A stretch of 64,000 nt of DNA, taken from positions 1 to 64,000 of the forward strand of contig JAFYHG010000008.1 in assembly GCA_017539265.1 (NCBI GenBank). The letters run 5' to 3'. Under the pieces are notes generated by a model. The model was not told where the DNA came from and searched no databases. It saw nothing but the letters and a program-made list of their open reading frames with translations. Shown one piece after another: positions 1-64,000 of this stretch (its first letter is position 1; each line of letters begins with the position of its first letter). The translations under genes were made by a program, and so were the position numbers. The DNA is from Alphaproteobacteria bacterium (lineage in GTDB: Bacteria > Pseudomonadota > Alphaproteobacteria > CAAHEQ01 > UBA3637).

Positions 1-192
1 AAAGATCTTCCCGTCGCCGAAACTGGTATATCTGCCGCTCTTCGCGCCACAGAATCGACAAAAACCGGGGATCCAAAAGGCATCTCTGCCCAATTAAAAT
101 CCACTGCCAACGGGGCACAAAATCAACAACAATCCACACAAAATACTTCGTTTTTCAAACGCTTGCGTGATTGGTTCTTACCGCAAAAATAA
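1..192 (+). CDS. LRR-family protein, C-terminal end only (copy 1, cut by window edge)
   Basis: Reading frame 1 is open from the first base to TAA at 190-192. It encodes the linker and tail of the LRR family found in the next four genes. It contains two copies of a G-I-S-A-(A/Q)-L motif, a Gln/Asn-rich stretch, and the tail TSFFKRLRDWFLPQK. It is closest to the end of the copy at 2458-4308, with the same KDLPVAE start of the linker. The gene body lies upstream of the window. The stop is followed by the same 12-nt spacer with GGAGA that separates all members of the array. Function unknown. Confidence 0.85.
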   Translation, partial: KDLPVAETGISAALRATESTKTGDPKGISAQLKSTANGAQNQQQSTQNTSFFKRLRDWFLPQK

Positions 193-204
193 GGAGACAA
201 CAAA

Positions 205-2445
205 ATGGCAAAAAGTGTATTCGAACAAATTAAAAAACAAAACGGTGAACGGTTTGCCAAGGCTATCCGTGGCTATGATAACGGCATTTTCGATATCCCC
301 GGTATTGTGGATATCGTCAAATATGCGGGATCCGAGGCCGAACCCATCATGGACTATTTGGAATCCCTTAAGGAAGTTCATATCGAAGAAACCGGCGCCT
401 ATGAAGATCCTATTACGCTTTTGGATAAAGCAGGTTATGATGCCTATTACGTTACAAATCTGGAAGAACAAAACGCGATTCAAAAATACTATGCCAAAGG
501 GGAGGAACTTTGCACTTTCCGTGACCCGCATCGATTTGAAAAATATCATATCGTGAACGCGGTGCGTAAAGATGTTGATCAAATTCGGCGTGAAGATTTT
601 GAAGGTCATGAACAACGCGAAGACAAATACGGCACCAGTGTCCTTTCCATACAAATTTTAAAAGAGGGTGGTTTTATTTCCATTAAGAACCGCTATAACC
701 ACACTGTCGACAATCCCGACAATACTCTCGGAAGTAACCCCGATCGGATTATTTTGGGACTATCTAATGCCTTGCGACACCATTTTGGTACGGATTTTTC
801 CGCCCAGAAAGCAACCCTACCCAATGGTTATACCTTTATTAACGGGCAGATTATTCGCTATAATTATGAGCAAAATAACATCTATTTCGGGTCTAATTTT
901 TACATCAAAGACGGTGAAGTTCATCACCTAAAAGACCATGAAATCATGATGGATTCGTATATTTTTGATATGCGGACCAAAACGCTTTCCTATCCCGATC
1001 AGGAAAATGACAGCGAAGCCGATACCGCCTTTAAAGAGGCCTTTTTAAAGGAGATTGAAGGGCATAAGGTTATCCTTAAAAAAGATAAAGACGGCCAACA
1101 CCTGTTCATTCGTAAAGAGGGCGAAAAAGATCCCGCGAAAGATGTGGAAATTTTAACGGTTAAGGATGGTGCCATTACCGCCCTGAATTTACCGACGACA
1201 ACGCGAATCGGCGACTTCTTTCTAATGAATAATCGAGAATTAAAATCATTTTCGGCCCCAAATTTGAAAAAGGTTGGAACTCATTTCTTATCAAGTAACG
1301 ATCGTTTGGATACATTGGATATCCCGCTGTTAGAGGAAGTCAAAGATGATTTCCTTCGTACCAACCGTAATTTACGCTCTTTAAATCTGCCCAATTTAAA
1401 AACAGTGGGAGATAATTTTCTAACTTTAAATTATCATTTAACTGAATTTTCCGCCCCACAATTAGTCCATGTCGGCAATGCCTTCTTGGAATGTAATAAG
1501 GATATAAAAACACTATCTTTGCCGGAATTATTAGAAGTGGGATACGGCTTTTTGGGAAACAATGAAGTTTTAGAAAAATTGGAAGCCCCAAAATTAAGGG
1601 CAGCCCACAGCGATTTCTTACGAGAAAACCACGGGCTTCGTGTTTTAGATTTACCCGCCGTAGAAATCATCGGGAATTCTGCTTTAGAGGCAAATACCGA
1701 CCTGCACACATTAAATGTGCCCAATCTGAAACACTTGGGGGCATGGTCTCTCAGCTCAAATTTAGGCCTCCGGTCCGTGGAATTTCCCGCGCTTGAAGAG
1801 GTTCAAGAACGCATTTTATCCGATAATCGAAAGCTGGAATCTTTTTCTGCCCCTAAGGCCAAATCCGTTGCGGATAGTGTTTTAACCCGCTGTGGAAGCT
1901 TAAGGGAACTTAATCTGCCGATGGTTGAAGATATCGGAGAAAGGTGTTTCATGGAAACGTTAGGTGTTCCCCGTGTGAACCTGCCGATGGTTAGAAGCAT
2001 TGGTGATGAGTTTATGTCGCATTCCTTTTTTACGGTGTCTTTTTCGGCCCCTTGTTTGGAATCGCTCGGAAAATCGGCCTTTTACCCGAATGAAGAACTG
2101 GAAACATTTTATGCTCCTTTACTGTTGGAAAGGCCCAGGGGTTTATTCCCGACACATCCCAATGGGGATACCCTGTGGAATAATCGGGAAAAATTGCCGC
2201 CCCCTGAAGAACAAGTGGCAGAGGCCCCAAAAAGGGATGGTATGTCCGCCGCCCTTCGCACCGCAGAGGCAGAAAAGCAAGCGCCCGCTGATACGCCGGC
2301 CGCTCCGCCCGAACCGGCCAAAGGGATGTCTGCCCAACTGGAACCCGGCGCCAACATGGGCCAAGGAGCAGCGCCCGCCGAACAACCCGAACAAAATACC
2401 TCATTTTTCAAACGGTTGCGCGATTGGCTTTTACCGCACCAATAA
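205..2445 (+). CDS. BspA-type leucine-rich-repeat protein, array copy 2
   Basis: A 746-aa protein with no signal peptide or membrane segment. Residues 1 to about 335 form a domain shared by all array members; it starts MAKSVFEQIKKQNGERFAK and I do not recognise it. Residues about 340-645 are roughly 14 LRRs of about 23 residues of the BspA/LRR_5 type, with alternating F-S-A-P-x-L and L-x-L-P-x-L cores followed by V/I-G-x-x-F-L. A Pro/Ala-rich linker with two G-M-S-A-(A/Q)-L motifs follows, then the basic tail FFKRLRDWLLPHQ. The start ATG follows GGAGACAACAAA. LRRs of this type are protein-interaction scaffolds, so a surface or effector role is possible but not shown. It has the most repeats in the array. 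Confidence 0.85.
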   Translation: MAKSVFEQIKKQNGERFAKAIRGYDNGIFDIPGIVDIVKYAGSEAEPIMDYLESLKEVHIEETGAYEDPITLLDKAGYDAYYVTNLEEQNAIQKYYAKGEELCTFRDPHRFEKYHIVNAVRKDVDQIRREDFEGHEQREDKYGTSVLSIQILKEGGFISIKNRYNHTVDNPDNTLGSNPDRIILGLSNALRHHFGTDFSAQKATLPNGYTFINGQIIRYNYEQNNIYFGSNFYIKDGEVHHLKDHEIMMDSYIFDMRTKTLSYPDQENDSEADTAFKEAFLKEIEGHKVILKKDKDGQHLFIRKEGEKDPAKDVEILTVKDGAITALNLPTTTRIGDFFLMNNRELKSFSAPNLKKVGTHFLSSNDRLDTLDIPLLEEVKDDFLRTNRNLRSLNLPNLKTVGDNFLTLNYHLTEFSAPQLVHVGNAFLECNKDIKTLSLPELLEVGYGFLGNNEVLEKLEAPKLRAAHSDFLRENHGLRVLDLPAVEIIGNSALEANTDLHTLNVPNLKHLGAWSLSSNLGLRSVEFPALEEVQERILSDNRKLESFSAPKAKSVADSVLTRCGSLRELNLPMVEDIGERCFMETLGVPRVNLPMVRSIGDEFMSHSFFTVSFSAPCLESLGKSAFYPNEELETFYAPLLLERPRGLFPTHPNGDTLWNNREKLPPPEEQVAEAPKRDGMSAALRTAEAEKQAPADTPAAPPEPAKGMSAQLEPGANMGQGAAPAEQPEQNTSFFKRLRDWLLPHQ

Positions 2446-2457
2446 GGAGATTTAGAA

Positions 2458-4308
2458 ATGGCAAAGAGTGTCTTTGAACAAATAAAAAAACAAAACGGAG
2501 AACGCTTTGCCAAGGCCATCCGCAGCTATGATAACGGTATTTTTGATGTCCCTGGCATTGTAGATATCGTCAAATATGCCGGGAATGATGCCGAACGCAT
2601 CATGGCGTATTTGGAATCTTTAAAACAGATCAGTATTGAAGAAACCGGTGTTTATCAAGATCCCCTTACCCTTTTGGATAAAGCGGGGTATGATGCCTAT
2701 TATGTGGCAAACTTGGAAGAACAAAACAGGATAGCACGTTATTTCGCTTCTGCCGCGGATTTAGAAAACTGGCGTATCAATTCCCCCAGCGCTCAAGGCG
2801 AAGCCCTTTGCACTTTTCGTGACCCGCACCGGTTTGAAAATTACTATATCATTAATGCCGTCAAAAAGAATGTCGATCAAATCCGCCGCGAGGATTTTAA
2901 AGGTAAAGAACGTCGTGAAGATGAGTACGGCACCAGCGTCATTTCCATTCAAATTTTAAAAAAAGGGGGCTTTATTTCCATCAAAAACCGCTATAATCAT
3001 ACGGTTCCTAACCCCGATAATACTTTCAACAGCAACCCCGACAACATTATACGTGGTCTATCCAGTTCTCTGCGTCATCATTTTAATACGGATTTTTCCG
3101 CGCAAAAGGCCACATTACCCGACGGTTATATTCTTGCCGGCGGGCAAATCGTTCGCTATAATTATGAGCAAGAAAATATCTATTTCGGCCCAAATTTTTA
3201 TGTAAAGGATGGCGTTATTCATCGTTTAAAAGACCATGAAATTATGATCAATTCCTATGTTTTTGATATGCGAACCAAAACGCTTTCCTACCCCGGCGCC
3301 GGCTCTTCCGGCAGAAAGACCGAGGAAGATACGGAATTTAAAAGAGTCTTTTTAAAGGAGATTGAAGGCCACAAAGTCATCCTTAAAAAAGATAAGGATA
3401 CGCAACATCTGTTTATCCGTAAAGAGGGCGAAAAGGATCCCGCCAAAGACATTGAAATCCTAACGCTTAAGGATGGTGCCATCACCGCCCTGAATTTGCC
3501 GACAACCACAGAAATCGGTGATGATTTTTTACAAAATAATAATGCAAGACGGCTAAGATCTTTTTCCGCCCCGCGTTTGGAAAGTATGGGTATAGGTTGC
3601 ATCAATGCGACATACACTTTAACCTCAATAAATCTGCCCAATTTAAAACGTCTGGGAAATGGTTGTTTCATTTCTTTATCTAATTTAAAATCATTGGATT
3701 TACCTGCCTTAACCAAGATGGGTTTCAAATGTTTTCACTATGTTCCCGAATTAAGAAAAGTGAATTTACCGGCCCTAACCAGTATGGATTGGGGATGTTT
3801 TGAAAGTACAGATAATTTAGAATCAGTGTATTTGCCCTCTTTAATTCAAATGGGGGAAGACTGCCTCCATGGTGAAGATTTGAGAACAGTCAATTTACCG
3901 GCCCTAATATCTATGGGGCCGGATTGCATCAGCGGCCCGAGGCTGGAATCAGTTATCCTCCCAAAAGTATCTGAAATGGGTGATATTTGCCTATCCTATT
4001 CAGAGTCTTTAGAAACATTTTATGCCCCTTGTTTAAAAAAGCAGCCACCGCATTTTGCCCCTTTCATGCCCCCTTTGAAACGAATGATTATATGGATGAA
4101 ACGTAAACAACTGCCCAAGGATCTTCCCGTCGCCGAAGCGGGTATTTCCGCCGCCCTGCGCACCGTGGAATCGGAAAAATCAACAGATCCAAAGGGCATT
4201 TCCGCACAATTAACACCATCCGCCAACGGGCCACAAAATCAACAGCAACCCAAGCAAAGAACTTCGTTCTTTAAGCGCCTGCGTGATTGGTTTTTACCGC
4301 AAAAATAA
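2458..4308 (+). CDS. BspA-type leucine-rich-repeat protein, array copy 3
   Basis: A 616-aa paralogue of the preceding gene, separated by 12 nt holding GGAGATTTAGAA. The N-terminal domain is conserved. It has an extra segment of about 13 residues near residue 95 (ASAADLENW region) that is shared only with copy 4. There are about eight LRRs, in which the usual F-L after the glycine is often C-I or C-F, as in MGxxC. The linker carries G-I-S-A-A-L and G-I-S-A-Q-L and the protein ends FFKRLRDWFLPQK. No signal peptide or transmembrane segment is visible. Function is unknown; a binding role is inferred from the LRRs only. Confidence 0.85.
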   Translation: MAKSVFEQIKKQNGERFAKAIRSYDNGIFDVPGIVDIVKYAGNDAERIMAYLESLKQISIEETGVYQDPLTLLDKAGYDAYYVANLEEQNRIARYFASAADLENWRINSPSAQGEALCTFRDPHRFENYYIINAVKKNVDQIRREDFKGKERREDEYGTSVISIQILKKGGFISIKNRYNHTVPNPDNTFNSNPDNIIRGLSSSLRHHFNTDFSAQKATLPDGYILAGGQIVRYNYEQENIYFGPNFYVKDGVIHRLKDHEIMINSYVFDMRTKTLSYPGAGSSGRKTEEDTEFKRVFLKEIEGHKVILKKDKDTQHLFIRKEGEKDPAKDIEILTLKDGAITALNLPTTTEIGDDFLQNNNARRLRSFSAPRLESMGIGCINATYTLTSINLPNLKRLGNGCFISLSNLKSLDLPALTKMGFKCFHYVPELRKVNLPALTSMDWGCFESTDNLESVYLPSLIQMGEDCLHGEDLRTVNLPALISMGPDCISGPRLESVILPKVSEMGDICLSYSESLETFYAPCLKKQPPHFAPFMPPLKRMIIWMKRKQLPKDLPVAEAGISAALRTVESEKSTDPKGISAQLTPSANGPQNQQQPKQRTSFFKRLRDWFLPQK

Positions 4309-4320
4309 GGAGATTTTAAA

Positions 4321-6063
4321 ATGGCTGAAAAAAGTGTATTCGAGCAAATCAAAAAACAAAACGGCGAACGGTTCGCCAAGGCCATTCGCGGTTATGATAA
4401 TGGTATTTTTGATATTCCCGGTATCGTGGATATCGTCAAATACGCCGGCCACGAGGCCGAACCTATTATGGAATACTTGGAATCCCTGTAAGAAATCCAT
4501 ATTGAAGAAACGGGCGCCTATCAAGACCCCTTAACCCTTCTTGATGCCGCCGGATACGACGCTTATTACGTCACAAATTTGGAAGAACAGAACAGAATAG
4601 AGCGCTATTATGCCTCTGCCGCAGAATTAGAAAAATTAGGTATTGCTTCCCCCGGTGTCCATGGGGAGGCTCTCTGCACATTCCGTGATCCGGACCGCTT
4701 TAAGAAATATCATATCATCAACGCGGTGCGTAAGGATGTCGATCAAATTCGCCGTGAAGACTTTAAGGGACGTGAGCAACGTGAAGATGAATACGGCACC
4801 AGTGTTCTTTCCATTCAAGTTCTAAAAGAGGGGGGGTTCATTTCAATTAAAAACCGCTATAATCACACTGTGGATAACCCCGATAATACCTTAAACAGTA
4901 ATCCCGATCGGATTATCCTGGGACTTTCCAATTCTATCCGGCATCATTTTGGAACGGATTTCTCCGCGCAAAAGGCAATATTACCGGAAGGTTATACCTT
5001 TATTAACGGGCAAATTATCCGCTATAATATCGAACAAGAAAACATCTATTTTGGTTCTAATTTTTATGTAAAAGATGGCGAAATTCACCATCTCAAAGAC
5101 CATGAAATTATGATGGATTCATATATTTTTGATATGCGGACCAAAAAACTTTTCTCCCCCTCTTTAGCTACTCTTTGGAAACCCGAGTGGGGTCCCGTTC
5201 CCGAGTCCGAAGAACCTTTTATAAAAGAAATGGAAGGCCACAAAGTTATCCTTAAAAAAGACAAAGAAGGGCAACACATCTTCATTCGTAAAGAGGGCGA
5301 AAAAGACCCCTCTAAAGATGTGGAAATCATAACGGTAAAAGATGGTACCATCATTGCCATGAACCTCCCTACCACGACGAAAATTGGGGATGGTTTCCTA
5401 ATGGAAAACCGAAAATTAAAATCATTTACGGCCCCACATTTAGTCAAGGTTGGTAATAGTTTTCTAACCAGTAATACGGACGTCCAAAACCTTGATTTAT
5501 CTTCTTTGGAATATGCAGACTTTGGTTTTTTAACGTGGAATAAAAGGCTAACCACCCTCAATCTGCCACAGGTTAGGCATATCGGTGATCTTTCCTTAAT
5601 TGGTAATGAAATTCTATCAGAACTTCATGCCCCAAAACTGGAACAAGTCGGGGATGGCTTTTTAGAAAATAACCACGGGTTAAAAACACTTTCTTTACCC
5701 AGTTTAGTCAAAGCGGGTGCTGATTTCTTATCATGCAACACTGGTTTAATCTCTTTTTCCGCCCCAAATTTAGAAAAAATGGATGAATCCGCCCTTGCTG
5801 CCAATACTGCATTAAAAACATTTTATGCGCCGCGATTAAGTGACCCCGCGCCGTTTTGTCTCCTTTCACAACACCCCGATATGATTACTTTGTGGAATAG
5901 GCGCACCTTCCCCCCTGAAACAGCGGGTATTTCCGCCCAATTAAAACCCGCCGCCAACATGGGCCAAGGGGTGATGCCCGCCGAAAAATCGGTCGAACCG
6001 TCGGATAGGCAAGATGCCTCAACCCTAAAACGCCTGCGTGATTGGTTCTTACCGCAAAAATAA
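4321..6063 (+). pseudogene. LRR-family protein, array copy 4, interrupted by TAA at codon 57
   Basis: The frame opens at ATG 4321 after GGAGATTTTAAA and matches the other copies. It hits TAA at 4489-4491, where the siblings have Lys (E-S-L-K-x-x-x-I-E-E). The frame then stays open to 6063 with the whole shared domain, about seven LRRs, a G-I-S-A-Q-L motif and the tail LKRLRDWFLPQK. Nothing beyond the stop looks decayed, so the lesion is recent, a read error, or tolerated. A TTG at 4579 could restart translation, but no RBS is seen there. An intact protein would be 580 aa. Confidence 0.8.
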
Positions 6064-6075
6064 GGAGATTTAGAA

Positions 6076-7752
6076 ATGACCAAAAGTGTCTTTGAGCAGA
6101 TTAAAAAACAAAATGGAGAACGGTTTGCCAAGACCATCCGCAGCTATGATAACGGCATTTTCGATATCCCCGGTATTGTGGATATTGTCAAATATGCCGG
6201 ACATGATGCCGAACCCATTATGGAGTATTTGGAATCTCTAAAAAAGGTTCACATTGAAGAAACAGGTGTGTATCAAGACCCCATTACACTTTTGGACAAA
6301 GCAGGGTATGATGCCTATTACGTGACGAATTTGGAAGAGCAAAACGCGATTCAAAAATACTTTGCCCCAGGGGAAGAACTTTGCACTTTCCGTGATCCGC
6401 ACCGATTTGAAAAATATCATATCGTGAACGCGGTCCGCAAAGATGTTGATCAAATCCGCCGTGAAGATTTCCGGGGCAAAGAACAACGCGAGGATAAATA
6501 TGGCACCAGCGTTCTTTCCATTCAAATATTAAAAGAAGGTGGCTTTATTTCCATTAAAAACCGATATAATCACACGGTGGAAAATCCAGATAACACTTTG
6601 GGTAGCAATCCTGACCGAATTATTCCAGGGCTTTCTAACGCTCTGCGACATCATTTTCGAACCGACTTTTCCACACAAAAAGCCACTTTACCCGATGATG
6701 ATTATACCCTGATAAACGGGCAAATTATTCGCTATAATTATGAGCGGGACAACATCTATTTCGGTTCTAATTTCTATATAAAGGATGGCGAAATTCACCG
6801 TCTTAAAGACCATGAAATCATGTTGGATTCGTATATTTTTGATATGCGCACCAAAACACTTTCCTACCCTGGATTACCCGGTTCGGCACATGGGGAAGAC
6901 ACCGCCTTTAAGGACGTCTTTTTAAAAGAGATTGAAGGCCATAAGGTTATCCTTAAAAAAGATAAAGACGGTCAACACCTATTCATTCGTAAAGAAGGCG
7001 AAAAAGATCCCTCCAAAGATACCGAAATTTTAACCGTTAAAGATGGGGCTATTACTGCCCTAAATCTCCCCACCACAACCGAAATCGGCTCTTATTTTTT
7101 ATGTGCAAATGAAAAATTAGCGTCATTTACGGCCCCCTGTCTTAAACGAGTCGATTACGCATTTTTATCATGTAATACAGGCCTTCTAAGTCTTGATTTA
7201 CCCTCTTTGGAAATGATGGACGACAATTGTTTAAGCCGGAATCGAAAAATGACAACCCTCAGATTACCTAAGGTTAAAAGTATCGCTAATTCTACTTTGG
7301 GGTTATGTAATGATTTATCGGAATTCTATGCCCCAGAATTAGAAAAGATGGGAAATGGTGTTTTAGAAAATAACATCGGGTTAAAAACACTTTCTTTACC
7401 TAATTTGAAGCACATGGGATATGATTGTTTATCCACTAATTGCAGTCTAACCACATTTTTGGCACCCAAGTTAGAATTTATGGGGAAAGGTGTCCTTTGT
7501 ATAAATAAAGAACTGAAAGCACTTTATGTTCCTTTATTAAAGGACTTGCCTGCTTTTTTCCTATCAAATCACCCCGACAAAGAGAAACTGTGGGCGGGGC
7601 GAACACAACCGCCACAACGGGAAGGCATTTCCGCCACCTTGCGCACGGCCGATGCGAAAAAAGCGCAAGAATCCTCCCCATACGATCATGTAGATGGAGA
7701 CTTCTTTAATTATTTATTAATCAAAATGAATGGGGGCAACGGCCCCAAATAG
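6076..7752 (+). CDS. BspA-type leucine-rich-repeat protein, array copy 5 (last, tail lost)
   Basis: A 558-aa paralogue after another 12-nt spacer (GGAGATTTAGAA). Its N-terminal domain is closest to copy 2, with the same EEQNAIQKY form without the extra segment. About seven LRRs end near residue 490. A single G-I-S-A-T-L motif follows. The FFKRLRDW tail of the other copies is replaced by an unrelated end, DGDFFNYLLIKMNGGNGPK. The gene ends 3 nt from the convergent kdsD stop codon. Replacement of the tail at the array edge suggests a recombination or deletion end point. Function unknown. Confidence 0.85.
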   Translation: MTKSVFEQIKKQNGERFAKTIRSYDNGIFDIPGIVDIVKYAGHDAEPIMEYLESLKKVHIEETGVYQDPITLLDKAGYDAYYVTNLEEQNAIQKYFAPGEELCTFRDPHRFEKYHIVNAVRKDVDQIRREDFRGKEQREDKYGTSVLSIQILKEGGFISIKNRYNHTVENPDNTLGSNPDRIIPGLSNALRHHFRTDFSTQKATLPDDDYTLINGQIIRYNYERDNIYFGSNFYIKDGEIHRLKDHEIMLDSYIFDMRTKTLSYPGLPGSAHGEDTAFKDVFLKEIEGHKVILKKDKDGQHLFIRKEGEKDPSKDTEILTVKDGAITALNLPTTTEIGSYFLCANEKLASFTAPCLKRVDYAFLSCNTGLLSLDLPSLEMMDDNCLSRNRKMTTLRLPKVKSIANSTLGLCNDLSEFYAPELEKMGNGVLENNIGLKTLSLPNLKHMGYDCLSTNCSLTTFLAPKLEFMGKGVLCINKELKALYVPLLKDLPAFFLSNHPDKEKLWAGRTQPPQREGISATLRTADAKKAQESSPYDHVDGDFFNYLLIKMNGGNGPK

Positions 7753-7755
7753 CCC

Positions 7756-8718
7756 CTAGGCGACCCCTTGGCCCAACAGGTCATGAATGTGGATTGTCCC
7801 AACGGGATAACCATTTTCCACCACGAACAAGTTCGTGATTTTTCGCTCATTCATCAATTTAATGGCTTCCACACTCAAGGCCCCTTTTGTAATCGTAACA
7901 GGGTTTCGTGTCATCAAATCCTTTGCCGGTGTATGCAAGGTATCGCCCGAAAATTTCCGCCGCAAATCCCCATCCGTCAATATACCGGTTAAAAGTCCTT
8001 TTTCATCCACAAATCCTACACACCCGAGGCGTTTGCGCGACATTTCCAAAACGGCTTCCTGCATTTCCACATTTTCGTTCAAAACCGGCATTTCTGCACC
8101 CACATGCATCAAGTCCCCCACATGTTTTAGGATAGCCCCCAATTTACCGCCCGGATGCCGGATATTAAAGTCTTCTTTGGTAAAGCCCCGCCGTTCGATT
8201 AAGCAAGTTGTCAAAACATCCCCTAACACCAATGTTGCCGTTGAAGAGCTTGTCGGCGCTAACCCCAGCGGGCAAGCCTCCCCCGTATTCGGGAGAGGTA
8301 GCACCACCATAGCCGCCTTCCCCAGCGAACTGTTCGGATTTTTTGTCATTGCAATCAGGGGTATGTCAAATCTCTTACAATAATAGACAATATCCACCAA
8401 TTCCTTTGATTCCCCGCTGTTGGAAATGGCAATCACGACATCATTTTGGGTAATCATTCCCAAATCACCATGGCTGGCTTCTGCCGGATGCACAAAAAAC
8501 GCCGGCGTTCCCGTTGAGGCCAAAGAGGCCACAATTTTCTTACCGATGTGACCGGATTTGCCCATACCTGTCACAATCACGCGCCCCGTCGCCTTTTGAA
8601 GTAAATCCAAACTCTGCGTCAGACTTTCATTTAACGTATCTCTTAAAATCTTCAATGCCTCTATTTCGGCATTGATGGTTTGAACGGCTGTTTTTTGGTC
8701 GGCTTCAAAACTGGACAT
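7756..8718 (-). CDS. kdsD: D-arabinose 5-phosphate isomerase (KdsD/KpsF family)
   Basis: A 320-aa protein. In this family it converts D-ribulose 5-phosphate to D-arabinose 5-phosphate, the first step to Kdo for the LPS core. Residues about 40-175 form the SIS sugar-isomerase domain, with VTGMGKSGHIGKK, HPAEASHGDLGM and the S-N-S-G-E-S phosphosugar loop. Residues about 205-318 hold two CBS domains, with TDGDLRR in the first. Length and the GVA end fit the family, and the stop is TAG. No other Kdo synthesis gene is adjacent, but lpxK and waaA lie elsewhere in the window. The start ATG has GGAGAAAATATC in front. Confidence 0.95.
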   Translation of the reverse strand: MSSFEADQKTAVQTINAEIEALKILRDTLNESLTQSLDLLQKATGRVIVTGMGKSGHIGKKIVASLASTGTPAFFVHPAEASHGDLGMITQNDVVIAISNSGESKELVDIVYYCKRFDIPLIAMTKNPNSSLGKAAMVVLPLPNTGEACPLGLAPTSSSTATLVLGDVLTTCLIERRGFTKEDFNIRHPGGKLGAILKHVGDLMHVGAEMPVLNENVEMQEAVLEMSRKRLGCVGFVDEKGLLTGILTDGDLRRKFSGDTLHTPAKDLMTRNPVTITKGALSVEAIKLMNERKITNLFVVENGYPVGTIHIHDLLGQGVA

Positions 8719-8802
8719 GATATTTTCTCCTTTTCGTCATTTTTAACCGGTGTTTTCTGGGGTAATTTTTACACATTAATTCCCCAAAATGCAAGATTTT
8801 TC

Positions 8803-8830
8803 TTGTAAGTTCCCCCAAAAAGTATATAAT
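8803..8830 (+). promoter_or_regulatory. Candidate sigma-70 promoter facing a 24-codon ORF
   Basis: TTGTAA (8803-8808) and TATAAT (8825-8830) lie 16 nt apart between the divergent-facing 5' end of kdsD and the 3' end of mnmG. The only thing downstream on this strand is the short ORF at 8865. Confidence 0.45.
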
Positions 8831-8864
8831 GATTCTAAAGATATTTTGATTTCAGGGGGATAAC

Positions 8865-8939
8865 GTGTTTCAATTTACCCGATTGCTGTCGCCCAAAGGC
8901 CGTGAAATTGTCTACGATTTAAAAGAATCAATTCGGTAG
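8865..8939 (+). CDS. Possible small protein or leader ORF, 24 aa
   Basis: GTG start at 8865 after CAGGGGG at a 5-nt distance, stop TAG at 8937-8939. It would encode a 24-residue peptide ending YDLKESIR. It sits behind a good promoter-like sequence, on the opposite strand to both neighbours. It may be a real small protein, or the stump of a lost gene. There is no family I recognise. Confidence 0.3.
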   Translation: MFQFTRLLSPKGREIVYDLKESIR

Positions 8940-8956
8940 ATGATTCAAAGAATAAT

Positions 8957-10804
8957 TTATTTTCGTTTCAGATATCCGATAACCGCCGTTACCGCCGCGG
9001 GGGTCATCCCCACCATTCGCATCATAGCCCCAATATTCGCCGGCCGTGTTTCATTTAGACGCTCCATAATTTCATTCGACAATCCCCCAATTTTCCGAAA
9101 ATCCGTATCAAAGGGAATTTTTAAGGCTTCATCTTTTCTAAACGAGTCAATATCCGATTGTTGCCGCGCCAAATATCCGCTATATCGCCCCTCAATTTCC
9201 AACTGCTCTGCCACATCGGGAGTAATCGTTCCAAATTCCGGAAAAGCCTTTACTATGGTTTCCCAATCCACATCCTGATATGCCAACAGGTCAAAGGGAC
9301 TGCGTTTCACACCATCCGCATTCACGACAAATCCCTTCTCACGTAATTCCTTGGATGTATATGTTTTGGCTTTAATTTGCGCGCGTGTCCATTCAAGGGC
9401 TTCTTTTTTGGCTTTAAATGCCTTTGCTCTTTCTGCCCCGACACAACCGATATCAATGCCTTTTTGTGTCAGGCGTAAATCCGCATTATCCGCACGCATC
9501 GTCAAGCGATATTCTGCCCGCGACGTAAATAAACGATAAGGTTCATCCACCCCAAAAGTCGTAATATCATCAATCATCACGCCGATATAACTGTCCGCCC
9601 GATCCAGAATAAATTCTTTTCCGGTTTTTCCGGCTTTTAAGGCCGCATTTATACCGGCCATCAAGCCCTGCCCCGCGGCTTCTTCATATCCCGTTGTACC
9701 GTTAATTTGCCCCGCCAAGAACAGTCCCGGCACTTTTTTCGTCTCCAAAGTCGGCTTTAACTCCCGTGGATCAACATAGTCATATTCAATCGCATACGCA
9801 TACCTTAAAATTTTCGCATGCTCTAGCCCCGGAATGGAATGGATAAAGGCCTCTTGCACATCTTTGGGGACACTTGTGGAAATACCGTTGGGATAGATAC
9901 TGTTTCCGGTTCGTGATTCGGGCTCTAAAAACACGTGATGGCTATCCCGCCCCGCAAACCGGATCAACTTTGTTTCAATACTCGGGCAATAGCGCGGCCC
10001 CGTGGACGTAATTTGCCCATCAAACAAAGGCGCCCGATCCAAATTATCCAAAATAATCTTATGCGTTTCGGGTGTCGTATGCGTAATATAGCACGGCATT
10101 TGATCCGGCTTAAAATCCTTTGTTAAAAATGAAAAAGCTTTGGGCGGATTATCCCCGTCCTGGCGCACACATTTCGACCAATCAATAGTATCTTTATCAA
10201 GCCTTGCGGGCGTTCCGGTCTTCAAACGCCCCATCTTCAGCCCCAGTTTTTTAAGGGCCGGTGTCAGGCTCAAACTCGGCTCTTCCCCCCACCGACCGCC
10301 GGCCGTTTGCTCTGCCCCGACGTGCAGGACTCCGTTTAAAAAAGTTCCCGTTGTTAAAATAACCGCCGCCGCATAAATCTGCCCGCCGCCGGCCACAACA
10401 CCCACAACCTGATTATCTTCAACAATTAGGTCATCCCCTGATGCTTCTATAATCGAAAGGTTCGGATAGGCAAGCAAAATTTCCTGCATTCTTTGGCGAT
10501 ACAGGGGCTTATCTGCCTGAGCCCGCGGTCCCTGGACCGCAGGACCTTTACTGGCGTTCAACATTCGAAATTGAATACCTGTTTCGTCAATCACACGCCC
10601 CATCAGGCCGTCCAATGCATCCACTTCACGCACCACCGTTCCCTTGGCCAGGCCCCCGATAGCGGGATTACAGGACATATCCGCAATGGTATTGATATGC
10701 AACGTCACCAGGGCCGTCTGGGCCCCCATACGCGCTGCGGCCGCCGCGGCCTCACAGCCCGCATGTCCTCCGCCCACAACAATGACATCATAATTTTGAA
10801 CCAT
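8957..10804 (-). CDS. mnmG: tRNA uridine 5-carboxymethylaminomethyl modification enzyme MnmG (GidA)
   Basis: A 615-aa FAD protein. With MnmE it forms the complex that makes 5-carboxymethylaminomethyl-uridine at the wobble position of tRNAs. The N-terminus carries the FAD dinucleotide-binding motif [12 protein letters not shown]. Further on are [17 protein letters not shown] and a Cys in R-Y-C-P-S-I-E, all MnmG hallmarks. The C-terminal helical MnmE-binding region ends GYLKRK. Length is normal. It has its own promoter at 10832-10860, and mnmE is two genes upstream on the same strand. Confidence 0.97.
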
Positions 10805-10831
10805 CTGGCTATCCTTTAAAATTAGCGCTTA

Positions 10832-10860
10832 TTATACACAATTTTCTCTAAAAAATCAAG
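10832..10860 (-). promoter_or_regulatory. Promoter of mnmG
   Basis: On the minus strand TTGATT (10860-10855) and TATAAT (10837-10832) are exactly 17 nt apart. They lie in the 58-nt gap between the histidine phosphatase stop and the mnmG start. Confidence 0.7.
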
Positions 10861-10862
10861 AA

Positions 10863-11402
10863 CTATTCCATCGGGATCAATGTCGTATTGGGGATCCATA
10901 AATCTCGATAGGTTGGTGCAAATAAATTATAATCAAACCCATCCGGATATTTTAAATAATAGGAAATAATCTTAAATAGTCCCGAATGTGTAATAATCAA
11001 TGTATCGGGTTCTTTCGGAGTATCCCGCATAAAGGCGGCCACACGTTCATATGCTTCTTTTAATCCCTCGGCTTTTAGTTTTCGGGGTTCTTCCCCCAAT
11101 GCCTGCCAAACCGCCGGTGTCAAGTTGCTTAAGGCTTGCCCCTCCAAATCACCCAAATCAAATTCGCATAGCCTCTCATCCGTTTCAATCGGCAATCCGA
11201 TATTTTGGTTTAGGATTTCCGCCGTTTGCTGTGCCCGTTTCAGGGGGGAAGAAATAATTCGGCTCCATTTCTTTTTCCCGATTTCCGTGGCGGCCGATTT
11301 AGCCTCAAAAATCCCCGTTTCATTTAAGGAAATATCGGTAATTCCCTGAATTTTTTTCTGCAAATTCCAATCTGTCTGTCCGTGCCGAATAAAGTAAAGC
11401 AT
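10863..11402 (-). CDS. Histidine phosphatase family protein (phosphoglycerate mutase-like)
   Basis: A 179-aa protein of the RHG histidine phosphatase superfamily. The catalytic phospho-His motif is at the N-terminus (FIRHGQTDWN). The second conserved His is in ITHSG near residue 140, and the SSPLKRAQQTAEI segment is typical. The substrate is not clear; relatives include CobC-like and broad-specificity phosphatases. The ATG starts 1 nt after the repaired mnmE stop codon, and its RBS lies inside the mnmE end, so the two are probably translated together. Confidence 0.85.
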   Translation of the reverse strand: MLYFIRHGQTDWNLQKKIQGITDISLNETGIFEAKSAATEIGKKKWSRIISSPLKRAQQTAEILNQNIGLPIETDERLCEFDLGDLEGQALSNLTPAVWQALGEEPRKLKAEGLKEAYERVAAFMRDTPKEPDTLIITHSGLFKIISYYLKYPDGFDYNLFAPTYRDLWIPNTTLIPME

Positions 11403-11403
11403 T

Positions 11404-12716
11404 TTATTTCCCGATACAAAAATCCCGAAAGATAACGTCCAATAAATCTTCGGCCTCTATTCGCCCCGTAATACGCCCCAGTGCCCGCGCGGCCAAGCGT
11501 AATCCTCGGCCTTTAACTCCAATTCCCGCACCCCCAGGGCATGATTTAAATTTCGCACACATTCCTTTAGGGCCACCCGATATCTCTCCCGCGTAATCAG
11601 GCCTTTTGTCCCTGCAAAATCGCGCTCTATAATAGCCTTAATATGCGCCCACAATTCCGAAATTCCCGCACCCGTCTTGGCGCTTACCGATAAATCCCCG
11701 CAGGCACCCGTTAAGTCGGCTTTATTCCAAACGGTTAACACAGTTTTGTTTTTTAATGCTTCCGGTAACTGATCCCCCTTGGGGGCTTTTTGACTATCCT
11801 GAATAAATAGGATTAAATCCGCCTCGGCCGCCTTTTTAACCGCCCGCTTAATTCCCTCGGATTCAATTTCTTCCACACTTTCCCTCAGGCCCGCCGTATC
11901 GGCCAAAATAACGGGAAAACCGTCCACATCCAAATGTGCTTCCACCACATCCCGCGTTGTGCCGGCCGTTTGAGATACAATTGCCACTTCCTTTTGCGTC
12001 AATGCGTTAATTAGACTGCTTTTCCCGACATTCGGCGCCCCGATTAAAGCAATTTGAAATCCTTCCCGCAATCTTTCACCGGCGCGATTATCGTCCAGAT
12101 GCGCCTGTATTTTTTGAATTAAGGCCCCGATATCCGTATCAATGCCCGCCAATCTTTCCGGCGGAATTTCTTCTTCGGGGAAGTCAATAAAGGCCTCCAG
12201 ATACGCCATATGATGTGTTAAATCCTGCCGCCATCCGTCATAAAGCCGGCCCAAATTTCCCTGCATTTGTAAAAGCGCTTGCCCGCGTTGGCGTTCCGTT
12301 TCCGCGTTAATCAGATCCAATAATCCTTCCGCTTCCGTCAGGTCCATTTTCCCGTTAATAACCGCACGCCTTGAAAATTCGCCTCGCTCGGCCGGCCGAC
12401 AACCGGCTTGACAGCCCAATACTTCTAGCACAGAAGCAATTACCGCGCGCCCGCCGTGGATTTGAAATTCGGCCACATCTTCGCCCGTAAAACTGTTCGG
12501 TGCCGGAAAATAGAGGACTAAAGCCTGATCCAACACTTCTTCCCCTCGATAAAGCGGCCTAAAATAGGCATATCTGGCTTTAGGATTTTCCAAATGCGCA
12601 ATGGCTTTTAATACATCTAAAACCCGATTTCCCGATACGCGAATAACGGCAACGCCCCCCTTCCCAAGGCCGCTGGATAAAGCATAAATCGTATCCGCCA
12701 AATTATACTCTTCCAT
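11404..12716 (-). CDS. mnmE: tRNA modification GTPase MnmE, frameshifted near the C-terminus
   Basis: MnmE is the GTPase partner of MnmG in wobble-uridine modification. Visible parts are the N-terminal tetrahydrofolate-binding domain and the G domain, with [29 protein letters not shown] and SAKTG. As written, the frame runs from 12716 into stop at 11457 (419 aa) and ends in unrelated sequence after LELKAED. One missing base in the T run near 11501-11503 explains this. In the next frame the sequence reads [14 protein letters not shown], then [15 protein letters not shown], the exact MnmE end with its essential Cys, stopping at 11404-11406. The repaired protein is 437 aa, the usual length. It is either a sequencing error or a very fresh mutation. 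Confidence 0.93.
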
Positions 12717-12719
12717 TTC

Positions 12720-13355
12720 TTAAATCCCTTTTAAAACCTTTACAAATTCAGCTCGCAACAAATCCAAGTTCATTTTTTTATCGGCACTTGTCACCAAAAC
12801 ATCGGGATAACAGGCCACATGCTTTGCCCCCAATGTTTGCACAATCTTTAACATTTTTTGTGCTTCAACGGGGGATACTTTATCCGCTTTTGTTAAGATA
12901 ATTTGATAACTGACCGCCGCTTTATCCAGCATTTTCATAATGTTTTCATCAACCGTTTTTATGCCGTGGCGAATATCAATCAATAAAAATACGCGCCGCA
13001 GTTGCTGCCGCCCCCGTAAATAATCATGGATTAAGCGTGTCCAAACCTGCACTTTATCTTCCGGCGCTTTGGCAAACCCATACCCCGGCAAATCCACAAT
13101 AAAAAAGCGCCCTTTTTGTTCAAAAAAATTCACTTCTTGCGTCCGCCCCGGCGTATTGGAAGCCCGCGCCAATTTCGGACACCCCGTCACCGCGTTAATC
13201 AGGCTGCTCTTCCCGACATTAGACCGCCCCGCGAAAGCAAATTCCGGCAACCGTTTTTGCGGTAATTGATCTGCATCCACAACACCCAAAACAAATTCGG
13301 GCTTTTCCGAAAACAGATTCTGTCCCTCTTCCAACAGTTGCTTACCCGCTTCCAT
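12720..13355 (-). CDS. engB: Ribosome biogenesis GTP-binding protein EngB (YihA/YsxC)
   Basis: A 211-aa GTPase of the EngB family, which helps late assembly of the large ribosomal subunit. It shows [16 protein letters not shown] (G1), TPGRTQEVNFF (G2), DLPGYGFAKA (G3, the family-specific form) and T-K-A-D-K (G4). It follows yidC directly (stop and start adjacent at 13355/13356) and precedes mnmE by 3 nt. This is the familiar rpmH-rnpA-yidD-yidC-engB order. Confidence 0.96.
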   Translation of the reverse strand: MEAGKQLLEEGQNLFSEKPEFVLGVVDADQLPQKRLPEFAFAGRSNVGKSSLINAVTGCPKLARASNTPGRTQEVNFFEQKGRFFIVDLPGYGFAKAPEDKVQVWTRLIHDYLRGRQQLRRVFLLIDIRHGIKTVDENIMKMLDKAAVSYQIILTKADKVSPVEAQKMLKIVQTLGAKHVACYPDVLVTSADKKMNLDLLRAEFVKVLKGI

Positions 13356-14999
13356 TTACGCCCCAACTTTTTTCATGATATATTTTTGTTGGGCGATGGA
13401 CAAAATATTACTCCATGTCCAGTAAATCACAAGACCCGATGCAAAATTCCCCAACATAAAGGTAAAAATAATCGGCATCATATTCATCATTAATTTTTGA
13501 TCTTTATTGGTCGCCGCCGACGGGCTCAAGCGTTGCTGAATTACCATGGTCAATCCCATAATCAATGGCCATACCCCAATATTTAGGAATGATGGTATCG
13601 GCCACGGCAAATACCCAAACGCCGTAAAAACAGACGACGGATCCGGTTGTGATAAATCGGTAATCCATCCAAAGAACGGAGCCTGCCGCATTAAAATAGA
13701 AACCGACAATACTTTATACAAGGCAAAAAACACCGGAATCTGTATCAACATCGGCAAACATCCCGACGCCGGCGTTACTTTTTCCCGTTTATACAAGTTC
13801 ATCATTTCAATCTGTAATTGCTGTTTATTATCCTTAAACCGTTCTTTAAGGGCTTCCATTTTCGGCTGCACTTTTTTCATCTTTGCCATACTTTCATATG
13901 ATTTCGTTGCAATCGGCAACATGGCCAGCCGTATCAAAGTTGCAAAAACCAAAATCACAATTCCCATATTTCCGATCAGGTTATACAGCCATCCCAAGAA
14001 ATACAAAAACGGCTTCGTCAGAAAATAATACCATCCGAAATCAATCGACAAATCAAAGCGTGGAATACCCTCTTCCTCATACGAATTGATTAACTTTAAT
14101 TCCTTGGCACCCGCAAATAGTTTTGTTGTTCGGGTTAAACTCGCCCCCGCGGCAATATCGGCATCTGTTTTAAAGGATGATTGATAAAATTCCCCATCGC
14201 GTTCAAACCGCATTTGTGAAACGGCACTTTGATCCGGCACAAAAATCGCTTGCCAATATTTATCCGTTTGCCCGATCCATCCGCCTTTATTTTCGATTAC
14301 AAAAGATTTTTCTGCCGTGATTTCCATATACCGGCTTTCTTTTTCTTTGCTATCAAACAAGCCTAAAAAGCCTTCATGCACGGTCGAACGACTATCGGGA
14401 ACGGTTTCCGTATTTCGGACAACACGTCCCACCAAACTCGCTTTCAGGGGCGCTGTCGACTTATTGATAACTTTATCTGTAAAAGTCATCAAATAGGCAT
14501 TATCCAATGAAATTGTCCGTTCAATTTTTGCTGCCTCATTTTCCCAAGTTAAAACAATCGGTGTTTCCGGCGAAAGAACGGTTCCGCTCACTTGCGGCGC
14601 CCGTGTTGTATCCGGTAAAGAGGCTCCTTCCCAATTCAAACTTGTATAAAAATCTTTCGTCAAGAGCGAAACCGCCGGACTATCCGCTTCCGTCGTTTCC
14701 CGATATTGTGTTAAATTAAGCGCACTAATTCTCGTTCCGTCCGATGTCAAAGCTCCCGATACAAAACTGTTTTCAATCGGCAATTGCACACCCACTGCCG
14801 GTTGAATAATCGCCTCTGTCTTTTCGGCTTCCGCCTGCACAGGCTCCGATACGGCCACTACTTCTTCCGTTGTCGTTAAAGGCACATTAACCGTTTCGGT
14901 TTTCTTCTCCATGAAAAAACGCGGCACCATAAATATCGCCAGTATTAGGACCAGCATAATCACCATATTTCTTTGGTTTTCTTTTTCTTCTTTAAGCAT
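13356..14999 (-). CDS. yidC: Membrane protein insertase YidC
   Basis: A 547-aa inner-membrane insertase and chaperone for Sec-dependent and independent proteins. It has one N-terminal membrane helix ([18 protein letters not shown]), a large periplasmic beta domain (about residues 60-330) and a C-terminal five-helix core. The core includes [11 protein letters not shown] with the groove Arg, the cytoplasmic hairpin [14 protein letters not shown], and [19 protein letters not shown] start at 14999 rather than the longer frame at 15038 because AAGGA lies 9 nt upstream and the protein then begins [10 protein letters not shown]. The start overlaps the end of yidD by 8 nt. Confidence 0.95.
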
Positions 15000-15231
15000 T
15001 CTTTTTTTCCTTTCTTTTCGGCGGCGGTACAGGATCATACCCTGATCCGCCCCATGGATGACATCTTAAGATTCGTTTGGCTGTCAACATAGCACCTTTT
15101 ACCGTTCCATGCAACAAAAAAGCTTCACGCGCATAGGCCGAACATGTCGGATAGAACCGACAGCACGGTTTTTTCATCGGTGATAAACAGATTTGATAGA
15201 CGCGCACAAAGAACCGACAAATATGCCTCAT
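14992..15231 (-). CDS. yidD: Membrane protein insertion efficiency factor YidD
   Basis: A 79-aa YidD protein, which is thought to help YidC-mediated insertion at the inner membrane. It carries the family signature: [20 protein letters not shown], then YAREAF and [13 protein letters not shown], with all three conserved Cys of the CCRFxPTCS motif. It overlaps rnpA by an ATGA junction (15228-15231) and yidC by 8 nt, so the three are translationally coupled. Confidence 0.96.
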
Positions 15232-15584
15232 TTCTCCCGTCCTTCCGCGTAATGACGTTTGATTTCATTTAGGGCAAAAATCAGGTCCGTTTTTAATTTA
15301 TCATAGGGCCTGTCCTTGGTGGATAACCTGCCGATAAGGACCAAATCAAAGCCTGCCATTTCATCCATTTTCGGGCAAGTTCTCACCAATTCCCTCAATC
15401 TCCGGCGCGTGCGATTACGCACAACGGCACACCCTATTTTTTTTGTTACGGTAAATCCGGTTCGAACACTATCCGTTCCATTTGGCAGAGCTTGCACAAT
15501 AATGCTTCCCGAAACAATTTTAAAACCGTTTTCGGCTACATTTAGAAACATTTTGCGCTTTTTCATTCGAACTTGTCGAACCAT
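15228..15584 (-). CDS. rnpA: Ribonuclease P protein component
   Basis: The 118-aa basic protein subunit of RNase P, which matures tRNA 5' ends. The signature [15 protein letters not shown] is at about residues 64-78, after [11 protein letters not shown] start at 15584 rather than at 15611 because GGAAAGGAAT stands just before this ATG. The gap to rpmH holds a hairpin followed by six T on this strand, so rnpA probably depends on partial readthrough of it. Confidence 0.93.
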
Positions 15585-15600
15585 TTTATTCCTTTCCAAC

Positions 15601-15628
15601 AAAAAAGACACCGAAAGTAGACGGTGTC
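15601..15628 (-). terminator. Intrinsic terminator or attenuator between rpmH and rnpA
   Basis: On the minus strand GACACCG (15628-15622) and CGGTGTC (15613-15607) form a 7-bp stem with an 8-nt loop. Six T follow (15606-15601). The rnpA RBS begins within 10 nt, so this is likely a partial terminator that lowers rnpA relative to rpmH. Confidence 0.75.
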
Positions 15629-15657
15629 CGTTTGTTCATTATCATGCATTCGCAAAA

Positions 15658-15792
15658 TTAAGCGCTGACAACCTTGCGTCCTTTACGCCGGCGCGCATTA
15701 ATTACCAAGCGACCGCCTTGGGTAGCCATACGGGCACGAAAACCATGGCGCCGTGTACGAACGATTTTACTGGGTTGATAGGTGCGTTTCAT
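15658..15792 (-). CDS. rpmH: 50S ribosomal protein L34
   Basis: A 44-aa protein starting [20 protein letters not shown] and ending GRKVVSA. It has the standard L34 features R-R-H-G-F-R-A-R-M and R-R-R-K-G-R. L34 is a small component of the large ribosomal subunit. It is first in the run rpmH-rnpA-yidD-yidC-engB-mnmE, with GGAGAAATACG before the ATG and a strong promoter at 15829-15857. No dnaA lies upstream, unlike in many bacteria. Confidence 0.97.
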
Positions 15793-15828
15793 CGTATTTC
15801 TCCTTTATTACAAAAATCAGTATGAGTG

Positions 15829-15857
15829 CTTATACACTATTTTTTTTCAAAAGTCAA
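15829..15857 (-). promoter_or_regulatory. Promoter of rpmH
   Basis: On the minus strand TTGACT (15857-15852) and TATAAG (15834-15829) are 17 nt apart, about 37 nt upstream of the L34 start. Confidence 0.7.
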
Positions 15858-15891
15858 GCAAAAAGCATATCAAAATCATATTTTCTGATTT

Positions 15892-16107
15892 TTAGCAACA
15901 ATAAGGTTCACCCGTCGTAGCATTTGTGCAACTTTTGGTCTTTGGGCTGCATTGTTTGGCCGCCTGTGCTGAATTCCACGACAAACCATTACCGGCTTTC
16001 ACCTGCTTACCTTTGGGTGAAACAGACGTATTAATCCGCCCCGACAATAACGAGAAAAACAACGAAAAAAACAAAAATACAAAAAATCTTTTAATCTTTC
16101 TGGCCAT
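15892..16107 (-). CDS. Small secreted Cys-containing protein, unknown
   Basis: A 71-aa protein. Residues 1 to about 22 are a basic start followed by a hydrophobic run (FFVFLFFSLFFSLLSG), a signal peptide or membrane anchor. The rest is short and carries four Cys, including the final C-C (KQCSPKTKSC, EPYCC). AAGGAGATTTTAAA precedes the ATG, so it is surely translated. It lies about 70 nt downstream of the prepilin-like Cys-rich gene on the same strand and may belong with it. I know no family for it. Confidence 0.7.
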   Translation of the reverse strand: MARKIKRFFVFLFFSLFFSLLSGRINTSVSPKGKQVKAGNGLSWNSAQAAKQCSPKTKSCTNATTGEPYCC

Positions 16108-16176
16108 TTTAAAATCTCCTTATCTTAAAGACAAAATCAAACAAATGATAAATACTTTTTTGAATTACAGCTGCCA

Positions 16177-17844
16177 TTACACATTCCCCCCACTGCTTCT
16201 GCTTGATGAAGAACTGCTGCTCGAGGAACTACTCGAAGAAATCGACCGACTATTGTTTGATCTGCTGTTCGAAACACTACTGCTGCGAGAAATACTGCTA
16301 TTTCGGGAAGTGCTACTACTACGAGAAACACTGCTGTTTTGGGAACTGCTTCTACTTTGTGAAGCATTACTGCTCGACTTTGATGGGTCTGCATCATCAT
16401 CATCTTCGCAACCGCACTCACAATCTTCTGGGCAACAATTATCATCATTCGGGCAACATCCGTCTTCCATTTCTTCCGGGCAACACCCCGGCGGTTCAGG
16501 CTTACATGAGCCGTCCTCACAGCACCCGTTCGGACATTCTGCAACACAACAATCTTTACTGTCGATACATGTTCCCGAGCAACATTTTTTCTTATATACT
16601 TGTTGTTCTGTCTCCGAATATGTTACAATCGTTATATCTTCGTCACAAGGAATAGAAACTCTATTCCTCTTACCTTCTTCCGTACAGTGAACGGCTGTGT
16701 CTCCATCACAATAAGCGTGCCCGCCATAAGGCGATGGTTTTAATGACTCCCGCACTTTGCATAATCCATCCACACATTCCATACATTCCGCGTCGGCATC
16801 TTCAAAAAAGCCCAAAACACCACCGACGCAATCGGCCGCAGTCTCACAACTTCTTTTCTTACATTCATCTCCATCTTGCAGGGGCTTATCCGGCGGACAT
16901 TCACAATTACAATTCGTATGGTTTAAAGTTTGCTCCGGCCCGCAACTTCGCAAACATTTACATTCCGCATTAATACATTCTTGTTGGTATTGTAGACAAC
17001 TAGCATCAACACGTGTAGATTTACGTTCACCCTCCCCAACGCAATGAACTACATTATTACCCAAACAAAATTTCTCCCCGCCTTCATGCCCTTTACAATC
17101 GTCCCAGGGTACAGTAACCGTTCCATCCGGATTTTGTATGATTTGATGGTTTTCAATATCTCCACATGGGGCACCCCATGGCGGACAGACACTACCATCC
17201 GGATTGACTACTGTTTCTATGGTTACCGTGTGCCCCTCCGCAGCGCAAGCACTCTTTATCAATAAATCATTCCAAGACGAATCTATTTTTCCACTTACAA
17301 CTTCTTTATCATCTACATATATTTTCGCGGGAAAAGGTAATTTTATTTTTAACAATTCATTTAAAAGGTCATCAGAAACATCATAAAGTGTATATGAATA
17401 GTACTCCTTCGTTTCCCCTTCATATGTATATATATCACTTATTTCCACACCATATTTGCTCAAAACGCTTCTGTCACATTCGGAAGTATTTGCCTCTAAT
17501 CCCATTAATGTTTGGCCCGAGACAATAGTTGAACAAACATTCATTTCATGAACCAACTGATTGACTTCATGTTTTGTTAAAGCTCTTTGATAACCCCATA
17601 GGGCCCCTATCGTCAACACACCGATTACCGCAAGAACCCCTAATATTTCAACCATACCGCGACCGGATTGAATAGTACGGTCATTCTGAGGGTATAAAAT
17701 GTCTGAAGAATCTGTTGAATGTATTCCAAAAGATCTTTCACTACATTCAGGGTGATCGCTTAATTTTGTCCTTTTTCCAAATTTCAACAATCCCAAACCC
17801 CGAACAATTCGGTCCTTAATTCCTTCTATAATTCCTTGTTTCAT
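16177..17844 (-). CDS. Prepilin-like protein with Cys-rich body and poly-Ser tail
   Basis: A 555-aa protein. Residues 61-95 look like a type IV (pseudo)pilin N-terminus: S-G then R-G-M-V-E, with Glu at +5 after the predicted peptidase cut, followed by the hydrophobic helix ILGVLAVIGVLTIGALWGY. The leader before the cut is about 61 residues, far longer than usual, and includes a possible inserted repeat (17677-17757). Residues about 95-210 resemble a pilin globular part. Residues about 215-470 are very rich in Cys (C-C and C-x-C pairs, EGF- or knottin-like spacing). The last about 80 residues are nearly all Ser with Arg and Asn. ATAAGGGGAACC precedes the ATG. It probably crosses the inner membrane and is exposed outside. 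Its role is unknown. Confidence 0.75.
   Translation of the reverse strand: MKQGIIEGIKDRIVRGLGLLKFGKRTKLSDHPECSERSFGIHSTDSSDILYPQNDRTIQSGRGMVEILGVLAVIGVLTIGALWGYQRALTKHEVNQLVHEMNVCSTIVSGQTLMGLEANTSECDRSVLSKYGVEISDIYTYEGETKEYYSYTLYDVSDDLLNELLKIKLPFPAKIYVDDKEVVSGKIDSSWNDLLIKSACAAEGHTVTIETVVNPDGSVCPPWGAPCGDIENHQIIQNPDGTVTVPWDDCKGHEGGEKFCLGNNVVHCVGEGERKSTRVDASCLQYQQECINAECKCLRSCGPEQTLNHTNCNCECPPDKPLQDGDECKKRSCETAADCVGGVLGFFEDADAECMECVDGLCKVRESLKPSPYGGHAYCDGDTAVHCTEEGKRNRVSIPCDEDITIVTYSETEQQVYKKKCCSGTCIDSKDCCVAECPNGCCEDGSCKPEPPGCCPEEMEDGCCPNDDNCCPEDCECGCEDDDDADPSKSSSNASQSRSSSQNSSVSRSSSTSRNSSISRSSSVSNSRSNNSRSISSSSSSSSSSSSSRSSGGNV
17677..17757 (-). repeat. Possible in-frame copy of a dispersed palindromic repeat
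   Basis: The leader of the prepilin-like protein contains H-P-E-C-S-E-R-S-F followed by S-S-D-I-L-Y-P-Q-N-D-R. This is the kind of peptide encoded by short dispersed repeats in many proteobacteria (CHPERSEGS...QNDR form). A related string, PSETKKF...PQNDK, is encoded in non-genic DNA at 32048-32124. The nucleotide ends include CATTCTGAGG and CATTCAGGGTGA. Confidence 0.45.
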
Positions 17845-17881
17845 ATTCGGTTCCCCTTATATTAGGCGCATAAAACTACGC

Positions 17882-17903
17882 TATGATAACATTATCTATC
17901 ATA
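17882..17903. promoter_or_regulatory. Inverted repeat upstream of the prepilin-like gene
   Basis: TATGATA (17882-17888) and TATCATA (17897-17903) form a perfect 7-nt inverted repeat with an 8-nt spacer, about 40 nt upstream of the ATG in AT-rich DNA where the promoter should lie. It may be an operator; no regulator is identified. Confidence 0.3.
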
Positions 17904-17941
17904 TAAATTCAATAAATGCAAGGTGTTTCCTTAAATATAAA

Positions 17942-18769
17942 TCAATTTATATTGATTTCATACATCATATCGGCCGGATCATCGGCTGACTTCGGTTTTT
18001 TGCGCCACAACTTAAACCGCGCATAGGCCGGATAACCGGTAATTTGAAAATCCGTTTCTGCCTGATGGGGCGATCCGTTATTGCATCCGCCGGGGTATCC
18101 GCAACTGCCACCGACATGGATAAAATCCCGAAACCGATACGGTTCCGTTTTCATATTTTTTCCACTTAAGAAATGTATATTTTTGCTTGCCACCACATAT
18201 GCATACGGTACTCCAAAATCAATAGCGTTACGCCCGTTAAAAGAATACTCCATTTTGGGTTTCCAAGTGTGATTTTTATGAGCTATTGCAGCCAATACTC
18301 GTTCATGTGTCGACGCATCATAGTTTACCGTAAAGGTCTTAGTATCCGTATTAAAAGTAATTTTTGTCGGTTTCGGATAGGACAGTGGGCAATTCCCTTT
18401 TCCTTTCATTAGGGGGAGGGCAAATCCCTCTTCCATACTCACTAACAAGAACGGATTATCGATAAATCGGCTTTCATCGGACTCACCCTCAATCGACAAT
18501 TTCCCCGGCCCATAGCACATCAAGCCTTTTAATCCCCACCAAGGTTTTTTGTTTTCAATCTGCCGAAAGACGGGGCCGGTACCAGCCTTATAATCCCCTT
18601 TAAAAAAGACGGGATATTTTTTAATCATCTCGTTACGCACCCGAAAAATCTCGTCTTTGTTCAAAAAATCGTATTCACGCGGCGGATTAACTGGAAACGA
18701 GTAGATTTTAGCCGCTGCCCCAAAACTAATACCACAACAAGCCAAAAACAAAATCCATTTTTTAATCAT
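17942..18769 (-). CDS. Secreted protein of unknown function, coupled to atpF
   Basis: A 275-aa protein with a clear signal peptide (KKWILFLACCGISFGAAA). The mature part is rich in aromatic and basic residues and has a Cys-Gly cluster, GGSCGYPGGCNNG, near residue 230. I do not recognise a domain. Its ATG overlaps the atpF stop by one base, and AAAGGAG lies inside the atpF end, so it is the last gene of the F0 operon. A link to ATP synthase function is not implied by its sequence. Confidence 0.75.
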   Translation of the reverse strand: MIKKWILFLACCGISFGAAAKIYSFPVNPPREYDFLNKDEIFRVRNEMIKKYPVFFKGDYKAGTGPVFRQIENKKPWWGLKGLMCYGPGKLSIEGESDESRFIDNPFLLVSMEEGFALPLMKGKGNCPLSYPKPTKITFNTDTKTFTVNYDASTHERVLAAIAHKNHTWKPKMEYSFNGRNAIDFGVPYAYVVASKNIHFLSGKNMKTEPYRFRDFIHVGGSCGYPGGCNNGSPHQAETDFQITGYPAYARFKLWRKKPKSADDPADMMYEININ

Positions 18770-19290
18770 TAAAAACTCCTTTTATTTAGGGCAGATTCAA
18801 AAGAATCCAAAGCCCGACATGTATTTTCAACCAAGTCATCTTGATTTTCATTTTTGGACTGATGTCCCAACTGCTCTGTCAATAGTTGCTCCGTTTTTCG
18901 AATAACACGAGACAACATCCGTTGTTTCACATCTTGCCGACCATGCTCTGCTATCATCTTTAGACGCATTTCCACTTCCTGATTTTTGCGTTGCACCCGA
19001 TCCGAACTTTGATCCAAAATTTCCGTTTCCAAAAAACGGATTTCCGTTTCGGCCTCTCGCATTAATTTCTGACGTTCCGCACTTCGCCGGGCATAGGCCG
19101 CCTCATATTGCTCTTTTAATTTTTTCGCCTGATCTGCCAATTTTTGTGCTTCCTCAATTTGATTTTGAATAGCCTGCGCTTTTTTCTCCCCCCAAGCATT
19201 CAAAGCACGCATCAACGGCCGTGCCGCCACCAATACCACCAACACAAAGGCAAAAGCAATCCAAAATTCCGGCGTTTCAAAGAAGGTCAT
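18769..19290 (-). CDS. atpF: ATP synthase F0 subunit b
   Basis: A 173-aa b-type stator subunit. One N-terminal membrane helix (WIAFAFVLVVLVAARPLM) is followed by a long charged amphipathic coiled coil to the C-terminus. It links F0 to F1 on the outside of the rotor. It starts 14 nt inside the end of the upstream b' gene. Having two different b genes after atpE is the alphaproteobacterial arrangement. Assignment of b and b' to the two genes rests on gene order. Confidence 0.9.
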   Translation of the reverse strand: MTFFETPEFWIAFAFVLVVLVAARPLMRALNAWGEKKAQAIQNQIEEAQKLADQAKKLKEQYEAAYARRSAERQKLMREAETEIRFLETEILDQSSDRVQRKNQEVEMRLKMIAEHGRQDVKQRMLSRVIRKTEQLLTEQLGHQSKNENQDDLVENTCRALDSFESALNKRSF

Positions 19291-19729
19291 TTTTTCCCTC
19301 CCCGTTCAAATGTTTTGCCAAGTATGTTGCCAGTTCACACGACACCTGATCGGCTTCCTGTTCCAAAGTTTCCGTCGTTCGATTAATTTTTTCTTCGGCC
19401 CGCCTGATTTTTTGGCGTAATTTTGCCTCATTTTTATTTTCTGCCGCCACTGTTTTTTTATGAATACTTTGGTATGCTTTCTGGATTTTTTCCATTTTTT
19501 CCCGTTCTGCATCCATCAGATAAGTTTGATACCGTTGATGGAAATCCGCCGCTTCAGCATTTAATTCCTCCGCCGTATTCAAAAGCGTTTGAATTTTTTT
19601 ATCCCGCTCTTTTATTACTTCTTCAATCATCGGACAAATCAGTTGACTCATCATCAGGTACAAAAACCCGAAACTGATCAGTAACCAAAAAATCTGTGCG
19701 CCGTAAAAAGCGGTTTCAAACTGTGGCAT
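19277..19729 (-). CDS. ATP synthase F0 subunit b'
   Basis: A 150-aa b-type subunit directly after atpE. The N-terminal membrane helix contains FWLLISFGFLYLMMSQL and ends in P, then a coiled coil with many Glu, Lys and Gln residues runs to the end. It would pair with the b subunit encoded next to form the heterodimeric peripheral stalk. It overlaps atpF by 14 nt and lies 6 nt after atpE. Confidence 0.9.
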   Translation of the reverse strand: MPQFETAFYGAQIFWLLISFGFLYLMMSQLICPMIEEVIKERDKKIQTLLNTAEELNAEAADFHQRYQTYLMDAEREKMEKIQKAYQSIHKKTVAAENKNEAKLRQKIRRAEEKINRTTETLEQEADQVSCELATYLAKHLNGEGKNDLL

Positions 19730-19735
19730 TGTTCC

Positions 19736-19981
19736 CTACATATAAAGCATAATAATTGCCAAACCCAAAGCATACAGGGCAATAGCTTCCGTAATGGCCG
19801 CACCGCCCCAGGCAAACAGGCTCACATCATTTTTAACTTCCGGATTGCGGCTGACTGCCGAAATAATCGTCACCCAGATTTGCGACACTCCTTTGGCCAC
19901 CCCAAACATCACCAGGCTAATAAGGCCCACCGACAGGTATTTTGCCGCTTCCGCAATATATTTTAAAGTTTCCTGTTCCAT
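19736..19981 (-). CDS. atpE: ATP synthase F0 subunit c (altered helix-1 motif)
   Basis: An 81-aa two-helix proteolipid of the rotor ring. Helix 2 holds the proton-binding Glu in GAAITEAIALYALGLAI, and the polar loop is S-R-N-P-E. Helix 1 lacks the usual G-x-G-x-G-x-G run. The aligned stretch is GVAKGVSQIW, that is G-x-A-x-G-x-S with a Lys inside. This may change ring packing or ring size. GGGAGAAAAAT precedes the ATG. Confidence 0.93.
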   Translation of the reverse strand: MEQETLKYIAEAAKYLSVGLISLVMFGVAKGVSQIWVTIISAVSRNPEVKNDVSLFAWGGAAITEAIALYALGLAIIMLYM

Positions 19982-19994
19982 ATTTTTCTCCCTT

Positions 19995-20717
19995 TCATGA
20001 ATGCATATTCAGGGCTTCCCCTAAATAAATACTGGTTAAAATCGTATAGATATAGGCCTGTAAAAAAGCAATTCCGGCCTCAAACAAAATCATAATCGCT
20101 ACAAACAGTAAGGGAAAAGCCCCCGCTAAACCTGATGAGAACACAAATCCCGCCAAAATTTTTAAAAGGATATGCCCCACCACCATATTCATCACAAGCC
20201 GCACCGTCAAACTAAACGGCTTGGCGATAAAGGATATCATTTCAATCGGTATTACGATCGGGGCAATTGCCCACGGAATACCGGCCGGCAGAAAAGTCCG
20301 AAACCAATGCAGTTTATGATGATAAATCCCAACACCGGCCGATACCAGCAATCCCAAAACCGCAAACGCGCCCACCGGTGCTAACTGACTGGTAAAAGTG
20401 AAACTGTATGGGGTAAGCCCTAATAAATTCCCCATGAAAATCATAATAAAGACGCTAAAAATAAAGGGGATATAGGCTTGATACCCTGCACCGATTGTAT
20501 CTTTGGCCGTGGCAACAATAAATCGATAAAGCGTCTCCACCAACGACTGCCCCGTTTTAGGAATAACCCGTTGCGGATAAATCAAGGCCCACAGGATAAA
20601 AACTCCCGCCACCGCCGACAACATCATGAACAGAGACGAATTCGTTACCGATAAATTCCAATCCAGAATTTTCAGGGGGATAATTGTTTTGACGGTAAAT
20701 TGATGCAAGGGGTTCAT
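19995..20717 (-). CDS. atpB: ATP synthase F0 subunit a
   Basis: A 240-aa polytopic membrane protein forming the proton half-channels. The essential Arg is in PFSLTVRLVMNMVVGH, and the last helices contain GIAFLQAYIYTILTSIYL. It begins with the usual NPLHQFTVKTIIPL amphipathic start. It overlaps the AtpI-like gene by an ATGA junction and is followed by atpE after 13 nt. Confidence 0.96.
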   Translation of the reverse strand: MNPLHQFTVKTIIPLKILDWNLSVTNSSLFMMLSAVAGVFILWALIYPQRVIPKTGQSLVETLYRFIVATAKDTIGAGYQAYIPFIFSVFIMIFMGNLLGLTPYSFTFTSQLAPVGAFAVLGLLVSAGVGIYHHKLHWFRTFLPAGIPWAIAPIVIPIEMISFIAKPFSLTVRLVMNMVVGHILLKILAGFVFSSGLAGAFPLLFVAIMILFEAGIAFLQAYIYTILTSIYLGEALNMHS

Positions 20718-20998
20718 TTAACTTTCTTATCCTCCCGAATAGCATATCGAATTGTGGTATAAAGGCCCGCTACACCGCCCAAAATCGTCAATCCCGCCGT
20801 CAACAACGGCGACGTATCAAAACACTTCTGCAAAAATAATCCCACCGCACATCCGATAAAGATGCACCCCAGTAAATCCGTCAAAATCGTGATTGAAACG
20901 TTATAACCGCTCATCCCCGACCCGATTTGAGCCGGTTTATCCGTCTTGCGTTTCAAGGCTTTGATTTCCGAATTTAACTGTTCAATTTCTTCACTCAT
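20714..20998 (-). CDS. atpI: AtpI-like ATP synthase protein I
   Basis: A 94-aa protein with an N-terminal charged segment (EEIEQLNSEIKALKRK) and two membrane helices. The sequence GYNVSITILTDLLGCIFIG and the GGVAGLYTTIRY end fit the AtpI/F0F1-ATPase subunit I family, which helps assemble the c ring. It overlaps atpB and the DsbA-like gene by 4 nt each. Confidence 0.85.
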   Translation of the reverse strand: MSEEIEQLNSEIKALKRKTDKPAQIGSGMSGYNVSITILTDLLGCIFIGCAVGLFLQKCFDTSPLLTAGLTILGGVAGLYTTIRYAIREDKKVK

Positions 20999-21588
20999 TT
21001 TTGAAATAAGGCCTCAATTTCCGGTAGGATCTTCGGATCCGCCCCTACAAAAGTTTTGCGTTTCACACCTTGCACCACAACAACCGTCGGCATAGCCCGC
21101 ACCCGATACATTTTGGCCAGATTATTGCGCTGCTCTAAAACCGTTTTTTCCAAGGACGCACTACTTAAGCACCGTTCCTGTGATTTGGCATTCAATCCCG
21201 CTTTGCCGGCATATCCTTTTAATTTCTGTTCGTAATCCGGAGCATAGGCCCAGTCACTTTGGTTATGATAAACATCCGTCATAAAGCGACCGTATTGTTC
21301 ATTTGTCATACAACGCGCCAATTTAGAAGCCCCGATTGCGCGGATATCATGCCCCATATCCACCACTTTAATTTGGGCTCGGCCTGTATCGGCTAAATCT
21401 TTAATCAATGTCGGCATGATATCTTCATGAAAGGCGGCACAGTGCGGACAAGAAGGCGATGTAAACACATACACCAAATTTGCACTGTTCGTACCATAAG
21501 TCCTCAGTTGTTCGGCATTAACCGTTCCCGTGGCATGGGCCACCGATGTCCCCAAACAAACCATTGCCAATACTGTCCATAAACGCAT
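20995..21588 (-). CDS. DsbA-like thiol:disulfide protein (thioredoxin fold)
   Basis: A 197-aa protein with a signal peptide (MRLWTVLAMVCLGTSVAHA). The active-site motif is SPSCPHCAAFH near residue 50. The cis-Pro segment is RAMPTVVV near residue 165. It is likely a periplasmic oxidoreductase or isomerase. Position between a BI-1 family gene and atpI, with ATGA overlap into atpI, places it in the F0 operon. Its substrates are unknown. Confidence 0.85.
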   Translation of the reverse strand: MRLWTVLAMVCLGTSVAHATGTVNAEQLRTYGTNSANLVYVFTSPSCPHCAAFHEDIMPTLIKDLADTGRAQIKVVDMGHDIRAIGASKLARCMTNEQYGRFMTDVYHNQSDWAYAPDYEQKLKGYAGKAGLNAKSQERCLSSASLEKTVLEQRNNLAKMYRVRAMPTVVVVQGVKRKTFVGADPKILPEIEALFQK

Positions 21589-21590
21589 TT

Positions 21591-22322
21591 TTACCTCCGA
21601 TCGTTCATAAAATAAAGGATAACCCGAAACAGGTTGATAAAGTCCAAATACAGGGACAATGCCCCCGAAATAGCCAACGCATTTTTTTGTTCTTCCGAGA
21701 AAGAACCTTCATAAATAGCTTTTAGCTTCTGGGTATCATAGGCCGTGAGTCCCACAAAAATGATCACCGATAACACCGATATCCCAAAGTTCACCGCACT
21801 TGACCCCAAAAACAGGTTCACAATGGACGCCAAAATCACACCAAACAGGCCCATAAACAGGAAACTTCCCCATCCGGCAAGTGATTTTCGGGTTGTGTAT
21901 CCATATAGGCTCAACCCTGCAAAAGCCCCCGCGGTTACAAGGAACGCTTGCACAATCGCCACATTTTCATAAAAGAAGAATATGTTCGACAGCGATACCC
22001 CCATTAAACCGGAAAACAACCAAAAAAGACCTTGTGCCTTGGCCACACGCATATGCCCGATTGCCGAAGAAATCATGAAAACCAGGATTAGCGGTGACAA
22101 AATTGCCACCCACCCCAACAGAGAATAGGTCAATCCCCCGTCTTGCGTTCTTTGGTAAAACAGGCTCATCACCTGCGGAGAATGGGACACCACATAAGCC
22201 ACCAATCCTGACAAAGCCAATCCGCCCGCCATATAGTTATACACTTTTCCGAAGTAAGCCCGAATACCGTCGGACATTTTTTCAATTGCGTTAAAGGGAC
22301 GCTCCCCCATTTGAAATGCCAT
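21591..22322 (-). CDS. Bax inhibitor-1/YccA family membrane protein
   Basis: A 243-aa protein with about seven membrane helices and the BI-1 family pattern: an N-terminal charged start, YNYMAGGLALSG, and the final F-V-G-L-T-A-Y-D-T-Q-K-L-K segment with the conserved Asp. Bacterial members have been linked to membrane stress and to ion leak. It is the first gene of the run leading into the F0 genes, with a promoter at 22346-22374 and GGAGAAAATAGT before the ATG. Confidence 0.9.
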   Translation of the reverse strand: MAFQMGERPFNAIEKMSDGIRAYFGKVYNYMAGGLALSGLVAYVVSHSPQVMSLFYQRTQDGGLTYSLLGWVAILSPLILVFMISSAIGHMRVAKAQGLFWLFSGLMGVSLSNIFFFYENVAIVQAFLVTAGAFAGLSLYGYTTRKSLAGWGSFLFMGLFGVILASIVNLFLGSSAVNFGISVLSVIIFVGLTAYDTQKLKAIYEGSFSEEQKNALAISGALSLYLDFINLFRVILYFMNDRR

Positions 22323-22345
22323 ACTATTTTCTCCTTTTCAATTTT

Positions 22346-22374
22346 GTTATAGCCTTTTCCAAATCAAAAAACAA
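22346..22374 (-). promoter_or_regulatory. Promoter of the BI-1/dsbA/atp F0 operon
   Basis: On the minus strand TTGTTT (22374-22369) and TATAAC (22351-22346) are 17 nt apart, immediately upstream of the BI-1 family gene. This is the only promoter-like sequence I find for the whole F0 operon. Confidence 0.55.
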
Positions 22375-22403
22375 GGTTTTTATTTCAAAAAGTCAAGTCC
22401 ACT

Positions 22404-23300
22404 CTATTCCTTTAACTGTAATTTTTCCAGATTTAAATCATCATAACCGATACGAAGAATACTCCCCTGTTCTATTTTTTTAACTTCTTTACCCTCTTCA
22501 TCATACACAACGCCATCATAAATTTCATCATATCCGTCATGGCCAACAACCGGTTTATGTTTTAGCTTTCCCTGAACGATCAGATGCCCTTCCTCATCAT
22601 ACATTTTAATTTCTCCGTTGTGCACACCGTCCGCATAATGCGTTTCTATCCGCAAAACCCCGTTTTCATCAAAGGTTTGATCCAGACCATCCAGCTTTCC
22701 GTTTTTATAATTACCCTTCCATTTAAATTTGCCGTTCGGATAATATTGGATAATAGGACCGTTTTCCACGCCATCTTGAAATTTACAATTTTCCGCAACA
22801 TACCCGTTATCATAATACACTTCGCTGATACCGTCTTTTTTCCCGTTTTTCATTTCAACTTTAGCCCGAAAGACCACATTTTTTCCTTCCCAATACGCAT
22901 CAACACTGCGATCAAATCCCGTCAAGGTTCCGTTTATGTGGTCACAGGATTTATACAAGCCACACACGTAGACCTGAAAAATATCTTGAAAATTATTGGT
23001 TTCAATAATGGCATCCTCCGCATATGTAGCGATATATTTACCTTCATCAAGCGCCGGTACCCGCAGTTGTCCTTTGGCGTTTATCGTTTCATCATCAACG
23101 GTATCCCCTTTTACATTATCACAGGTGGGAACATCCCCTTCTTTTGCTTCAACCGGCAAATACATTTTCTTTTCTTCATCATATTTTGCCTGATACAATG
23201 TATCTGTTTTTCTGTCGAGCACAAACAATTTTTGCTCCTCTTCGGCAAAACAGGTTACCCCCATTCCCAAGACCATTAAAAATAAAACTTTCTTTATCAT
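22404..23300 (-). CDS. Secreted YwqK/MORN-like repeat protein
   Basis: A 298-aa protein with a signal peptide (MIKKVLFLMVLGMGVTCFA). The C-terminal half has four to five repeats of the form D/N-G-x-x-x-x-Y-x-x-N-G-x-x-x-x, for example YYPNGKFKWKGNYKNGKLDG and MYDEEGHL. These fit the YwqK antitoxin / MORN variant repeat family. I start at 23300 because the longer frame (from 23348) has no signal peptide at its start. Such proteins in gut bacteria are mostly uncharacterised, and an antitoxin role should not be assumed for a secreted protein. Confidence 0.75.
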   Translation of the reverse strand: MIKKVLFLMVLGMGVTCFAEEEQKLFVLDRKTDTLYQAKYDEEKKMYLPVEAKEGDVPTCDNVKGDTVDDETINAKGQLRVPALDEGKYIATYAEDAIIETNNFQDIFQVYVCGLYKSCDHINGTLTGFDRSVDAYWEGKNVVFRAKVEMKNGKKDGISEVYYDNGYVAENCKFQDGVENGPIIQYYPNGKFKWKGNYKNGKLDGLDQTFDENGVLRIETHYADGVHNGEIKMYDEEGHLIVQGKLKHKPVVGHDGYDEIYDGVVYDEEGKEVKKIEQGSILRIGYDDLNLEKLQLKE

Positions 23301-23355
23301 AATTGACCCCCGTTTTGTTTTTTTAACATATTCCCTTAGACGACGCAAGTATTTT

Positions 23356-24300
23356 TTACTTACGTGGATGTGCTTGGCGATAAACCTCTTTTAAATGCTC
23401 GGTTGTCACTTCCGTATAGCGTTGTGTTGCCGATAGAGATGAATGCCCTAACAATTCCTGAACAGTTCTTAAATCCCCGCCCCCCTGCAACAAATGCGTG
23501 GCAAAACTATGCCTTAAGGCATGCGGTGTTACCGTGTCCGGCAGGTTTAGCATGTGCCTAATCGCCCGCACGTTTCGTTGAACCACACCGGCATTCATTC
23601 GCTCTCCGCGTGCCCCGACAAACAAGGGGGCATCATCACCCAAATACGGATTGGCCTTTAAATAGTTTTTCACTGCTTTCACCACCGCCGGCAATAGGGG
23701 GATCAAGCGCTGTTTATTTCCTTTTCCCGTGATTGTCATCGCATCCGCTGACAATGGAAAATCCCGCACGTTCAGGTTCAATGCTTCCGATATCCGCAGC
23801 CCTCCGCCATAAAGCAGCGTATAAAGGGCCACATCGCGTTTAGCCTCCCACGATTTTTTATTCATTTCTTCGGCCGCTTTTAAAAACCTTTCCGCATCTG
23901 ATACCGTTAAAGGATGCGGCAAAACTTTTGCGCGTCTTGCGGCTCGAACCGCCAAGACGGCCTTATTTTCCAGTATATCCGCCCGCGACAAGTATTTAAA
24001 AAAGTTTCGCACGGCCGACATAGATCTCGCAATACTGGCCCGTGTTTTATTGTAATCGGTCTGCCACACCAAAAAGGCACGAAAGTCCGAAACCTGCATT
24101 TGTTTTAACACGGCCAACGATACTTTTCTTTCCTGATATTCAAAAGTGAACGATAAAAATTCCCGTATATCAATCCCATAGGCCTCCACCGTTTTACCCG
24201 AAAGCCGACGTTCAAATTGTAGAGCATTCAACCAATCTTGAACACTTTTTATCACTTTTTCATCACTTGTTTCAGAAAGACTCTTGTATTCTGTTTCCAT
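23356..24300 (-). CDS. xerC: Tyrosine recombinase XerC/XerD family
   Basis: A 314-aa site-specific recombinase that would resolve chromosome dimers at dif with a partner. The N-terminal SAM-like domain (W-L-N-A-L-Q-F-E-R-R-L-S) is followed by the catalytic domain: Arg in GGLRISEAL, Lys in TGKGNKQR, HALRHSFATHLL, GHSSLSATQRYTEV with the catalytic Tyr. The start at 24300 fits the RBS (AAGGATACACAAA). The longer frame would overlap the divergent priA. XerC rather than XerD is inferred from the overall look of the motifs and from priA linkage. Confidence 0.85.
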   Translation of the reverse strand: METEYKSLSETSDEKVIKSVQDWLNALQFERRLSGKTVEAYGIDIREFLSFTFEYQERKVSLAVLKQMQVSDFRAFLVWQTDYNKTRASIARSMSAVRNFFKYLSRADILENKAVLAVRAARRAKVLPHPLTVSDAERFLKAAEEMNKKSWEAKRDVALYTLLYGGGLRISEALNLNVRDFPLSADAMTITGKGNKQRLIPLLPAVVKAVKNYLKANPYLGDDAPLFVGARGERMNAGVVQRNVRAIRHMLNLPDTVTPHALRHSFATHLLQGGGDLRTVQELLGHSSLSATQRYTEVTTEHLKEVYRQAHPRK

Positions 24301-24342
24301 TTTGTGTATCCTTAGTGTTAGAATAACAACAAAAGAATCAAA

Positions 24343-26301
24343 ATGCAACGATTATCTGTTTTATTTTCAACCCCCAAGGGGTGTTATGATTACTTATCCG
24401 CGGATTTACTACCCGCGGGGCAGATTGTGGCGGCTCCGTTCGGTCGTCGGCAAGAGGTTGGCGTTATCTGGCCAGACCCGCCCGATTTATCCGTTCCGGC
24501 AGAAAAATTAAAGCCGATTAGCCATACTTTAGACCTCCCCCCACTCCCTGCCGATACGATTCAATTTATTGATTGGGTATCCAAATACACTCTTTCCCCC
24601 GTGGGTATGGTTCTTAAAATGGCTCTTATTCCCGATCTGGAAAAACAAAGTGAAAAACCTCTGACTTTTGATCCGCCACAAATTTCGTTCGGCACGGTTT
24701 CTTTTTCGCCTGCCCAATCCGATGCCGTCGAACGCCTTTCCGCCAAAGTCGGCCAAGGCTTTTCCGTTTCTTTACTGGACGGAATTACGGGCTCCGGTAA
24801 AACCGAAGTCTATTTTGAAGCCATCGCCCATGCTTTAAAGCAGGATAAACAAGTCCTGGTTCTTCTCCCCGAAATTACCTTAACATCTGCATGGCTTGCC
24901 CGTTTTCAAAAGCGGTTTGGTGTTTTACCGGCCGTATGGCATTCGGCCCTGACGCCCAAAAAGCGCCGTGATACCTGGCGATCCGTTCTCTCGGGCGAGA
25001 TTAAAGTGCTGGTCGGCGCACGTTCGGCCCTCTTTTTGCCGTTTCCGAATTTAGGCCTGATTATTGTGGATGAAGAGCATGATTCCTCTTATAAACAGGA
25101 AGACGGTGTCCTTTACCAAGCCCGCGATATGGCCGTCGTTCGGGGAAAGATTACAAACATTCCCATTATTTTGGCATCGGCAACCCCATCGCTTGAAACA
25201 TACGCCAACGCCCAAATCGGGAAATATGACAGGATTGTTCTTCCCGAACGTTTTTCGGGCCTTTCCTTTCCCGATGTTCAAATTGTGGACATGCGCACAA
25301 AGGCCAAAGGCAAACGATCCTTTATTTCCCCCCTCTTGGAACAAAAACTCCGCGATAACCTATCCGCGGGGAACCAAAGCCTTCTTTTCATCAACCGCCG
25401 CGGCTATGCCCCGTTGGTACTTTGTCGTTCTTGCGGGGAAAGACTTAAATGCCCGCATTGTTCGGCATGGCTTGTCGAACATAGGAATCAAGGTTTTCTA
25501 CAATGTCACCATTGTGGCTACACACGTAAGATCCCTCAAAAATGCCCCACTTGTCAAGAAACTGATTCCTTTATTTCTTGTGGCGCGGGGGTTGAACGTA
25601 TTCATGAAGAAGTCCTTGCCCTTTTTCCCACCGCCCGAACGGCACTGATTACATCGGAAACTATGGCAAATCCAAAGGTCTTTTCGGATTTAAGCGATCA
25701 GGTTTTGGCCGGCAACATTGATATTTTAATCGGCACCCAAATTCTGGCCAAAGGGCATAACTTCCCGAACCTCACCTTGGTCGGTGTTATTGACGCGGAT
25801 ATGGGCCTTGCGGGCGGGGATTTGCGCGCGGGCGAACGTACGTTTCAACTTCTTCATCAGGTTATGGGCCGGGCCGGTCGGGATCAAAAAAAAGGCGAAG
25901 CACTCCTTCAATCCTATAGCCCAGATAATTTAATCATTAAGGCTCTTGCTCAAAATGATCGCAGTCGCTTTTTGGCCGAGGAAACAGCGGCACGTCAAGC
26001 CCTCCAAATGCCGCCCTTCGGCCGACTTGCCGCCCTGATTATCAGTGGTAAAAACCCCGATACCACCTATCAGGCTGCAACCCGATTGGCACAAACGGCT
26101 CCGTTTATTACAGGTGTTTCCGTTCTGGGTCCCGTATCGGCACCACTGGCCCTGTTACGGGGAAAGCACCGTTTTCGCCTGCTTGTCAAAGCACCCAAGA
26201 ATTTTAATTTACAATCTTGTCTAACCCGTTGGCTTGATGTCAATCGCATACCTGCCTCCGTAGATGTGCGGGTAGACATCGATCCCTACAGTTTCTTCTA
26301 A
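24343..26301 (+). CDS. priA: Primosomal protein N' (PriA helicase), short form
   Basis: A 652-aa replication restart helicase. It has the N-terminal 3'-end-binding domain (residues 1-105, YDYLSADLLPAGQIVAAPFG), Walker A GITGSGKTE, the DEEHD box, and a zinc-binding module of four Cys pairs (CRSCG, CPHC, CHHCG, CPTC). The C-terminal helicase motifs include GTQILAKGHNFPN and QVMGRAGR. It is about 80 residues shorter than usual. The segment between the 3'-binding domain and the helicase, where the winged helix normally sits, is almost absent. It is divergent from xerC, with 42 nt between the two starts. Confidence 0.93.
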   Translation: MQRLSVLFSTPKGCYDYLSADLLPAGQIVAAPFGRRQEVGVIWPDPPDLSVPAEKLKPISHTLDLPPLPADTIQFIDWVSKYTLSPVGMVLKMALIPDLEKQSEKPLTFDPPQISFGTVSFSPAQSDAVERLSAKVGQGFSVSLLDGITGSGKTEVYFEAIAHALKQDKQVLVLLPEITLTSAWLARFQKRFGVLPAVWHSALTPKKRRDTWRSVLSGEIKVLVGARSALFLPFPNLGLIIVDEEHDSSYKQEDGVLYQARDMAVVRGKITNIPIILASATPSLETYANAQIGKYDRIVLPERFSGLSFPDVQIVDMRTKAKGKRSFISPLLEQKLRDNLSAGNQSLLFINRRGYAPLVLCRSCGERLKCPHCSAWLVEHRNQGFLQCHHCGYTRKIPQKCPTCQETDSFISCGAGVERIHEEVLALFPTARTALITSETMANPKVFSDLSDQVLAGNIDILIGTQILAKGHNFPNLTLVGVIDADMGLAGGDLRAGERTFQLLHQVMGRAGRDQKKGEALLQSYSPDNLIIKALAQNDRSRFLAEETAARQALQMPPFGRLAALIISGKNPDTTYQAATRLAQTAPFITGVSVLGPVSAPLALLRGKHRFRLLVKAPKNFNLQSCLTRWLDVNRIPASVDVRVDIDPYSFF

Positions 26302-26311
26302 AGGAGTCTTT

Positions 26312-26893
26312 ATGAAAAAATATCGTGATACAATACTTAAGAAAATCAAACGCCTGTTGGGTGCCGCTTTTTTGCAATGCTTATGGCTTATTCCCCTATG
26401 CGTTCTTGTTTTGTACGGCAAAAAGCATATCGGTCCTTGGTGTGCCAATTATTTCGGTTTGGAAGAAGCCAAAAAAATGTCGGATTATCTGGCGCTTCAA
26501 ACCGAAAGAACCGGCTCGCCCGTCATGTGGAACCCCGGCGCAATTGCGATTCATTTAAAAACCCTGTTTTTAAGTATTACCGCTACTGCCAAGTACAATA
26601 GCCTTGTTACTCTATCCGACATCATCGCCAAACTGGTTTCCGTCACTTTAGGCCTTATCCGCTTTTTGGCTATCGTTTATGCGATTATTCGAACCAAGCG
26701 AGCCTATTTTGCGCAAAAGCATACCGATACCGTTTCGAATACATTGTGCCGTGAAATTATGCCCGAAATTGAATCCCTGCATGATGAAATTCGGCGGTTA
26801 AATGCACTGATTGCGGAAATGAAGTCCGGATATAAAATCCCCAAAGACTCTTTTCCTGCCTTGACATCCGAAATAAATTCTGATATGAAATAA
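26312..26893 (+). CDS. Inner-membrane protein of unknown function
   Basis: A 193-aa protein starting 10 nt after priA, with AAAGGAG before the ATG. The first about 45 residues are basic with one membrane helix (FLQCLWLIPLCVLVLYG). A second hydrophobic helix is near residue 115 (ITLG-like LVSVTLGLIRFLAIVYAI). The C-terminal part is charged and probably coiled (EIESLHDEIRRLNALIAEM). No family recognised. Confidence 0.7.
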   Translation: MKKYRDTILKKIKRLLGAAFLQCLWLIPLCVLVLYGKKHIGPWCANYFGLEEAKKMSDYLALQTERTGSPVMWNPGAIAIHLKTLFLSITATAKYNSLVTLSDIIAKLVSVTLGLIRFLAIVYAIIRTKRAYFAQKHTDTVSNTLCREIMPEIESLHDEIRRLNALIAEMKSGYKIPKDSFPALTSEINSDMK

Positions 26894-26918
26894 ACAATTA
26901 CTTTTTTAGGAGGTTTCC

Positions 26919-27626
26919 ATGTTTCATAAATTAAACTTAACTTTACTTTCTGCTACTTTGTTTTTATCTGCCATCGCTTTGGCAGAACCGCCCAAGGAAG
27001 AAGCCGAACAACTCTCCTTTTGCTACGGATACTATTCGGCCGTAAAGGATAAGGCTGAAGTTTCCCGAAATAATGCCTTTTTAAAAAATGTCGGTGATGG
27101 AACTACCTATGATAAAATTGTCAATAACCCACTCTACAAGAAAGGATATAGCCAGGCCTCTACCTTAGATAGACGAAAAAAACATTTCTGTTTGGGAATG
27201 GTCTACGGCTTTTTGGGTGTCGGTTATAAAATGGCCGGTCAAAAAGATAGCAAAACCGATTTGGATTTAGCTTATTGCATGGGATATGTTAATGAGGCCC
27301 GCCTTGTACCCGACTCTGAAATGGTTCAAGAATTTTGTGATACCGAAAAGAACTTAACACCCCAAGATAAAAAAGAGTGCCTATTCGAATTGGGCCAAAT
27401 TATCAAACATAACACAGGTTATCAAGCTGGGCGTAAAGAAGCTAAAGCAGAATTAATCCACCCTCTTCGCGTAATGAATTGCGTAATGAAAATAAATCGT
27501 TCTTCCGAAACAGAATTGAATAAGGCCATGGGGACACATCAAAAAAATCCCCAAGCCCAAAAGCCGCCTAAAAGGCCAAAGCCACCAAAGCGTAAAGAAA
27601 ATGTAACGACACCGGTCTTTCGGTAA
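26919..27626 (+). CDS. Secreted protein of unknown function
   Basis: A 235-aa protein with a signal peptide ending near LSAIALA and a perfect AGGAGG before the ATG. The body has five Cys and two similar segments (SFCYGYYSAVKDKAE and AYCMGYVNEARLVPD), which suggests an internal duplication. The C-terminus is a Lys/Pro-rich tail (KPPKRPKPPKRKE). The tail is convergent with corC, only 3 nt away. No family recognised. Confidence 0.7.
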   Translation: MFHKLNLTLLSATLFLSAIALAEPPKEEAEQLSFCYGYYSAVKDKAEVSRNNAFLKNVGDGTTYDKIVNNPLYKKGYSQASTLDRRKKHFCLGMVYGFLGVGYKMAGQKDSKTDLDLAYCMGYVNEARLVPDSEMVQEFCDTEKNLTPQDKKECLFELGQIIKHNTGYQAGRKEAKAELIHPLRVMNCVMKINRSSETELNKAMGTHQKNPQAQKPPKRPKPPKRKENVTTPVFR

Positions 27627-27629
27627 TCT

Positions 27630-28490
27630 TTACTTCCGTTTTATCTTCTTACCGATCGGTTTTAAAATCTTCACCATCCGGATACAACGAGAATCCGTCT
27701 GCGTTGCTTGAAATTTATATCCCGAAGGATGTTTAATCACTTCCGCTACCGTCGGCAGCCGCCCCGCCAAGTGGAAAACAAGCCCGCCAATCGTATCAAT
27801 ATCGGCCGCTTTATCTTCTTCCGTCAGGAATGCACCCGTCACTTTCTGCAGTTCGCTAAGGGGTATTCGCGCATCGGCTTCCCACCCGCCGCGCACAGGC
27901 TTTAAAATCGGCGGGGAATCAAGGGCATCATGTTCATCCTCTATCTCGCCCACAATTTCTTCCAACAAGTCTTCCAAAGTAATCAGGCCTTCCGTGCAGC
28001 CGTATTCGTCCACAACAATTGCCATTTGCGTGCGTTTAGTCTGCATTTCGTGCAATAAATCCAAAGCCCTGATTGACGCCGGCACAAATAAGACATTATG
28101 TGTCATCACATCTTTAACGGATACTTCTCCTTCCGTTTCCAACAATTTGCACAGCAAATCCTTCACATGTACGACGCCGATTACGTTGTCCAAAGATTTA
28201 TCATACACCGGCAACCGCGTAAACTTATCCCGAATGGCAATTTCCTTAATTTCATCAAAGGAAATTGTCTGCGATACCCCCACAATATCAATGCGTGGAA
28301 TCATCACCTGCCCCGCCCGCACGTCCCTCAGTTTAAAGAGGTTTTTCAGTAGCATTAATTCTTCTGAATCGACCAAGACATCATCACCGCGTTCTTCGCG
28401 TTCATCCATAATTTCTTCAATCGTCTCAATAACCTTATCTTCTTCGGGTCGTTTTTCAAAATGCTCTTTTACTTTTTGTATAATTCCCAT
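27630..28490 (-). CDS. corC: CorC/HlyC family transporter-associated protein (CBS pair)
   Basis: A 286-aa cytoplasmic protein with two CBS domains (about residues 60-185) and the C-terminal CorC_HlyC domain with ADIDTIGGLVFHLAGRLP. It begins after MIPRIDIVGV-type sequence without the DUF21 membrane part, as in CorC proteins linked to magnesium and cobalt efflux. It is the third gene of phoH-ybeY-corC, 3 nt after ybeY. TDSRCIRMVK near the end is typical. Confidence 0.9.
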   Translation of the reverse strand: MGIIQKVKEHFEKRPEEDKVIETIEEIMDEREERGDDVLVDSEELMLLKNLFKLRDVRAGQVMIPRIDIVGVSQTISFDEIKEIAIRDKFTRLPVYDKSLDNVIGVVHVKDLLCKLLETEGEVSVKDVMTHNVLFVPASIRALDLLHEMQTKRTQMAIVVDEYGCTEGLITLEDLLEEIVGEIEDEHDALDSPPILKPVRGGWEADARIPLSELQKVTGAFLTEEDKAADIDTIGGLVFHLAGRLPTVAEVIKHPSGYKFQATQTDSRCIRMVKILKPIGKKIKRK

Positions 28491-28493
28491 CGT

Positions 28494-28958
28494 TCACTCC
28501 ACATCTTTATACGGGTTTGGATACCCCAATTTTGCCATAATTTTAATTTCTTTACTTTCCATTTTTTCGGCTTCTTTATCATTTAAATGGTCATATCCTT
28601 GCAAATGTAAAGTCCCATGGATAAGCAAATGCGCCAAATGCGTCAAAAACGGTATTTTTAATTCCTTTGCTTCTTTTTTTACCGTTTCATATGCCACAAT
28701 AATATCACCGGCCATCCATGGTTGCCCCTTGGGTGGTTTTTCCTTATTTTCAAAAGACAAGACATTTGTTGGCTTATCTTTTCCCCGATAATCGCGGTTA
28801 AGAACATGTACAAAATCATCATCCGCCAACACGACGGACACCTCTGCCGGCTCTACACCTTCCCAAGCCGCCGTAATTATTTTCCGGCAAAAAGCCTTAT
28901 TAAAAAACCGCTTTGAATAGTATCGTTTATCTTGAACCTGAACCGCAATATCAGGCAT
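28494..28958 (-). CDS. ybeY: Endoribonuclease YbeY (rRNA maturation factor)
   Basis: A 154-aa metal-dependent endoribonuclease for 16S rRNA 3' end maturation and ribosome quality control. It has the family motif [15 protein letters not shown] (H-x3-H-x5-H zinc site) near residues 115-130 and [17 protein letters not shown] start at 28958 ([10 protein letters not shown]), overlapping phoH by 8 nt. The longer frame from 28982 adds only a non-conserved lead. Confidence 0.94.
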
Positions 28959-29673
28959 TGGCCCTCGCTTTGTCGGCCTCATAGGCCTTTACGATTTTGG
29001 ATACCAATCCATGGCGCACCACGTCTTGTTCGGTAAATTCCACAAATCCGATTTCCGATACATCTTTTAAAATCCGCGTCGCCTCTATCAGGCCCGACGT
29101 TACCCCGCGCGGCAGGTCCGTTTGCGTCAAATCGCCGTTGATAATCATACGCGATCCCTCCCCCAAACGCGTCAGAAACATTTTCATCTGCATCCCTGTC
29201 GTATTTTGTGCTTCATCCAGAATAACCACCGCATGCGATAAAGTCCGTCCCCGCATATAGGCCAGCGGTGCAATTTCAATCTCACCGGATTCCAATTTTT
29301 TATCCACCATATCGGCCGGCAACATATCGTATAGCGCATCATACAGCGGCCTTAAATACGGATCAATTTTGTCTTTTAAATCTCCGGGTAAAAAGCCCAA
29401 ATTTTCACCGGCTTCCACCGCCGGCCGCGTTAGGATGATTCGATCCACATTTCCCGCCAACATTTCCGATACGGCCTTTGCCACCGCCAAGAAAGTCTTA
29501 CCCGTTCCGGCCGGTCCCAAACCAAAGACCATATCATGCGAATTCATCGCCTCAATAAAGGCGCCTTGCGTAGCTGTTCTGGGCCGAATTTGACGTTTTT
29601 TTGTATTTAAAACCAATTCTGTTGAGGTCATTTTATCCCTTTCAGCAATAATTTTCGGATCTTCATATTTCAT
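28951..29673 (-). CDS. PhoH-like ATPase (YbeZ family)
   Basis: A 240-aa PhoH-family ATPase, often working with YbeY in RNA metabolism. Walker A is [11 protein letters not shown], Walker [38 protein letters not shown] and [16 protein letters not shown] are family signatures. It is shorter than the usual about 320 residues because the N-terminal KH-like segment is missing. The start is clear, with AAAGGAG nine bases upstream. It is first in the phoH-ybeY-corC operon. Confidence 0.92.
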
Positions 29674-29747
29674 CTTTTTTTCTCCTTTATAGGGGTATCA
29701 TATCCCATTTTATCCTAAAAAGCAAAGATTATTTTTATAAAAAATGA

Positions 29748-29776
29748 TTGACTTTTGTGCTTGGGGCGCGTATAAA
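29748..29776 (+). promoter_or_regulatory. Upstream promoter of the PilV-like gene
   Basis: TTGACT (29748-29753) and TATAAA (29771-29776) with a 17-nt spacer. Confidence 0.5.
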
Positions 29777-29787
29777 TTGAAATAAAC

Positions 29788-29815
29788 TTGACAGATACCC
29801 GAAAAGGGATATAAT
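29788..29815 (+). promoter_or_regulatory. Main promoter of the PilV-like gene
   Basis: TTGACA (29788-29793) and TATAAT (29810-29815), both consensus, 16 nt apart, 25 nt upstream of the start codon. With the promoter 40 nt above it, this gives a tandem pair. Confidence 0.75.
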
Positions 29816-29839
29816 AGAATATAAGGGGGGAAGAAACCT

Positions 29840-31990
29840 ATGCGCATAAAAAAGTCACATGAATCCGGCTCATTGATGGTTGAGGTTATCGCCGTCTTGG
29901 CGCTTTTGGGCGTAATGGGGACAATGATGTTTCGCCAAATTCAACGTCGAAATGAAGAATTGGACAACATCAATATGGCTACCGAAATCCGAATGATAAA
30001 GGAAGCCACCGCCGCCTATATTCAGGCCAATCGCTCCGCACTCGAAGCGAATGTCAATTACTGTAATCCCGCCGTCATTGATCCCCCTGAATCCAGGGTT
30101 GATACAAACCCTTTATATCTTTCGGCGGTTGAAAAATTCTTACCCGATAATTGGATTAGTGATCCTGGCGAGGGCAATGGTATTATTTACGAATATCGAA
30201 TATATTTAAGTTGTTATCGCGTCAATTCCGCCGCCGCCGATAACAGGATTGCCATGTATGCTACCATTGTGCCCAATGCACCGGACTCAGGTGCCTCACC
30301 TTTACCCCCTGATTTTCCGCTGCGCCGTGCCGCGCGGGTAGCCGCTCTTATCGGGGCTGACGGTGGTATTCATGATAAGAATGAAGATGATTTTGTCGGA
30401 ACCATGGGGGCTTGGCAAATTCCGTGCGCCGGTGAAGACACCGATGGTATTTGTGAAGGTAGAGATGACAATTTTTATGTTGCAACGACAGGCATGGATA
30501 TTTATGTGCCTGAGGTTGAAAATTCTGCCGATAACACGGTTGCTGTTCCTCATAACATTGCATTTCAAAATCTGCATACGACAGACTACTTTTCAGTCGG
30601 CGACGGATCCATTAATTGTGTGACCAACTATGATACGACAAATGATCGCTTTGCCCATGAAGATTTAGGTCCTTCCGGTAGCGTTGTGCGTCAAGCACAG
30701 GACGATACCATTGCTGATCCGTGGACCGGTGATTGTGCCCCGCTATTCTGGGTCGGTAGGGACGGTAACGCCGGTCACGTCTATGTCAAAAAGAACCTTT
30801 ATGTCGGTCGGGATGAAAATGGTCGTCAGGCCGTTTCTATCGAAACCGGATCGCATAATCAAGACAGAGCCATTACCGTGCATAATGCCAGCGGTCACAG
30901 CACCATTACCCTAAACGGCGCCGGTGAGGTTATCGGCCGGGTTGATTCCGGTAACGGTTATCGATTGGATGCCGCGAACAGGGAAATCGTTTTATTCAAG
31001 GAAGAAACCGTTGATATTGACGGTGTAACCCGTAGGGTTCAAATCCCGACCATGCGCCTCAGGGACGGCCGAATGGAAACAAACGTAAGTGCAAAATATC
31101 ATGACGGTGCTAACGAGGTTACTTCTGTCTACGCAGTCGACCCCGCCGGGGAGTCACTCATGAACGACATTCGCCTCACTTCTCGTGGTGGTGCACGGTT
31201 AAGTGAAATTCTTCCTAACTATATCCTCAAAGGCACCCAAACAATTGCGCAACCGACAAACGGAACAACGACAAATGTCACAAAACCGAATTGTCCGCAC
31301 GGTTATGCCGCCGCCATTATGGTTACCCCCACTCGGTATAGCCAATATGTCAAGGATGTAAATTTTTATTTAAACTTGGAAACCAACTCCACTAATGGAT
31401 CGGGTGAACATACACATAGTATTTCTGGGACAATGAACACCATCATGCAAACTGATAACGGATTGGTTGTAAATGGTATAGATGGTGGTGTATCGGGTAG
31501 TGAATTAGATTTAACTCAATTTTCCCCTGTTAATATTGCTATTACCGATGGTTATGCCGGATGGAATGTCGCTTTAACCTATGGAACAGAGGCTCCAACT
31601 GCGGAAGATCCCATTACGGCATTGGCACAAACCTATTGCGTGTATGATGACACCAATCGGGATGCCACTATTTCCCCCAATGCTGCATCTTCCGAAATAT
31701 CCGAACCTACAGGCGGTTTAAAGATTGATGGAAAAGAGGCAGCCACATTAACCCCCACGACCAGATCTTGCACGACATCTTCAAACTGTTGGAATTCTGA
31801 AACCTGTGTCGATGGTTATTGTAAATTATTGGGCACTTGCACAAACGGCGCCGGAGAAACCCAAACACAGATCAGTGGTAAACTCTATTGCGTAAACGGT
31901 ACCCAAGTTTATTTGGAATGTTTTAACGATACCGATTGCGGGGCGGGTGAAATATGTGAAAATAACCGCTGTGCGACGGCTAGTCCGTAA
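29840..31990 (+). CDS. PilV-like prepilin with shufflon-type body and Cys-rich end
   Basis: A 716-aa protein with a type III/IV prepilin start: ESG then S-L-M-V-E, with Glu at +5 and the hydrophobic helix VIAVLALLGVMGTMMF. The leader is 10 residues. The middle contains long beta-like regions with an NGAGEVIGRVDSGNGY segment. Residues about 455-510, where a K-P-N-C-P-H-G-Y motif follows the LPNYILKGTQ segment, resemble the end of PilV/shufflon adhesins. The last about 80 residues hold ten Cys in EGF-like spacing (CNSETC-like, DCGAGEICENNRC). It is probably a minor pilin or tip adhesin exported by a type II or IV pilus system, none of which is encoded nearby. No invertase or shufflon repeats are seen. 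A palindrome at 30685-30699 lies inside it. Confidence 0.75.
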   Translation: MRIKKSHESGSLMVEVIAVLALLGVMGTMMFRQIQRRNEELDNINMATEIRMIKEATAAYIQANRSALEANVNYCNPAVIDPPESRVDTNPLYLSAVEKFLPDNWISDPGEGNGIIYEYRIYLSCYRVNSAAADNRIAMYATIVPNAPDSGASPLPPDFPLRRAARVAALIGADGGIHDKNEDDFVGTMGAWQIPCAGEDTDGICEGRDDNFYVATTGMDIYVPEVENSADNTVAVPHNIAFQNLHTTDYFSVGDGSINCVTNYDTTNDRFAHEDLGPSGSVVRQAQDDTIADPWTGDCAPLFWVGRDGNAGHVYVKKNLYVGRDENGRQAVSIETGSHNQDRAITVHNASGHSTITLNGAGEVIGRVDSGNGYRLDAANREIVLFKEETVDIDGVTRRVQIPTMRLRDGRMETNVSAKYHDGANEVTSVYAVDPAGESLMNDIRLTSRGGARLSEILPNYILKGTQTIAQPTNGTTTNVTKPNCPHGYAAAIMVTPTRYSQYVKDVNFYLNLETNSTNGSGEHTHSISGTMNTIMQTDNGLVVNGIDGGVSGSELDLTQFSPVNIAITDGYAGWNVALTYGTEAPTAEDPITALAQTYCVYDDTNRDATISPNAASSEISEPTGGLKIDGKEAATLTPTTRSCTTSSNCWNSETCVDGYCKLLGTCTNGAGETQTQISGKLYCVNGTQVYLECFNDTDCGAGEICENNRCATASP
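30685..30699. repeat. Palindrome inside the PilV-like gene
   Basis: TGTGC-GTCAA-GCACA is a perfect 5-bp inverted repeat with a 5-nt loop, encoding the peptide V-R-Q-A-Q-D-D. That peptide and DNA form are typical of short dispersed repeats in proteobacterial genomes, so it may be the trace of an in-frame insertion. Confidence 0.35.
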
Positions 31991-32010
31991 TGCTCTTTTT
32001 TCCTCCTAAA

Positions 32011-32037
32011 AGTTCCGGCTTTTGCCGGAATTTTTTT
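32011..32037 (+). terminator. Terminator of the PilV-like gene
   Basis: TTCCGGC (32013-32019), a TTTT loop and GCCGGAA (32024-32030), followed by seven T (32031-32037). Confidence 0.9.
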
Positions 32038-32047
32038 ATCCTCGTCC

Positions 32048-32124
32048 TCCCGAGTGAAACAAAGAAGTTCTTAACACCCACCGCACAAGATTTTTCGGTC
32101 ATTTCATTTCCTCAGAATGACAAA
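32048..32124. repeat. Dispersed repeat-like sequence, non-genic
   Basis: This stretch between two terminators reads in frame 3 as P-S-E-T-K-K-F ... P-Q-N-D-K. The matching peptide string H-P-E-C-S-E-R-S-F ... P-Q-N-D-R occurs in the prepilin leader at 17677-17757. It looks like a degenerate member of one repeat family. Confidence 0.4.
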
Positions 32125-32160
32125 AGTGGCCTCTGCCCTATTAAAACCGCCCCAACATTA

Positions 32161-32190
32161 AAAAAGCACCGTTTAATTCGGTGCTTTTTT
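32161..32190. terminator. Bidirectional terminator below the gyrA-lptM gene run
   Basis: AAAAAGCACCG and CGGTGCTTTTTT flank a 7-nt loop (stem core GCACCG 32166-32171 with CGGTGC 32179-32184). T runs occur on both strands, so it can serve the minus-strand lptM-like gene and catch readthrough from the plus side. Confidence 0.85.
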
Positions 32191-32191
32191 G

Positions 32192-32317
32192 TTATTCCTG
32201 TGTTACGACATAGGTTCTGGGATAATGGCTATTCTCGGGTGCAATCGGCTTTGATACCTTCCCGCACGCCCCCAATATCAAGCATATCCCCATCAAAACC
32301 CAAATTTTAGTCCACAT
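32192..32317 (-). CDS. LptM-like small lipoprotein (YifL family)
   Basis: A 41-aa protein: signal peptide with lipobox L-I-L-G-A-C (Cys 18), then GKVSKPIAPENSHYPRTYVV. Family members have the form lipid-Cys-G-x-K-G-P-x-x-x-P and a Y-P-R-x-Y end, and in enterobacteria LptM assists LptD maturation. The final Y-P-R-T-Y match is good, while the K-G-P part is altered to K-V-S-K-P. The ATG overlaps the last 11 nt of the cyclophilin gene (GCAGATGTGGACTAA junction). It ends just before a terminator. Confidence 0.7.
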   Translation of the reverse strand: MWTKIWVLMGICLILGACGKVSKPIAPENSHYPRTYVVTQE

Positions 32318-32846
32318 CTGCCGCAACCCGCATTTTCACGATAATGTCCGGATTAGCCACAGCCCCGTTATTGGCCGACGTTCCGGCTTTAATCTGGTCT
32401 ACATATTCCATACCGGACGTTACCTTACCAAAAGCTGTGTACTTCCCGTCCAAAAATTTTGCGTCATCAAAGCAAATAAAGAATTGACTGTCTGCACTGT
32501 CAGGATCTGCTGCCCGTGCCATAGATACCGTTCCCCGCACATGGGGTGTTTTATTAAATTCGGCTTTTAATTTTTTGCCGGATCCGCCCATACCGGTTCC
32601 CGTCGGATCCCCGGTTTGAGCCATAAATCCCGGAATTACCCGGTGAAATTTAATACCGTCATAGAATCCTTTCCGTGTTAATTCCTTAATTCTGGCCACA
32701 TGTTTTGGTGCCACGGCGGGATCCAATTCGATCACGACGCGTCCATAATCCAAGTCCAAATAGAGTGTATTTTCTTTATCCATAGCATATCCCTTTCCTG
32801 TTGTGATAATAGAAGTTAATAATAAAGCCGCTAAAAATTTTTTCAT
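32307..32846 (-). CDS. Periplasmic cyclophilin-type peptidyl-prolyl isomerase
   Basis: A 179-aa protein with a signal peptide (residues 1-21, ending G-Y-A). The cyclophilin domain has the catalytic FHRVIPGFMAQTGDPTGTG, F-F-I-C-F-D-D and FLDGKYTAFGKV. It folds exported proteins by proline isomerisation. The start overlaps the stop of a 39-aa membrane ORF by ATGA. The last 11 nt overlap the LptM-like gene. Confidence 0.92.
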   Translation of the reverse strand: MKKFLAALLLTSIITTGKGYAMDKENTLYLDLDYGRVVIELDPAVAPKHVARIKELTRKGFYDGIKFHRVIPGFMAQTGDPTGTGMGGSGKKLKAEFNKTPHVRGTVSMARAADPDSADSQFFICFDDAKFLDGKYTAFGKVTSGMEYVDQIKAGTSANNGAVANPDIIVKMRVAADVD

Positions 32847-32962
32847 TGCTGTGCCCCCTGTTGTTGTTCAGCCACCGGCGCTTGTGTTTGCGGTACCGGT
32901 TGCCGCAAACCCAACACGACACCAATAGCCAACCCCACAACCAATAGCCAAAAGATATTCAT
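32843..32962 (-). CDS. Small single-helix membrane protein, unknown
   Basis: A 39-aa ORF: one membrane helix (IFWLLVVGLAIGVVLGL) followed by a short Gln/Pro-rich tail (PVPQTQAPVAEQQQ). Its TGA overlaps the cyclophilin start codon (ATGA), which argues for a real translated gene. The RBS is weak. No family recognised. Confidence 0.5.
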   Translation of the reverse strand: MNIFWLLVVGLAIGVVLGLRQPVPQTQAPVAEQQQGAQQ

Positions 32963-32987
32963 CTTCGATTCTTAATACCGAATTTTT

Positions 32988-33389
32988 TCATTCTTTTTCC
33001 CGTCCTTTCGCTTGATAGTTTTGGATTTTAAAAACGGATTTCCGAACCAGAGGATACAACGCTTTTGCCAAGCCGTCAACCATTTCTTCATTTTTTTTCT
33101 TATGAATTTTTTCCAGCAGCATACTGTGGCACCCCAATTCGTCCAGAAAAGCGTGTAACAATTCGTGCGTCAACGTCCATTTAAAATTCTTTTCCGACAG
33201 ATGATTCGTGATATAAATTTCTTTTAAATTAAAATGCGTCGTTCCCCATGCGCCCAATAACCTCGGGTGCCGTTTCGGTACCACATAAATCGTCCACGGG
33301 TTGTTCAATAACTGAACCTGTCGATGCGGATACTCTGTCGTCGCATAATGATTTACGGCTTTTGGGCTCAACGATTTGCTATTTGCCAC
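32988..33389 (-). CDS. Putative zinc metallopeptidase with HEXXH
   Basis: A 133-aa protein with the zinc motif TLTHELLHAFLDELG (His75, Glu76, His79). Before it lies a beta region IYVVPKRH...IYIT. This looks like an ImmA/IrrE- or SprT-type minimal metallopeptidase, or a non-catalytic relative. It uses GTG as start, with AAGGGGGT before it, and overlaps the end of the Cys/His-rich gene by 11 nt. Substrate unknown. Confidence 0.65.
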   Translation of the reverse strand: MANSKSLSPKAVNHYATTEYPHRQVQLLNNPWTIYVVPKRHPRLLGAWGTTHFNLKEIYITNHLSEKNFKWTLTHELLHAFLDELGCHSMLLEKIHKKKNEEMVDGLAKALYPLVRKSVFKIQNYQAKGREKE

Positions 33390-33609
33390 ACTTTACCCCC
33401 TTTTTACGGGCTTTGGCCTCAGCCTCACAATGCACACAATGACAAGGCGTATGATCCTGCATATGTTGTTCATGTTCAGCATTTTGGCAAACTTCACAAG
33501 CACAATGATGTTTTTTAATTTTTGATTCCAACCATTTTCGTGTTTTCGGAAACAACAACAACGGACATAGCAGAATCAAAATACTCGCACAAAATGGGCA
33601 CGGACACAT
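33379..33609 (-). CDS. Small Cys/His-rich membrane protein
   Basis: A 76-aa protein with one N-terminal hydrophobic helix (SILILLCPLLLFP) flanked by C-P-C-P-F-C. The tail carries H-H-C-A-C-E-V-C, H-x-x-H-M-Q-D-H-T-P-C-H-C-V-H-C and a final Cys. The spacing suggests metal binding. GGAGAATAATT precedes the ATG, which begins right after the gyrA stop. No family recognised. Confidence 0.6.
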   Translation of the reverse strand: MCPCPFCASILILLCPLLLFPKTRKWLESKIKKHHCACEVCQNAEHEQHMQDHTPCHCVHCEAEAKARKKGVKCGK

Positions 33610-33611
33610 AA

Positions 33612-36404
33612 TTATTCTCCTTCCACCGGTGCTGTTGTTTCTTCAACGGCTTGCTCGGGTGTTAAAGTCCCTTCAGAGTTTTCCTCTACAACCGTTTCAT
33701 CTTCCGGCTCTTCACCGATATCGGTAATGCAGGTCGCTGACACGACTTTTTCGTTTTTGCCCAACCGGAATAAAATCACACCCATTGTGGACCGTCCGGC
33801 AATTCGGATGTCATCTGTCCGCATCCGGATCAGTTGCCCGCCATCCGTCACCAGCATGATATGCGATCCTGCCGGCACCGGCATTGATGCCACCACATCT
33901 GCGGCGCGTTTTCCTTCATCCGTTTTGATGTTTGTAACCCCTTGCGTCCCGCGCGACGTAATCCGGTATTCATAGGCGCTCGACCGCTTTCCGTAACCCG
34001 CCGAAGTCAGCGTTAAAATAAATTCTTCATCAGCCGCCATTTTTTCAAATTCTTCGGGTGTCAAAACCATATTTGTGGTGCTTTCCACTTCGACTTCACC
34101 TTCATCAAGTCCGGCTGCCCGCCGTTTTGCCGCCGCTTCTTTTAAATAGGCATCCCGTTTATCAATATCGGCCTTAGCATGCTTAATCACCGACATAGAA
34201 ATCACGGCATCTCCTTTTGCCAATTTCATTCCCCGCACACCGGTTGAAGCCCGCGATTCAAATACCCGCACATCGGATACAGGGAACCGCACGCATTTGC
34301 CGTCTTTGGCGGCCAACAAGATATCGTTTTCATCTGTACAAATACTGACGCCGATTAACTTATCTCCTTCATCCAACTTCATGGCGATTTTACCGTTTTG
34401 ATTTACGCGCCAGAAGTCCGACAACCGATTACGCCGCACCCCACCGCTGGCGGTTGCGAACATCACGGTCAGGTTTTGACATTCCTCTTCCGTTTCCGGC
34501 AATGTCAAAATTGTCGTAATCGTCTCGCCCTGTTCCAACGGGAGCAGGTTAATCATCGCCTTACCCAGAGATTGCGGTGTTCCTTCGGGCAAGCGATAAG
34601 TCTTCATCTTATACACAATTCCTCTACTCGAGAAGAACAAGAGCGGACTGTGTGTACACGCAACAAACAGGTTTGCCACGGAATCTTCTTCGCGCGTACT
34701 CATACCGGCACGACCTTTTCCGCCCCGGTTTTGCGCCCGATAAGTATTCAGAGGCACCCGTTTGATATAGCCTGTATTCGTCACCGTCACGACCATATTT
34801 TCGCGCGGGATAAGATCTTCCATATCCTGTTCAAATTCGGCATCTTCAATGGTTGTGCGCCGTGCATCGGGATATTGTGCTTTTAATGTTTCAAATTCCT
34901 CACGGATAATCGCGCGAATTTTATCCCGACTGGACAGGGTTGATAAATATCCTTTAATCAATCCCGCCAATTCCCCGACTTCCTCATGGATTTTATCGCG
35001 TTCCAAACCTGTAAGTCTGTTCAATTTTAAATCCAAAATGGCTTTAGATTGTGCTTCCGACAGCATATAGACACCATTTTCCACTTTTCTGTCCGGCTCA
35101 TCAATCAACTGAATTAAGGCCTCTACATCTTGTGCCTCCCAACGTGTTTCCATCAATCGGGTTTTAGCCGTTTGCGGATCCGGTGCCGTTTTAATCATCT
35201 CGATCACCTTATCCAAATTTGCAACCGCAATGGCCAATCCCACCAAAACATGCGCTCTGTCGCGTGCTTTATTGAGTTCAAATACTGTCCGCCGACGCAC
35301 CACTTCTTCACGGAAGGCCACAAATGCATCAATCATTTGTTTTAATGTCATCAATTCCGGCCGCCCGTTATTTAGGGCCAGCATATTCATCCCGAAACTG
35401 GTTTGAAGCGGTGTGTATTTATAGAGTTGATTGAGCACCACTTCCGGGAAAGCATCTTTTTTCAGTTCAATCACAACCCGCACACCTTGCCGATCCGATT
35501 CGTCGCGCAGATCCGAAATACCATCAATAACCTTGTCTTTCACAAGTTGTGCAATTTTAATAATCATTTCGGCTTTATTTACCTGATATGGGATTTCAGA
35601 TACGATAATCGCCATTTTGTCTTTTTTGATTTCCTCGATTGTGCAGCGTCCGCGCATGATCACCGATCCGCGTCCTGTCGTATAGGCAGACCTTGCCCCG
35701 CCCCGACCCAAAATCACACCGCCTGTCGGGAAATCCGGTGCCGGCACATAAGCCATCAATTCCTCATTGCTAATATCCGGTTTATCCAATGTTGCGATAC
35801 AGGCCGACAATACTTCACCCATGTTATGTGGCGGAATATTGGTCGCCATCCCCACGGCAATACCGCCTGATCCGTTCACCAACAAGTTCGGGAACTTAGC
35901 CGGCAATACGTCCGGTTCCTGACACGTTTCATCATAGTTCGGCCGGAAATCCACCGTATCCCGATCAATATCTTCCAACAGCCAATGCGCCGTTTGTGCC
36001 AACCTTGCTTCGGTGTACCGCATGGCGGCGGCTTTATCGCCATCCATGGACCCAAAGTTTCCTTGTGAATCGATTAAAGGCACCCGCATTGAAAATGTTT
36101 GTGCCATCCGCACCATGGCTTCATAGATTGAGATGTCACCGTGTGGATGATATTTACCCATAACATCCCCGACGATACGGGCGGATTTACGGAAAGGCTT
36201 ATTGTAGTCATAGCCATTCTCATTCATAGAGAATAGAATTCTGCGGTGCACCGGTTTTAAACCATCCCGCACATCCGGCAACGCCCGCGCAACAATCACG
36301 CTCATCGCATAGTCCAAATAGGACTTTCTCATTTCTTCTTCGATTGCCGTCGGCATTACGTCCACAACGCCTGTTTTAATCGCCGTATCATTTAGTTCAG
36401 TCAT
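33612..36404 (-). CDS. gyrA: DNA gyrase subunit A
   Basis: A 930-aa type IIA topoisomerase subunit. The catalytic Tyr is in [11 protein letters not shown], and the C-terminal domain has the GyrA box as QNRGGKG, which marks it as gyrase rather than ParC. In the quinolone-determining region the sequence is [13 protein letters not shown], with Ile at the position of E. coli Ser83 and Glu at Asp87. The C-terminal half includes the charged insertion (about residues 740-790) common in alphaproteobacteria. It is the first gene of a tight minus-strand run ending at the LptM-like gene. Confidence 0.97.
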
Positions 36405-36444
36405 AATATTACCATCCTTTTTTGTTATTTTTTAAAGATGATTC

Positions 36445-36473
36445 AGCCTAGCATTTTTTTATTTCAAAAGCAA
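36445..36473 (-). promoter_or_regulatory. Promoter of gyrA
   Basis: On the minus strand TTGCTT (36473-36468) and TAGGCT (36450-36445), 17 nt apart. The -10 TAGGCT followed by GA recurs upstream of two other genes (38486-38491, 47942-47947). Confidence 0.5.
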
Positions 36474-36495
36474 GCAAAAAAGCAAATTTTTCCTT

Positions 36496-36530
36496 AAAAA
36501 AATCCCCCCGTTTTACATACCGCGGGGGGA
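36496..36530 (-). terminator. Terminator of the VWA gene
   Basis: TCCCCCCG (36503-36510) and CGGGGGGA (36523-36530) form an 8-bp stem. T residues follow on the minus strand (36502-36496). Confidence 0.85.
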
Positions 36531-36558
36531 GGGTTAAATAAGCCTGATTTAAGTCGAT

Positions 36559-38448
36559 TTATTGACTTTCATTTTTCACCAAAGATTCGGCTTTTTTAAT
36601 CAATTGGATAAAGTCTTCCCGATACTCGTATTCATCTCTACCCATGGCATTTTTGGCGAAGCGTCGTAGACTACGCCAATCCCAATCAACAAATTTGCTA
36701 GCCTTTAATTTTTGGCCAAAGCCCGCCACGGCGATAGAGAATCGAACATCGTCCGATACATCATCCAAATCAACTGTCTTTTTCACGACTTTTTCGATAA
36801 GGTTAGATTCTTCTTCTCCCGGCAATTTATAGCGCACCCGAACAAAGGCCGTTTCAGCCAATTTATCCACATCGTCCGTTTCCATATCTTTGCCATAGCG
36901 CAGATCATCCACCAATCGATTATCCGATCCCACCGGTGTTAATTCGTAAATCGCCGTCACGGTATGACCGGCATTAATCTCACCGGCATCCACCTTATCG
37001 TTATTGAAGTCTTCACGATTCAACAACCTTGTTTCGTATCCGATTAAGCGATATTCCGCCACTTGTGCCGGATTAAATTCAACTTGAATTTTGACGTCAT
37101 CGGCAATCGGGAACAAAGTCTTTTTGATATCATCGCTTAAAACTCTCTTGGCTTCCATAATCGAATCCAAATAGTACCCGACCCCGTTTCCGTTTTGAGC
37201 CAACTTTTGCATCAAAGCATCATTGTAATTATCTCGCCCCACGTTCAAAATAGACAAATAAATTCCCTTCTTGCTGTGACGTGATACATAATCCATCAAA
37301 GACTCGTCTCGAACGTTTCCGATATTAAAGTCTCCGTCCGTTCCCAATAAAATCCGGTTCACGGCATTTTCGTCAAAGTTCGCCTCGGCCAATTCATATG
37401 CCTTTTTAAGGCCGCCTTCACCCCATGTACCGCCACTGGCCGATAAGGAACTGATAGCGGATTTAATCTTTTGTTTTTCAGCTCCCGATGTCGGTTGCAA
37501 CAAGACTTCCGAAGACCCCGCATACGTCACGATTGATAACGTATCTTCCGGTTTCATTTGGTCCACCAACATATTGAATCCCTGTTTCAAAAGGTCCAAT
37601 CTGTCGGCACCGTACATAGATCCCGATGTATCGATTAAAAGCACTAGATTCAAAGGCTTTAAATCATATTCTTCGGGCTCATACCCTTTAATACCGATGT
37701 GCAACAACTTGTTTCCTTTTTTCCACGGCGACTCAGTCAATGTTGTATGAATGGCAAAAGGATGTTTCTTACTTTTCGGTGCCGCGTAATCATAGGGGAA
37801 ATAGTTAATCATTTCCTCTACCCGCACAGCATCTGTGGGCGGCACTTGATTCCGATTGAGGTATGACCGCACATTGGCATAAGATGATGTATCCACATCA
37901 ATACTAAATGTTGATACCGGTTCTTGTGCCGTTATCTTTACCGAGTTTTCAGAGGTATGCGTATACTTACTGTTATCAGCAATAATCGGTGCACTACTTT
38001 CATAATAGCCACCAGAATAACCGTAACCATCATCTGTCAGAGTATCTCTGAACTGAATACCCGAAGCACTCACGGCGTGTGATGCTACGTCCCGCTGTGT
38101 GACATAATCTACAACCTGACCACACACAGCCGTAATAACCACAATTAGCGATGGCACCAAAATCGTCCGTTTACGTAATAATTTAAAGCAAGCCCCGATA
38201 ATTGTCATCAACAACATTCCAAAATTCATCAGAAATATCAAACTGCGTGCATTATAGAAAGTTGTTGACAGACGAGACACTATAACCGATTGCACGCCTG
38301 AGAAATTGACACTTATTCCGGCACAGATGGCACATACCACAATGCCTATCCACAAAACCACATACATCCAAAAGAGTGTTCGAAACAGATGCCGAAACAC
38401 TTTATGAACCGCGGATTCCGATTTAACGCTTTTTGTTTCTTTCTTCAT
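36559..38448 (-). CDS. VWA-domain membrane protein, YfbK-like
   Basis: A 629-aa protein. Up to three membrane helices lie at the N-terminus (TLFWMYVVLWIGIVVCAICAG; SLIFLMNFGMLLMTIIGACF; LVPSLIVVITAVCGQVVDYV). Then comes the segment FSIDVDTSSYANVRSYLNRN (von Willebrand N-terminal), the VWA domain with the MIDAS D-T-S-G-S, and a C-terminal YfbK domain (DFIQLIKKAESL end). I start at 38448, where AAGGAGAAAAAT is present. Members are widespread; the precise function is unknown. Confidence 0.88.
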   Translation of the reverse strand: MKKETKSVKSESAVHKVFRHLFRTLFWMYVVLWIGIVVCAICAGISVNFSGVQSVIVSRLSTTFYNARSLIFLMNFGMLLMTIIGACFKLLRKRTILVPSLIVVITAVCGQVVDYVTQRDVASHAVSASGIQFRDTLTDDGYGYSGGYYESSAPIIADNSKYTHTSENSVKITAQEPVSTFSIDVDTSSYANVRSYLNRNQVPPTDAVRVEEMINYFPYDYAAPKSKKHPFAIHTTLTESPWKKGNKLLHIGIKGYEPEEYDLKPLNLVLLIDTSGSMYGADRLDLLKQGFNMLVDQMKPEDTLSIVTYAGSSEVLLQPTSGAEKQKIKSAISSLSASGGTWGEGGLKKAYELAEANFDENAVNRILLGTDGDFNIGNVRDESLMDYVSRHSKKGIYLSILNVGRDNYNDALMQKLAQNGNGVGYYLDSIMEAKRVLSDDIKKTLFPIADDVKIQVEFNPAQVAEYRLIGYETRLLNREDFNNDKVDAGEINAGHTVTAIYELTPVGSDNRLVDDLRYGKDMETDDVDKLAETAFVRVRYKLPGEEESNLIEKVVKKTVDLDDVSDDVRFSIAVAGFGQKLKASKFVDWDWRSLRRFAKNAMGRDEYEYREDFIQLIKKAESLVKNESQ

Positions 38449-38485
38449 ATTTTTCTCCTTTTTTCCCAAAAACAACGTTAAGGTC

Positions 38486-38515
38486 AGCCTAACATATTTT
38501 TTTCGCATTTGTCAA
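38486..38515 (-). promoter_or_regulatory. Promoter of the VWA gene
   Basis: On the minus strand TTGACA (38515-38510) and TAGGCT (38491-38486), 18 nt apart, followed by GA. It has the same unusual -10 as gyrA. Confidence 0.5.
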
Positions 38516-38548
38516 ACAAATTTCGCCTTATATTTTATAAAACATAAC

Positions 38549-38577
38549 TTGACTTTCGGGGGGGATTAGAGTATAAT
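38549..38577 (+). promoter_or_regulatory. Promoter of valS
   Basis: TTGACT (38549-38554) and TATAAT (38572-38577), 17 nt apart, 34 nt upstream of the valS start. Confidence 0.8.
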
Positions 38578-38610
38578 CGTTCCCAATTGTCATTTTAGAA
38601 AACGGAGTAT

Positions 38611-41253
38611 ATGATGCAACAAATAGAAATGGAAAAGTATTTTGAACCCGCTGCGGCAGAGGAAAAATGGTATCATTTTTGGTCGGATAAGGGCTATTTT
38701 AAGGCTCATCGCGACCCTAACAAAACCCCTTATACCATTATGATTCCGCCTCCAAATATCACCGGCAAGTTGCATATCGGTCACGCCCTTACCATGACCC
38801 TTCAAGATATCACCATCCGGATGAAACGTATGCAGGGCTACAGTGCCCTTTGGCTCCCCGGCACCGATCATGCCAGTATTGCAACAGAGGCTAAGATTGT
38901 TGAAATGCTCCGTAAAGAAGGTGTTTCCAAGGAAGATTTGGGTCGTGAAGGCTTTTTAAGACGCGCTTGGGATTGGAAAAAAGAATACGGCGGCACAATT
39001 ATCAAACAATTAAAGAAATTGGGCTCTTCCTGCGATTGGGATCGGGAACGCTTTACTTTGGACGAAGGGTTAAGCAATGCCGTTCAAAAAGTATTTATTG
39101 ATATGTATAACGAAGGCTTAATTTATCGTGGTGAACGTTTGGTGAACTGGTGCCCATGCTGTCATACCTCCATTTCCGATGCCGAGGTTGAATATGAAGA
39201 AGAACAAGGCCATTTGTGGTATATCCGCTATGACGCCCCCGATAAATCCTATTCGGTTGAGGTTGCTACCACCCGCCCCGAAACCATGCTTGGTGATACG
39301 GCTGTTGCCGTGAATCCCAAAGACGAACGCTTTGCCCACATGATCGGAAAAACGGTTGTCGTACCGATTGTCAATCGGGAAATTCCGATTATTGCCGACC
39401 CGTTTGTGGAAATGGAATTCGGAACCGGTGCCGTAAAGATCACACCGGCCCATGATTTTAACGATTTTGCCGCCGGCAAAAAATTCGGCCTCGAAATCAT
39501 TAAGGTTATCGATGAAGACGGCAAAATGTTGCCGCTTGTTCCCAAATACGCGGGGCAAGATATCTTAACCGCCCGCGCCGGCATTGTTGAAGAGTTAAAA
39601 GAATTAGGGAACCTGACAAAGATTGAACCCTACATGCATAAAGTCGGCAAATGCTATCGTTGCCATAATACGGTGGAACCTTTGGTTTCCAAGCAATGGT
39701 TTGTTAAGATGGAAACACTGGCCAAGCCCGCCATTGAAGTTGTAAAAAATAAAGAAATCAAAATTATCCCCGAACGTGATGAAAAAGTCTACTACCACTG
39801 GATGGAAAACATCCAAGATTGGTGTGTTTCACGTCAACTTTGGTGGGGGCATCGAATCCCGGCTTATTACTGCACAAAGTGCGGGGCCATTCATGTCGGT
39901 GAATCTATGCCGACGCACACCTGCTCTTGCGGTAATAATACCTGGGTTCAAGATGATGACACACTGGATACGTGGTTCAGTTCTGCCCTCTGGCCGTTCT
40001 CGACACTCGGCTGGCCGGAAAAAACGGAAGATTTATCCTATTTTTATCCGACTTCAACTCTGATTACGGGACGTGATATTCTTTTCTTCTGGGTTGCGCG
40101 GATGATTTTCTCGGCTCTGAAACAAACAGGTAAAGTACCGTTTAAGACCGTGGCTATGCACGGCCTTGTGCGGGATGCCCTCGGTCGCAAAATGTCCAAA
40201 AGCTTAAATAACGGTGTTGATCCGCTTGAGGTTATTTCCGAATTCGGTGCCGATGCCTTGCGGTTTTCACTGGTTCAAGGGCTTAATCTGGAAACAGATA
40301 TCAAGTATTCCAAAGACAAATTAACCGTGGCCAAAGCCTTTATCAATAAGCTCTGGAACTCGGCAAAGTTTGTGTTCGGTGCCATTGCGGACACGGATTT
40401 CAAATCATGTGATCCTCAAAAATTACAACCCGAAGACAAATGGATGATTACCAAATTAAACGAAATCATTACTTCGGTTACCGCAGAACTTGAAAAATTC
40501 GAATACGGTTTAGCCCTTCAAAAACTGTATGACTTTTTCTGGAACGATTTCTGCAGCACCTATATCGAAATGGTAAAGCCCCGTTTGATGGACGAAGGTG
40601 TCGAAACAAAGACAGAGGCAGCTCACACCCTTTATCGCGTGATGAAGGCTGTTTTGTTGCTCCTCAATCCGTTCTTACCCTTCGTGACTGAGGAATTATA
40701 CAGTAAACTCCCCGACGGGCACGATAAACCTTTAATCATCACGGATTGGCCAACTGCCAATGCAGAGAAGTATCCCGAAGACTTTGAAAACATCGAGCTT
40801 CTTAAATACTTCATTACCAGCATTCGGAATGTTCGTGTTAATATGAATATTCAACCAAACCGCAAAACAACCCTAATTTTTGTGACAACAAGCAAAGGTG
40901 ACTTTATCCGAACGGTGGCTCCGATTTTAAAGAAACTGGCCTTTGCCAAAGACGTTATCATTCAACCCACCAAAGATGGTATTCCCGTCAATGCCATAGC
41001 GGTGGAATCGTTGGCTGCTTCGGCCTATATTCCGTTTGAAGATTTGGTGGATGTAGCGGCCGAGATCGAACGCCTTAATACCGAAAAGGCCAAATATCAA
41101 GAAATGATTGCACGCGTTGAGCGGCAACTCGCCAACGAACAGTTTGTGTCCAAAGCCCCCAAGGAAAAAGTGGATGAACAACGGCAAAAACTTGCCGATT
41201 ATCAAAAACTGCTTTCTGCGACAGATGAACGTCTGGCGATGCTTAAAAAATAA
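38611..41253 (+). CDS. valS: Valine-tRNA ligase
   Basis: An 880-aa class I synthetase charging tRNA-Val. HIGH is PNITGKLHIGHAL, KMSKS is RKMSKSLNN. The editing domain has TTRPETMLGDTAVAVNP. The C-terminal coiled coil ends QKLLSATDERL. The start is ATG at 38611 after CGGAGTAT. It heads a plus-strand run with an unknown membrane protein, pheS and pheT. Confidence 0.97.
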   Translation: MMQQIEMEKYFEPAAAEEKWYHFWSDKGYFKAHRDPNKTPYTIMIPPPNITGKLHIGHALTMTLQDITIRMKRMQGYSALWLPGTDHASIATEAKIVEMLRKEGVSKEDLGREGFLRRAWDWKKEYGGTIIKQLKKLGSSCDWDRERFTLDEGLSNAVQKVFIDMYNEGLIYRGERLVNWCPCCHTSISDAEVEYEEEQGHLWYIRYDAPDKSYSVEVATTRPETMLGDTAVAVNPKDERFAHMIGKTVVVPIVNREIPIIADPFVEMEFGTGAVKITPAHDFNDFAAGKKFGLEIIKVIDEDGKMLPLVPKYAGQDILTARAGIVEELKELGNLTKIEPYMHKVGKCYRCHNTVEPLVSKQWFVKMETLAKPAIEVVKNKEIKIIPERDEKVYYHWMENIQDWCVSRQLWWGHRIPAYYCTKCGAIHVGESMPTHTCSCGNNTWVQDDDTLDTWFSSALWPFSTLGWPEKTEDLSYFYPTSTLITGRDILFFWVARMIFSALKQTGKVPFKTVAMHGLVRDALGRKMSKSLNNGVDPLEVISEFGADALRFSLVQGLNLETDIKYSKDKLTVAKAFINKLWNSAKFVFGAIADTDFKSCDPQKLQPEDKWMITKLNEIITSVTAELEKFEYGLALQKLYDFFWNDFCSTYIEMVKPRLMDEGVETKTEAAHTLYRVMKAVLLLLNPFLPFVTEELYSKLPDGHDKPLIITDWPTANAEKYPEDFENIELLKYFITSIRNVRVNMNIQPNRKTTLIFVTTSKGDFIRTVAPILKKLAFAKDVIIQPTKDGIPVNAIAVESLAASAYIPFEDLVDVAAEIERLNTEKAKYQEMIARVERQLANEQFVSKAPKEKVDEQRQKLADYQKLLSATDERLAMLKK

Positions 41254-41264
41254 GGATAAATATC

Positions 41265-41726
41265 ATGGATACAAATGATTTGAAGAATGAAATCGATCAC
41301 CGAAAAAAAATGGCGAAATTAGAAAAACAGGACGAACAAATCTTTAAGGCCAGTCCCCGCGCTTGGGTTTTTCTGGGGTCGATTGTTGTCGGTTTGTTGG
41401 TTTCCCTATCGGTTGCCGAATCCATACGTAGAACAAAAAAGTATCAGGCAAAGATTGATGCCGAAAGAGATAAAGTAACTGACACAACCCTTATCGATAT
41501 AAAGGGAAATGTAACGAGTTCAGGTTACGCGGGGCTGATGTTTTTCAATCACACAGGCCATACCAATCAGGCCGATTCCGTCATGCATTACGTAACTGTT
41601 AATCCCCAGGTGTATGAGGAAATCAGGCACTTAAAGATAGGCGAAAAACGTAAAGTTTCCGAATGGAAAGGCCTTGTGGAAGACAAATATATCAAACGTT
41701 ATTCTTGGCACGAACTTACAAAATAG
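41265..41726 (+). CDS. Single-pass membrane protein of unknown function
   Basis: A 153-aa protein. A charged N-terminal segment (LKNEIDHRKKMAKLEKQDEQ) is followed by one membrane helix (AWVFLGSIVVGLLVSLSVA) and a soluble part of about 100 residues. It sits between valS and pheS, 11 nt from each, with GGATAAATATC before the ATG. No family recognised. Confidence 0.75.
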   Translation: MDTNDLKNEIDHRKKMAKLEKQDEQIFKASPRAWVFLGSIVVGLLVSLSVAESIRRTKKYQAKIDAERDKVTDTTLIDIKGNVTSSGYAGLMFFNHTGHTNQADSVMHYVTVNPQVYEEIRHLKIGEKRKVSEWKGLVEDKYIKRYSWHELTK

Positions 41727-41737
41727 AAGGAATAAAA

Positions 41738-42802
41738 ATGCAGGAAAAAATTAATACACTTAAACCCGAATTGTTACGGGCAATCGAAAAGGCCGATACT
41801 TTATCGGCTTTAGATGAAGTACGGGTATCTGCCTTAGGTAAAAACGGGCAGATTACGGGACTTATGAAAACTTTGGGCGGGCTTTCCCCCGAAGAACGCA
41901 AAACAGCCGGTCAAGTACTGAATGTCTTTAAAAATGAAATTGCCGCTGCCTTGGATCAGAAAAAAGAGGCATTGGAAACAAAAGCACTCAACGAAAAATT
42001 ACAAAGCGAAAGCGTAGATGTTACCTTACCCGTTCGCCCTGAAGAACAAGGACGCATTCATCCGATTTCGCAAGTAATCGAAGAAACCTTAACCATCTTT
42101 GCCCAAATGGGATTTGAACTGGCGGAAGGTCCCGATATTGAAGATGACTGGCATAATTTTGAGGCTCTCAACATGCCGGCGGCACACCCTGCCCGCCAGA
42201 TGCAGGCCACCTTCTTCTTCCCCGGCGGCAGTTTGCTCAGGACTCAAACCTCCGGCGTTCAAATTCGGACGATGGAAGCCAAAAAGCCCCCTATCAAAAT
42301 CGTATGCCCCGGCCGCACTTATCGGCGGGATTACGATGCTACACATACACCGATGTTCCACCAAATCGAAGGTTTGGTCATTGATGATAAAACCAACTTA
42401 GCCAATTTAAAAAGCGTTCTGTTGGAATTCTTTAAACTCTTTTTTGAAACGGATGACGTGGCTGTGCGTTTCCGCCCCAGTTATTTTCCGTTCACCGAAC
42501 CTTCTTACGAGATGGATTTGGGCGGGGCCATGGCCCGCAATATCGGTAAAGAGTGGATTGAGCTCTTGGGCTGTGGTGTGGTTGACCCACGGGTTCTTCA
42601 AAATTGCGGCATTGATTCCACTCAATATCAAGGCTTTGCTTTTGGGATCGGCCTGGATAGACTTGCGATGATGAAGTATGGCATAAAAGACTTGCGCCCG
42701 ATGTTTGAAGCCGATATGAAATGGATCAAACACTATGGCTTTTTACCCTTGGATACGCCCACGGTTACCAGCGGACTTTCCTTAAACGGAGGCAGAAAAT
42801 GA
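41738..42802 (+). CDS. pheS: Phenylalanine-tRNA ligase alpha subunit
   Basis: A 354-aa alpha subunit of the heterotetrameric PheRS. Class II motif 2 (GRTYRRDYDATHTPMFHQIE), motif 3 (GFAFGIGLDRLAMMKYGI) and the N-terminal coiled coil (SALGKNGQIT) are present. I start at 41738 after AGAAGGAATAAAA; the longer frame from 41663 runs through the previous gene. It overlaps pheT by an ATGA junction. Confidence 0.97.
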   Translation: MQEKINTLKPELLRAIEKADTLSALDEVRVSALGKNGQITGLMKTLGGLSPEERKTAGQVLNVFKNEIAAALDQKKEALETKALNEKLQSESVDVTLPVRPEEQGRIHPISQVIEETLTIFAQMGFELAEGPDIEDDWHNFEALNMPAAHPARQMQATFFFPGGSLLRTQTSGVQIRTMEAKKPPIKIVCPGRTYRRDYDATHTPMFHQIEGLVIDDKTNLANLKSVLLEFFKLFFETDDVAVRFRPSYFPFTEPSYEMDLGGAMARNIGKEWIELLGCGVVDPRVLQNCGIDSTQYQGFAFGIGLDRLAMMKYGIKDLRPMFEADMKWIKHYGFLPLDTPTVTSGLSLNGGRK

Positions 42803-45159
42803 AATTCAGTTTAACAACTTTAAAACAATATCTAAACACAAATGCGTCGGTTTCAGAACTTGCCGATAAGATGACAATGATCGGTCTGGAGGTCGAAGAG
42901 GTTCAAGACTTATCCACATCCTTAAAAGGTTACATCGTGGGCGAAATTCGGGTTGTAGAACAACATCCCAACGCCGATAAATTGCATGTTTTACGCGTTT
43001 TTAACGGTAAAGAAGATGTCCAAATCGTCTGTGGTGCTCCGAATGTACGAGTCGGGATGAAATCAGTTTTGGCACAACCCGGTTGTTATGTGCCGAAATT
43101 TAACGAAACGATTGAAATCAGCAAACTCCGCGGTGTCGAATCGCGTGGGATGATGTGTGCCGAAGACGAATTAGGTATCGGTGATGATCACACCGGCATT
43201 GTTGATTTAAAAACGGACTTACCGGCCGGTACGCCGGCTGCGGAAGCCTTAAACGCCGATATCGTTTTTGATGTCAATGTTACCCCCAACCGACCGGATT
43301 GCCTGGGTGTTAAAGGTATCGCACGGGATTTATCGGCAACGGGTATCGGCACATTTATTGATATCCCGAAAACACCGGTTGCCGGTTCTTTTGAATCACC
43401 TGTCAAGGTTCAAATTTCGGATAAAGCCTGCCCGATTTATACCGGCCGCTTTATCAAAAATGTTACCAATGGCGAAAGCCCCGATTGGATGAAGCGGGCA
43501 CTGATTGCCGCCGGTCTTCGCCCGATTTCGGCTTTGGTGGATATTACCAATTACCTCAATATTGCGGAATGTCGGCCCTTACACGTCTTTGATGCGGATA
43601 AACTCACGGGCAACATTATCGTGCGCCCCGCCAAAGAGAATGAAAAATTATCTGCCTTGGATGATCGGAAATACACCCTTTCTCCGGAAATTTGCGTGAT
43701 TGCTGATGAACGCGCCGCACAAAGCATCGCCGGTGTTATGGGCGGAACGGATACCGCCGTTTCACGCGATACTAAGAATGTCTTTTTGGAAAGTGCATAT
43801 TTTGAACCGGTTGCGATTGCCAAAGCCGGTGTCTTAACCAATGCCGTTTCCGATTCTCGCAATCGTTTTGAACGCGGTGTCGATCCGCTCAGCACCATCC
43901 CCGATAATGAACGGGCCACACAAATGATTTTGGATTTATGCGGCGGGGAGGCCTCCAAAATTGTTATAGCGGGTCAAGATCCCGATTGCGGGCGCGTGAT
44001 TGATTTTAATTTTAGTGAAGTCAAACGCCTCACCGGCCTTGAAATATCCCAAGACAAAATGGTTGAAATTCTGGAACGCTTAGGCTTTGGCGTTGCCGGC
44101 ACACAGGTTACGGTGCCTTCTTGGCGGATCCATGATGTCAGTTTACCTGCCGATCTCGTCGAAGAAATCGTGCGCATTTACGGCCTTGATGAGCTGCCGG
44201 ATTCCCCCATGCGGGCGGAAACATTACCGATCGGAACTCTTCTTCCCAAACAGAAGAAAGAAGTCGCCGTTCGTCGTGCTTTGGCGGCACGAGGCTTATG
44301 CCAAGCCATTACCTGGTCATTTATGGATTCTAAATTGGCCAAGTATTTCGGCTCTCATGGCGTGAAATTAGCCAACCCCATTGCTTCGGATTTGGACGAG
44401 ATGCGGCCCAGCCTCATCCCCAATCTTCTTTCTGCGGTCAAGCGCAATCAAGACCATGGCACGGCGGATGTTCAATTGTTTGAAGTAGGTCCCGAATTTT
44501 ATTCGGATAAACCCGGCGAGCAAAAACTTGTCGCCTGTGGCGTACGGGCAGGCGCCTTTACGCCGAAACATTGGCTGGCACAATCACGTCCGGTTGATGT
44601 TTTTGATGCGAAAGCCGATGCCTTGGCTGCTCTTGCCAGTGTAGATGCACCGGTAAACACACAAATCTTTAAAAATGCACCGGCTTGGTATCACCCCGGT
44701 CGTTCGGGCAGTATTCAACTGGGTAAGAATATATTGGCCGTTTTTGGTGAAATTCACCCCGCCATTTTAAAGGCTTTTGATATTAAGACCCCGGTTGCGG
44801 CGTTTGAACTGTATTTAGATGCCGTTCCGGCCGGTAAAGCCAAAGGAAAACTTCAAAAAGAGTTTAAGGCTTCCCCTCTTTTGCCTTTAACGCGTGATTT
44901 TGCTTTTGTAATGGATACGTCGGTTGAGGCCGCTAAAGTCATCTCCACCATTCAAAACGTAAATAAAGCCCTTATCACGGATGTATCCGTGTTTGATGTG
45001 TATCAAGGCGAACACCTACCCGCCGGTAAAAAATCTTTGGCGGTTCAGGTAACAATTCAGCCTCAGGACAAAACTTTAACGGATACAGAAATTGAGGCTT
45101 TATCTGCGCAAATCATCAACTTTGTGTCCAAAAACACGGGTGCGACCCTCAGGGCATAA
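42799..45159 (+). CDS. pheT: Phenylalanine-tRNA ligase beta subunit
   Basis: A 786-aa beta subunit. It shows the N-terminal tRNA-binding OB domain (residues about 40-150, HPNADKLHVLRV), B3/B4 editing and B5 domains (GLEISQDKMVEILERLGFGV), and the C-terminal ferredoxin-like anticodon-binding domain (PLTRDFAFVMD). I start at 42799, translationally coupled to pheS. A terminator follows at 45175. Confidence 0.96.
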   Translation: MKFSLTTLKQYLNTNASVSELADKMTMIGLEVEEVQDLSTSLKGYIVGEIRVVEQHPNADKLHVLRVFNGKEDVQIVCGAPNVRVGMKSVLAQPGCYVPKFNETIEISKLRGVESRGMMCAEDELGIGDDHTGIVDLKTDLPAGTPAAEALNADIVFDVNVTPNRPDCLGVKGIARDLSATGIGTFIDIPKTPVAGSFESPVKVQISDKACPIYTGRFIKNVTNGESPDWMKRALIAAGLRPISALVDITNYLNIAECRPLHVFDADKLTGNIIVRPAKENEKLSALDDRKYTLSPEICVIADERAAQSIAGVMGGTDTAVSRDTKNVFLESAYFEPVAIAKAGVLTNAVSDSRNRFERGVDPLSTIPDNERATQMILDLCGGEASKIVIAGQDPDCGRVIDFNFSEVKRLTGLEISQDKMVEILERLGFGVAGTQVTVPSWRIHDVSLPADLVEEIVRIYGLDELPDSPMRAETLPIGTLLPKQKKEVAVRRALAARGLCQAITWSFMDSKLAKYFGSHGVKLANPIASDLDEMRPSLIPNLLSAVKRNQDHGTADVQLFEVGPEFYSDKPGEQKLVACGVRAGAFTPKHWLAQSRPVDVFDAKADALAALASVDAPVNTQIFKNAPAWYHPGRSGSIQLGKNILAVFGEIHPAILKAFDIKTPVAAFELYLDAVPAGKAKGKLQKEFKASPLLPLTRDFAFVMDTSVEAAKVISTIQNVNKALITDVSVFDVYQGEHLPAGKKSLAVQVTIQPQDKTLTDTEIEALSAQIINFVSKNTGATLRA

Positions 45160-45174
45160 TCACCAACCGACAAA

Positions 45175-45205
45175 AGAAAACCTCACCAATCGGTGAGGTT
45201 TTTTT
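45175..45205. terminator. Bidirectional terminator between pheT and rplT
   Basis: AAAACCTCACC and GGTGAGGTTTTTTT around an AATC loop (core 45181-45187 with 45192-45198). It can serve both convergent operons. Confidence 0.88.
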
Positions 45206-45223
45206 GATCCAATCTCTTTCGGA

Positions 45224-45577
45224 TTACAGTGCTTTTTTGGCCTTTTCAACCAAATCGGCAAAGGCTTTCGGATCATTCAAAGCGATATCAGCCAAGACTT
45301 ATCTGTCCAACTCAATACCCGCTTTATTCAGGCCATTCATAAATTTAGAATAGACCATTCCGTTTTCACGCACAGCCGCATTAATCCGCACAATCCAGAG
45401 TTGCCGAATTTCGGTTCTCTTTTTGCGCCGATCCCGATAGGCGTATTTTAAGCCTTTTTCAACTTTTTCCTTAGCAACGGTATAAACTTTGGAATTGCGA
45501 CCACGATATCCTTTGGCCAATTTCAAAATTTTATTATGTTTTGCACGAACGGTCGTGCCGCGTTTTACTCTTGCCAT
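45224..45577 (-). CDS. rplT: 50S ribosomal protein L20, with an in-frame stop at codon 93
   Basis: L20 binds 23S rRNA and is needed early in large-subunit assembly. From 45577 the frame encodes [20 protein letters not shown] to KAGIELDR, then TAA at 45299-45301 (92 aa). The frame then continues without damage as [20 protein letters not shown] and stops at 45224-45226. This gives the full 117-aa L20 with Lys expected at the TAA (DRKVLADIA in other bacteria). So a single A-to-T change, a read error or readthrough are the choices. Truncation would remove the last quarter, which is normally conserved. rpmI is 11 nt upstream. Confidence 0.92.
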
Positions 45578-45588
45578 ACCAGACCTCC

Positions 45589-45780
45589 TTAATGCATAAA
45601 CTTCTTAACGATATTTGCAACAACGGTTGTCAAAACATGACTTCCCCGTGCTTTACGTTTCATTTTTTTAGGTTTATTGATTAAAAGGTGTCTTTTAGCA
45701 ACATAACCGCCTTTAATTTTACCGGTTGCAGTTGTTTTAAAACGCTTTTTCACAGCGCTTTTACTTTTTAATTTTGGCAT
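45589..45780 (-). CDS. rpmI: 50S ribosomal protein L35
   Basis: A 63-aa basic ribosomal protein starting [20 protein letters not shown]. It carries [15 protein letters not shown] and R-G-S-H-V. It is complete. AAGGAAAAAGAAA precedes the ATG. rplT follows on the same strand. No infC is upstream, so the pair has its own promoter and leader. Confidence 0.96.
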
Positions 45781-45862
45781 TTTCTTTTTCCTTCAAAAAG
45801 TTGTTAATAACAGGGCGGAAGGCAGCCAATTCTGATTTTCAGCCTTTTTGCCCAACGGGCGC

Positions 45863-45891
45863 ATTATACACAAAAATGTCTCCAAAGTCAA
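45863..45891 (-). promoter_or_regulatory. Promoter of rpmI-rplT
   Basis: On the minus strand TTGACT (45891-45886) and TATAAT (45868-45863), exactly 17 nt apart. About 75 nt of leader with GC-rich inverted repeats lies between it and rpmI. Confidence 0.75.
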
Positions 45892-45950
45892 GTCTTTTTT
45901 TGACTTTCTTCTAAATCTCCATTATGCTCTACCGATTAGCCCAGCCATTT

Positions 45951-46724
45951 TTATTTAGAAAGAGGAGACGACACGCACATACCATCACCTGAGGTAGAAA
46001 AATAATACTTTCTGCTTGGGCATTTATTACATTCCTCTGCGGAGGTATAAACCATACCCCCGTAATTACAAGAATATGAATAAACAGAATCATTAAAACG
46101 GTTGGGACAACGATCCCTCTCTTTTTCCTCCGCAACAAACCTGCCGGCCGTCTCACATTTTATACATCCGGCATTAGAAATAAAATATCCTTTTTTACTG
46201 CAGGTCTTTTTCAATTCTTCCGAAGGCACTAAAAGTATTTTTTCTTCCATATAAAATTTTCGCCAAGGGTTCACAATCAATGTACTTGGGGCACCGATAA
46301 CAATATTATAGACATCATTTGCAATTCCCCACGGCAAATATATAATGCCAATTACCGTTACAATACTTGTTATTGTTCCCATTGGGATAAATAAGTAGGC
46401 GGCACTTACATCTACATCATAATTGTTAATCATAACATCATTTTCTGTAGCCCACTTTTCATCTGTCCAATCACTGATAAGTTTTAAATGATAATCCTGA
46501 TATCCTTTTTTTCTGATAATTAATTCTTTGTCCGAATAAGAACGCTCAATTGGAATGATATCGGCAGATTCAAATTCTTTACCTTCATAAATGACTTTTG
46601 CATCTGTAATACCATACTTTTTTACCAAGTCAATATCTTGCACAGACGAATAGTATTTAGGTTGCTGAACACAACCAAATAAAAAAAGACAGGATATAAT
46701 GCAAATAAATCTACTCATGGCCAT
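45951..46724 (-). CDS. Lipoprotein of unknown function, Cys-rich end
   Basis: A 257-aa protein. The signal peptide ends in the lipobox L-F-G-C (Cys 17). Residues about 105-140 include a hydrophobic stretch (LFIPMGTITSIVTVIGIIYLPWG). The C-terminal 75 residues carry nine Cys in CIKC, CNYGG and CNKC spacings. I know no family. The start ATG at 46724 has AGGATA 12 nt upstream. Confidence 0.65.
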   Translation of the reverse strand: MAMSRFICIISCLFLFGCVQQPKYYSSVQDIDLVKKYGITDAKVIYEGKEFESADIIPIERSYSDKELIIRKKGYQDYHLKLISDWTDEKWATENDVMINNYDVDVSAAYLFIPMGTITSIVTVIGIIYLPWGIANDVYNIVIGAPSTLIVNPWRKFYMEEKILLVPSEELKKTCSKKGYFISNAGCIKCETAGRFVAEEKERDRCPNRFNDSVYSYSCNYGGMVYTSAEECNKCPSRKYYFSTSGDGMCVSSPLSK

Positions 46725-46790
46725 ACAACGATAATATCCTGCTTTTCTGTAAATTACAACTTAAATTTTCCATGAACCGATTCTTTCCTC

Positions 46791-46819
46791 TTGATTTAAG
46801 CATCAAAATTTAGTATACT
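46791..46819 (+). promoter_or_regulatory. Promoter of the 173-aa unknown gene
   Basis: TTGATT (46791-46796) and TATACT (46814-46819) with a 17-nt spacer, 28 nt upstream of the start. Confidence 0.65.
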
Positions 46820-46847
46820 TTTTTCCTAACTATCAAAGGAGACGACC

Positions 46848-47369
46848 ATGCCGCAAGGAAAACATTCATACACAGGTTATTTTGGTGAAGAAATATGCGT
46901 TTTATCGGAAAGGAAAAACGCTGACGGAAAAGTTATCATTACCGGCTGGGGAACATGTGTTTCTCCGTTCATCGACCCCGCCGATGCCTATAAGGACTTT
47001 AGGGTTGAGTTTATGGTCTCCGAAATAACCGGCAAAAAAGACGGCTACTACAGGATTTTCCCCAGATCAGGAAACTGCGAAGACTTTCCCATAAAAATGG
47101 AATGCTCTTACAAAGAAAACCTCTTGCACGGTGAGGAAAGCTGGTACTCCTCATATGGGGATATTTTATCAAAGCGTTATTGGTTGCGCGGAAAAGAAGT
47201 TGAACCTTTTGAAACAAGGGAAAAAAGCGCCTTAAAAGCCAAAGAAATCAGAAAACTGTTTTCAAATCCTTCTCTCTTTGAAGGAGTAGATTCACCGCGG
47301 GTTGTCGCAATTAAATCCGGCTTTACACGGAAAACAATCGACGACTCCCTGTGTTCAAGGCAAAGATAA
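46848..47369 (+). CDS. Protein of unknown function with a MORN-like segment
   Basis: A 173-aa protein without signal peptide. The middle (YKENLLHGEESWYSSYGDIL) resembles a MORN/YwqK repeat. AAAGGAGACGACC precedes the ATG, with a good promoter above it. The tail overlaps the convergent small gene by 47 nt. It may be related to the YwqK-like protein at 22404. Function unknown. Confidence 0.65.
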   Translation: MPQGKHSYTGYFGEEICVLSERKNADGKVIITGWGTCVSPFIDPADAYKDFRVEFMVSEITGKKDGYYRIFPRSGNCEDFPIKMECSYKENLLHGEESWYSSYGDILSKRYWLRGKEVEPFETREKSALKAKEIRKLFSNPSLFEGVDSPRVVAIKSGFTRKTIDDSLCSRQR

Positions 47370-47625
47370 TTTTTTGTGAAATTTTTTTCTCTTTTTCACT
47401 TTGGGGCCACACGGGTTGTTTTTTTACCGGCTGCGGAACCTTTTCTGTTTTAATCGATGCTGCCGGTTTTGCATTTTGGACTTTCTGTGTTTTTTTATCA
47501 CTGGACATCAATGTCTGAAGCATATAAATCTTCATATCCGTCGGCATTTTGCTTTCTCCCGCCAACGGCACCAAAACGGTTCCAACCGCCAAAAGCATAC
47601 CCAGTACAGATTTTTTGTATTTCAC
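47323..47625 (-). CDS. Small secreted protein of unknown function
   Basis: A 100-aa protein if started at GTG 47625, which gives a good signal peptide (KYKKSVLGMLLAVGTVLVPLAG). The longer frame from a GTG at 47658 hides it. The mature part is Lys/Gln/Pro-rich. The RBS is not ideal (AAGGGG about 15 nt away). Its end overlaps the convergent gene by 47 nt, so one of the two ends may be wrong. Confidence 0.45.
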   Translation of the reverse strand: MKYKKSVLGMLLAVGTVLVPLAGESKMPTDMKIYMLQTLMSSDKKTQKVQNAKPAASIKTEKVPQPVKKQPVWPQSEKEKKISQKIIFALNTGSRRLFSV

Positions 47626-47699
47626 GTTATTTGACCAAGTCCCCTTAGGAGATGCCACTCTTATCGCATGGCATCACCGACACCTTTTACAAACAGGTC

Positions 47700-47900
47700 T
47701 TATCTGTTCATACCGTCCAATTTTGTCTGAACACTCGCGGCTAAATCTTTATTCTGTTTTTCTTCCATTGCGTGTTCTAGTGCCATATTATCAAAGAAAC
47801 GAGACTTCCGATACCCTCTTTGAGGATCCCGATTGTCTAATCCGCAATCAAAAACTTCTGCCGTTTTGAAATCGTTCGATGTTAAGATTTTGTCTGTCAT
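47700..47900 (-). CDS. Small soluble protein of unknown function
   Basis: A 66-aa polar protein with no signal or membrane segment. A strong AAAGGAGGATACC RBS and a TTGACA/TAGGCT promoter at 47942-47970 support it as a real gene. No family recognised. Confidence 0.65.
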   Translation of the reverse strand: MTDKILTSNDFKTAEVFDCGLDNRDPQRGYRKSRFFDNMALEHAMEEKQNKDLAASVQTKLDGMNR

Positions 47901-47941
47901 GGTATCCTCCTTTTGTCTAGTTTTTCTATCTCTATAATTTC

Positions 47942-47970
47942 AGCCTAACATGGTTTTTTGAATCTGTCAA
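47942..47970 (-). promoter_or_regulatory. Promoter of the 66-aa unknown gene
   Basis: On the minus strand TTGACA (47970-47965) and TAGGCT (47947-47942), 17 nt apart, followed by GA. This is the third TAGGCTGA-type promoter in the window. Confidence 0.5.
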
Positions 47971-47999
47971 GCCTATTTTTTAAAAAAAGTGCAAAAAAG

Positions 48000-49514
48000 T
48001 TAATCTTTCCTAAATCTGGCCGACCGATGAAAGGACAAAGCCTCGGCAACATGGGGTATTTCGACGTGTTCCGATGCCTCCAAATCCGCAATCGTTCGGG
48101 CCACCCGCAACATCCGGTGATATCCCCGCCCTGATAACATCATTTTCTGCGCCGCATCCATCAAGAATTTTTCGGCTTCAGGTGTTAATGCCACAATTTG
48201 GTTTAATATTTTACCATCTGCTTCGGCATTATTATGAATTTTATGTGTTTCAAAACGTTCTTTGGCAAACTCAATAGCCCGTAAAACCCGTTTTTGCACG
48301 GTTTCGGAAGACTCTCCCGCTTTTTGTGCGGCAAATTCCCACGGTTGAATCAGGGGCACTTCTATCTGAATATCGAATCGATCCAACATCGGTCCCGAAA
48401 TTCTGGCCTGATACTCTTCTGCACACCGTGGCGCGCGTGAGCATTCTTGCCCCGCCACCCCAAGATATCCGCATTTGCACGGATTCATCGCCGCCACCAA
48501 TTGGAATCGCGCCGGATATGTTACATGCATATTGGCCCGTGCTACAGATACCACACCCGTTTCAATCGGCTGCCGCAAAGATTCCAGTGTCTGGCGCGAA
48601 AATTCAGGCAATTCATCTAGAAACAACACCCCTCGATGCGCCAAAGATATTTCCCCCGGCCGCGCCTTCATTCCTCCCCCGACCATAGCCGGTGTTGAGG
48701 CCGTATGATGCGGATTTCTGAACGGGCGAATCGTCACCAGCTGCCCGTCGCGTAATAATCCGGCAATAGAATGAATTTGGCTGACTTCCAAGATTTCGTC
48801 TTTTGTCATCGGCGGCAGAATAGAGGGTAACCTTGCCGCCAACATAGATTTTCCAGACCCTGGCGGCCCCACCATCAATAAATGATGCCCGCCGGCTGCC
48901 GCTATTTCTAATGCTCTTTTGGCCGTTTCTTGCCCTTTAATATCGGCTAAATCCGCCATTATGGGAATTTGCGCTTCCGTATTTTCAACCGGCCGCGTTA
49001 ATAACTGCCGCCCTTTAAAATGGTTCAACAGATTTAAAAGCGAATCCGCCCCGAAAATCACGGGATTTGCCGACCACAGGGCCTCTGCGCCCTGCGATGC
49101 AGGACAAATAAAGCCCAATTCCTGCCGATTCGCGGCGATAGAAGCCGGCAACACGCCCGACACCGCCCGAATTGAACCATCCAGTCCCAATTCCCCCATC
49201 ATGATAAAGCGGTGAATTTCCTCTGCCGGCACAATGCCCATCGCCCCCAACAAAGCCATCGCAATCGGTAGGTCGTAGTGCGTACCTTCTTTTAATACAT
49301 CTGCCGGTGCCAAATTAACCGTAATATGTGCCGCCGGTAGAGACAATCCCAACGAATGCAAGGCCGCCCGCACCCGTTCCCGACTTTCCGCCACGGCTTT
49401 ATCCCCTAGCCCCACAATTGTAAAGGCCGGTAATCCGTTTGTAATTTGGACTTCTATTTCAACTTTAAGGACATGAATTCCCGCAAACGCTACGGAATAA
49501 GTGCTGGATAACAT
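48000..49514 (-). CDS. YifB/ComM family magnesium-chelatase-like AAA ATPase
   Basis: A 504-aa protein. The N-terminal Lon-like domain (GLPAFTIVGLGDKAVAESRE) is followed by AAA with Walker A GPPGSGKSM, Walker B FLDELPEF, and the CNPCKCGY-type zinc segment (N-P-C-K-C-G-Y). The C-terminal part has LSGRGYHRMLRVARTIADL. ComM promotes branch migration in natural transformation where studied. It follows the lipoprotein gene directly (TAAATG). Confidence 0.92.
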   Translation of the reverse strand: MLSSTYSVAFAGIHVLKVEIEVQITNGLPAFTIVGLGDKAVAESRERVRAALHSLGLSLPAAHITVNLAPADVLKEGTHYDLPIAMALLGAMGIVPAEEIHRFIMMGELGLDGSIRAVSGVLPASIAANRQELGFICPASQGAEALWSANPVIFGADSLLNLLNHFKGRQLLTRPVENTEAQIPIMADLADIKGQETAKRALEIAAAGGHHLLMVGPPGSGKSMLAARLPSILPPMTKDEILEVSQIHSIAGLLRDGQLVTIRPFRNPHHTASTPAMVGGGMKARPGEISLAHRGVLFLDELPEFSRQTLESLRQPIETGVVSVARANMHVTYPARFQLVAAMNPCKCGYLGVAGQECSRAPRCAEEYQARISGPMLDRFDIQIEVPLIQPWEFAAQKAGESSETVQKRVLRAIEFAKERFETHKIHNNAEADGKILNQIVALTPEAEKFLMDAAQKMMLSGRGYHRMLRVARTIADLEASEHVEIPHVAEALSFHRSARFRKD

Positions 49515-50099
49515 TTACCACCGCGGGATATTATTACCGTTGCGCCATTGTCCGTTTCCGGGATAATCCGAATGTGAAAGCACATCTTGATATCCGGCAA
49601 ATTGCGGCGTTCCGTTCAGGCGCCGATATCCCTGTTGTTCATAAGCCGCAATGCATGCCGTATCTTCTGCCGCACATTGGGCATAGGTATTTGTATAAGA
49701 AACGTTCTGTAAGGTCACCATTGCTGCTCTCGGCGGTTGCGGCGGCATGGGTTGCGATTGAACAGTCCCCGGTTCGGAATAAGCCAACGGTGGCAGGGCT
49801 GCTTGCGGTTGACTATAACCTCCATCAATTTCGCCCAAGAATATCTGTTGCGCCGGCAATTCAATCATGGTACCATCCGGTGAAATTCTGGCCTGTTGCA
49901 TTTGCGGTTGCTGGGCATTTTGAACAGGTTGCACAGTTCCTGTTTGCCCGCCCTGATTTTCCAAAACCAGCCCGCTTTCTTCCGCATATGCGCCGTTTTG
50001 ATATGTACCTTCATCATAAAATTCTTCCGAATCTTCCGCGCTCATTTCTGCGCATGCTGTCAATAATAAAAGGGGTAAAATTAAAGCTTCTTTTTTCAT
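49515..50099 (-). CDS. Lipoprotein of unknown function, Gln/Pro-rich
   Basis: A 194-aa protein. The signal peptide ends in the lipobox L-T-A-C (Cys 16). The middle is low complexity, rich in Gln, Pro and Gly. The C-terminal part (YTNTYAQCAAEDTACIAAYEQ) holds two Cys. GAGGTGACCT precedes the ATG. No family recognised. Confidence 0.7.
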   Translation of the reverse strand: MKKEALILPLLLLTACAEMSAEDSEEFYDEGTYQNGAYAEESGLVLENQGGQTGTVQPVQNAQQPQMQQARISPDGTMIELPAQQIFLGEIDGGYSQPQAALPPLAYSEPGTVQSQPMPPQPPRAAMVTLQNVSYTNTYAQCAAEDTACIAAYEQQGYRRLNGTPQFAGYQDVLSHSDYPGNGQWRNGNNIPRW

Positions 50100-50200
50100 A
50101 GGTCACCTCATATATTTAAGAATTATGATGAGAGTATATCAAACTTTTTTTTGAAATAAAAGCCTTTTTTTAAAAAAAATAAAAAATTCCAAAAAAGGTA

Positions 50201-50229
50201 TTGCATCTTGAAAAAAAATACGATATAGT
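50201..50229 (+). promoter_or_regulatory. Promoter of recA
   Basis: TTGCAT (50201-50206) and TATAGT (50224-50229), 17 nt apart, 33 nt upstream of the recA start codon. Confidence 0.65.
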
Positions 50230-50243
50230 GAGGCTACAAACAA

Positions 50244-50258
50244 GAACAAAAGGAGAAC
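50244..50258. promoter_or_regulatory. LexA SOS box of recA (alphaproteobacterial type)
   Basis: GAAC-AAAAGGA-GAAC matches GAAC-N7-GAAC exactly; on the other strand it is the known alphaproteobacterial GTTC-N7-GTTC LexA box. It lies between the -10 and the ATG and covers the RBS (AAAGGAGAA). LexA would then block transcription or early elongation of recA until DNA damage. Confidence 0.7.
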
Positions 50259-50261
50259 ATT

Positions 50262-51287
50262 ATGGAAAAAGATAAAGCATTAGAAGCCGCCCTTTCACAA
50301 ATCGAACGGGCATTTGGTAAGGGTTCAATCATGAGGCTCGGCCAACAAGGAAACGCGGTTGAAATTCCCGCCATTTCCACCGGTTCTATCGGTCTGGACA
50401 TGGCACTCGGGATCGGGGGACTCCCCCGCGGCCGAATTATTGAAGTTTTCGGCCCCGAAAGTTCGGGTAAAACAACCCTCGCCCTTCATGTGGTGGCTGA
50501 GGCTCAAAAATCCGGCGGTACCTGCGCTTATATTGATGCCGAACATGCCCTTGATCCGGCCTATGCGGGTAAACTCGGCGTTAATATCAATGATTTGCTG
50601 ATTTCTCAACCGGACACCGGCGAACAAGCTTTGGAAATTGCGGATACTTTGGTCCGCTCCGGCACAATTGATGTTTTGGTTGTGGATTCGGTGGCTGCCC
50701 TGGTTCCCAAAGCCGAATTGGAAGGCGAAATGGGCGATTCGCATATGGGGCTTCAGGCTCGTCTCATGAGTCAGGCTCTCCGCAAAATTACCGCTTCTGT
50801 GGCGCGCGCCAATACGCTTGTGATTTTCATTAACCAAATTCGGATGAAGATTGGCGTTATGTTCGGCAATCCCGAAACAACAACCGGCGGTAACGCGCTT
50901 AAGTTCTATGCCTCCGTGCGGCTTGACATTCGTCGAATCGGTGCCATCAAAGATCGTGACGAAGTCATCGGCAACCAAACCCGTGTCAAGATTGTAAAGA
51001 ATAAGGTCGCCCCACCGTTCAAAACGGTTGATTTTGATATTCTCTACGGGGAAGGCATTTCCAAAACCGGTGAATTGATTGATCTGGGTATTAAGGCCGG
51101 CATCGTCGAAAAGGCCGGTGCCTGGTTCTCGTGCAAGGGTGAACGTATTGCCCAAGGGCGCGAAAATGCCAAACAGTATTTGAAAGAGCACCCTGAACTT
51201 GCCGCTGAGATTGAAAAGGTTATCCGTAATGATGCCAAAGATCTCACCCAAAAAATGCTTGACGGTGACGAACCCGCGGCGGAATAA
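50262..51287 (+). CDS. recA: Recombinase RecA
   Basis: A 341-aa protein. Walker A is GPESSGKTT, with the MAW signature and L1/L2 loops ([39 protein letters not shown]). It drives homologous pairing and LexA autocleavage. The C-terminal acidic tail is short. Upstream is a good promoter and an SOS box; downstream is a strong terminator. Length is usual for alphaproteobacteria. Confidence 0.98.
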
Positions 51288-51300
51288 ATGCGCTTATTAC

Positions 51301-51328
51301 AAAAACGGTGGCATTCGCCACCGTTTTT
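51301..51328. terminator. Bidirectional terminator after recA
   Basis: AAAAACGGTGGC (51301-51312), loop ATTC and GCCACCGTTTTT (51317-51328): a perfect 12-bp palindrome that can stop both recA and the convergent unknown gene. Confidence 0.9.
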
Positions 51329-51341
51329 ATGTTAATTCAAA

Positions 51342-51938
51342 CTACCTGACATGTCGTCTTTCAAATTCCTTTTCCAACAAAGTCTTTGATACTTTTTCTT
51401 CTGACTCTTTTGTTAGCACCTCTTGCTCTATTATCTCGCTCTTTTCACCATAAACTTTATCCCTAAAGCCACGAACACCCCCTTCAGGCGTCAACTCAAT
51501 CTGAAAAGCAGAAAGCCCCTGTGCATTTTGGAATCTGATACCCGACTCCCAAGCATTCACAAAACACCTCGATTGATCTGTAGGTTCATTCGTCGCTGGA
51601 TCAATACAGCACATCGCCTGACCAGTCGGATCTTTTAAAGTAAGCCAAAATTCATTATGGTAATTCTCCATCCTACCTTGCAAAGACCAACGGGCTCCTT
51701 GTTCCTCTTCCTTTCCGATAATATGCCCAGGCGTTAAAGGATCTACCACATATTTTTGACCGACTCGGTCAAAGGCTACTAAATTTCTCGATCCGGTACC
51801 AATAACCATGCGCGTCAATTTTTCATCATCCGAAAAATAAAGGTGAGCCTGTTCATCGGCACTATTAAAAATAATCATTGATTTTAATTTTCCATTTTCG
51901 GTCCTCTTGAGAACGGTCACTTTTTTTGCATCAGACAT
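51342..51938 (-). CDS. Soluble protein of unknown function
   Basis: A 198-aa protein without signal or membrane segment. Three Cys lie near the middle (AMCCIDPATNEPTDQSRC). The C-terminus is strongly charged (KESEEKVSKTLLEKEFERR), probably helical. GGAGTGAATTGTT precedes the ATG and a consensus promoter lies at 51978-52006. No family recognised. Confidence 0.75.
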   Translation of the reverse strand: MSDAKKVTVLKRTENGKLKSMIIFNSADEQAHLYFSDDEKLTRMVIGTGSRNLVAFDRVGQKYVVDPLTPGHIIGKEEEQGARWSLQGRMENYHNEFWLTLKDPTGQAMCCIDPATNEPTDQSRCFVNAWESGIRFQNAQGLSAFQIELTPEGGVRGFRDKVYGEKSEIIEQEVLTKESEEKVSKTLLEKEFERRHVR

Positions 51939-51977
51939 AACAATTCACTCCATAAAATTTATTTGTAAACAATTTTG

Positions 51978-52006
51978 ATTGTAAAATAAAAATATTCATG
52001 TGTCAA
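51978..52006 (-). promoter_or_regulatory. Promoter of the 198-aa unknown gene
   Basis: On the minus strand TTGACA (52006-52001) and TACAAT (51983-51978), 17 nt apart. Confidence 0.65.
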
Positions 52007-52023
52007 ATTATTTTTATTCACAC

Positions 52024-52055
52024 AAAAAAAGGGACCGCAATTCGGTCCCTTTTTT
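52024..52055 (-). terminator. Terminator of the 152-aa lipoprotein gene
   Basis: GGGACCG (52031-52037) and CGGTCCC (52043-52049) with a 5-nt loop, flanked by A and T runs on both sides. Confidence 0.9.
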
Positions 52056-52070
52056 AATTTCGGCTATAAA

Positions 52071-52529
52071 TTACAGCCCTAAAATAGAATTTCCAATACC
52101 TTGTAAGATATGGTTTTGTCTGCGTTCGGTTGTGTTCAAGCGCCGCATTTCCTGATAGCCTTTGAATTCAACACCTAAACGCGTTCCGTCAATAGCTTTA
52201 TCAACTGTCCATCGACCCATATCATATAAAGGTGCATTTCTCCTTAAATGGTCATTGGTAGTTTCATCCCAAGTTTTTGAGCGAACACCATAGAGAACAA
52301 CTTGTTGTCCGTTTGTTCCTGCCGGGACCCAAACTGCTTCCACAATTTTACCTGCATTTTGAGTAGCTTCTTTTTGGTGTTGAAAATCTTGATCATGCGG
52401 ATCCAAAAAGCCTTCATACTTATCCAACGGATTACTTTTTTCTTGTTCTCTCATTGTTTCACAACCGGCTCCCATGGCCACGATAGCCACCGCTGCCATT
52501 GTACGCATTGCTTGATTTAATTTCATCAT
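52071..52529 (-). CDS. Lipoprotein of unknown function
   Basis: A 152-aa protein. The signal peptide ends in A-M-G-A-G-C (Cys 23), a lipobox-like site. The rest is polar and soluble, with DKYEGFLDPHDQDFQHQKEA and a Leu-rich end (HILQGIGNSILGL). It has its own consensus promoter and terminator, so it is a single-gene unit and probably well expressed. No family recognised. Confidence 0.7.
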   Translation of the reverse strand: MMKLNQAMRTMAAVAIVAMGAGCETMREQEKSNPLDKYEGFLDPHDQDFQHQKEATQNAGKIVEAVWVPAGTNGQQVVLYGVRSKTWDETTNDHLRRNAPLYDMGRWTVDKAIDGTRLGVEFKGYQEMRRLNTTERRQNHILQGIGNSILGL

Positions 52530-52583
52530 AATTCTCTCTCCTTTTTATTGTTTATGACATCACTTTTTCCTTGTGATATGTGC

Positions 52584-52612
52584 ATTATACACCTATTTGC
52601 CAAAAAAGTCAA
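52584..52612 (-). promoter_or_regulatory. Promoter of the 152-aa lipoprotein gene
   Basis: On the minus strand TTGACT (52612-52607) and TATAAT (52589-52584), 17 nt apart. Confidence 0.75.
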
Positions 52613-52675
52613 CAAAAAAATGATTTTTGAAAAATATAATCATTAAAAATCAATGGATTACGATTTTTAAAACCT

Positions 52676-53587
52676 TTAATTTTTTCTCAATTCTCTTTGG
52701 GAAATCCCTTGAAATCGCCCCACCAGATAAATCCCCAAAACAATAATTGCGCCCCCGCCGATTTGGGCAGGGCTTATGCCGGTTCTAAAGAACAAAGCCG
52801 CCCCCAAAATACTAAACACCGGCTGCAAATAAAAAATAATTCCCGTTTTTACCGGCCCGATGCGAGTCAAAGCACTATTCCATGCCAGATACGCCAACAC
52901 CGAATTAAAGACACCCAAAAAGGCCAACACGCCCCACTCCTTTACCCCCAATGTTCGGGCATGCCCCCAATCAAACCAGAAAAAAGCCGGCGTCAGCATT
53001 ATTACCCCCATTAATACCGTCGCCGTCAATAGCGTTGTTTGTGAAATAAAGGTTGGCCGCTTTGTTTGTAAAAAGCTGTAAACAGCAAAACAAAGCGCAT
53101 TTAAAATCATCCATATATCCCCAATTTTGAACTCAATGGGGCCTGTCCCATCACCGCCACTCATTAAAATAACCAATACCCCGCCAACGGCAATCGCCAT
53201 CCCCACCGCCCCACCGATACCGATTTTTTGTTTTAAAAACACCGCCGTTAAAGTGGCCAAAAAGATTGGCGCCGGCAGGTTCAAAAGGCTAATTGTCACG
53301 GGATCTGTCGTGCGCGCTGCCACATAAATCAATGTATTCGTCAGCACAATTCCCGACAGGGCAAGCCCCATCAACCACATTTCTTTTTTCCAAAAATAGG
53401 CCCGATACCACCACACATTTCGCCCGCCCATCGGCAACAGGATCATTAGGGCAATTACCCACCGCCCAAAAGCGAACTCAAGCGGTAAAATCCTATCTTT
53501 AAACCCCTGCGCCAACAGGATATTTTGGCTCCACAAAAAAACAGCCGTTAAAGCCAACACATACCCTGCCATACTTCCCCGTTTCAT
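52676..53587 (-). CDS. EamA/DMT family transporter
   Basis: A 303-aa protein with ten membrane helices in two EamA halves (GYVLALTAVFLWSQNILLA; GVFNSVLAYLAWNSALTRIGPVK). It is typical of drug/metabolite exporters. The substrate is not known. I start at 53587 after AAAAGGGGAAGAG; the longer frame adds 16 non-conserved residues. Confidence 0.88.
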   Translation of the reverse strand: MKRGSMAGYVLALTAVFLWSQNILLAQGFKDRILPLEFAFGRWVIALMILLPMGGRNVWWYRAYFWKKEMWLMGLALSGIVLTNTLIYVAARTTDPVTISLLNLPAPIFLATLTAVFLKQKIGIGGAVGMAIAVGGVLVILMSGGDGTGPIEFKIGDIWMILNALCFAVYSFLQTKRPTFISQTTLLTATVLMGVIMLTPAFFWFDWGHARTLGVKEWGVLAFLGVFNSVLAYLAWNSALTRIGPVKTGIIFYLQPVFSILGAALFFRTGISPAQIGGGAIIVLGIYLVGRFQGISQRELRKN

Positions 53588-53647
53588 CTCTTCCCCTTTT
53601 GGGAAAGATATGGGTTTCATACAGTTCAAAAACAAATAGACGAAAGG

Positions 53648-54877
53648 CTATCCTTTTGGTGCCACGGGGAAACATTGCCACCCCGTACCTTTTAACAGGC
53701 GTTGACATGCCTGTTGGGCTTCCCGTTCGCTAAATCCTTGAATACGGGACCTGAAAAAGCGATTATTCGCCTGCGGTGTTTTGATTTCTTTACCGTTGGC
53801 TCCCAAAATATCAATGGCTTTTTCGGCTGTTTGGCGGGCCTTTTGCTCTCCTTCAAAGGCGCCAACCTGAATCGACCAATTATCCCCTTGCTCTACCCCT
53901 GTATCCGCCACGACAACCGGTATCGGCGCTCTTTTCTTTTTGGACAGGTGTGCCATCTTTTTCTGACTCTGCCGCCACGACATTCTCATCAACGGAACAA
54001 ATACCCCCACCGGCGGTTTAGATATAAACGCCCGCCGATTTAAAGGATTAAACGCACTTTTAAGTCGTCCGTCGGCTTCTGCCCGCCGTTGAATATCCAC
54101 CTGATGGAAGCCCTTATCCAACAGCCGCATTGCCCGCAAATCTCGTTTTGTAGGGCTTGTTTCTCCAATCACAATGCTCATCAACCGGGAATCTCCTTTC
54201 CTGGCCGTTGAAATAATGTTGTATCCGACCGCCGACACAAATCCGGTTTTTAACCCCTCGGCTCCCTCATACTGTTGCAAAACGGTATTATGTGAATGAT
54301 AGGTCTGCCCCTTATAGGTAAAAGACGGCATTGCGAATAACTTATAGTATTCCGGATAATGCGCAATCAATGCCATTGTCAAAATCGCCATATCTTTGGC
54401 GGTTGTTACCTGCCCTTCTTCATGCAGGCCCGATGCATTTTTAAACACCGTATCACTTAATCCCAATCCTTTGGCCGTCCGTGTCATCAAATCCGCAAAG
54501 TGTTCTTCATCTTGCCCAAGGGCTTCCGCCACCACCACTGCCACATCATTGGCCGATTTGATAATCAAGGCCGATACGGCATCTCTAACCGATATCGTTT
54601 CCCCGGCCGCGACACCGATTTTAGATTTCGGCTGTGCCGCCGCTCTTTCGGACACGGGTAATTGGTCATCCCACGATAAAACACCGCTCTCCAAAGCCCC
54701 AAAGGTCAAATACAAAGTCATCAGCTTCGTCAATGATGCCGGCGGTTTTTGTTCCGTTGCATTATCGGATTTTAGGATAAAGCCGCTTTTCGTATCGGCG
54801 ACAAGCGTAGAAACAGCGGCATTAACCGAAACGCCCCATAGCAGGAATATCAACGATACAAAGACTTTCCTAAACAT
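53648..54877 (-). CDS. Serine D-Ala-D-Ala carboxypeptidase with SPOR domain
   Basis: A 409-aa protein: signal peptide (VFVSLIFLLWGVSVNA), peptidase S11 domain with S-x-x-K in PPASLTKLMT, S-x-N in IKSANDVAVVV and K-T-G in EGLKTGFVSAVGYN. A C-terminal SPOR domain (WSIQVGAFEGEQKARQTAE ... ACQRLLKGTGWQCF) should bind denuded septal peptidoglycan. It would trim pentapeptides at the division site. I start at 54877 (MFRKVF); the longer frame overlaps the lipoprotein above. Confidence 0.92.
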   Translation of the reverse strand: MFRKVFVSLIFLLWGVSVNAAVSTLVADTKSGFILKSDNATEQKPPASLTKLMTLYLTFGALESGVLSWDDQLPVSERAAAQPKSKIGVAAGETISVRDAVSALIIKSANDVAVVVAEALGQDEEHFADLMTRTAKGLGLSDTVFKNASGLHEEGQVTTAKDMAILTMALIAHYPEYYKLFAMPSFTYKGQTYHSHNTVLQQYEGAEGLKTGFVSAVGYNIISTARKGDSRLMSIVIGETSPTKRDLRAMRLLDKGFHQVDIQRRAEADGRLKSAFNPLNRRAFISKPPVGVFVPLMRMSWRQSQKKMAHLSKKKRAPIPVVVADTGVEQGDNWSIQVGAFEGEQKARQTAEKAIDILGANGKEIKTPQANNRFFRSRIQGFSEREAQQACQRLLKGTGWQCFPVAPKG

Positions 54878-54923
54878 GCCCCGAATATGTCCTAAAAATT
54901 CCTCCCTGTCAAGAAAAAAAACA

Positions 54924-55355
54924 CTACGGATTATATATTTCCACAATCGCGCGGCGATTTAGATTTTGACATTCTTGTTTCAGGCACACCGGTTTCGTAT
55001 TTCCGCGGGAAAGTACACGAATACGTTTTGGGTCAATTCCCTGTTCAACGAAATAACGGCCGACTGCTTTAGCCCGTTGCATAGCCAAATCCTTATTATA
55101 TTCCTCGCCGTTCCATTCATAGGCATGTCCTGTAACCAGTACTTTCTTTTCCGGCCAACGCTTCATTTTTTCGATACTCCAATTAAGCCGTTCTTTTCCA
55201 TATGGCGTAATCTCATAAGAATCCGGCAAAAAGTAAACTACCGGTGAACAATGCTTAACATTACTGCCCTCACACGCCTGAATTTTAGAGGGTTCATTTG
55301 GGGTGCATCCAGCCACCATTAGACATACAATAGAAATTAAAACCCAAAATTTCAT
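54924..55355 (-). CDS. OmpA/Pal-like lipoprotein, copy 1
   Basis: A 143-aa protein: lipobox V-A-G-C at residues 14-17, then an OmpA-type peptidoglycan-binding domain. It has VVYFLPDSYEITPYGKERL, GHAYEWNGEEYNKDLAMQRA, VEQGIDPKRI and NLNRRAIVEI, as in Pal. The Asp and Arg that bind diaminopimelate (N-K-D-L-A and L-N-R-R) are in place. It is tandem with a paralogue 71 nt upstream. Confidence 0.85.
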   Translation of the reverse strand: MKFWVLISIVCLMVAGCTPNEPSKIQACEGSNVKHCSPVVYFLPDSYEITPYGKERLNWSIEKMKRWPEKKVLVTGHAYEWNGEEYNKDLAMQRAKAVGRYFVEQGIDPKRIRVLSRGNTKPVCLKQECQNLNRRAIVEIYNP

Positions 55356-55425
55356 GTTCTACCCCTTTCATACAAATCATCTTTTTGCATAGCATACCTT
55401 TGCAGGCGGGTCAAGAAAAAAAACA

Positions 55426-55854
55426 CTACGGATTATACATTTCCACAATTGTACGACGATTTAGATTTCTGCATTTTTTATCCTCACACACCGGTTTTTC
55501 CAGACCACAAGAATCAACTTGAATGCGTTCGGGATCGATTCCTTTTTCAATCAAATATTTTTCAACCGCCTGCGCCCGACATTGGGACAATTCTTTATTA
55601 TAATCATCTCCGCCCCATTCGTAAGAATGCCCCTCAATTAACACCTGTTTTGCCGGCCACTGTTCCATTTTTTCGATATTCTTATCTAATTTTTCTTGGC
55701 CATGAGGGCTTATTTCATAAGAATCCGGCGAAAAATACACAACCGGCAAACAATTTTCGGTAACTTCCCCCTCACATGGCGGAATTCGACTTGGTTCCCA
55801 GGTGCACCCCGCTACCATTAAACCTACCATAGAAACCAAAATCCCAAATTTCAT
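55426..55854 (-). CDS. OmpA/Pal-like lipoprotein, copy 2
   Basis: A 142-aa paralogue of the preceding entry: lipobox V-A-G-C, VVYFSPDSYEISPHGQEKL, GHSYEWGGDDYNKELSQCRA, NLNRRTIVEM. It has an extra Cys pair in QCRA and DSCGLEKPVC. I start at 55854 (MKFGIL) because AAAGGGG lies before it; the frame from 55869 adds five residues. The two genes have near-identical ends (YNP), which indicates a recent duplication. Confidence 0.85.
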   Translation of the reverse strand: MKFGILVSMVGLMVAGCTWEPSRIPPCEGEVTENCLPVVYFSPDSYEISPHGQEKLDKNIEKMEQWPAKQVLIEGHSYEWGGDDYNKELSQCRAQAVEKYLIEKGIDPERIQVDSCGLEKPVCEDKKCRNLNRRTIVEMYNP

Positions 55855-55926
55855 AGAAACCCCTTTCACATAAGCCCTGTTTTTCGCATAGCATATCCTC
55901 GCCCGCCGGTCAAGGAAAATTTTATT

Positions 55927-56835
55927 TTACCGATACTCCGATTTATCAAACCGGCGATGGATCCAAAGCCACTGTTCCGGATTTTCCCGTATCCAACTTT
56001 CCAATTGTGTATTGATTTGTGTCATAATGTTTAGGGTCGCTTGCTCTTTATCATCCTCTGTCGGGATCTTTAAGGGGGCCGACATTTCCAAAATAAAATG
56101 ACCGTCGGGCTGACGAATACTGCGTGCCATAGCAATCGGGGCTTTAAATTTTAAAGCCAGCGTTGCAATAGCCGGTGCCGTCTTTGCCATTTTCCCGAAG
56201 AACGGAACATCAATGCCTTCATTTAACTTTTGATCGCACAGCATCACGATTACCCCTTTATTCCTCAGAACATCTATCATTTTTCGAGCCCCGGCCGCCC
56301 CTTTCGGGATTAAAATGCCCGCCCGCCGCTGAAACATCAACTTATCCAACCACGGATTATTGGCTCGCCGATAAACGGGGTTTAAACAAAAATCATCAAA
56401 CAAGGGCTGTGATACCGCCAATTCCCAATTTCCGATATGGGCCGAACATAAAAATCCGCCTTTGCCGTCCTGCACCATTTTTTTTAGCAGCGGCAGCCCC
56501 TTCAATTCCGCCGACTTAAACAATTCCGTCGCATGCGGCATTTCCGCATAGAATCGGCCCCAATGTTCCCACATTTTATTTAAGATTTGCCGCCGTTCCG
56601 CTTCGGATTTTTCGGGGAAAGCGAATTTTAAATTAACCATACCGATATGATTTCTGCGTTTTAAAAGGCAACCGGCAAAACGCCCCAGTTTGCCCCCCAA
56701 ACCGGAAGCCACCCGCACCGGCAAAATTTTAAAAAGACCCCAAAAACTATAGGCCACCAAAGCCACCAGCGGATCCGTCAAAAAACGTTGATGCAGCTTC
56801 CTGGGCGATTGCCGAACTTTTTTTTCGAAATTCAT
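55927..56835 (-). CDS. Lipid A acyltransferase (LpxL/HtrB family)
   Basis: A 302-aa inner-membrane acyltransferase adding a secondary acyl chain to Kdo2-lipid IVA. The catalytic H-x4-E motif is in SAHIGNWELAV. MLCDQKLNEGIDVPFFG is a family hallmark. The first 60 residues hold a membrane anchor. The start overlaps the lpxK end by 4 nt. Which acyl chain it adds cannot be told. Confidence 0.9.
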   Translation of the reverse strand: MNFEKKVRQSPRKLHQRFLTDPLVALVAYSFWGLFKILPVRVASGLGGKLGRFAGCLLKRRNHIGMVNLKFAFPEKSEAERRQILNKMWEHWGRFYAEMPHATELFKSAELKGLPLLKKMVQDGKGGFLCSAHIGNWELAVSQPLFDDFCLNPVYRRANNPWLDKLMFQRRAGILIPKGAAGARKMIDVLRNKGVIVMLCDQKLNEGIDVPFFGKMAKTAPAIATLALKFKAPIAMARSIRQPDGHFILEMSAPLKIPTEDDKEQATLNIMTQINTQLESWIRENPEQWLWIHRRFDKSEYR

Positions 56836-57809
56836 GGGTTTAAAACTCCTTTCATCAAATTCTGAACCTCTGCGGGCTTATCAAACACAAATTGCCCCGA
56901 AACAACAATAACACGGGATTTCATATCTTTGGGCACTTTTACGAAATCTTTTGTCGTTGTCACAAGGGGTAACTCCCCCGCATCGTTTATTAAACTTTCT
57001 ATATCAAACCGTGTGTAGTCATAATGATCCGGAAACACCGCTTTTTTAGCCACCGGTACACCATATCCCACCAACATATCAAAGAATTTATCCGGCCGTC
57101 CGATACCGGCAAAAGCCATTACTTTCTTACCCTGTAATTTTTGAATAACCTTAGGGTCCGGTTCAAAATGTCCGGTCAAAATCGGCATATCAGGGGCATA
57201 CCGCCGAATGGTATCAATAGCACCGGTATCATCACGACCTGATATAACAACCGCATCTGCCCGCAATAAGCCCCGTTCTACGGACTCCCGCAACGGTCCC
57301 GCCGGTATCAGGCGTCCGTTTCCAAACCCCATACGCCCGTCCACAACAATAAATGAAATTGTTTTAATCAAACTCGGGTTTTGAAAGCCGTCATCCATAA
57401 TAATGGCCTTGGCTCCTGCCCGTTCGGCAACTTGAGCTCCGCGCGCCCGATGATTATCTACCACTGTTGGTGCTTCCGCCGCCAACAACATAGCCTCATC
57501 ACCGATTTCCAACGCCGACATTTGCCGCACACTTACAACCATCCCTTTTTGTTTACTTTTGTATCCGTGATTTAGAAAATAAAAAGGAATTTTCATCTCT
57601 TTCATCATTTTTCCAAGGGCCAAGCATACCGGTGTTTTTCCCGTTCCGCCGACGGATAAATTTCCCACACAAATCACGGGAACAGATGCCTGATACGGCT
57701 TCACGCGTTTAAAGCGCCGCGCCACACTCCACCCGTAAATCCGTCCAATAGGATTTAGGGCTTTCGCCCAAAATGATTTTCCCCGATACCAAAACTTGGG
57801 TGCTTTCAT
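56832..57809 (-). CDS. lpxK: Tetraacyldisaccharide 4'-kinase
   Basis: A 325-aa lipid A kinase that phosphorylates the 4' position of the disaccharide. Walker A is VGGTGKTPVCLAL, with D-D-G-F-Q, V-D-G-R-M-G-F-G-N and FPDHYDYTRFDIE. It lies in the waaA-lpxK-lpxL order, overlapping both neighbours by 4 nt. Confidence 0.95.
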   Translation of the reverse strand: MKAPKFWYRGKSFWAKALNPIGRIYGWSVARRFKRVKPYQASVPVICVGNLSVGGTGKTPVCLALGKMMKEMKIPFYFLNHGYKSKQKGMVVSVRQMSALEIGDEAMLLAAEAPTVVDNHRARGAQVAERAGAKAIIMDDGFQNPSLIKTISFIVVDGRMGFGNGRLIPAGPLRESVERGLLRADAVVISGRDDTGAIDTIRRYAPDMPILTGHFEPDPKVIQKLQGKKVMAFAGIGRPDKFFDMLVGYGVPVAKKAVFPDHYDYTRFDIESLINDAGELPLVTTTKDFVKVPKDMKSRVIVVSGQFVFDKPAEVQNLMKGVLNP

Positions 57810-59068
57810 ACAATACCTCTTTTTTCCAAAACGTCATAAACCCGATCCAAAACCGCCATTTCCGAGCAAGCCAGTTTTTCGGCTTTGCCTGCCAACATTT
57901 CTGCCTCTTGCGGATGACTCAGGTAGAATGATAAATTTTCTTTTAATACATTTTTATCAGCCACCTCAATTAAAGCACCCTTTTCTTTACCCGATGCCAC
58001 AATAGCCCTAAAGTTAAAAGCATGCGGTCCGATAATCACCACCCGTTTCAATCGCATAGGCTCCAACATATTTTGCCCGCCGAAAGGAATAAGGGATCCC
58101 CCTACAAACACAATCGGTGCCAACCGGTAAATTAAACCCATCTCGCCCAATGTATCTGCTAAATACACCTGCACTTCATCTGTAATTTGCTCTCCTTTGG
58201 AACGCACCGCAACCGTTAATCCCCTTTTTTCAAAAGCGGCCTTAATTTCTTCTCTCCGCTCCGGATGACGAGGCGCCGATATTGTTAATAAATTCGGAAA
58301 TTCCGCCAAAAGTTCTTTATGGATATCCGCCATTTGCGATTCTTCATCGGGGTGCGTACTGCCACCCACCCAGCACAGACGATCGCCAATAGCCGCCAAC
58401 AAATCATCTAAGTCTGCCTGATTAAACGGTGCCGGTGGTGCTGCACATTTAATATTGCCTACACATACGGCATCCGGCGCCCCCAAAACGCGTAGCCTTC
58501 TGGCATCTTCTTCCGTTTGCCCGAACACAAAGGTAAACGATCCCAATATCGGTTTAATCATACACAAAAATCGTTGCCATCGCCTAAAAGACCGATCCGA
58601 AATCCGCCCGTTTAGTAGCACCAAAGGAATTTGCGCCCGATGAATTTCATTTAAGGCATTGGGCCAAAATTCCGATTCGAACCAAAGCACGGCATCTGGC
58701 TTAAAATGGCGCACAAACCGCCGCACGGAGCCACACAAATCCACCGGCACATAGACATGAAAAGCCCTTTTCGGCAATCGTTTTTTCATCAATTCCGCCG
58801 ATGTCACCGTTCCCGACGTTACCATGATATGCAGATTGGGATTTTTTTCAAGCAACCGATTAATCAACGGTTGCATCGATAGGCATTCCCCAACACTCGC
58901 CCCATGCATCCAAATCAGGCGTCCTTTCGGCCTTGCCGGCAACTTTTTTCCAAATCTTTCCCGCCAACGTACCGGATCCTCTTTGCCGCGCCGCCGCCGA
59001 ACAAAAAGCAGAATCAGAATAAAAGGCATTGCCAAAGTAACAAAAATGCGGTATAGTTTTATCAGCAT
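57806..59068 (-). CDS. waaA: 3-deoxy-D-manno-octulosonic acid transferase
   Basis: A 420-aa Kdo transferase joining Kdo to lipid IVA. N-terminal membrane anchor, then WMHGASVGECLSMQPLI with the catalytic Glu, FESEFWPN and VFVGGSLIPFGGQNMLEPM. It is first of the three-gene lipid A run on this strand. The product of kdsD at the far end of the window feeds the same substrate pathway. Confidence 0.95.
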   Translation of the reverse strand: MLIKLYRIFVTLAMPFILILLFVRRRRGKEDPVRWRERFGKKLPARPKGRLIWMHGASVGECLSMQPLINRLLEKNPNLHIMVTSGTVTSAELMKKRLPKRAFHVYVPVDLCGSVRRFVRHFKPDAVLWFESEFWPNALNEIHRAQIPLVLLNGRISDRSFRRWQRFLCMIKPILGSFTFVFGQTEEDARRLRVLGAPDAVCVGNIKCAAPPAPFNQADLDDLLAAIGDRLCWVGGSTHPDEESQMADIHKELLAEFPNLLTISAPRHPERREEIKAAFEKRGLTVAVRSKGEQITDEVQVYLADTLGEMGLIYRLAPIVFVGGSLIPFGGQNMLEPMRLKRVVIIGPHAFNFRAIVASGKEKGALIEVADKNVLKENLSFYLSHPQEAEMLAGKAEKLACSEMAVLDRVYDVLEKRGIV

Positions 59069-59130
59069 TATCTTTCCCTTACGAATCGATTGGGTTTGAT
59101 TTTAGAACATCTTAAAAAAAAAGGCAACAC

Positions 59131-59709
59131 ATGATTGGACTAATTATCAAAAATAATCTCTGTTTAGCGGCGTTTTCAGAATTGCTTGCCGCTTTTGAAA
59201 CTGAGGCCTACCAGGCCGACCACACCTATGACGCCCTTATTACAACAGATTCTTGCGATTGTTCCGCATTTGGTGATACCCCTATCATTACCGTCGGTCT
59301 TTCTTTAAAAGGGGAATTTTCTCACATTGATACCCCGGTTCACCCCAATAATTTAGCTCATCAAATTCAATCTGTTTTAACCCGAATTAAGAATCGAGCA
59401 ACCTTTGAAAATGCCGATTTTCTGTTTCGTAGTACCGACCGTTCTTTATTGGTCAAAAAAACAAATAATTTAATTTTACTCACGGAAAAGGAAAATGATT
59501 TGCTGACCGCACTGGCGGCGGCCTACCCGAATTCATTGGATAAAGAAACCCTCCTGCAACAAGTTTGGAATTATAAGCCTGATACCGAAACACACACTCT
59601 GGAAAGCCACATCTACACACTCCGCCAAAAAATCGGAGTAGCGGCCGATTCTTTAATCCAAAGCACCCCTACGGGATATGTATTGATTACTGATCCTCTT
59701 CCGGACTAG
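59131..59709 (+). CDS. Winged-helix (OmpR/PhoB-type) DNA-binding protein with degenerate receiver
   Basis: A 192-aa protein. The C-terminal about 85 residues form an OmpR-type winged helix: LTEKENDLLTALAAAYPNSL, KETLLQQVWNY, HTLESHIYTLRQKIG, SLIQSTPTGYVL. The N-terminal part is about the length of a receiver domain, but I see no matching Asp pocket or a clear phosphoacceptor. No histidine kinase lies beside it. It is divergent from waaA (62 nt between starts), so it may regulate LPS genes; that is inference. Confidence 0.8.
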   Translation: MIGLIIKNNLCLAAFSELLAAFETEAYQADHTYDALITTDSCDCSAFGDTPIITVGLSLKGEFSHIDTPVHPNNLAHQIQSVLTRIKNRATFENADFLFRSTDRSLLVKKTNNLILLTEKENDLLTALAAAYPNSLDKETLLQQVWNYKPDTETHTLESHIYTLRQKIGVAADSLIQSTPTGYVLITDPLPD

Positions 59710-60355
59710 CAAGTGTATTGCCCGCCAAATCGGGTTCGGCCAATTCCTTAGGCGTATTGTCGGAAACGGCATTTAATTTTGTCTCGACAATCTGTGTCCC
59801 CTTCTTTTGCAGCATTTCACGTTTTGCCTGATCCAGCAATTGCTTTTGGAGGATCTGCTTTATCAAATCTTCCGTTGCCGTGCGCCGCAATACGGGATTT
59901 TTATCCAGGTACCACAGGATACCATGCCCTGACGAATCCCGTGCGCTTATCTTACCACCGGCTTCCATTATCACCTTAAAGGTCATTTCATTCGGTGCAT
60001 AGAAAGCAGCAAACAAAATTACCGGAATTTCTGCCGGCGCCCCCGGAATTTCAAATCCCGTCAAAGAAACCGATTTATTTGCTCTGGCTTTATCCTGTGT
60101 TAAAATACCGTTCACGATACTGGGATTACCGCGACGAATAGCCAATTGAAGCAATGTTCCGCCACACTGAATCGTTTTGTCATCCATCGACACACCGGCT
60201 TTAATAAATTCAAATATCTGTTCGTGGTTACGCGCATCACGAACCATATTTTGCAGTTGTGTATACTGGCACCCCTCTTGAAAAGCGACCGGCGCCGCCA
60301 CGGCTGCCATACTTACGCCACAGATAGTCATAAAAGATAAGATTTGTTTTCTCAT
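59687..60355 (-). CDS. Periplasmic protein with ankyrin-like repeats
   Basis: A 222-aa protein with a signal peptide (SFMTICGVSMAAVAA). About two ankyrin-like units follow: GGTLLQLAIRRGNPSIVNGI and DSSGHGILWYLDKNP. The C-terminal part is charged. The start overlaps the lolA stop by ATGA. The end overlaps the convergent regulator by 23 nt. Partner unknown. Confidence 0.75.
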   Translation of the reverse strand: MRKQILSFMTICGVSMAAVAAPVAFQEGCQYTQLQNMVRDARNHEQIFEFIKAGVSMDDKTIQCGGTLLQLAIRRGNPSIVNGILTQDKARANKSVSLTGFEIPGAPAEIPVILFAAFYAPNEMTFKVIMEAGGKISARDSSGHGILWYLDKNPVLRRTATEDLIKQILQKQLLDQAKREMLQKKGTQIVETKLNAVSDNTPKELAEPDLAGNTLASPEEDQ

Positions 60356-60981
60356 TTCGTTTTCTCCTTCTGGTATGGATTTTGAAACATAAATAATGAT
60401 TTGTCAACCGGAATATTCACTTTTGTGTCAAAAAGTGAAACCGTAGACTTCACATCCTGCATATCGATTACTTCCCACTGCTTTAATGTCAGGGTATCTT
60501 TATCAATCACGATTGTCAGACTTCCCAACTCTTTTGCATCCTTTTTATGCGCGGTTACATAATATTCATCAAGTTCATCGCGCACTTCCGTCACCACAAA
60601 GGCCGGATCGTCAAACAAAAGTTTTTCCTTAAGGATCAGTTCCACTGGTGTTTGCGCCAATTCAAAAGCACTCACTTCCTTGGCTTCTTTATCATGATAA
60701 ATCAAGTACCCGTTCACCGCATAAAACTCCAGCGGCGATCCTTTTTCATACACCAGGCGCATTTTTCCCGGCCGCGACATATACAGGGTCCCCGTTTGTA
60801 AGTCATCTTTAATTTTGGAATTAAATTGTGCAAAATTAGCTTTAATCGTCTTAATTTTGTTATAGGCTTTTTCCACCGCCGTTAAGATTTTCCGGTTCTC
60901 CGGTGTATCCACTTTTTTATCCACAATAGCGGATGCCCCAAAGCTCCACAATAAAACCATCATAAAAATTAACCTTTTCAT
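60352..60981 (-). CDS. lolA: Outer-membrane lipoprotein carrier protein LolA
   Basis: A 209-aa periplasmic chaperone that brings lipoproteins to the outer membrane. The signal peptide ends at GASA. The LolA fold is seen as TIKANFAQFN, GTLYMSRPGKMRLVYEKGSP and the last strand LFMFQNPYQ. I start at 60981 after AAAGGAGAAAAT. It is 10 nt from ftsK, its usual neighbour in alphaproteobacteria. The window holds several lipoproteins it could carry. Confidence 0.93.
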   Translation of the reverse strand: MKRLIFMMVLLWSFGASAIVDKKVDTPENRKILTAVEKAYNKIKTIKANFAQFNSKIKDDLQTGTLYMSRPGKMRLVYEKGSPLEFYAVNGYLIYHDKEAKEVSAFELAQTPVELILKEKLLFDDPAFVVTEVRDELDEYYVTAHKKDAKELGSLTIVIDKDTLTLKQWEVIDMQDVKSTVSLFDTKVNIPVDKSLFMFQNPYQKEKTK

Positions 60982-60991
60982 ATTTTCTCCT

Positions 60992-62503
60992 TTACGCATT
61001 ATCCGTTGGCACCAAAATATCCCGTTTCCCCGCAATATTGGGCTTGGAAATGACACCCTCCAATTCCATTTTATCAATTAAATCGGCCGCCCGATTATAT
61101 CCGATTCTCAATTGCCTTTGGATATAACTGGTGGATACTTTTTTATCCCGCAACACAATCGCCACCGCTTTATCGTAAAGGTTTCCCCCTTCCCCGATAT
61201 CAATCGGCGCATTACCGTTCGGCATATCTTCCTCAACCTCGGTAATAACGGCATCCACATACTGCGGCTCACCCTGGCTGCGCCAGAAATTCACCACGCG
61301 TTCTACTTCTTCGTCGCTGACAAAAGGTCCGTGTAACCTCAAAGGCTTGCTTCCTGCCGGCCGATAGAGCATATCACCCCGTCCCAATAACTGTTCGGCC
61401 CCCTGTTCGTCCAAAATCGTCCGGCTATCGATTTTATTCGTCACTTGGAAAGAAATCCGTGTCGGGAAGTTTGCTTTTATAAGGCCCGTGATGACATCCA
61501 CGCTCGGCCGCTGCGTTGCCAAAATTAAGTGAATACCCACCGCCCGTGCCATCTGTGCCAAGCGTAAGATCGGCGGCTCTGCTTCTTTACCGCATTGTCC
61601 CATCAAATCCGACATTTCATCCACAATCATCACAATATACGGCAGGGGTGTCAGGTCAAAAGGTTGTTCTTCAATAATCGGTTTCCCCGTTGTCGGATCA
61701 AAGCCTGTTTGCACACGGCGGGTTAAAACGCGCCCTTCCCGTGCCGCCTGTAATAATTTTTGGTTATAGCCATCAATATTACGTACCCCCAACTGACTCA
61801 TGGAACGATATCTGTCTTCCATTTCCCGCACCGCCCACTTCAGGGCTACGACCGCTTTCGGTGCATCCGTTACAACCGGTGTCAACAAATGCGGAATGTT
61901 GTTATAAACAGAAAGCTCTACCATTTTCGGATCCACCAATATCAAGCGGCATTCTGTCGGTGTGAACCGGTAAAGAAGGGATAAAATCATTGTGTTAATC
62001 GCCACTGATTTACCGGAACCGGTTGTCCCCGCGACCAACAAATGCGGCATTTTCGCCAAATCCGCATAGGTCGGATTCCCACCGATATCTTTACCCAAAA
62101 TCATGGGAAGGGCCCCCGTATTTGCTTTAAATTTCGATGATTCAACCAATTCCCGAATAAAGACCGTGTCTCGTTTCGGGTTCGGCATTTCAATCCCGAT
62201 GACATTTGACCCCGGCACCACGGCAATTCGAACGGACAGCGCCCGCATTTCCCGCGCAATATCATCCGATAGGGCAATTACTCGCGATGTTTTTACCCCT
62301 GACGCCGGCTCAAATTCATACAAAGTCACCACCGGCCCCGGATTAGCCCCCACAATTTTACCGCTAATTCCGAACTGAGCCAACACACTTTCCAATCCTT
62401 TGGAAATCTGTGCCATAGCTTCTTTTGTAATCGTTGCACCCGTCACTTTAGCCGGATTTAAAAGGTTAACATCCGGCAACTGATATTGACTTTGGGGAAC
62501 CAA
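60992..62503 (-). CDS. ftsK: FtsK, motor domain part (separated from its N-terminus by TAG)
   Basis: A 503-aa open frame with a TTG at its 5' end and no RBS, so it is better read as the rest of one gene that runs 63367 to 60992. It holds the RecA-like motor: Walker [15 protein letters not shown], Walker [35 protein letters not shown], and the C-terminal gamma winged helix ([20 protein letters not shown]). FtsK pumps DNA at the septum and activates XerCD at dif. The full length with the stop skipped is 791 aa, the usual size. Confidence 0.92.
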
Positions 62504-62536
62504 AGTCGGTTCGATTCTGGGTGCCGGTGCTTTTTT

Positions 62537-63367
62537 CTATAACTTTTTAACTTTTTTCAAGGGCTCTACAACTTTTTCCGCTTTATGCAAAGTTTTCATC
62601 CATTCGGCCCATTTATCCATAACCGGTTTTAATGTCCAATTCTTGGCCGGAATCACCATCGGCAAAGCAAACAAAAGCGCCACCCCCAACAAGGCATACG
62701 GGTACCCCCATAATAAACTGATGGCAATACTTTTCGCCACCGGCTGGTGTATATGACTTACACCGCGCCCCAAGGCCCCCACATATTCCAAAACGGCCAT
62801 CCACACAAAGACGAAATATAATCCCAACAACCAATAACATCTGTGTTTTAACGGCATCCGCCACATCCATTTTAGGGCCACCACACCCATTTTAAACATG
62901 ATCCGAAACCCTTTGGCCACTATTTTTACTGCCCGTTTTACAGGCACCATCCAAATAAAGATAAGGGCAGCACATAAAATCAGCCCCAGCCCCAAACGTA
63001 CCCATCCCCCGTTCATATAGGGGATTTTATTCATCCACACACCGATTAATCCACCGTGGGGATCTGCAAGTAAGCACCCCAAAGCAAGCACCGGTATCAT
63101 CATAATCAACCGAATTTTAACCTTTTTCCCAAACCAAACACCTGCGCTCCACGCCAAGAGGGCAATTATCACAATCCATCCGGCCCATCCCGCACATTGA
63201 GCTAAAATATCGGCACTATAGGCCCCTATTTTTCCGAGCCAATTATGCGTTACCCCACCCACCGTATTTAGTGATGCATCTGATTTCTGATACGACATCC
63301 CCGCCAACGTCAGGCCAATTCCTAAAGCCGCCAATATGCCGGATTTAAATACAGTTTTTAAACGCAT
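62537..63367 (-). CDS. ftsK: FtsK, N-terminal membrane part, ending in a TAG at codon 277
   Basis: The 276-aa N-terminal half of FtsK: about four membrane helices (GILAALGIGLTLAGMSY; WIVIIALLAWSAGVWFG; IRLIMMIPVLALGCLLAD; LGLGLILCAALIFIWM) followed by more hydrophobic segments and a Lys/Pro-rich end PLKKVKKL. TAG at 62537-62539 interrupts it. The same frame continues [11 protein letters not shown] into the motor, so the two parts belong to one gene. Either this is an error or mutation, or the two halves work as separate chains. The start overlaps the hdaA end by 23 nt. Confidence 0.85.
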   Translation of the reverse strand: MRLKTVFKSGILAALGIGLTLAGMSYQKSDASLNTVGGVTHNWLGKIGAYSADILAQCAGWAGWIVIIALLAWSAGVWFGKKVKIRLIMMIPVLALGCLLADPHGGLIGVWMNKIPYMNGGWVRLGLGLILCAALIFIWMVPVKRAVKIVAKGFRIMFKMGVVALKWMWRMPLKHRCYWLLGLYFVFVWMAVLEYVGALGRGVSHIHQPVAKSIAISLLWGYPYALLGVALLFALPMVIPAKNWTLKPVMDKWAEWMKTLHKAEKVVEPLKKVKKL

Positions 63368-64000
63368 TTTGATCTCCTATTTTAATTAAAGCCTCTTTAA
63401 TCACCGGTATGGTAATTTTCCGTCCCTGTGCAAGCGACAACGCATCTGCCGTTTGGATCAGGTTTTGGATAGCCCCAAAAGACCGCGGCATATGCGTCAC
63501 GGCAAACGCCACAACCCCTTCATCAACAATAATCTGACGCTCGGCAAAAGTTTGTGTCAACACTTCTTTTATAAACGCCTCATCCGGCAGTCCGATAGCT
63601 GCTTTCGGCACCGATTGTATCCGTGTTTTCAAATCCGTCAGGCGAAATTCCGGCACTTTTTTTGCCGTCAACAACAGGTATCCGCCCAAATCCCTCAAAA
63701 AATTGAACAAGTGAAACAATGCTTCTTCACTGGCCAAATTTTCCACATTTTCCACCACGATTTTCTTTTGAAAATAGGGCATAAAATCATCCGTAAGGCT
63801 CGCCGCATCGATTTTATATTCGGAAAAAATGCTGGCCAGATGTGTTTTTCCCGATCCTTTTTCTCCATAGATTAAAACGCACGGCACCGGCCAATTCGGC
63901 CATTTATCTATCCACGATACGGCTTCCTGATTACAAGGCGCCACAACAAAGTCCTCCCGCCCGAAGGCCTTTCGGTATGAAAGTGCAAGTGGCAGTTGGA
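63345..64000 (-). CDS. hdaA: DnaA-related regulatory protein HdaA (cut by window edge)
   Basis: The frame is open to the window end at 64000. It shows QLPLALSYR, then AFGREDFVVAPCNQEA, the usual HdaA start, so GTG at 63944 is not the true start. Walker A is YGEKGSGKTHLA. The sensor region IGLPDEAFIKEVLTQTFAERQ and PRSFGAIQNLIQTADAL fit. HdaA stimulates ATP hydrolysis by DnaA at the sliding clamp; the QLPLAL sequence is the clamp-binding motif near the N-terminus. At most a few residues are missing at the 5' end. Confidence 0.9.
   Translation of the reverse strand, partial: QLPLALSYRKAFGREDFVVAPCNQEAVSWIDKWPNWPVPCVLIYGEKGSGKTHLASIFSEYKIDAASLTDDFMPYFQKKIVVENVENLASEEALFHLFNFLRDLGGYLLLTAKKVPEFRLTDLKTRIQSVPKAAIGLPDEAFIKEVLTQTFAERQIIVDEGVVAFAVTHMPRSFGAIQNLIQTADALSLAQGRKITIPVIKEALIKIGDQNAFKNCI

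Follow-up and report, generated by a model that had tools for sequence, protein, structure and literature searches.

We describe a 555-codon open reading frame whose product is probably a modular minor pilin of type IVb, or a tip adhesin, working with a small secreted partner protein. The frame lies in the window, by which we mean the whole stretch of 64,000 nucleotides that was analyzed, taken from an alphaproteobacterial genome of 1.47 Mb that is 98.6% complete. The frame is preceded by a ribosome-binding-like GGGGAA upstream of its ATG, and its product consists of five parts: a leader, an N-terminal helix, a globular pilin module, a Cys-rich body and a Ser-rich tail (Table 1). At the predicted cleavage junction the leader end QSG is followed by RGMVEILGVLAVIGVLTIG, beginning RGMVE, which makes this a class III leader: position −1 is Gly and position +5 is Glu. 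Of its 44 cysteines, 40 fall within residues 216–480. The protein had no match in Pfam or NCBIfam. The frame is nevertheless not a product of chance, because a paralog on contig C27 shares its leader, its pilin module and its C-terminal Cys motif, and 14 or more further proteins of the same genome contain the pilin module. The cleavage site with Glu at +5, the helix and the body with dense Cys pairs, all described in the initial annotation, are real. That annotation put the tail at about 80 residues, and it is indeed mostly Ser but shorter (68 residues); likewise, the three-part layout it proposed named true parts but missed the globular pilin module. An antisense frame (15926–16690, plus strand), whose Leu/Glu-rich part lies opposite the Ser tail, was rejected as an artefact. 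Just upstream of the prepilin gene (17942–18769, minus strand) is a frame for a 275-aa protein with a signal-like N-terminus, which had no Pfam or NCBIfam match.

Table 1. Location of the prepilin gene and its parts, of the small downstream gene, and of the diversity-generating retroelement (DGR) repeats in two congeneric relatives.
Feature	Position	Strand	Size, composition or basis
Prepilin ORF	16177–17844	−	555 aa
Leader peptide, MKQGIIEGIKDRIVRG...QSG	17662–17844	−	Residues 1–61; basic and long; predicted cut G61/R62
N-terminal pilin helix	17506–17661	−	Residues 62–113; Glu66 = +5; AlphaFold2 helix, model residues 2–53
Putative type IVb pilin module, globular part	17257–17505	−	Residues 114 to about 196; profile, model, fold comparison
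Cys-rich body	16405–17199	−	Residues 216–480; 40 Cys, six CC pairs; composition
Ser-rich C-terminal tail	16180–16383	−	Residues 488–555; 42 Ser of 68; composition
Small Cys-rich partner	15892–16107	−	71 aa; 69 bases downstream of the prepilin ORF
DGR repeats, two same-genus relatives	L207: 2043–2150, 4153–4260; L206: 1839–1947, 3568–3676		Template-to-variable changes at template adenines, 9/10 and 11/11

To assign the head to a pilin family, we built a profile from 30 related heads and searched it against the sequences of the PDB, which ranked TcpA first (E 7e-5) and placed CofA sixth (E 0.0094). The AlphaFold2 model of the window head (pLDDT 82.7) also aligned best with these two pilins: VIA gave Z 9.0 for TcpA (rmsd 3.1, 129 residues) and Z 8.8 for CofA (rmsd 3.3, 134 residues), values near 9 being modest for a long-helix model, and type IVa pilins reached only Z 3–4, below the type IVb pilins. 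Foldseek on the window pilin model gave no significant hit. Profile and predicted fold thus support the assignment of the head to the type IVb pilins. Among the 30 aligned heads, G1, R2, E6 and V10 are invariant. As to the C-terminal disulfide conserved in type IVb pilin heads, the VC...C pair common to most relatives is not present in the window head, which has Cys104, Cys123 and Cys200 instead. The +1 position, usually occupied in known pilins by a hydrophobic residue or Met, is Arg in this prepilin. The N-terminal domain of the PilV shufflon was absent from the Pfam matches of 78 members of the head family, three of which match PilS.

A machine of a kind that could handle such a pilin is encoded in the same genome. 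We identified one A24 prepilin peptidase (E 8.6e-14), with the motifs DSKYCLLPD and GSGDVK, in which PF01478 was found and the A24 N-domain PF06750 was absent. Moreover, one contig (C17) carries a run of genes for TcpQ (8.4e-18), a PilN secretin (TIGR02520, 312.7 bits against a curated cut-off of 287.65), PilO (3.9e-25), a PilQ-type ATPase (T2SSE, 3.9e-69) and a PilR-type platform protein (T2SSF, 4.9e-22). Judged by these sequence matches, the predicted machine is type IVb and R64/TCP-like. With no other T2SSF gene found, we saw no further complete assembly system; the remaining ATPases, one PilT-like and one VirB11-like, lie away from the operon. A second pair of assembly ATPase and T2SSF genes, which would have pointed to a type II secretion system, was not seen. 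Of the 43 genomes examined from the order, 39 have PilN, as do 26 of the 27 good ones. The initial annotation had proposed a surface fibre or tip protein and a search for a prepilin peptidase and a pilus ATPase; not only are both encoded, but so are the secretin and the platform protein. A lack of pilus genes therefore does not count against the proposal, because the A24 peptidase and the type IVb operon are there, and with the type IVb head they support it. In the mechanism we favor, the leader would be removed by the A24 peptidase, and the pilin module would enter the filament through the PilQ/PilR-type machine and leave through the PilN-type secretin. The protein would then be displayed at the surface. 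Since so bulky a body, rich in disulfides, is unlikely to fit within the fibre, the protein would sit at or near the tip of the pilus, where this body would act as an adhesin-like binding module. In modelling of another modular pilin, only the tip could likewise accommodate its bulky module (PMC8179133).

The separate 71-aa Cys protein, which the initial annotation had placed downstream on the same strand, proved to have six paralogs in the genome; of the seven copies in all, contigs C1, C27, C29, C3 and C9 carry one each and C18 carries two. All seven genes are directly downstream of a prepilin-headed gene and on its strand, at distances of no more than about 70 bases, a placement that chance does not give. 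The proteins share a basic and hydrophobic N-terminus like MARKIKRFFVFLFFS, followed by a variable C-terminal region containing between one and five Cys, and in most of them an A-x-A-like stretch immediately precedes the Cys end. Comparison of head and partner identities over the seven pairs gave no correlation (r 0.07, p 0.38). The other genomes of the order yielded no convincing homolog of the partner, the one weak match being a frame with stops, and the few loci checked in other genera had no partner-like small gene downstream of the heads. By analogy, the small protein is most likely exported separately and pairs with the window pilin, much as the secreted TcpF and CofJ do with the minor pilins TcpB and CofB; these proteins of V. 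cholerae and ETEC leave the cell bound to the minor pilin via an N-terminal signal (PMC9565799). The same precedent, the 7/7 linkage and the A-x-A-like stretch, which fits release of a short peptide, also accommodate a possible but less likely reading in which the pilin is mainly a carrier and the released Cys peptide is the working product. Against this reading, eight or more of the genome's prepilin-headed genes are without a partner, the partners were not found in the rest of the order apart from the weak match described, and the aromatic secretion signal of type IVb pili was not recognised. The prepilin/partner pair adjoins rpmH (15658–15792, minus strand), within positions 8957–16107 of the window, and beyond it are frames that resemble, from a reading of their translations, rnpA, yidD, yidC and mnmE/mnmG, an example of orphan pilin genes lying among housekeeping genes.

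The tip-adhesin reading gains from the size of the family to which the head belongs. The pilin-module profile had 18 matches in the genome, which has at least 15 prepilin-headed genes, and the head profile matched in all 43 genomes of the order examined (one family, 13 genera, genome sizes of 0.7–1.8 Mb), with 6 to 103 matches per genome. These copy numbers are lower bounds, because repeated heads probably break assemblies. In one genome of the order (G004, L151–L163) several heads of about 90% DNA identity lie at contig ends. Of 385 genomes drawn evenly from the class, 33 had a head match, five of them from the family of the window, and outside that family the matches were mostly few and short among the matches listed. 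One 1.5-Mb genome of the same class, from another family outside the order (G384), gave 64 head candidates at first look and possibly represents a second expansion of the pilin head. Contigs with these heads also occur in MAGs titled Akkermansia and Gastranaerophilales (L086, L119, L130), probably through binning contamination. Nearly all of the named relatives are MAGs of uncultured Alphaproteobacteria, several from rumen, rectum and cecum samples. The prepilin-headed genes are orphans, and many have Cys-rich, EGF-like or C-type-lectin-like bodies that are mostly unmatched in Pfam.

We surveyed the bodies in a sample of 78 complete, long family members. Cys makes up at least 5% of the body in 75 of them (median 9.55%), and 28 end in a lectin-like W-x-[SA]-A...C motif. 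By profile, the lectin-like C-terminal domain retrieved from the PDB only proteins of the C-type-lectin fold (best E 0.0046), and its model (pLDDT 91.1) had C-type-lectin-like domains among its best Foldseek matches. Some members (alignment A2) matched EGF families of animal type (EGF_TEN, 1.4e-45; EGF_Teneurin, 1.7e-38). Nine members of the same alignment matched the model of the outer membrane exchange protein TraA. Packing the largest bodies, which reach about 950 aa, into a filament would be difficult, as expected if the head served membrane insertion only and the protein were an anchored surface protein that is never polymerised. We regard this as improbable: the window protein keeps the full helix and Glu+5, the Glu is invariant in the 30 aligned relatives, the machinery is conserved alongside the heads, and pilins with grafted modules fit the tip position (PMC8179133). 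The body of the window protein itself has no Pfam match, and neither a lectin nor an EGF match was found for it. Its relative is on C27 of the same genome only (61% identity over the last ~56 residues), in a paralog that also shares the leader start MKQGIIEGIKDRIVRG, and so the binding role is proposed by analogy. A whole-protein scan of genome contigs, whose scope possibly left out this genome, found no relative. With 53 acidic and 22 basic residues besides its 40 Cys in 265 aa, and with no lectin or EGF match, the body might instead serve metal binding or redox chemistry and not adhesion, an idea to which we give little credence since the similar Cys-rich bodies of relatives match EGF families or end in lectin-like domains.

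The Ser tail is a more local feature. Taking 18 or more Ser in 40 residues as strongly Ser-rich, we found such segments between modules in three other proteins of the genome: one is encoded on C9 and two on C18, of which one comes from a split gene. The proteins sampled from other genomes had no such segment; the terminal tail is therefore a local trait. More generally, paralogs on C18, C9, C21, C12 and C3 carry Ser-rich segments as linkers between modules. The initial annotation had viewed the tail as a possible stalk, which suits those linkers but is a poor fit here, because the tail forms the very end of the protein and nothing follows it. Most likely it is unstructured, lies at the surface and may be glycosylated. 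At the DNA level the tail is no microsatellite or simple repeat, as all six Ser codons are used (AGT 14, AGC 11, TCA 5, TCG 5, TCT 4, TCC 3). This codon usage, the open 555-codon frame, the retained partner gene and the Ser-rich segments of several paralogs make it least probable of all that the gene is a decaying paralog with a functionless low-complexity tail, a notion prompted by the lack of a counterpart of the tail in the other genera sampled and by the split family member on C18. The latter (L188: 1598–2950), a prepilin-headed gene divided into frames of 101 and 325 aa, may be a pseudogene, a phase-variable gene or an assembly error.

We also considered DGRs as a source of diversity. In the genome of the window this was rejected, as no RVT_1 match was obtained at E 1e-6; without a reverse transcriptase (RT), a DGR does not explain its own set of genes. 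Relatives in the same genus have RTs with the IGNLTSQ signature. In two of them (G014 and G016) the template repeat beside the RT differs from the variable repeat at 10 and 11 sites, of which 9 and 11 are at template adenines; the genes targeted encode small secreted proteins that are C-type-lectin-like. A third genome (G015; L164–L176, L203) has twelve closely similar lectin-like genes with prepilin heads, one of them beside a split RT-like gene. Near the C-terminus these genes vary at codon positions 1, 2 and 3 in 12, 12 and 5 of 15 codons, whereas their heads show the opposite pattern (4, 1 and 26 of 40). No template repeat was found near these genes. A survey of DGRs mentions putative pilins linked to DUF1566 targets.

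Finally, we compared the window protein with known systems. Like TcpA of Vibrio cholerae and CofA of ETEC CFA/III, it has a long leader, Gly−1, Glu+5 and a long N-terminal helix; those two pilins, each of about 200 aa, build the filament as its major subunits, whereas the window protein has Arg at +1 and adds a 265-aa Cys body and a Ser tail. TcpB/CofB with TcpF/CofJ resemble it in combining a pilin head and a large extra part with a secreted-protein gene in the cluster (PMC9565799), but they end in an H-type lectin-like fold, while here the extra part is a Cys-rich body and the partner has only 71 aa. PilV, a minor pilin of the R64/TP114 thin pili, shares the variable C-terminal part, which acts as an adhesin, and a PilN/PilO/PilQ/PilR-type machine (PMC9045228); it varies by shufflon inversion within one gene, in contrast to the many separate orphan genes with different bodies seen here. 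PilB of Streptococcus sanguinis likewise carries a grafted module unrelated to pilus assembly (PMC8179133), but PilB-like pilins have vWA or ConA-like modules, and here Cys-rich or C-type-lectin-like bodies occur in tens of copies per genome. The initial remark that no standard pilin has this layout thus holds for the exact layout but not for the principle, since grafted-module pilins are known and Cys-rich bodies are the norm in the long members of the family. Modular type IVb pilins being known, the most interesting aspects here are the unusual expansion and the partner family. A literature search on pili of gut Alphaproteobacteria found, among the papers covered, none combining these subjects, and the prepilin-head family is likely annotated as hypothetical because it has almost no Pfam or NCBIfam coverage.

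The prepilin-headed genes with small Cys partners suggest a repertoire of interchangeable binding tips. Extending this to the whole order is more tentative, and we put it forward as a conjecture: one conserved type IVb machine may serve a large library of orphan tip pilins with differing Cys-rich, EGF-like or C-type-lectin-like modules, some species apparently hypermutating them by DGR, and in the species of the window seven of these pilins, each with its own small secreted Cys-rich protein, may form interchangeable tip complexes. The conserved partner gene offers a direct way to test the assembly of such complexes. If the conjecture is true, these small-genome gut Alphaproteobacteria spend a striking share of their genes on alternative pilus tips whose disulfide and lectin modules resemble those of eukaryotes, and a tip library of this kind would explain binding to many host, food and microbial surfaces.
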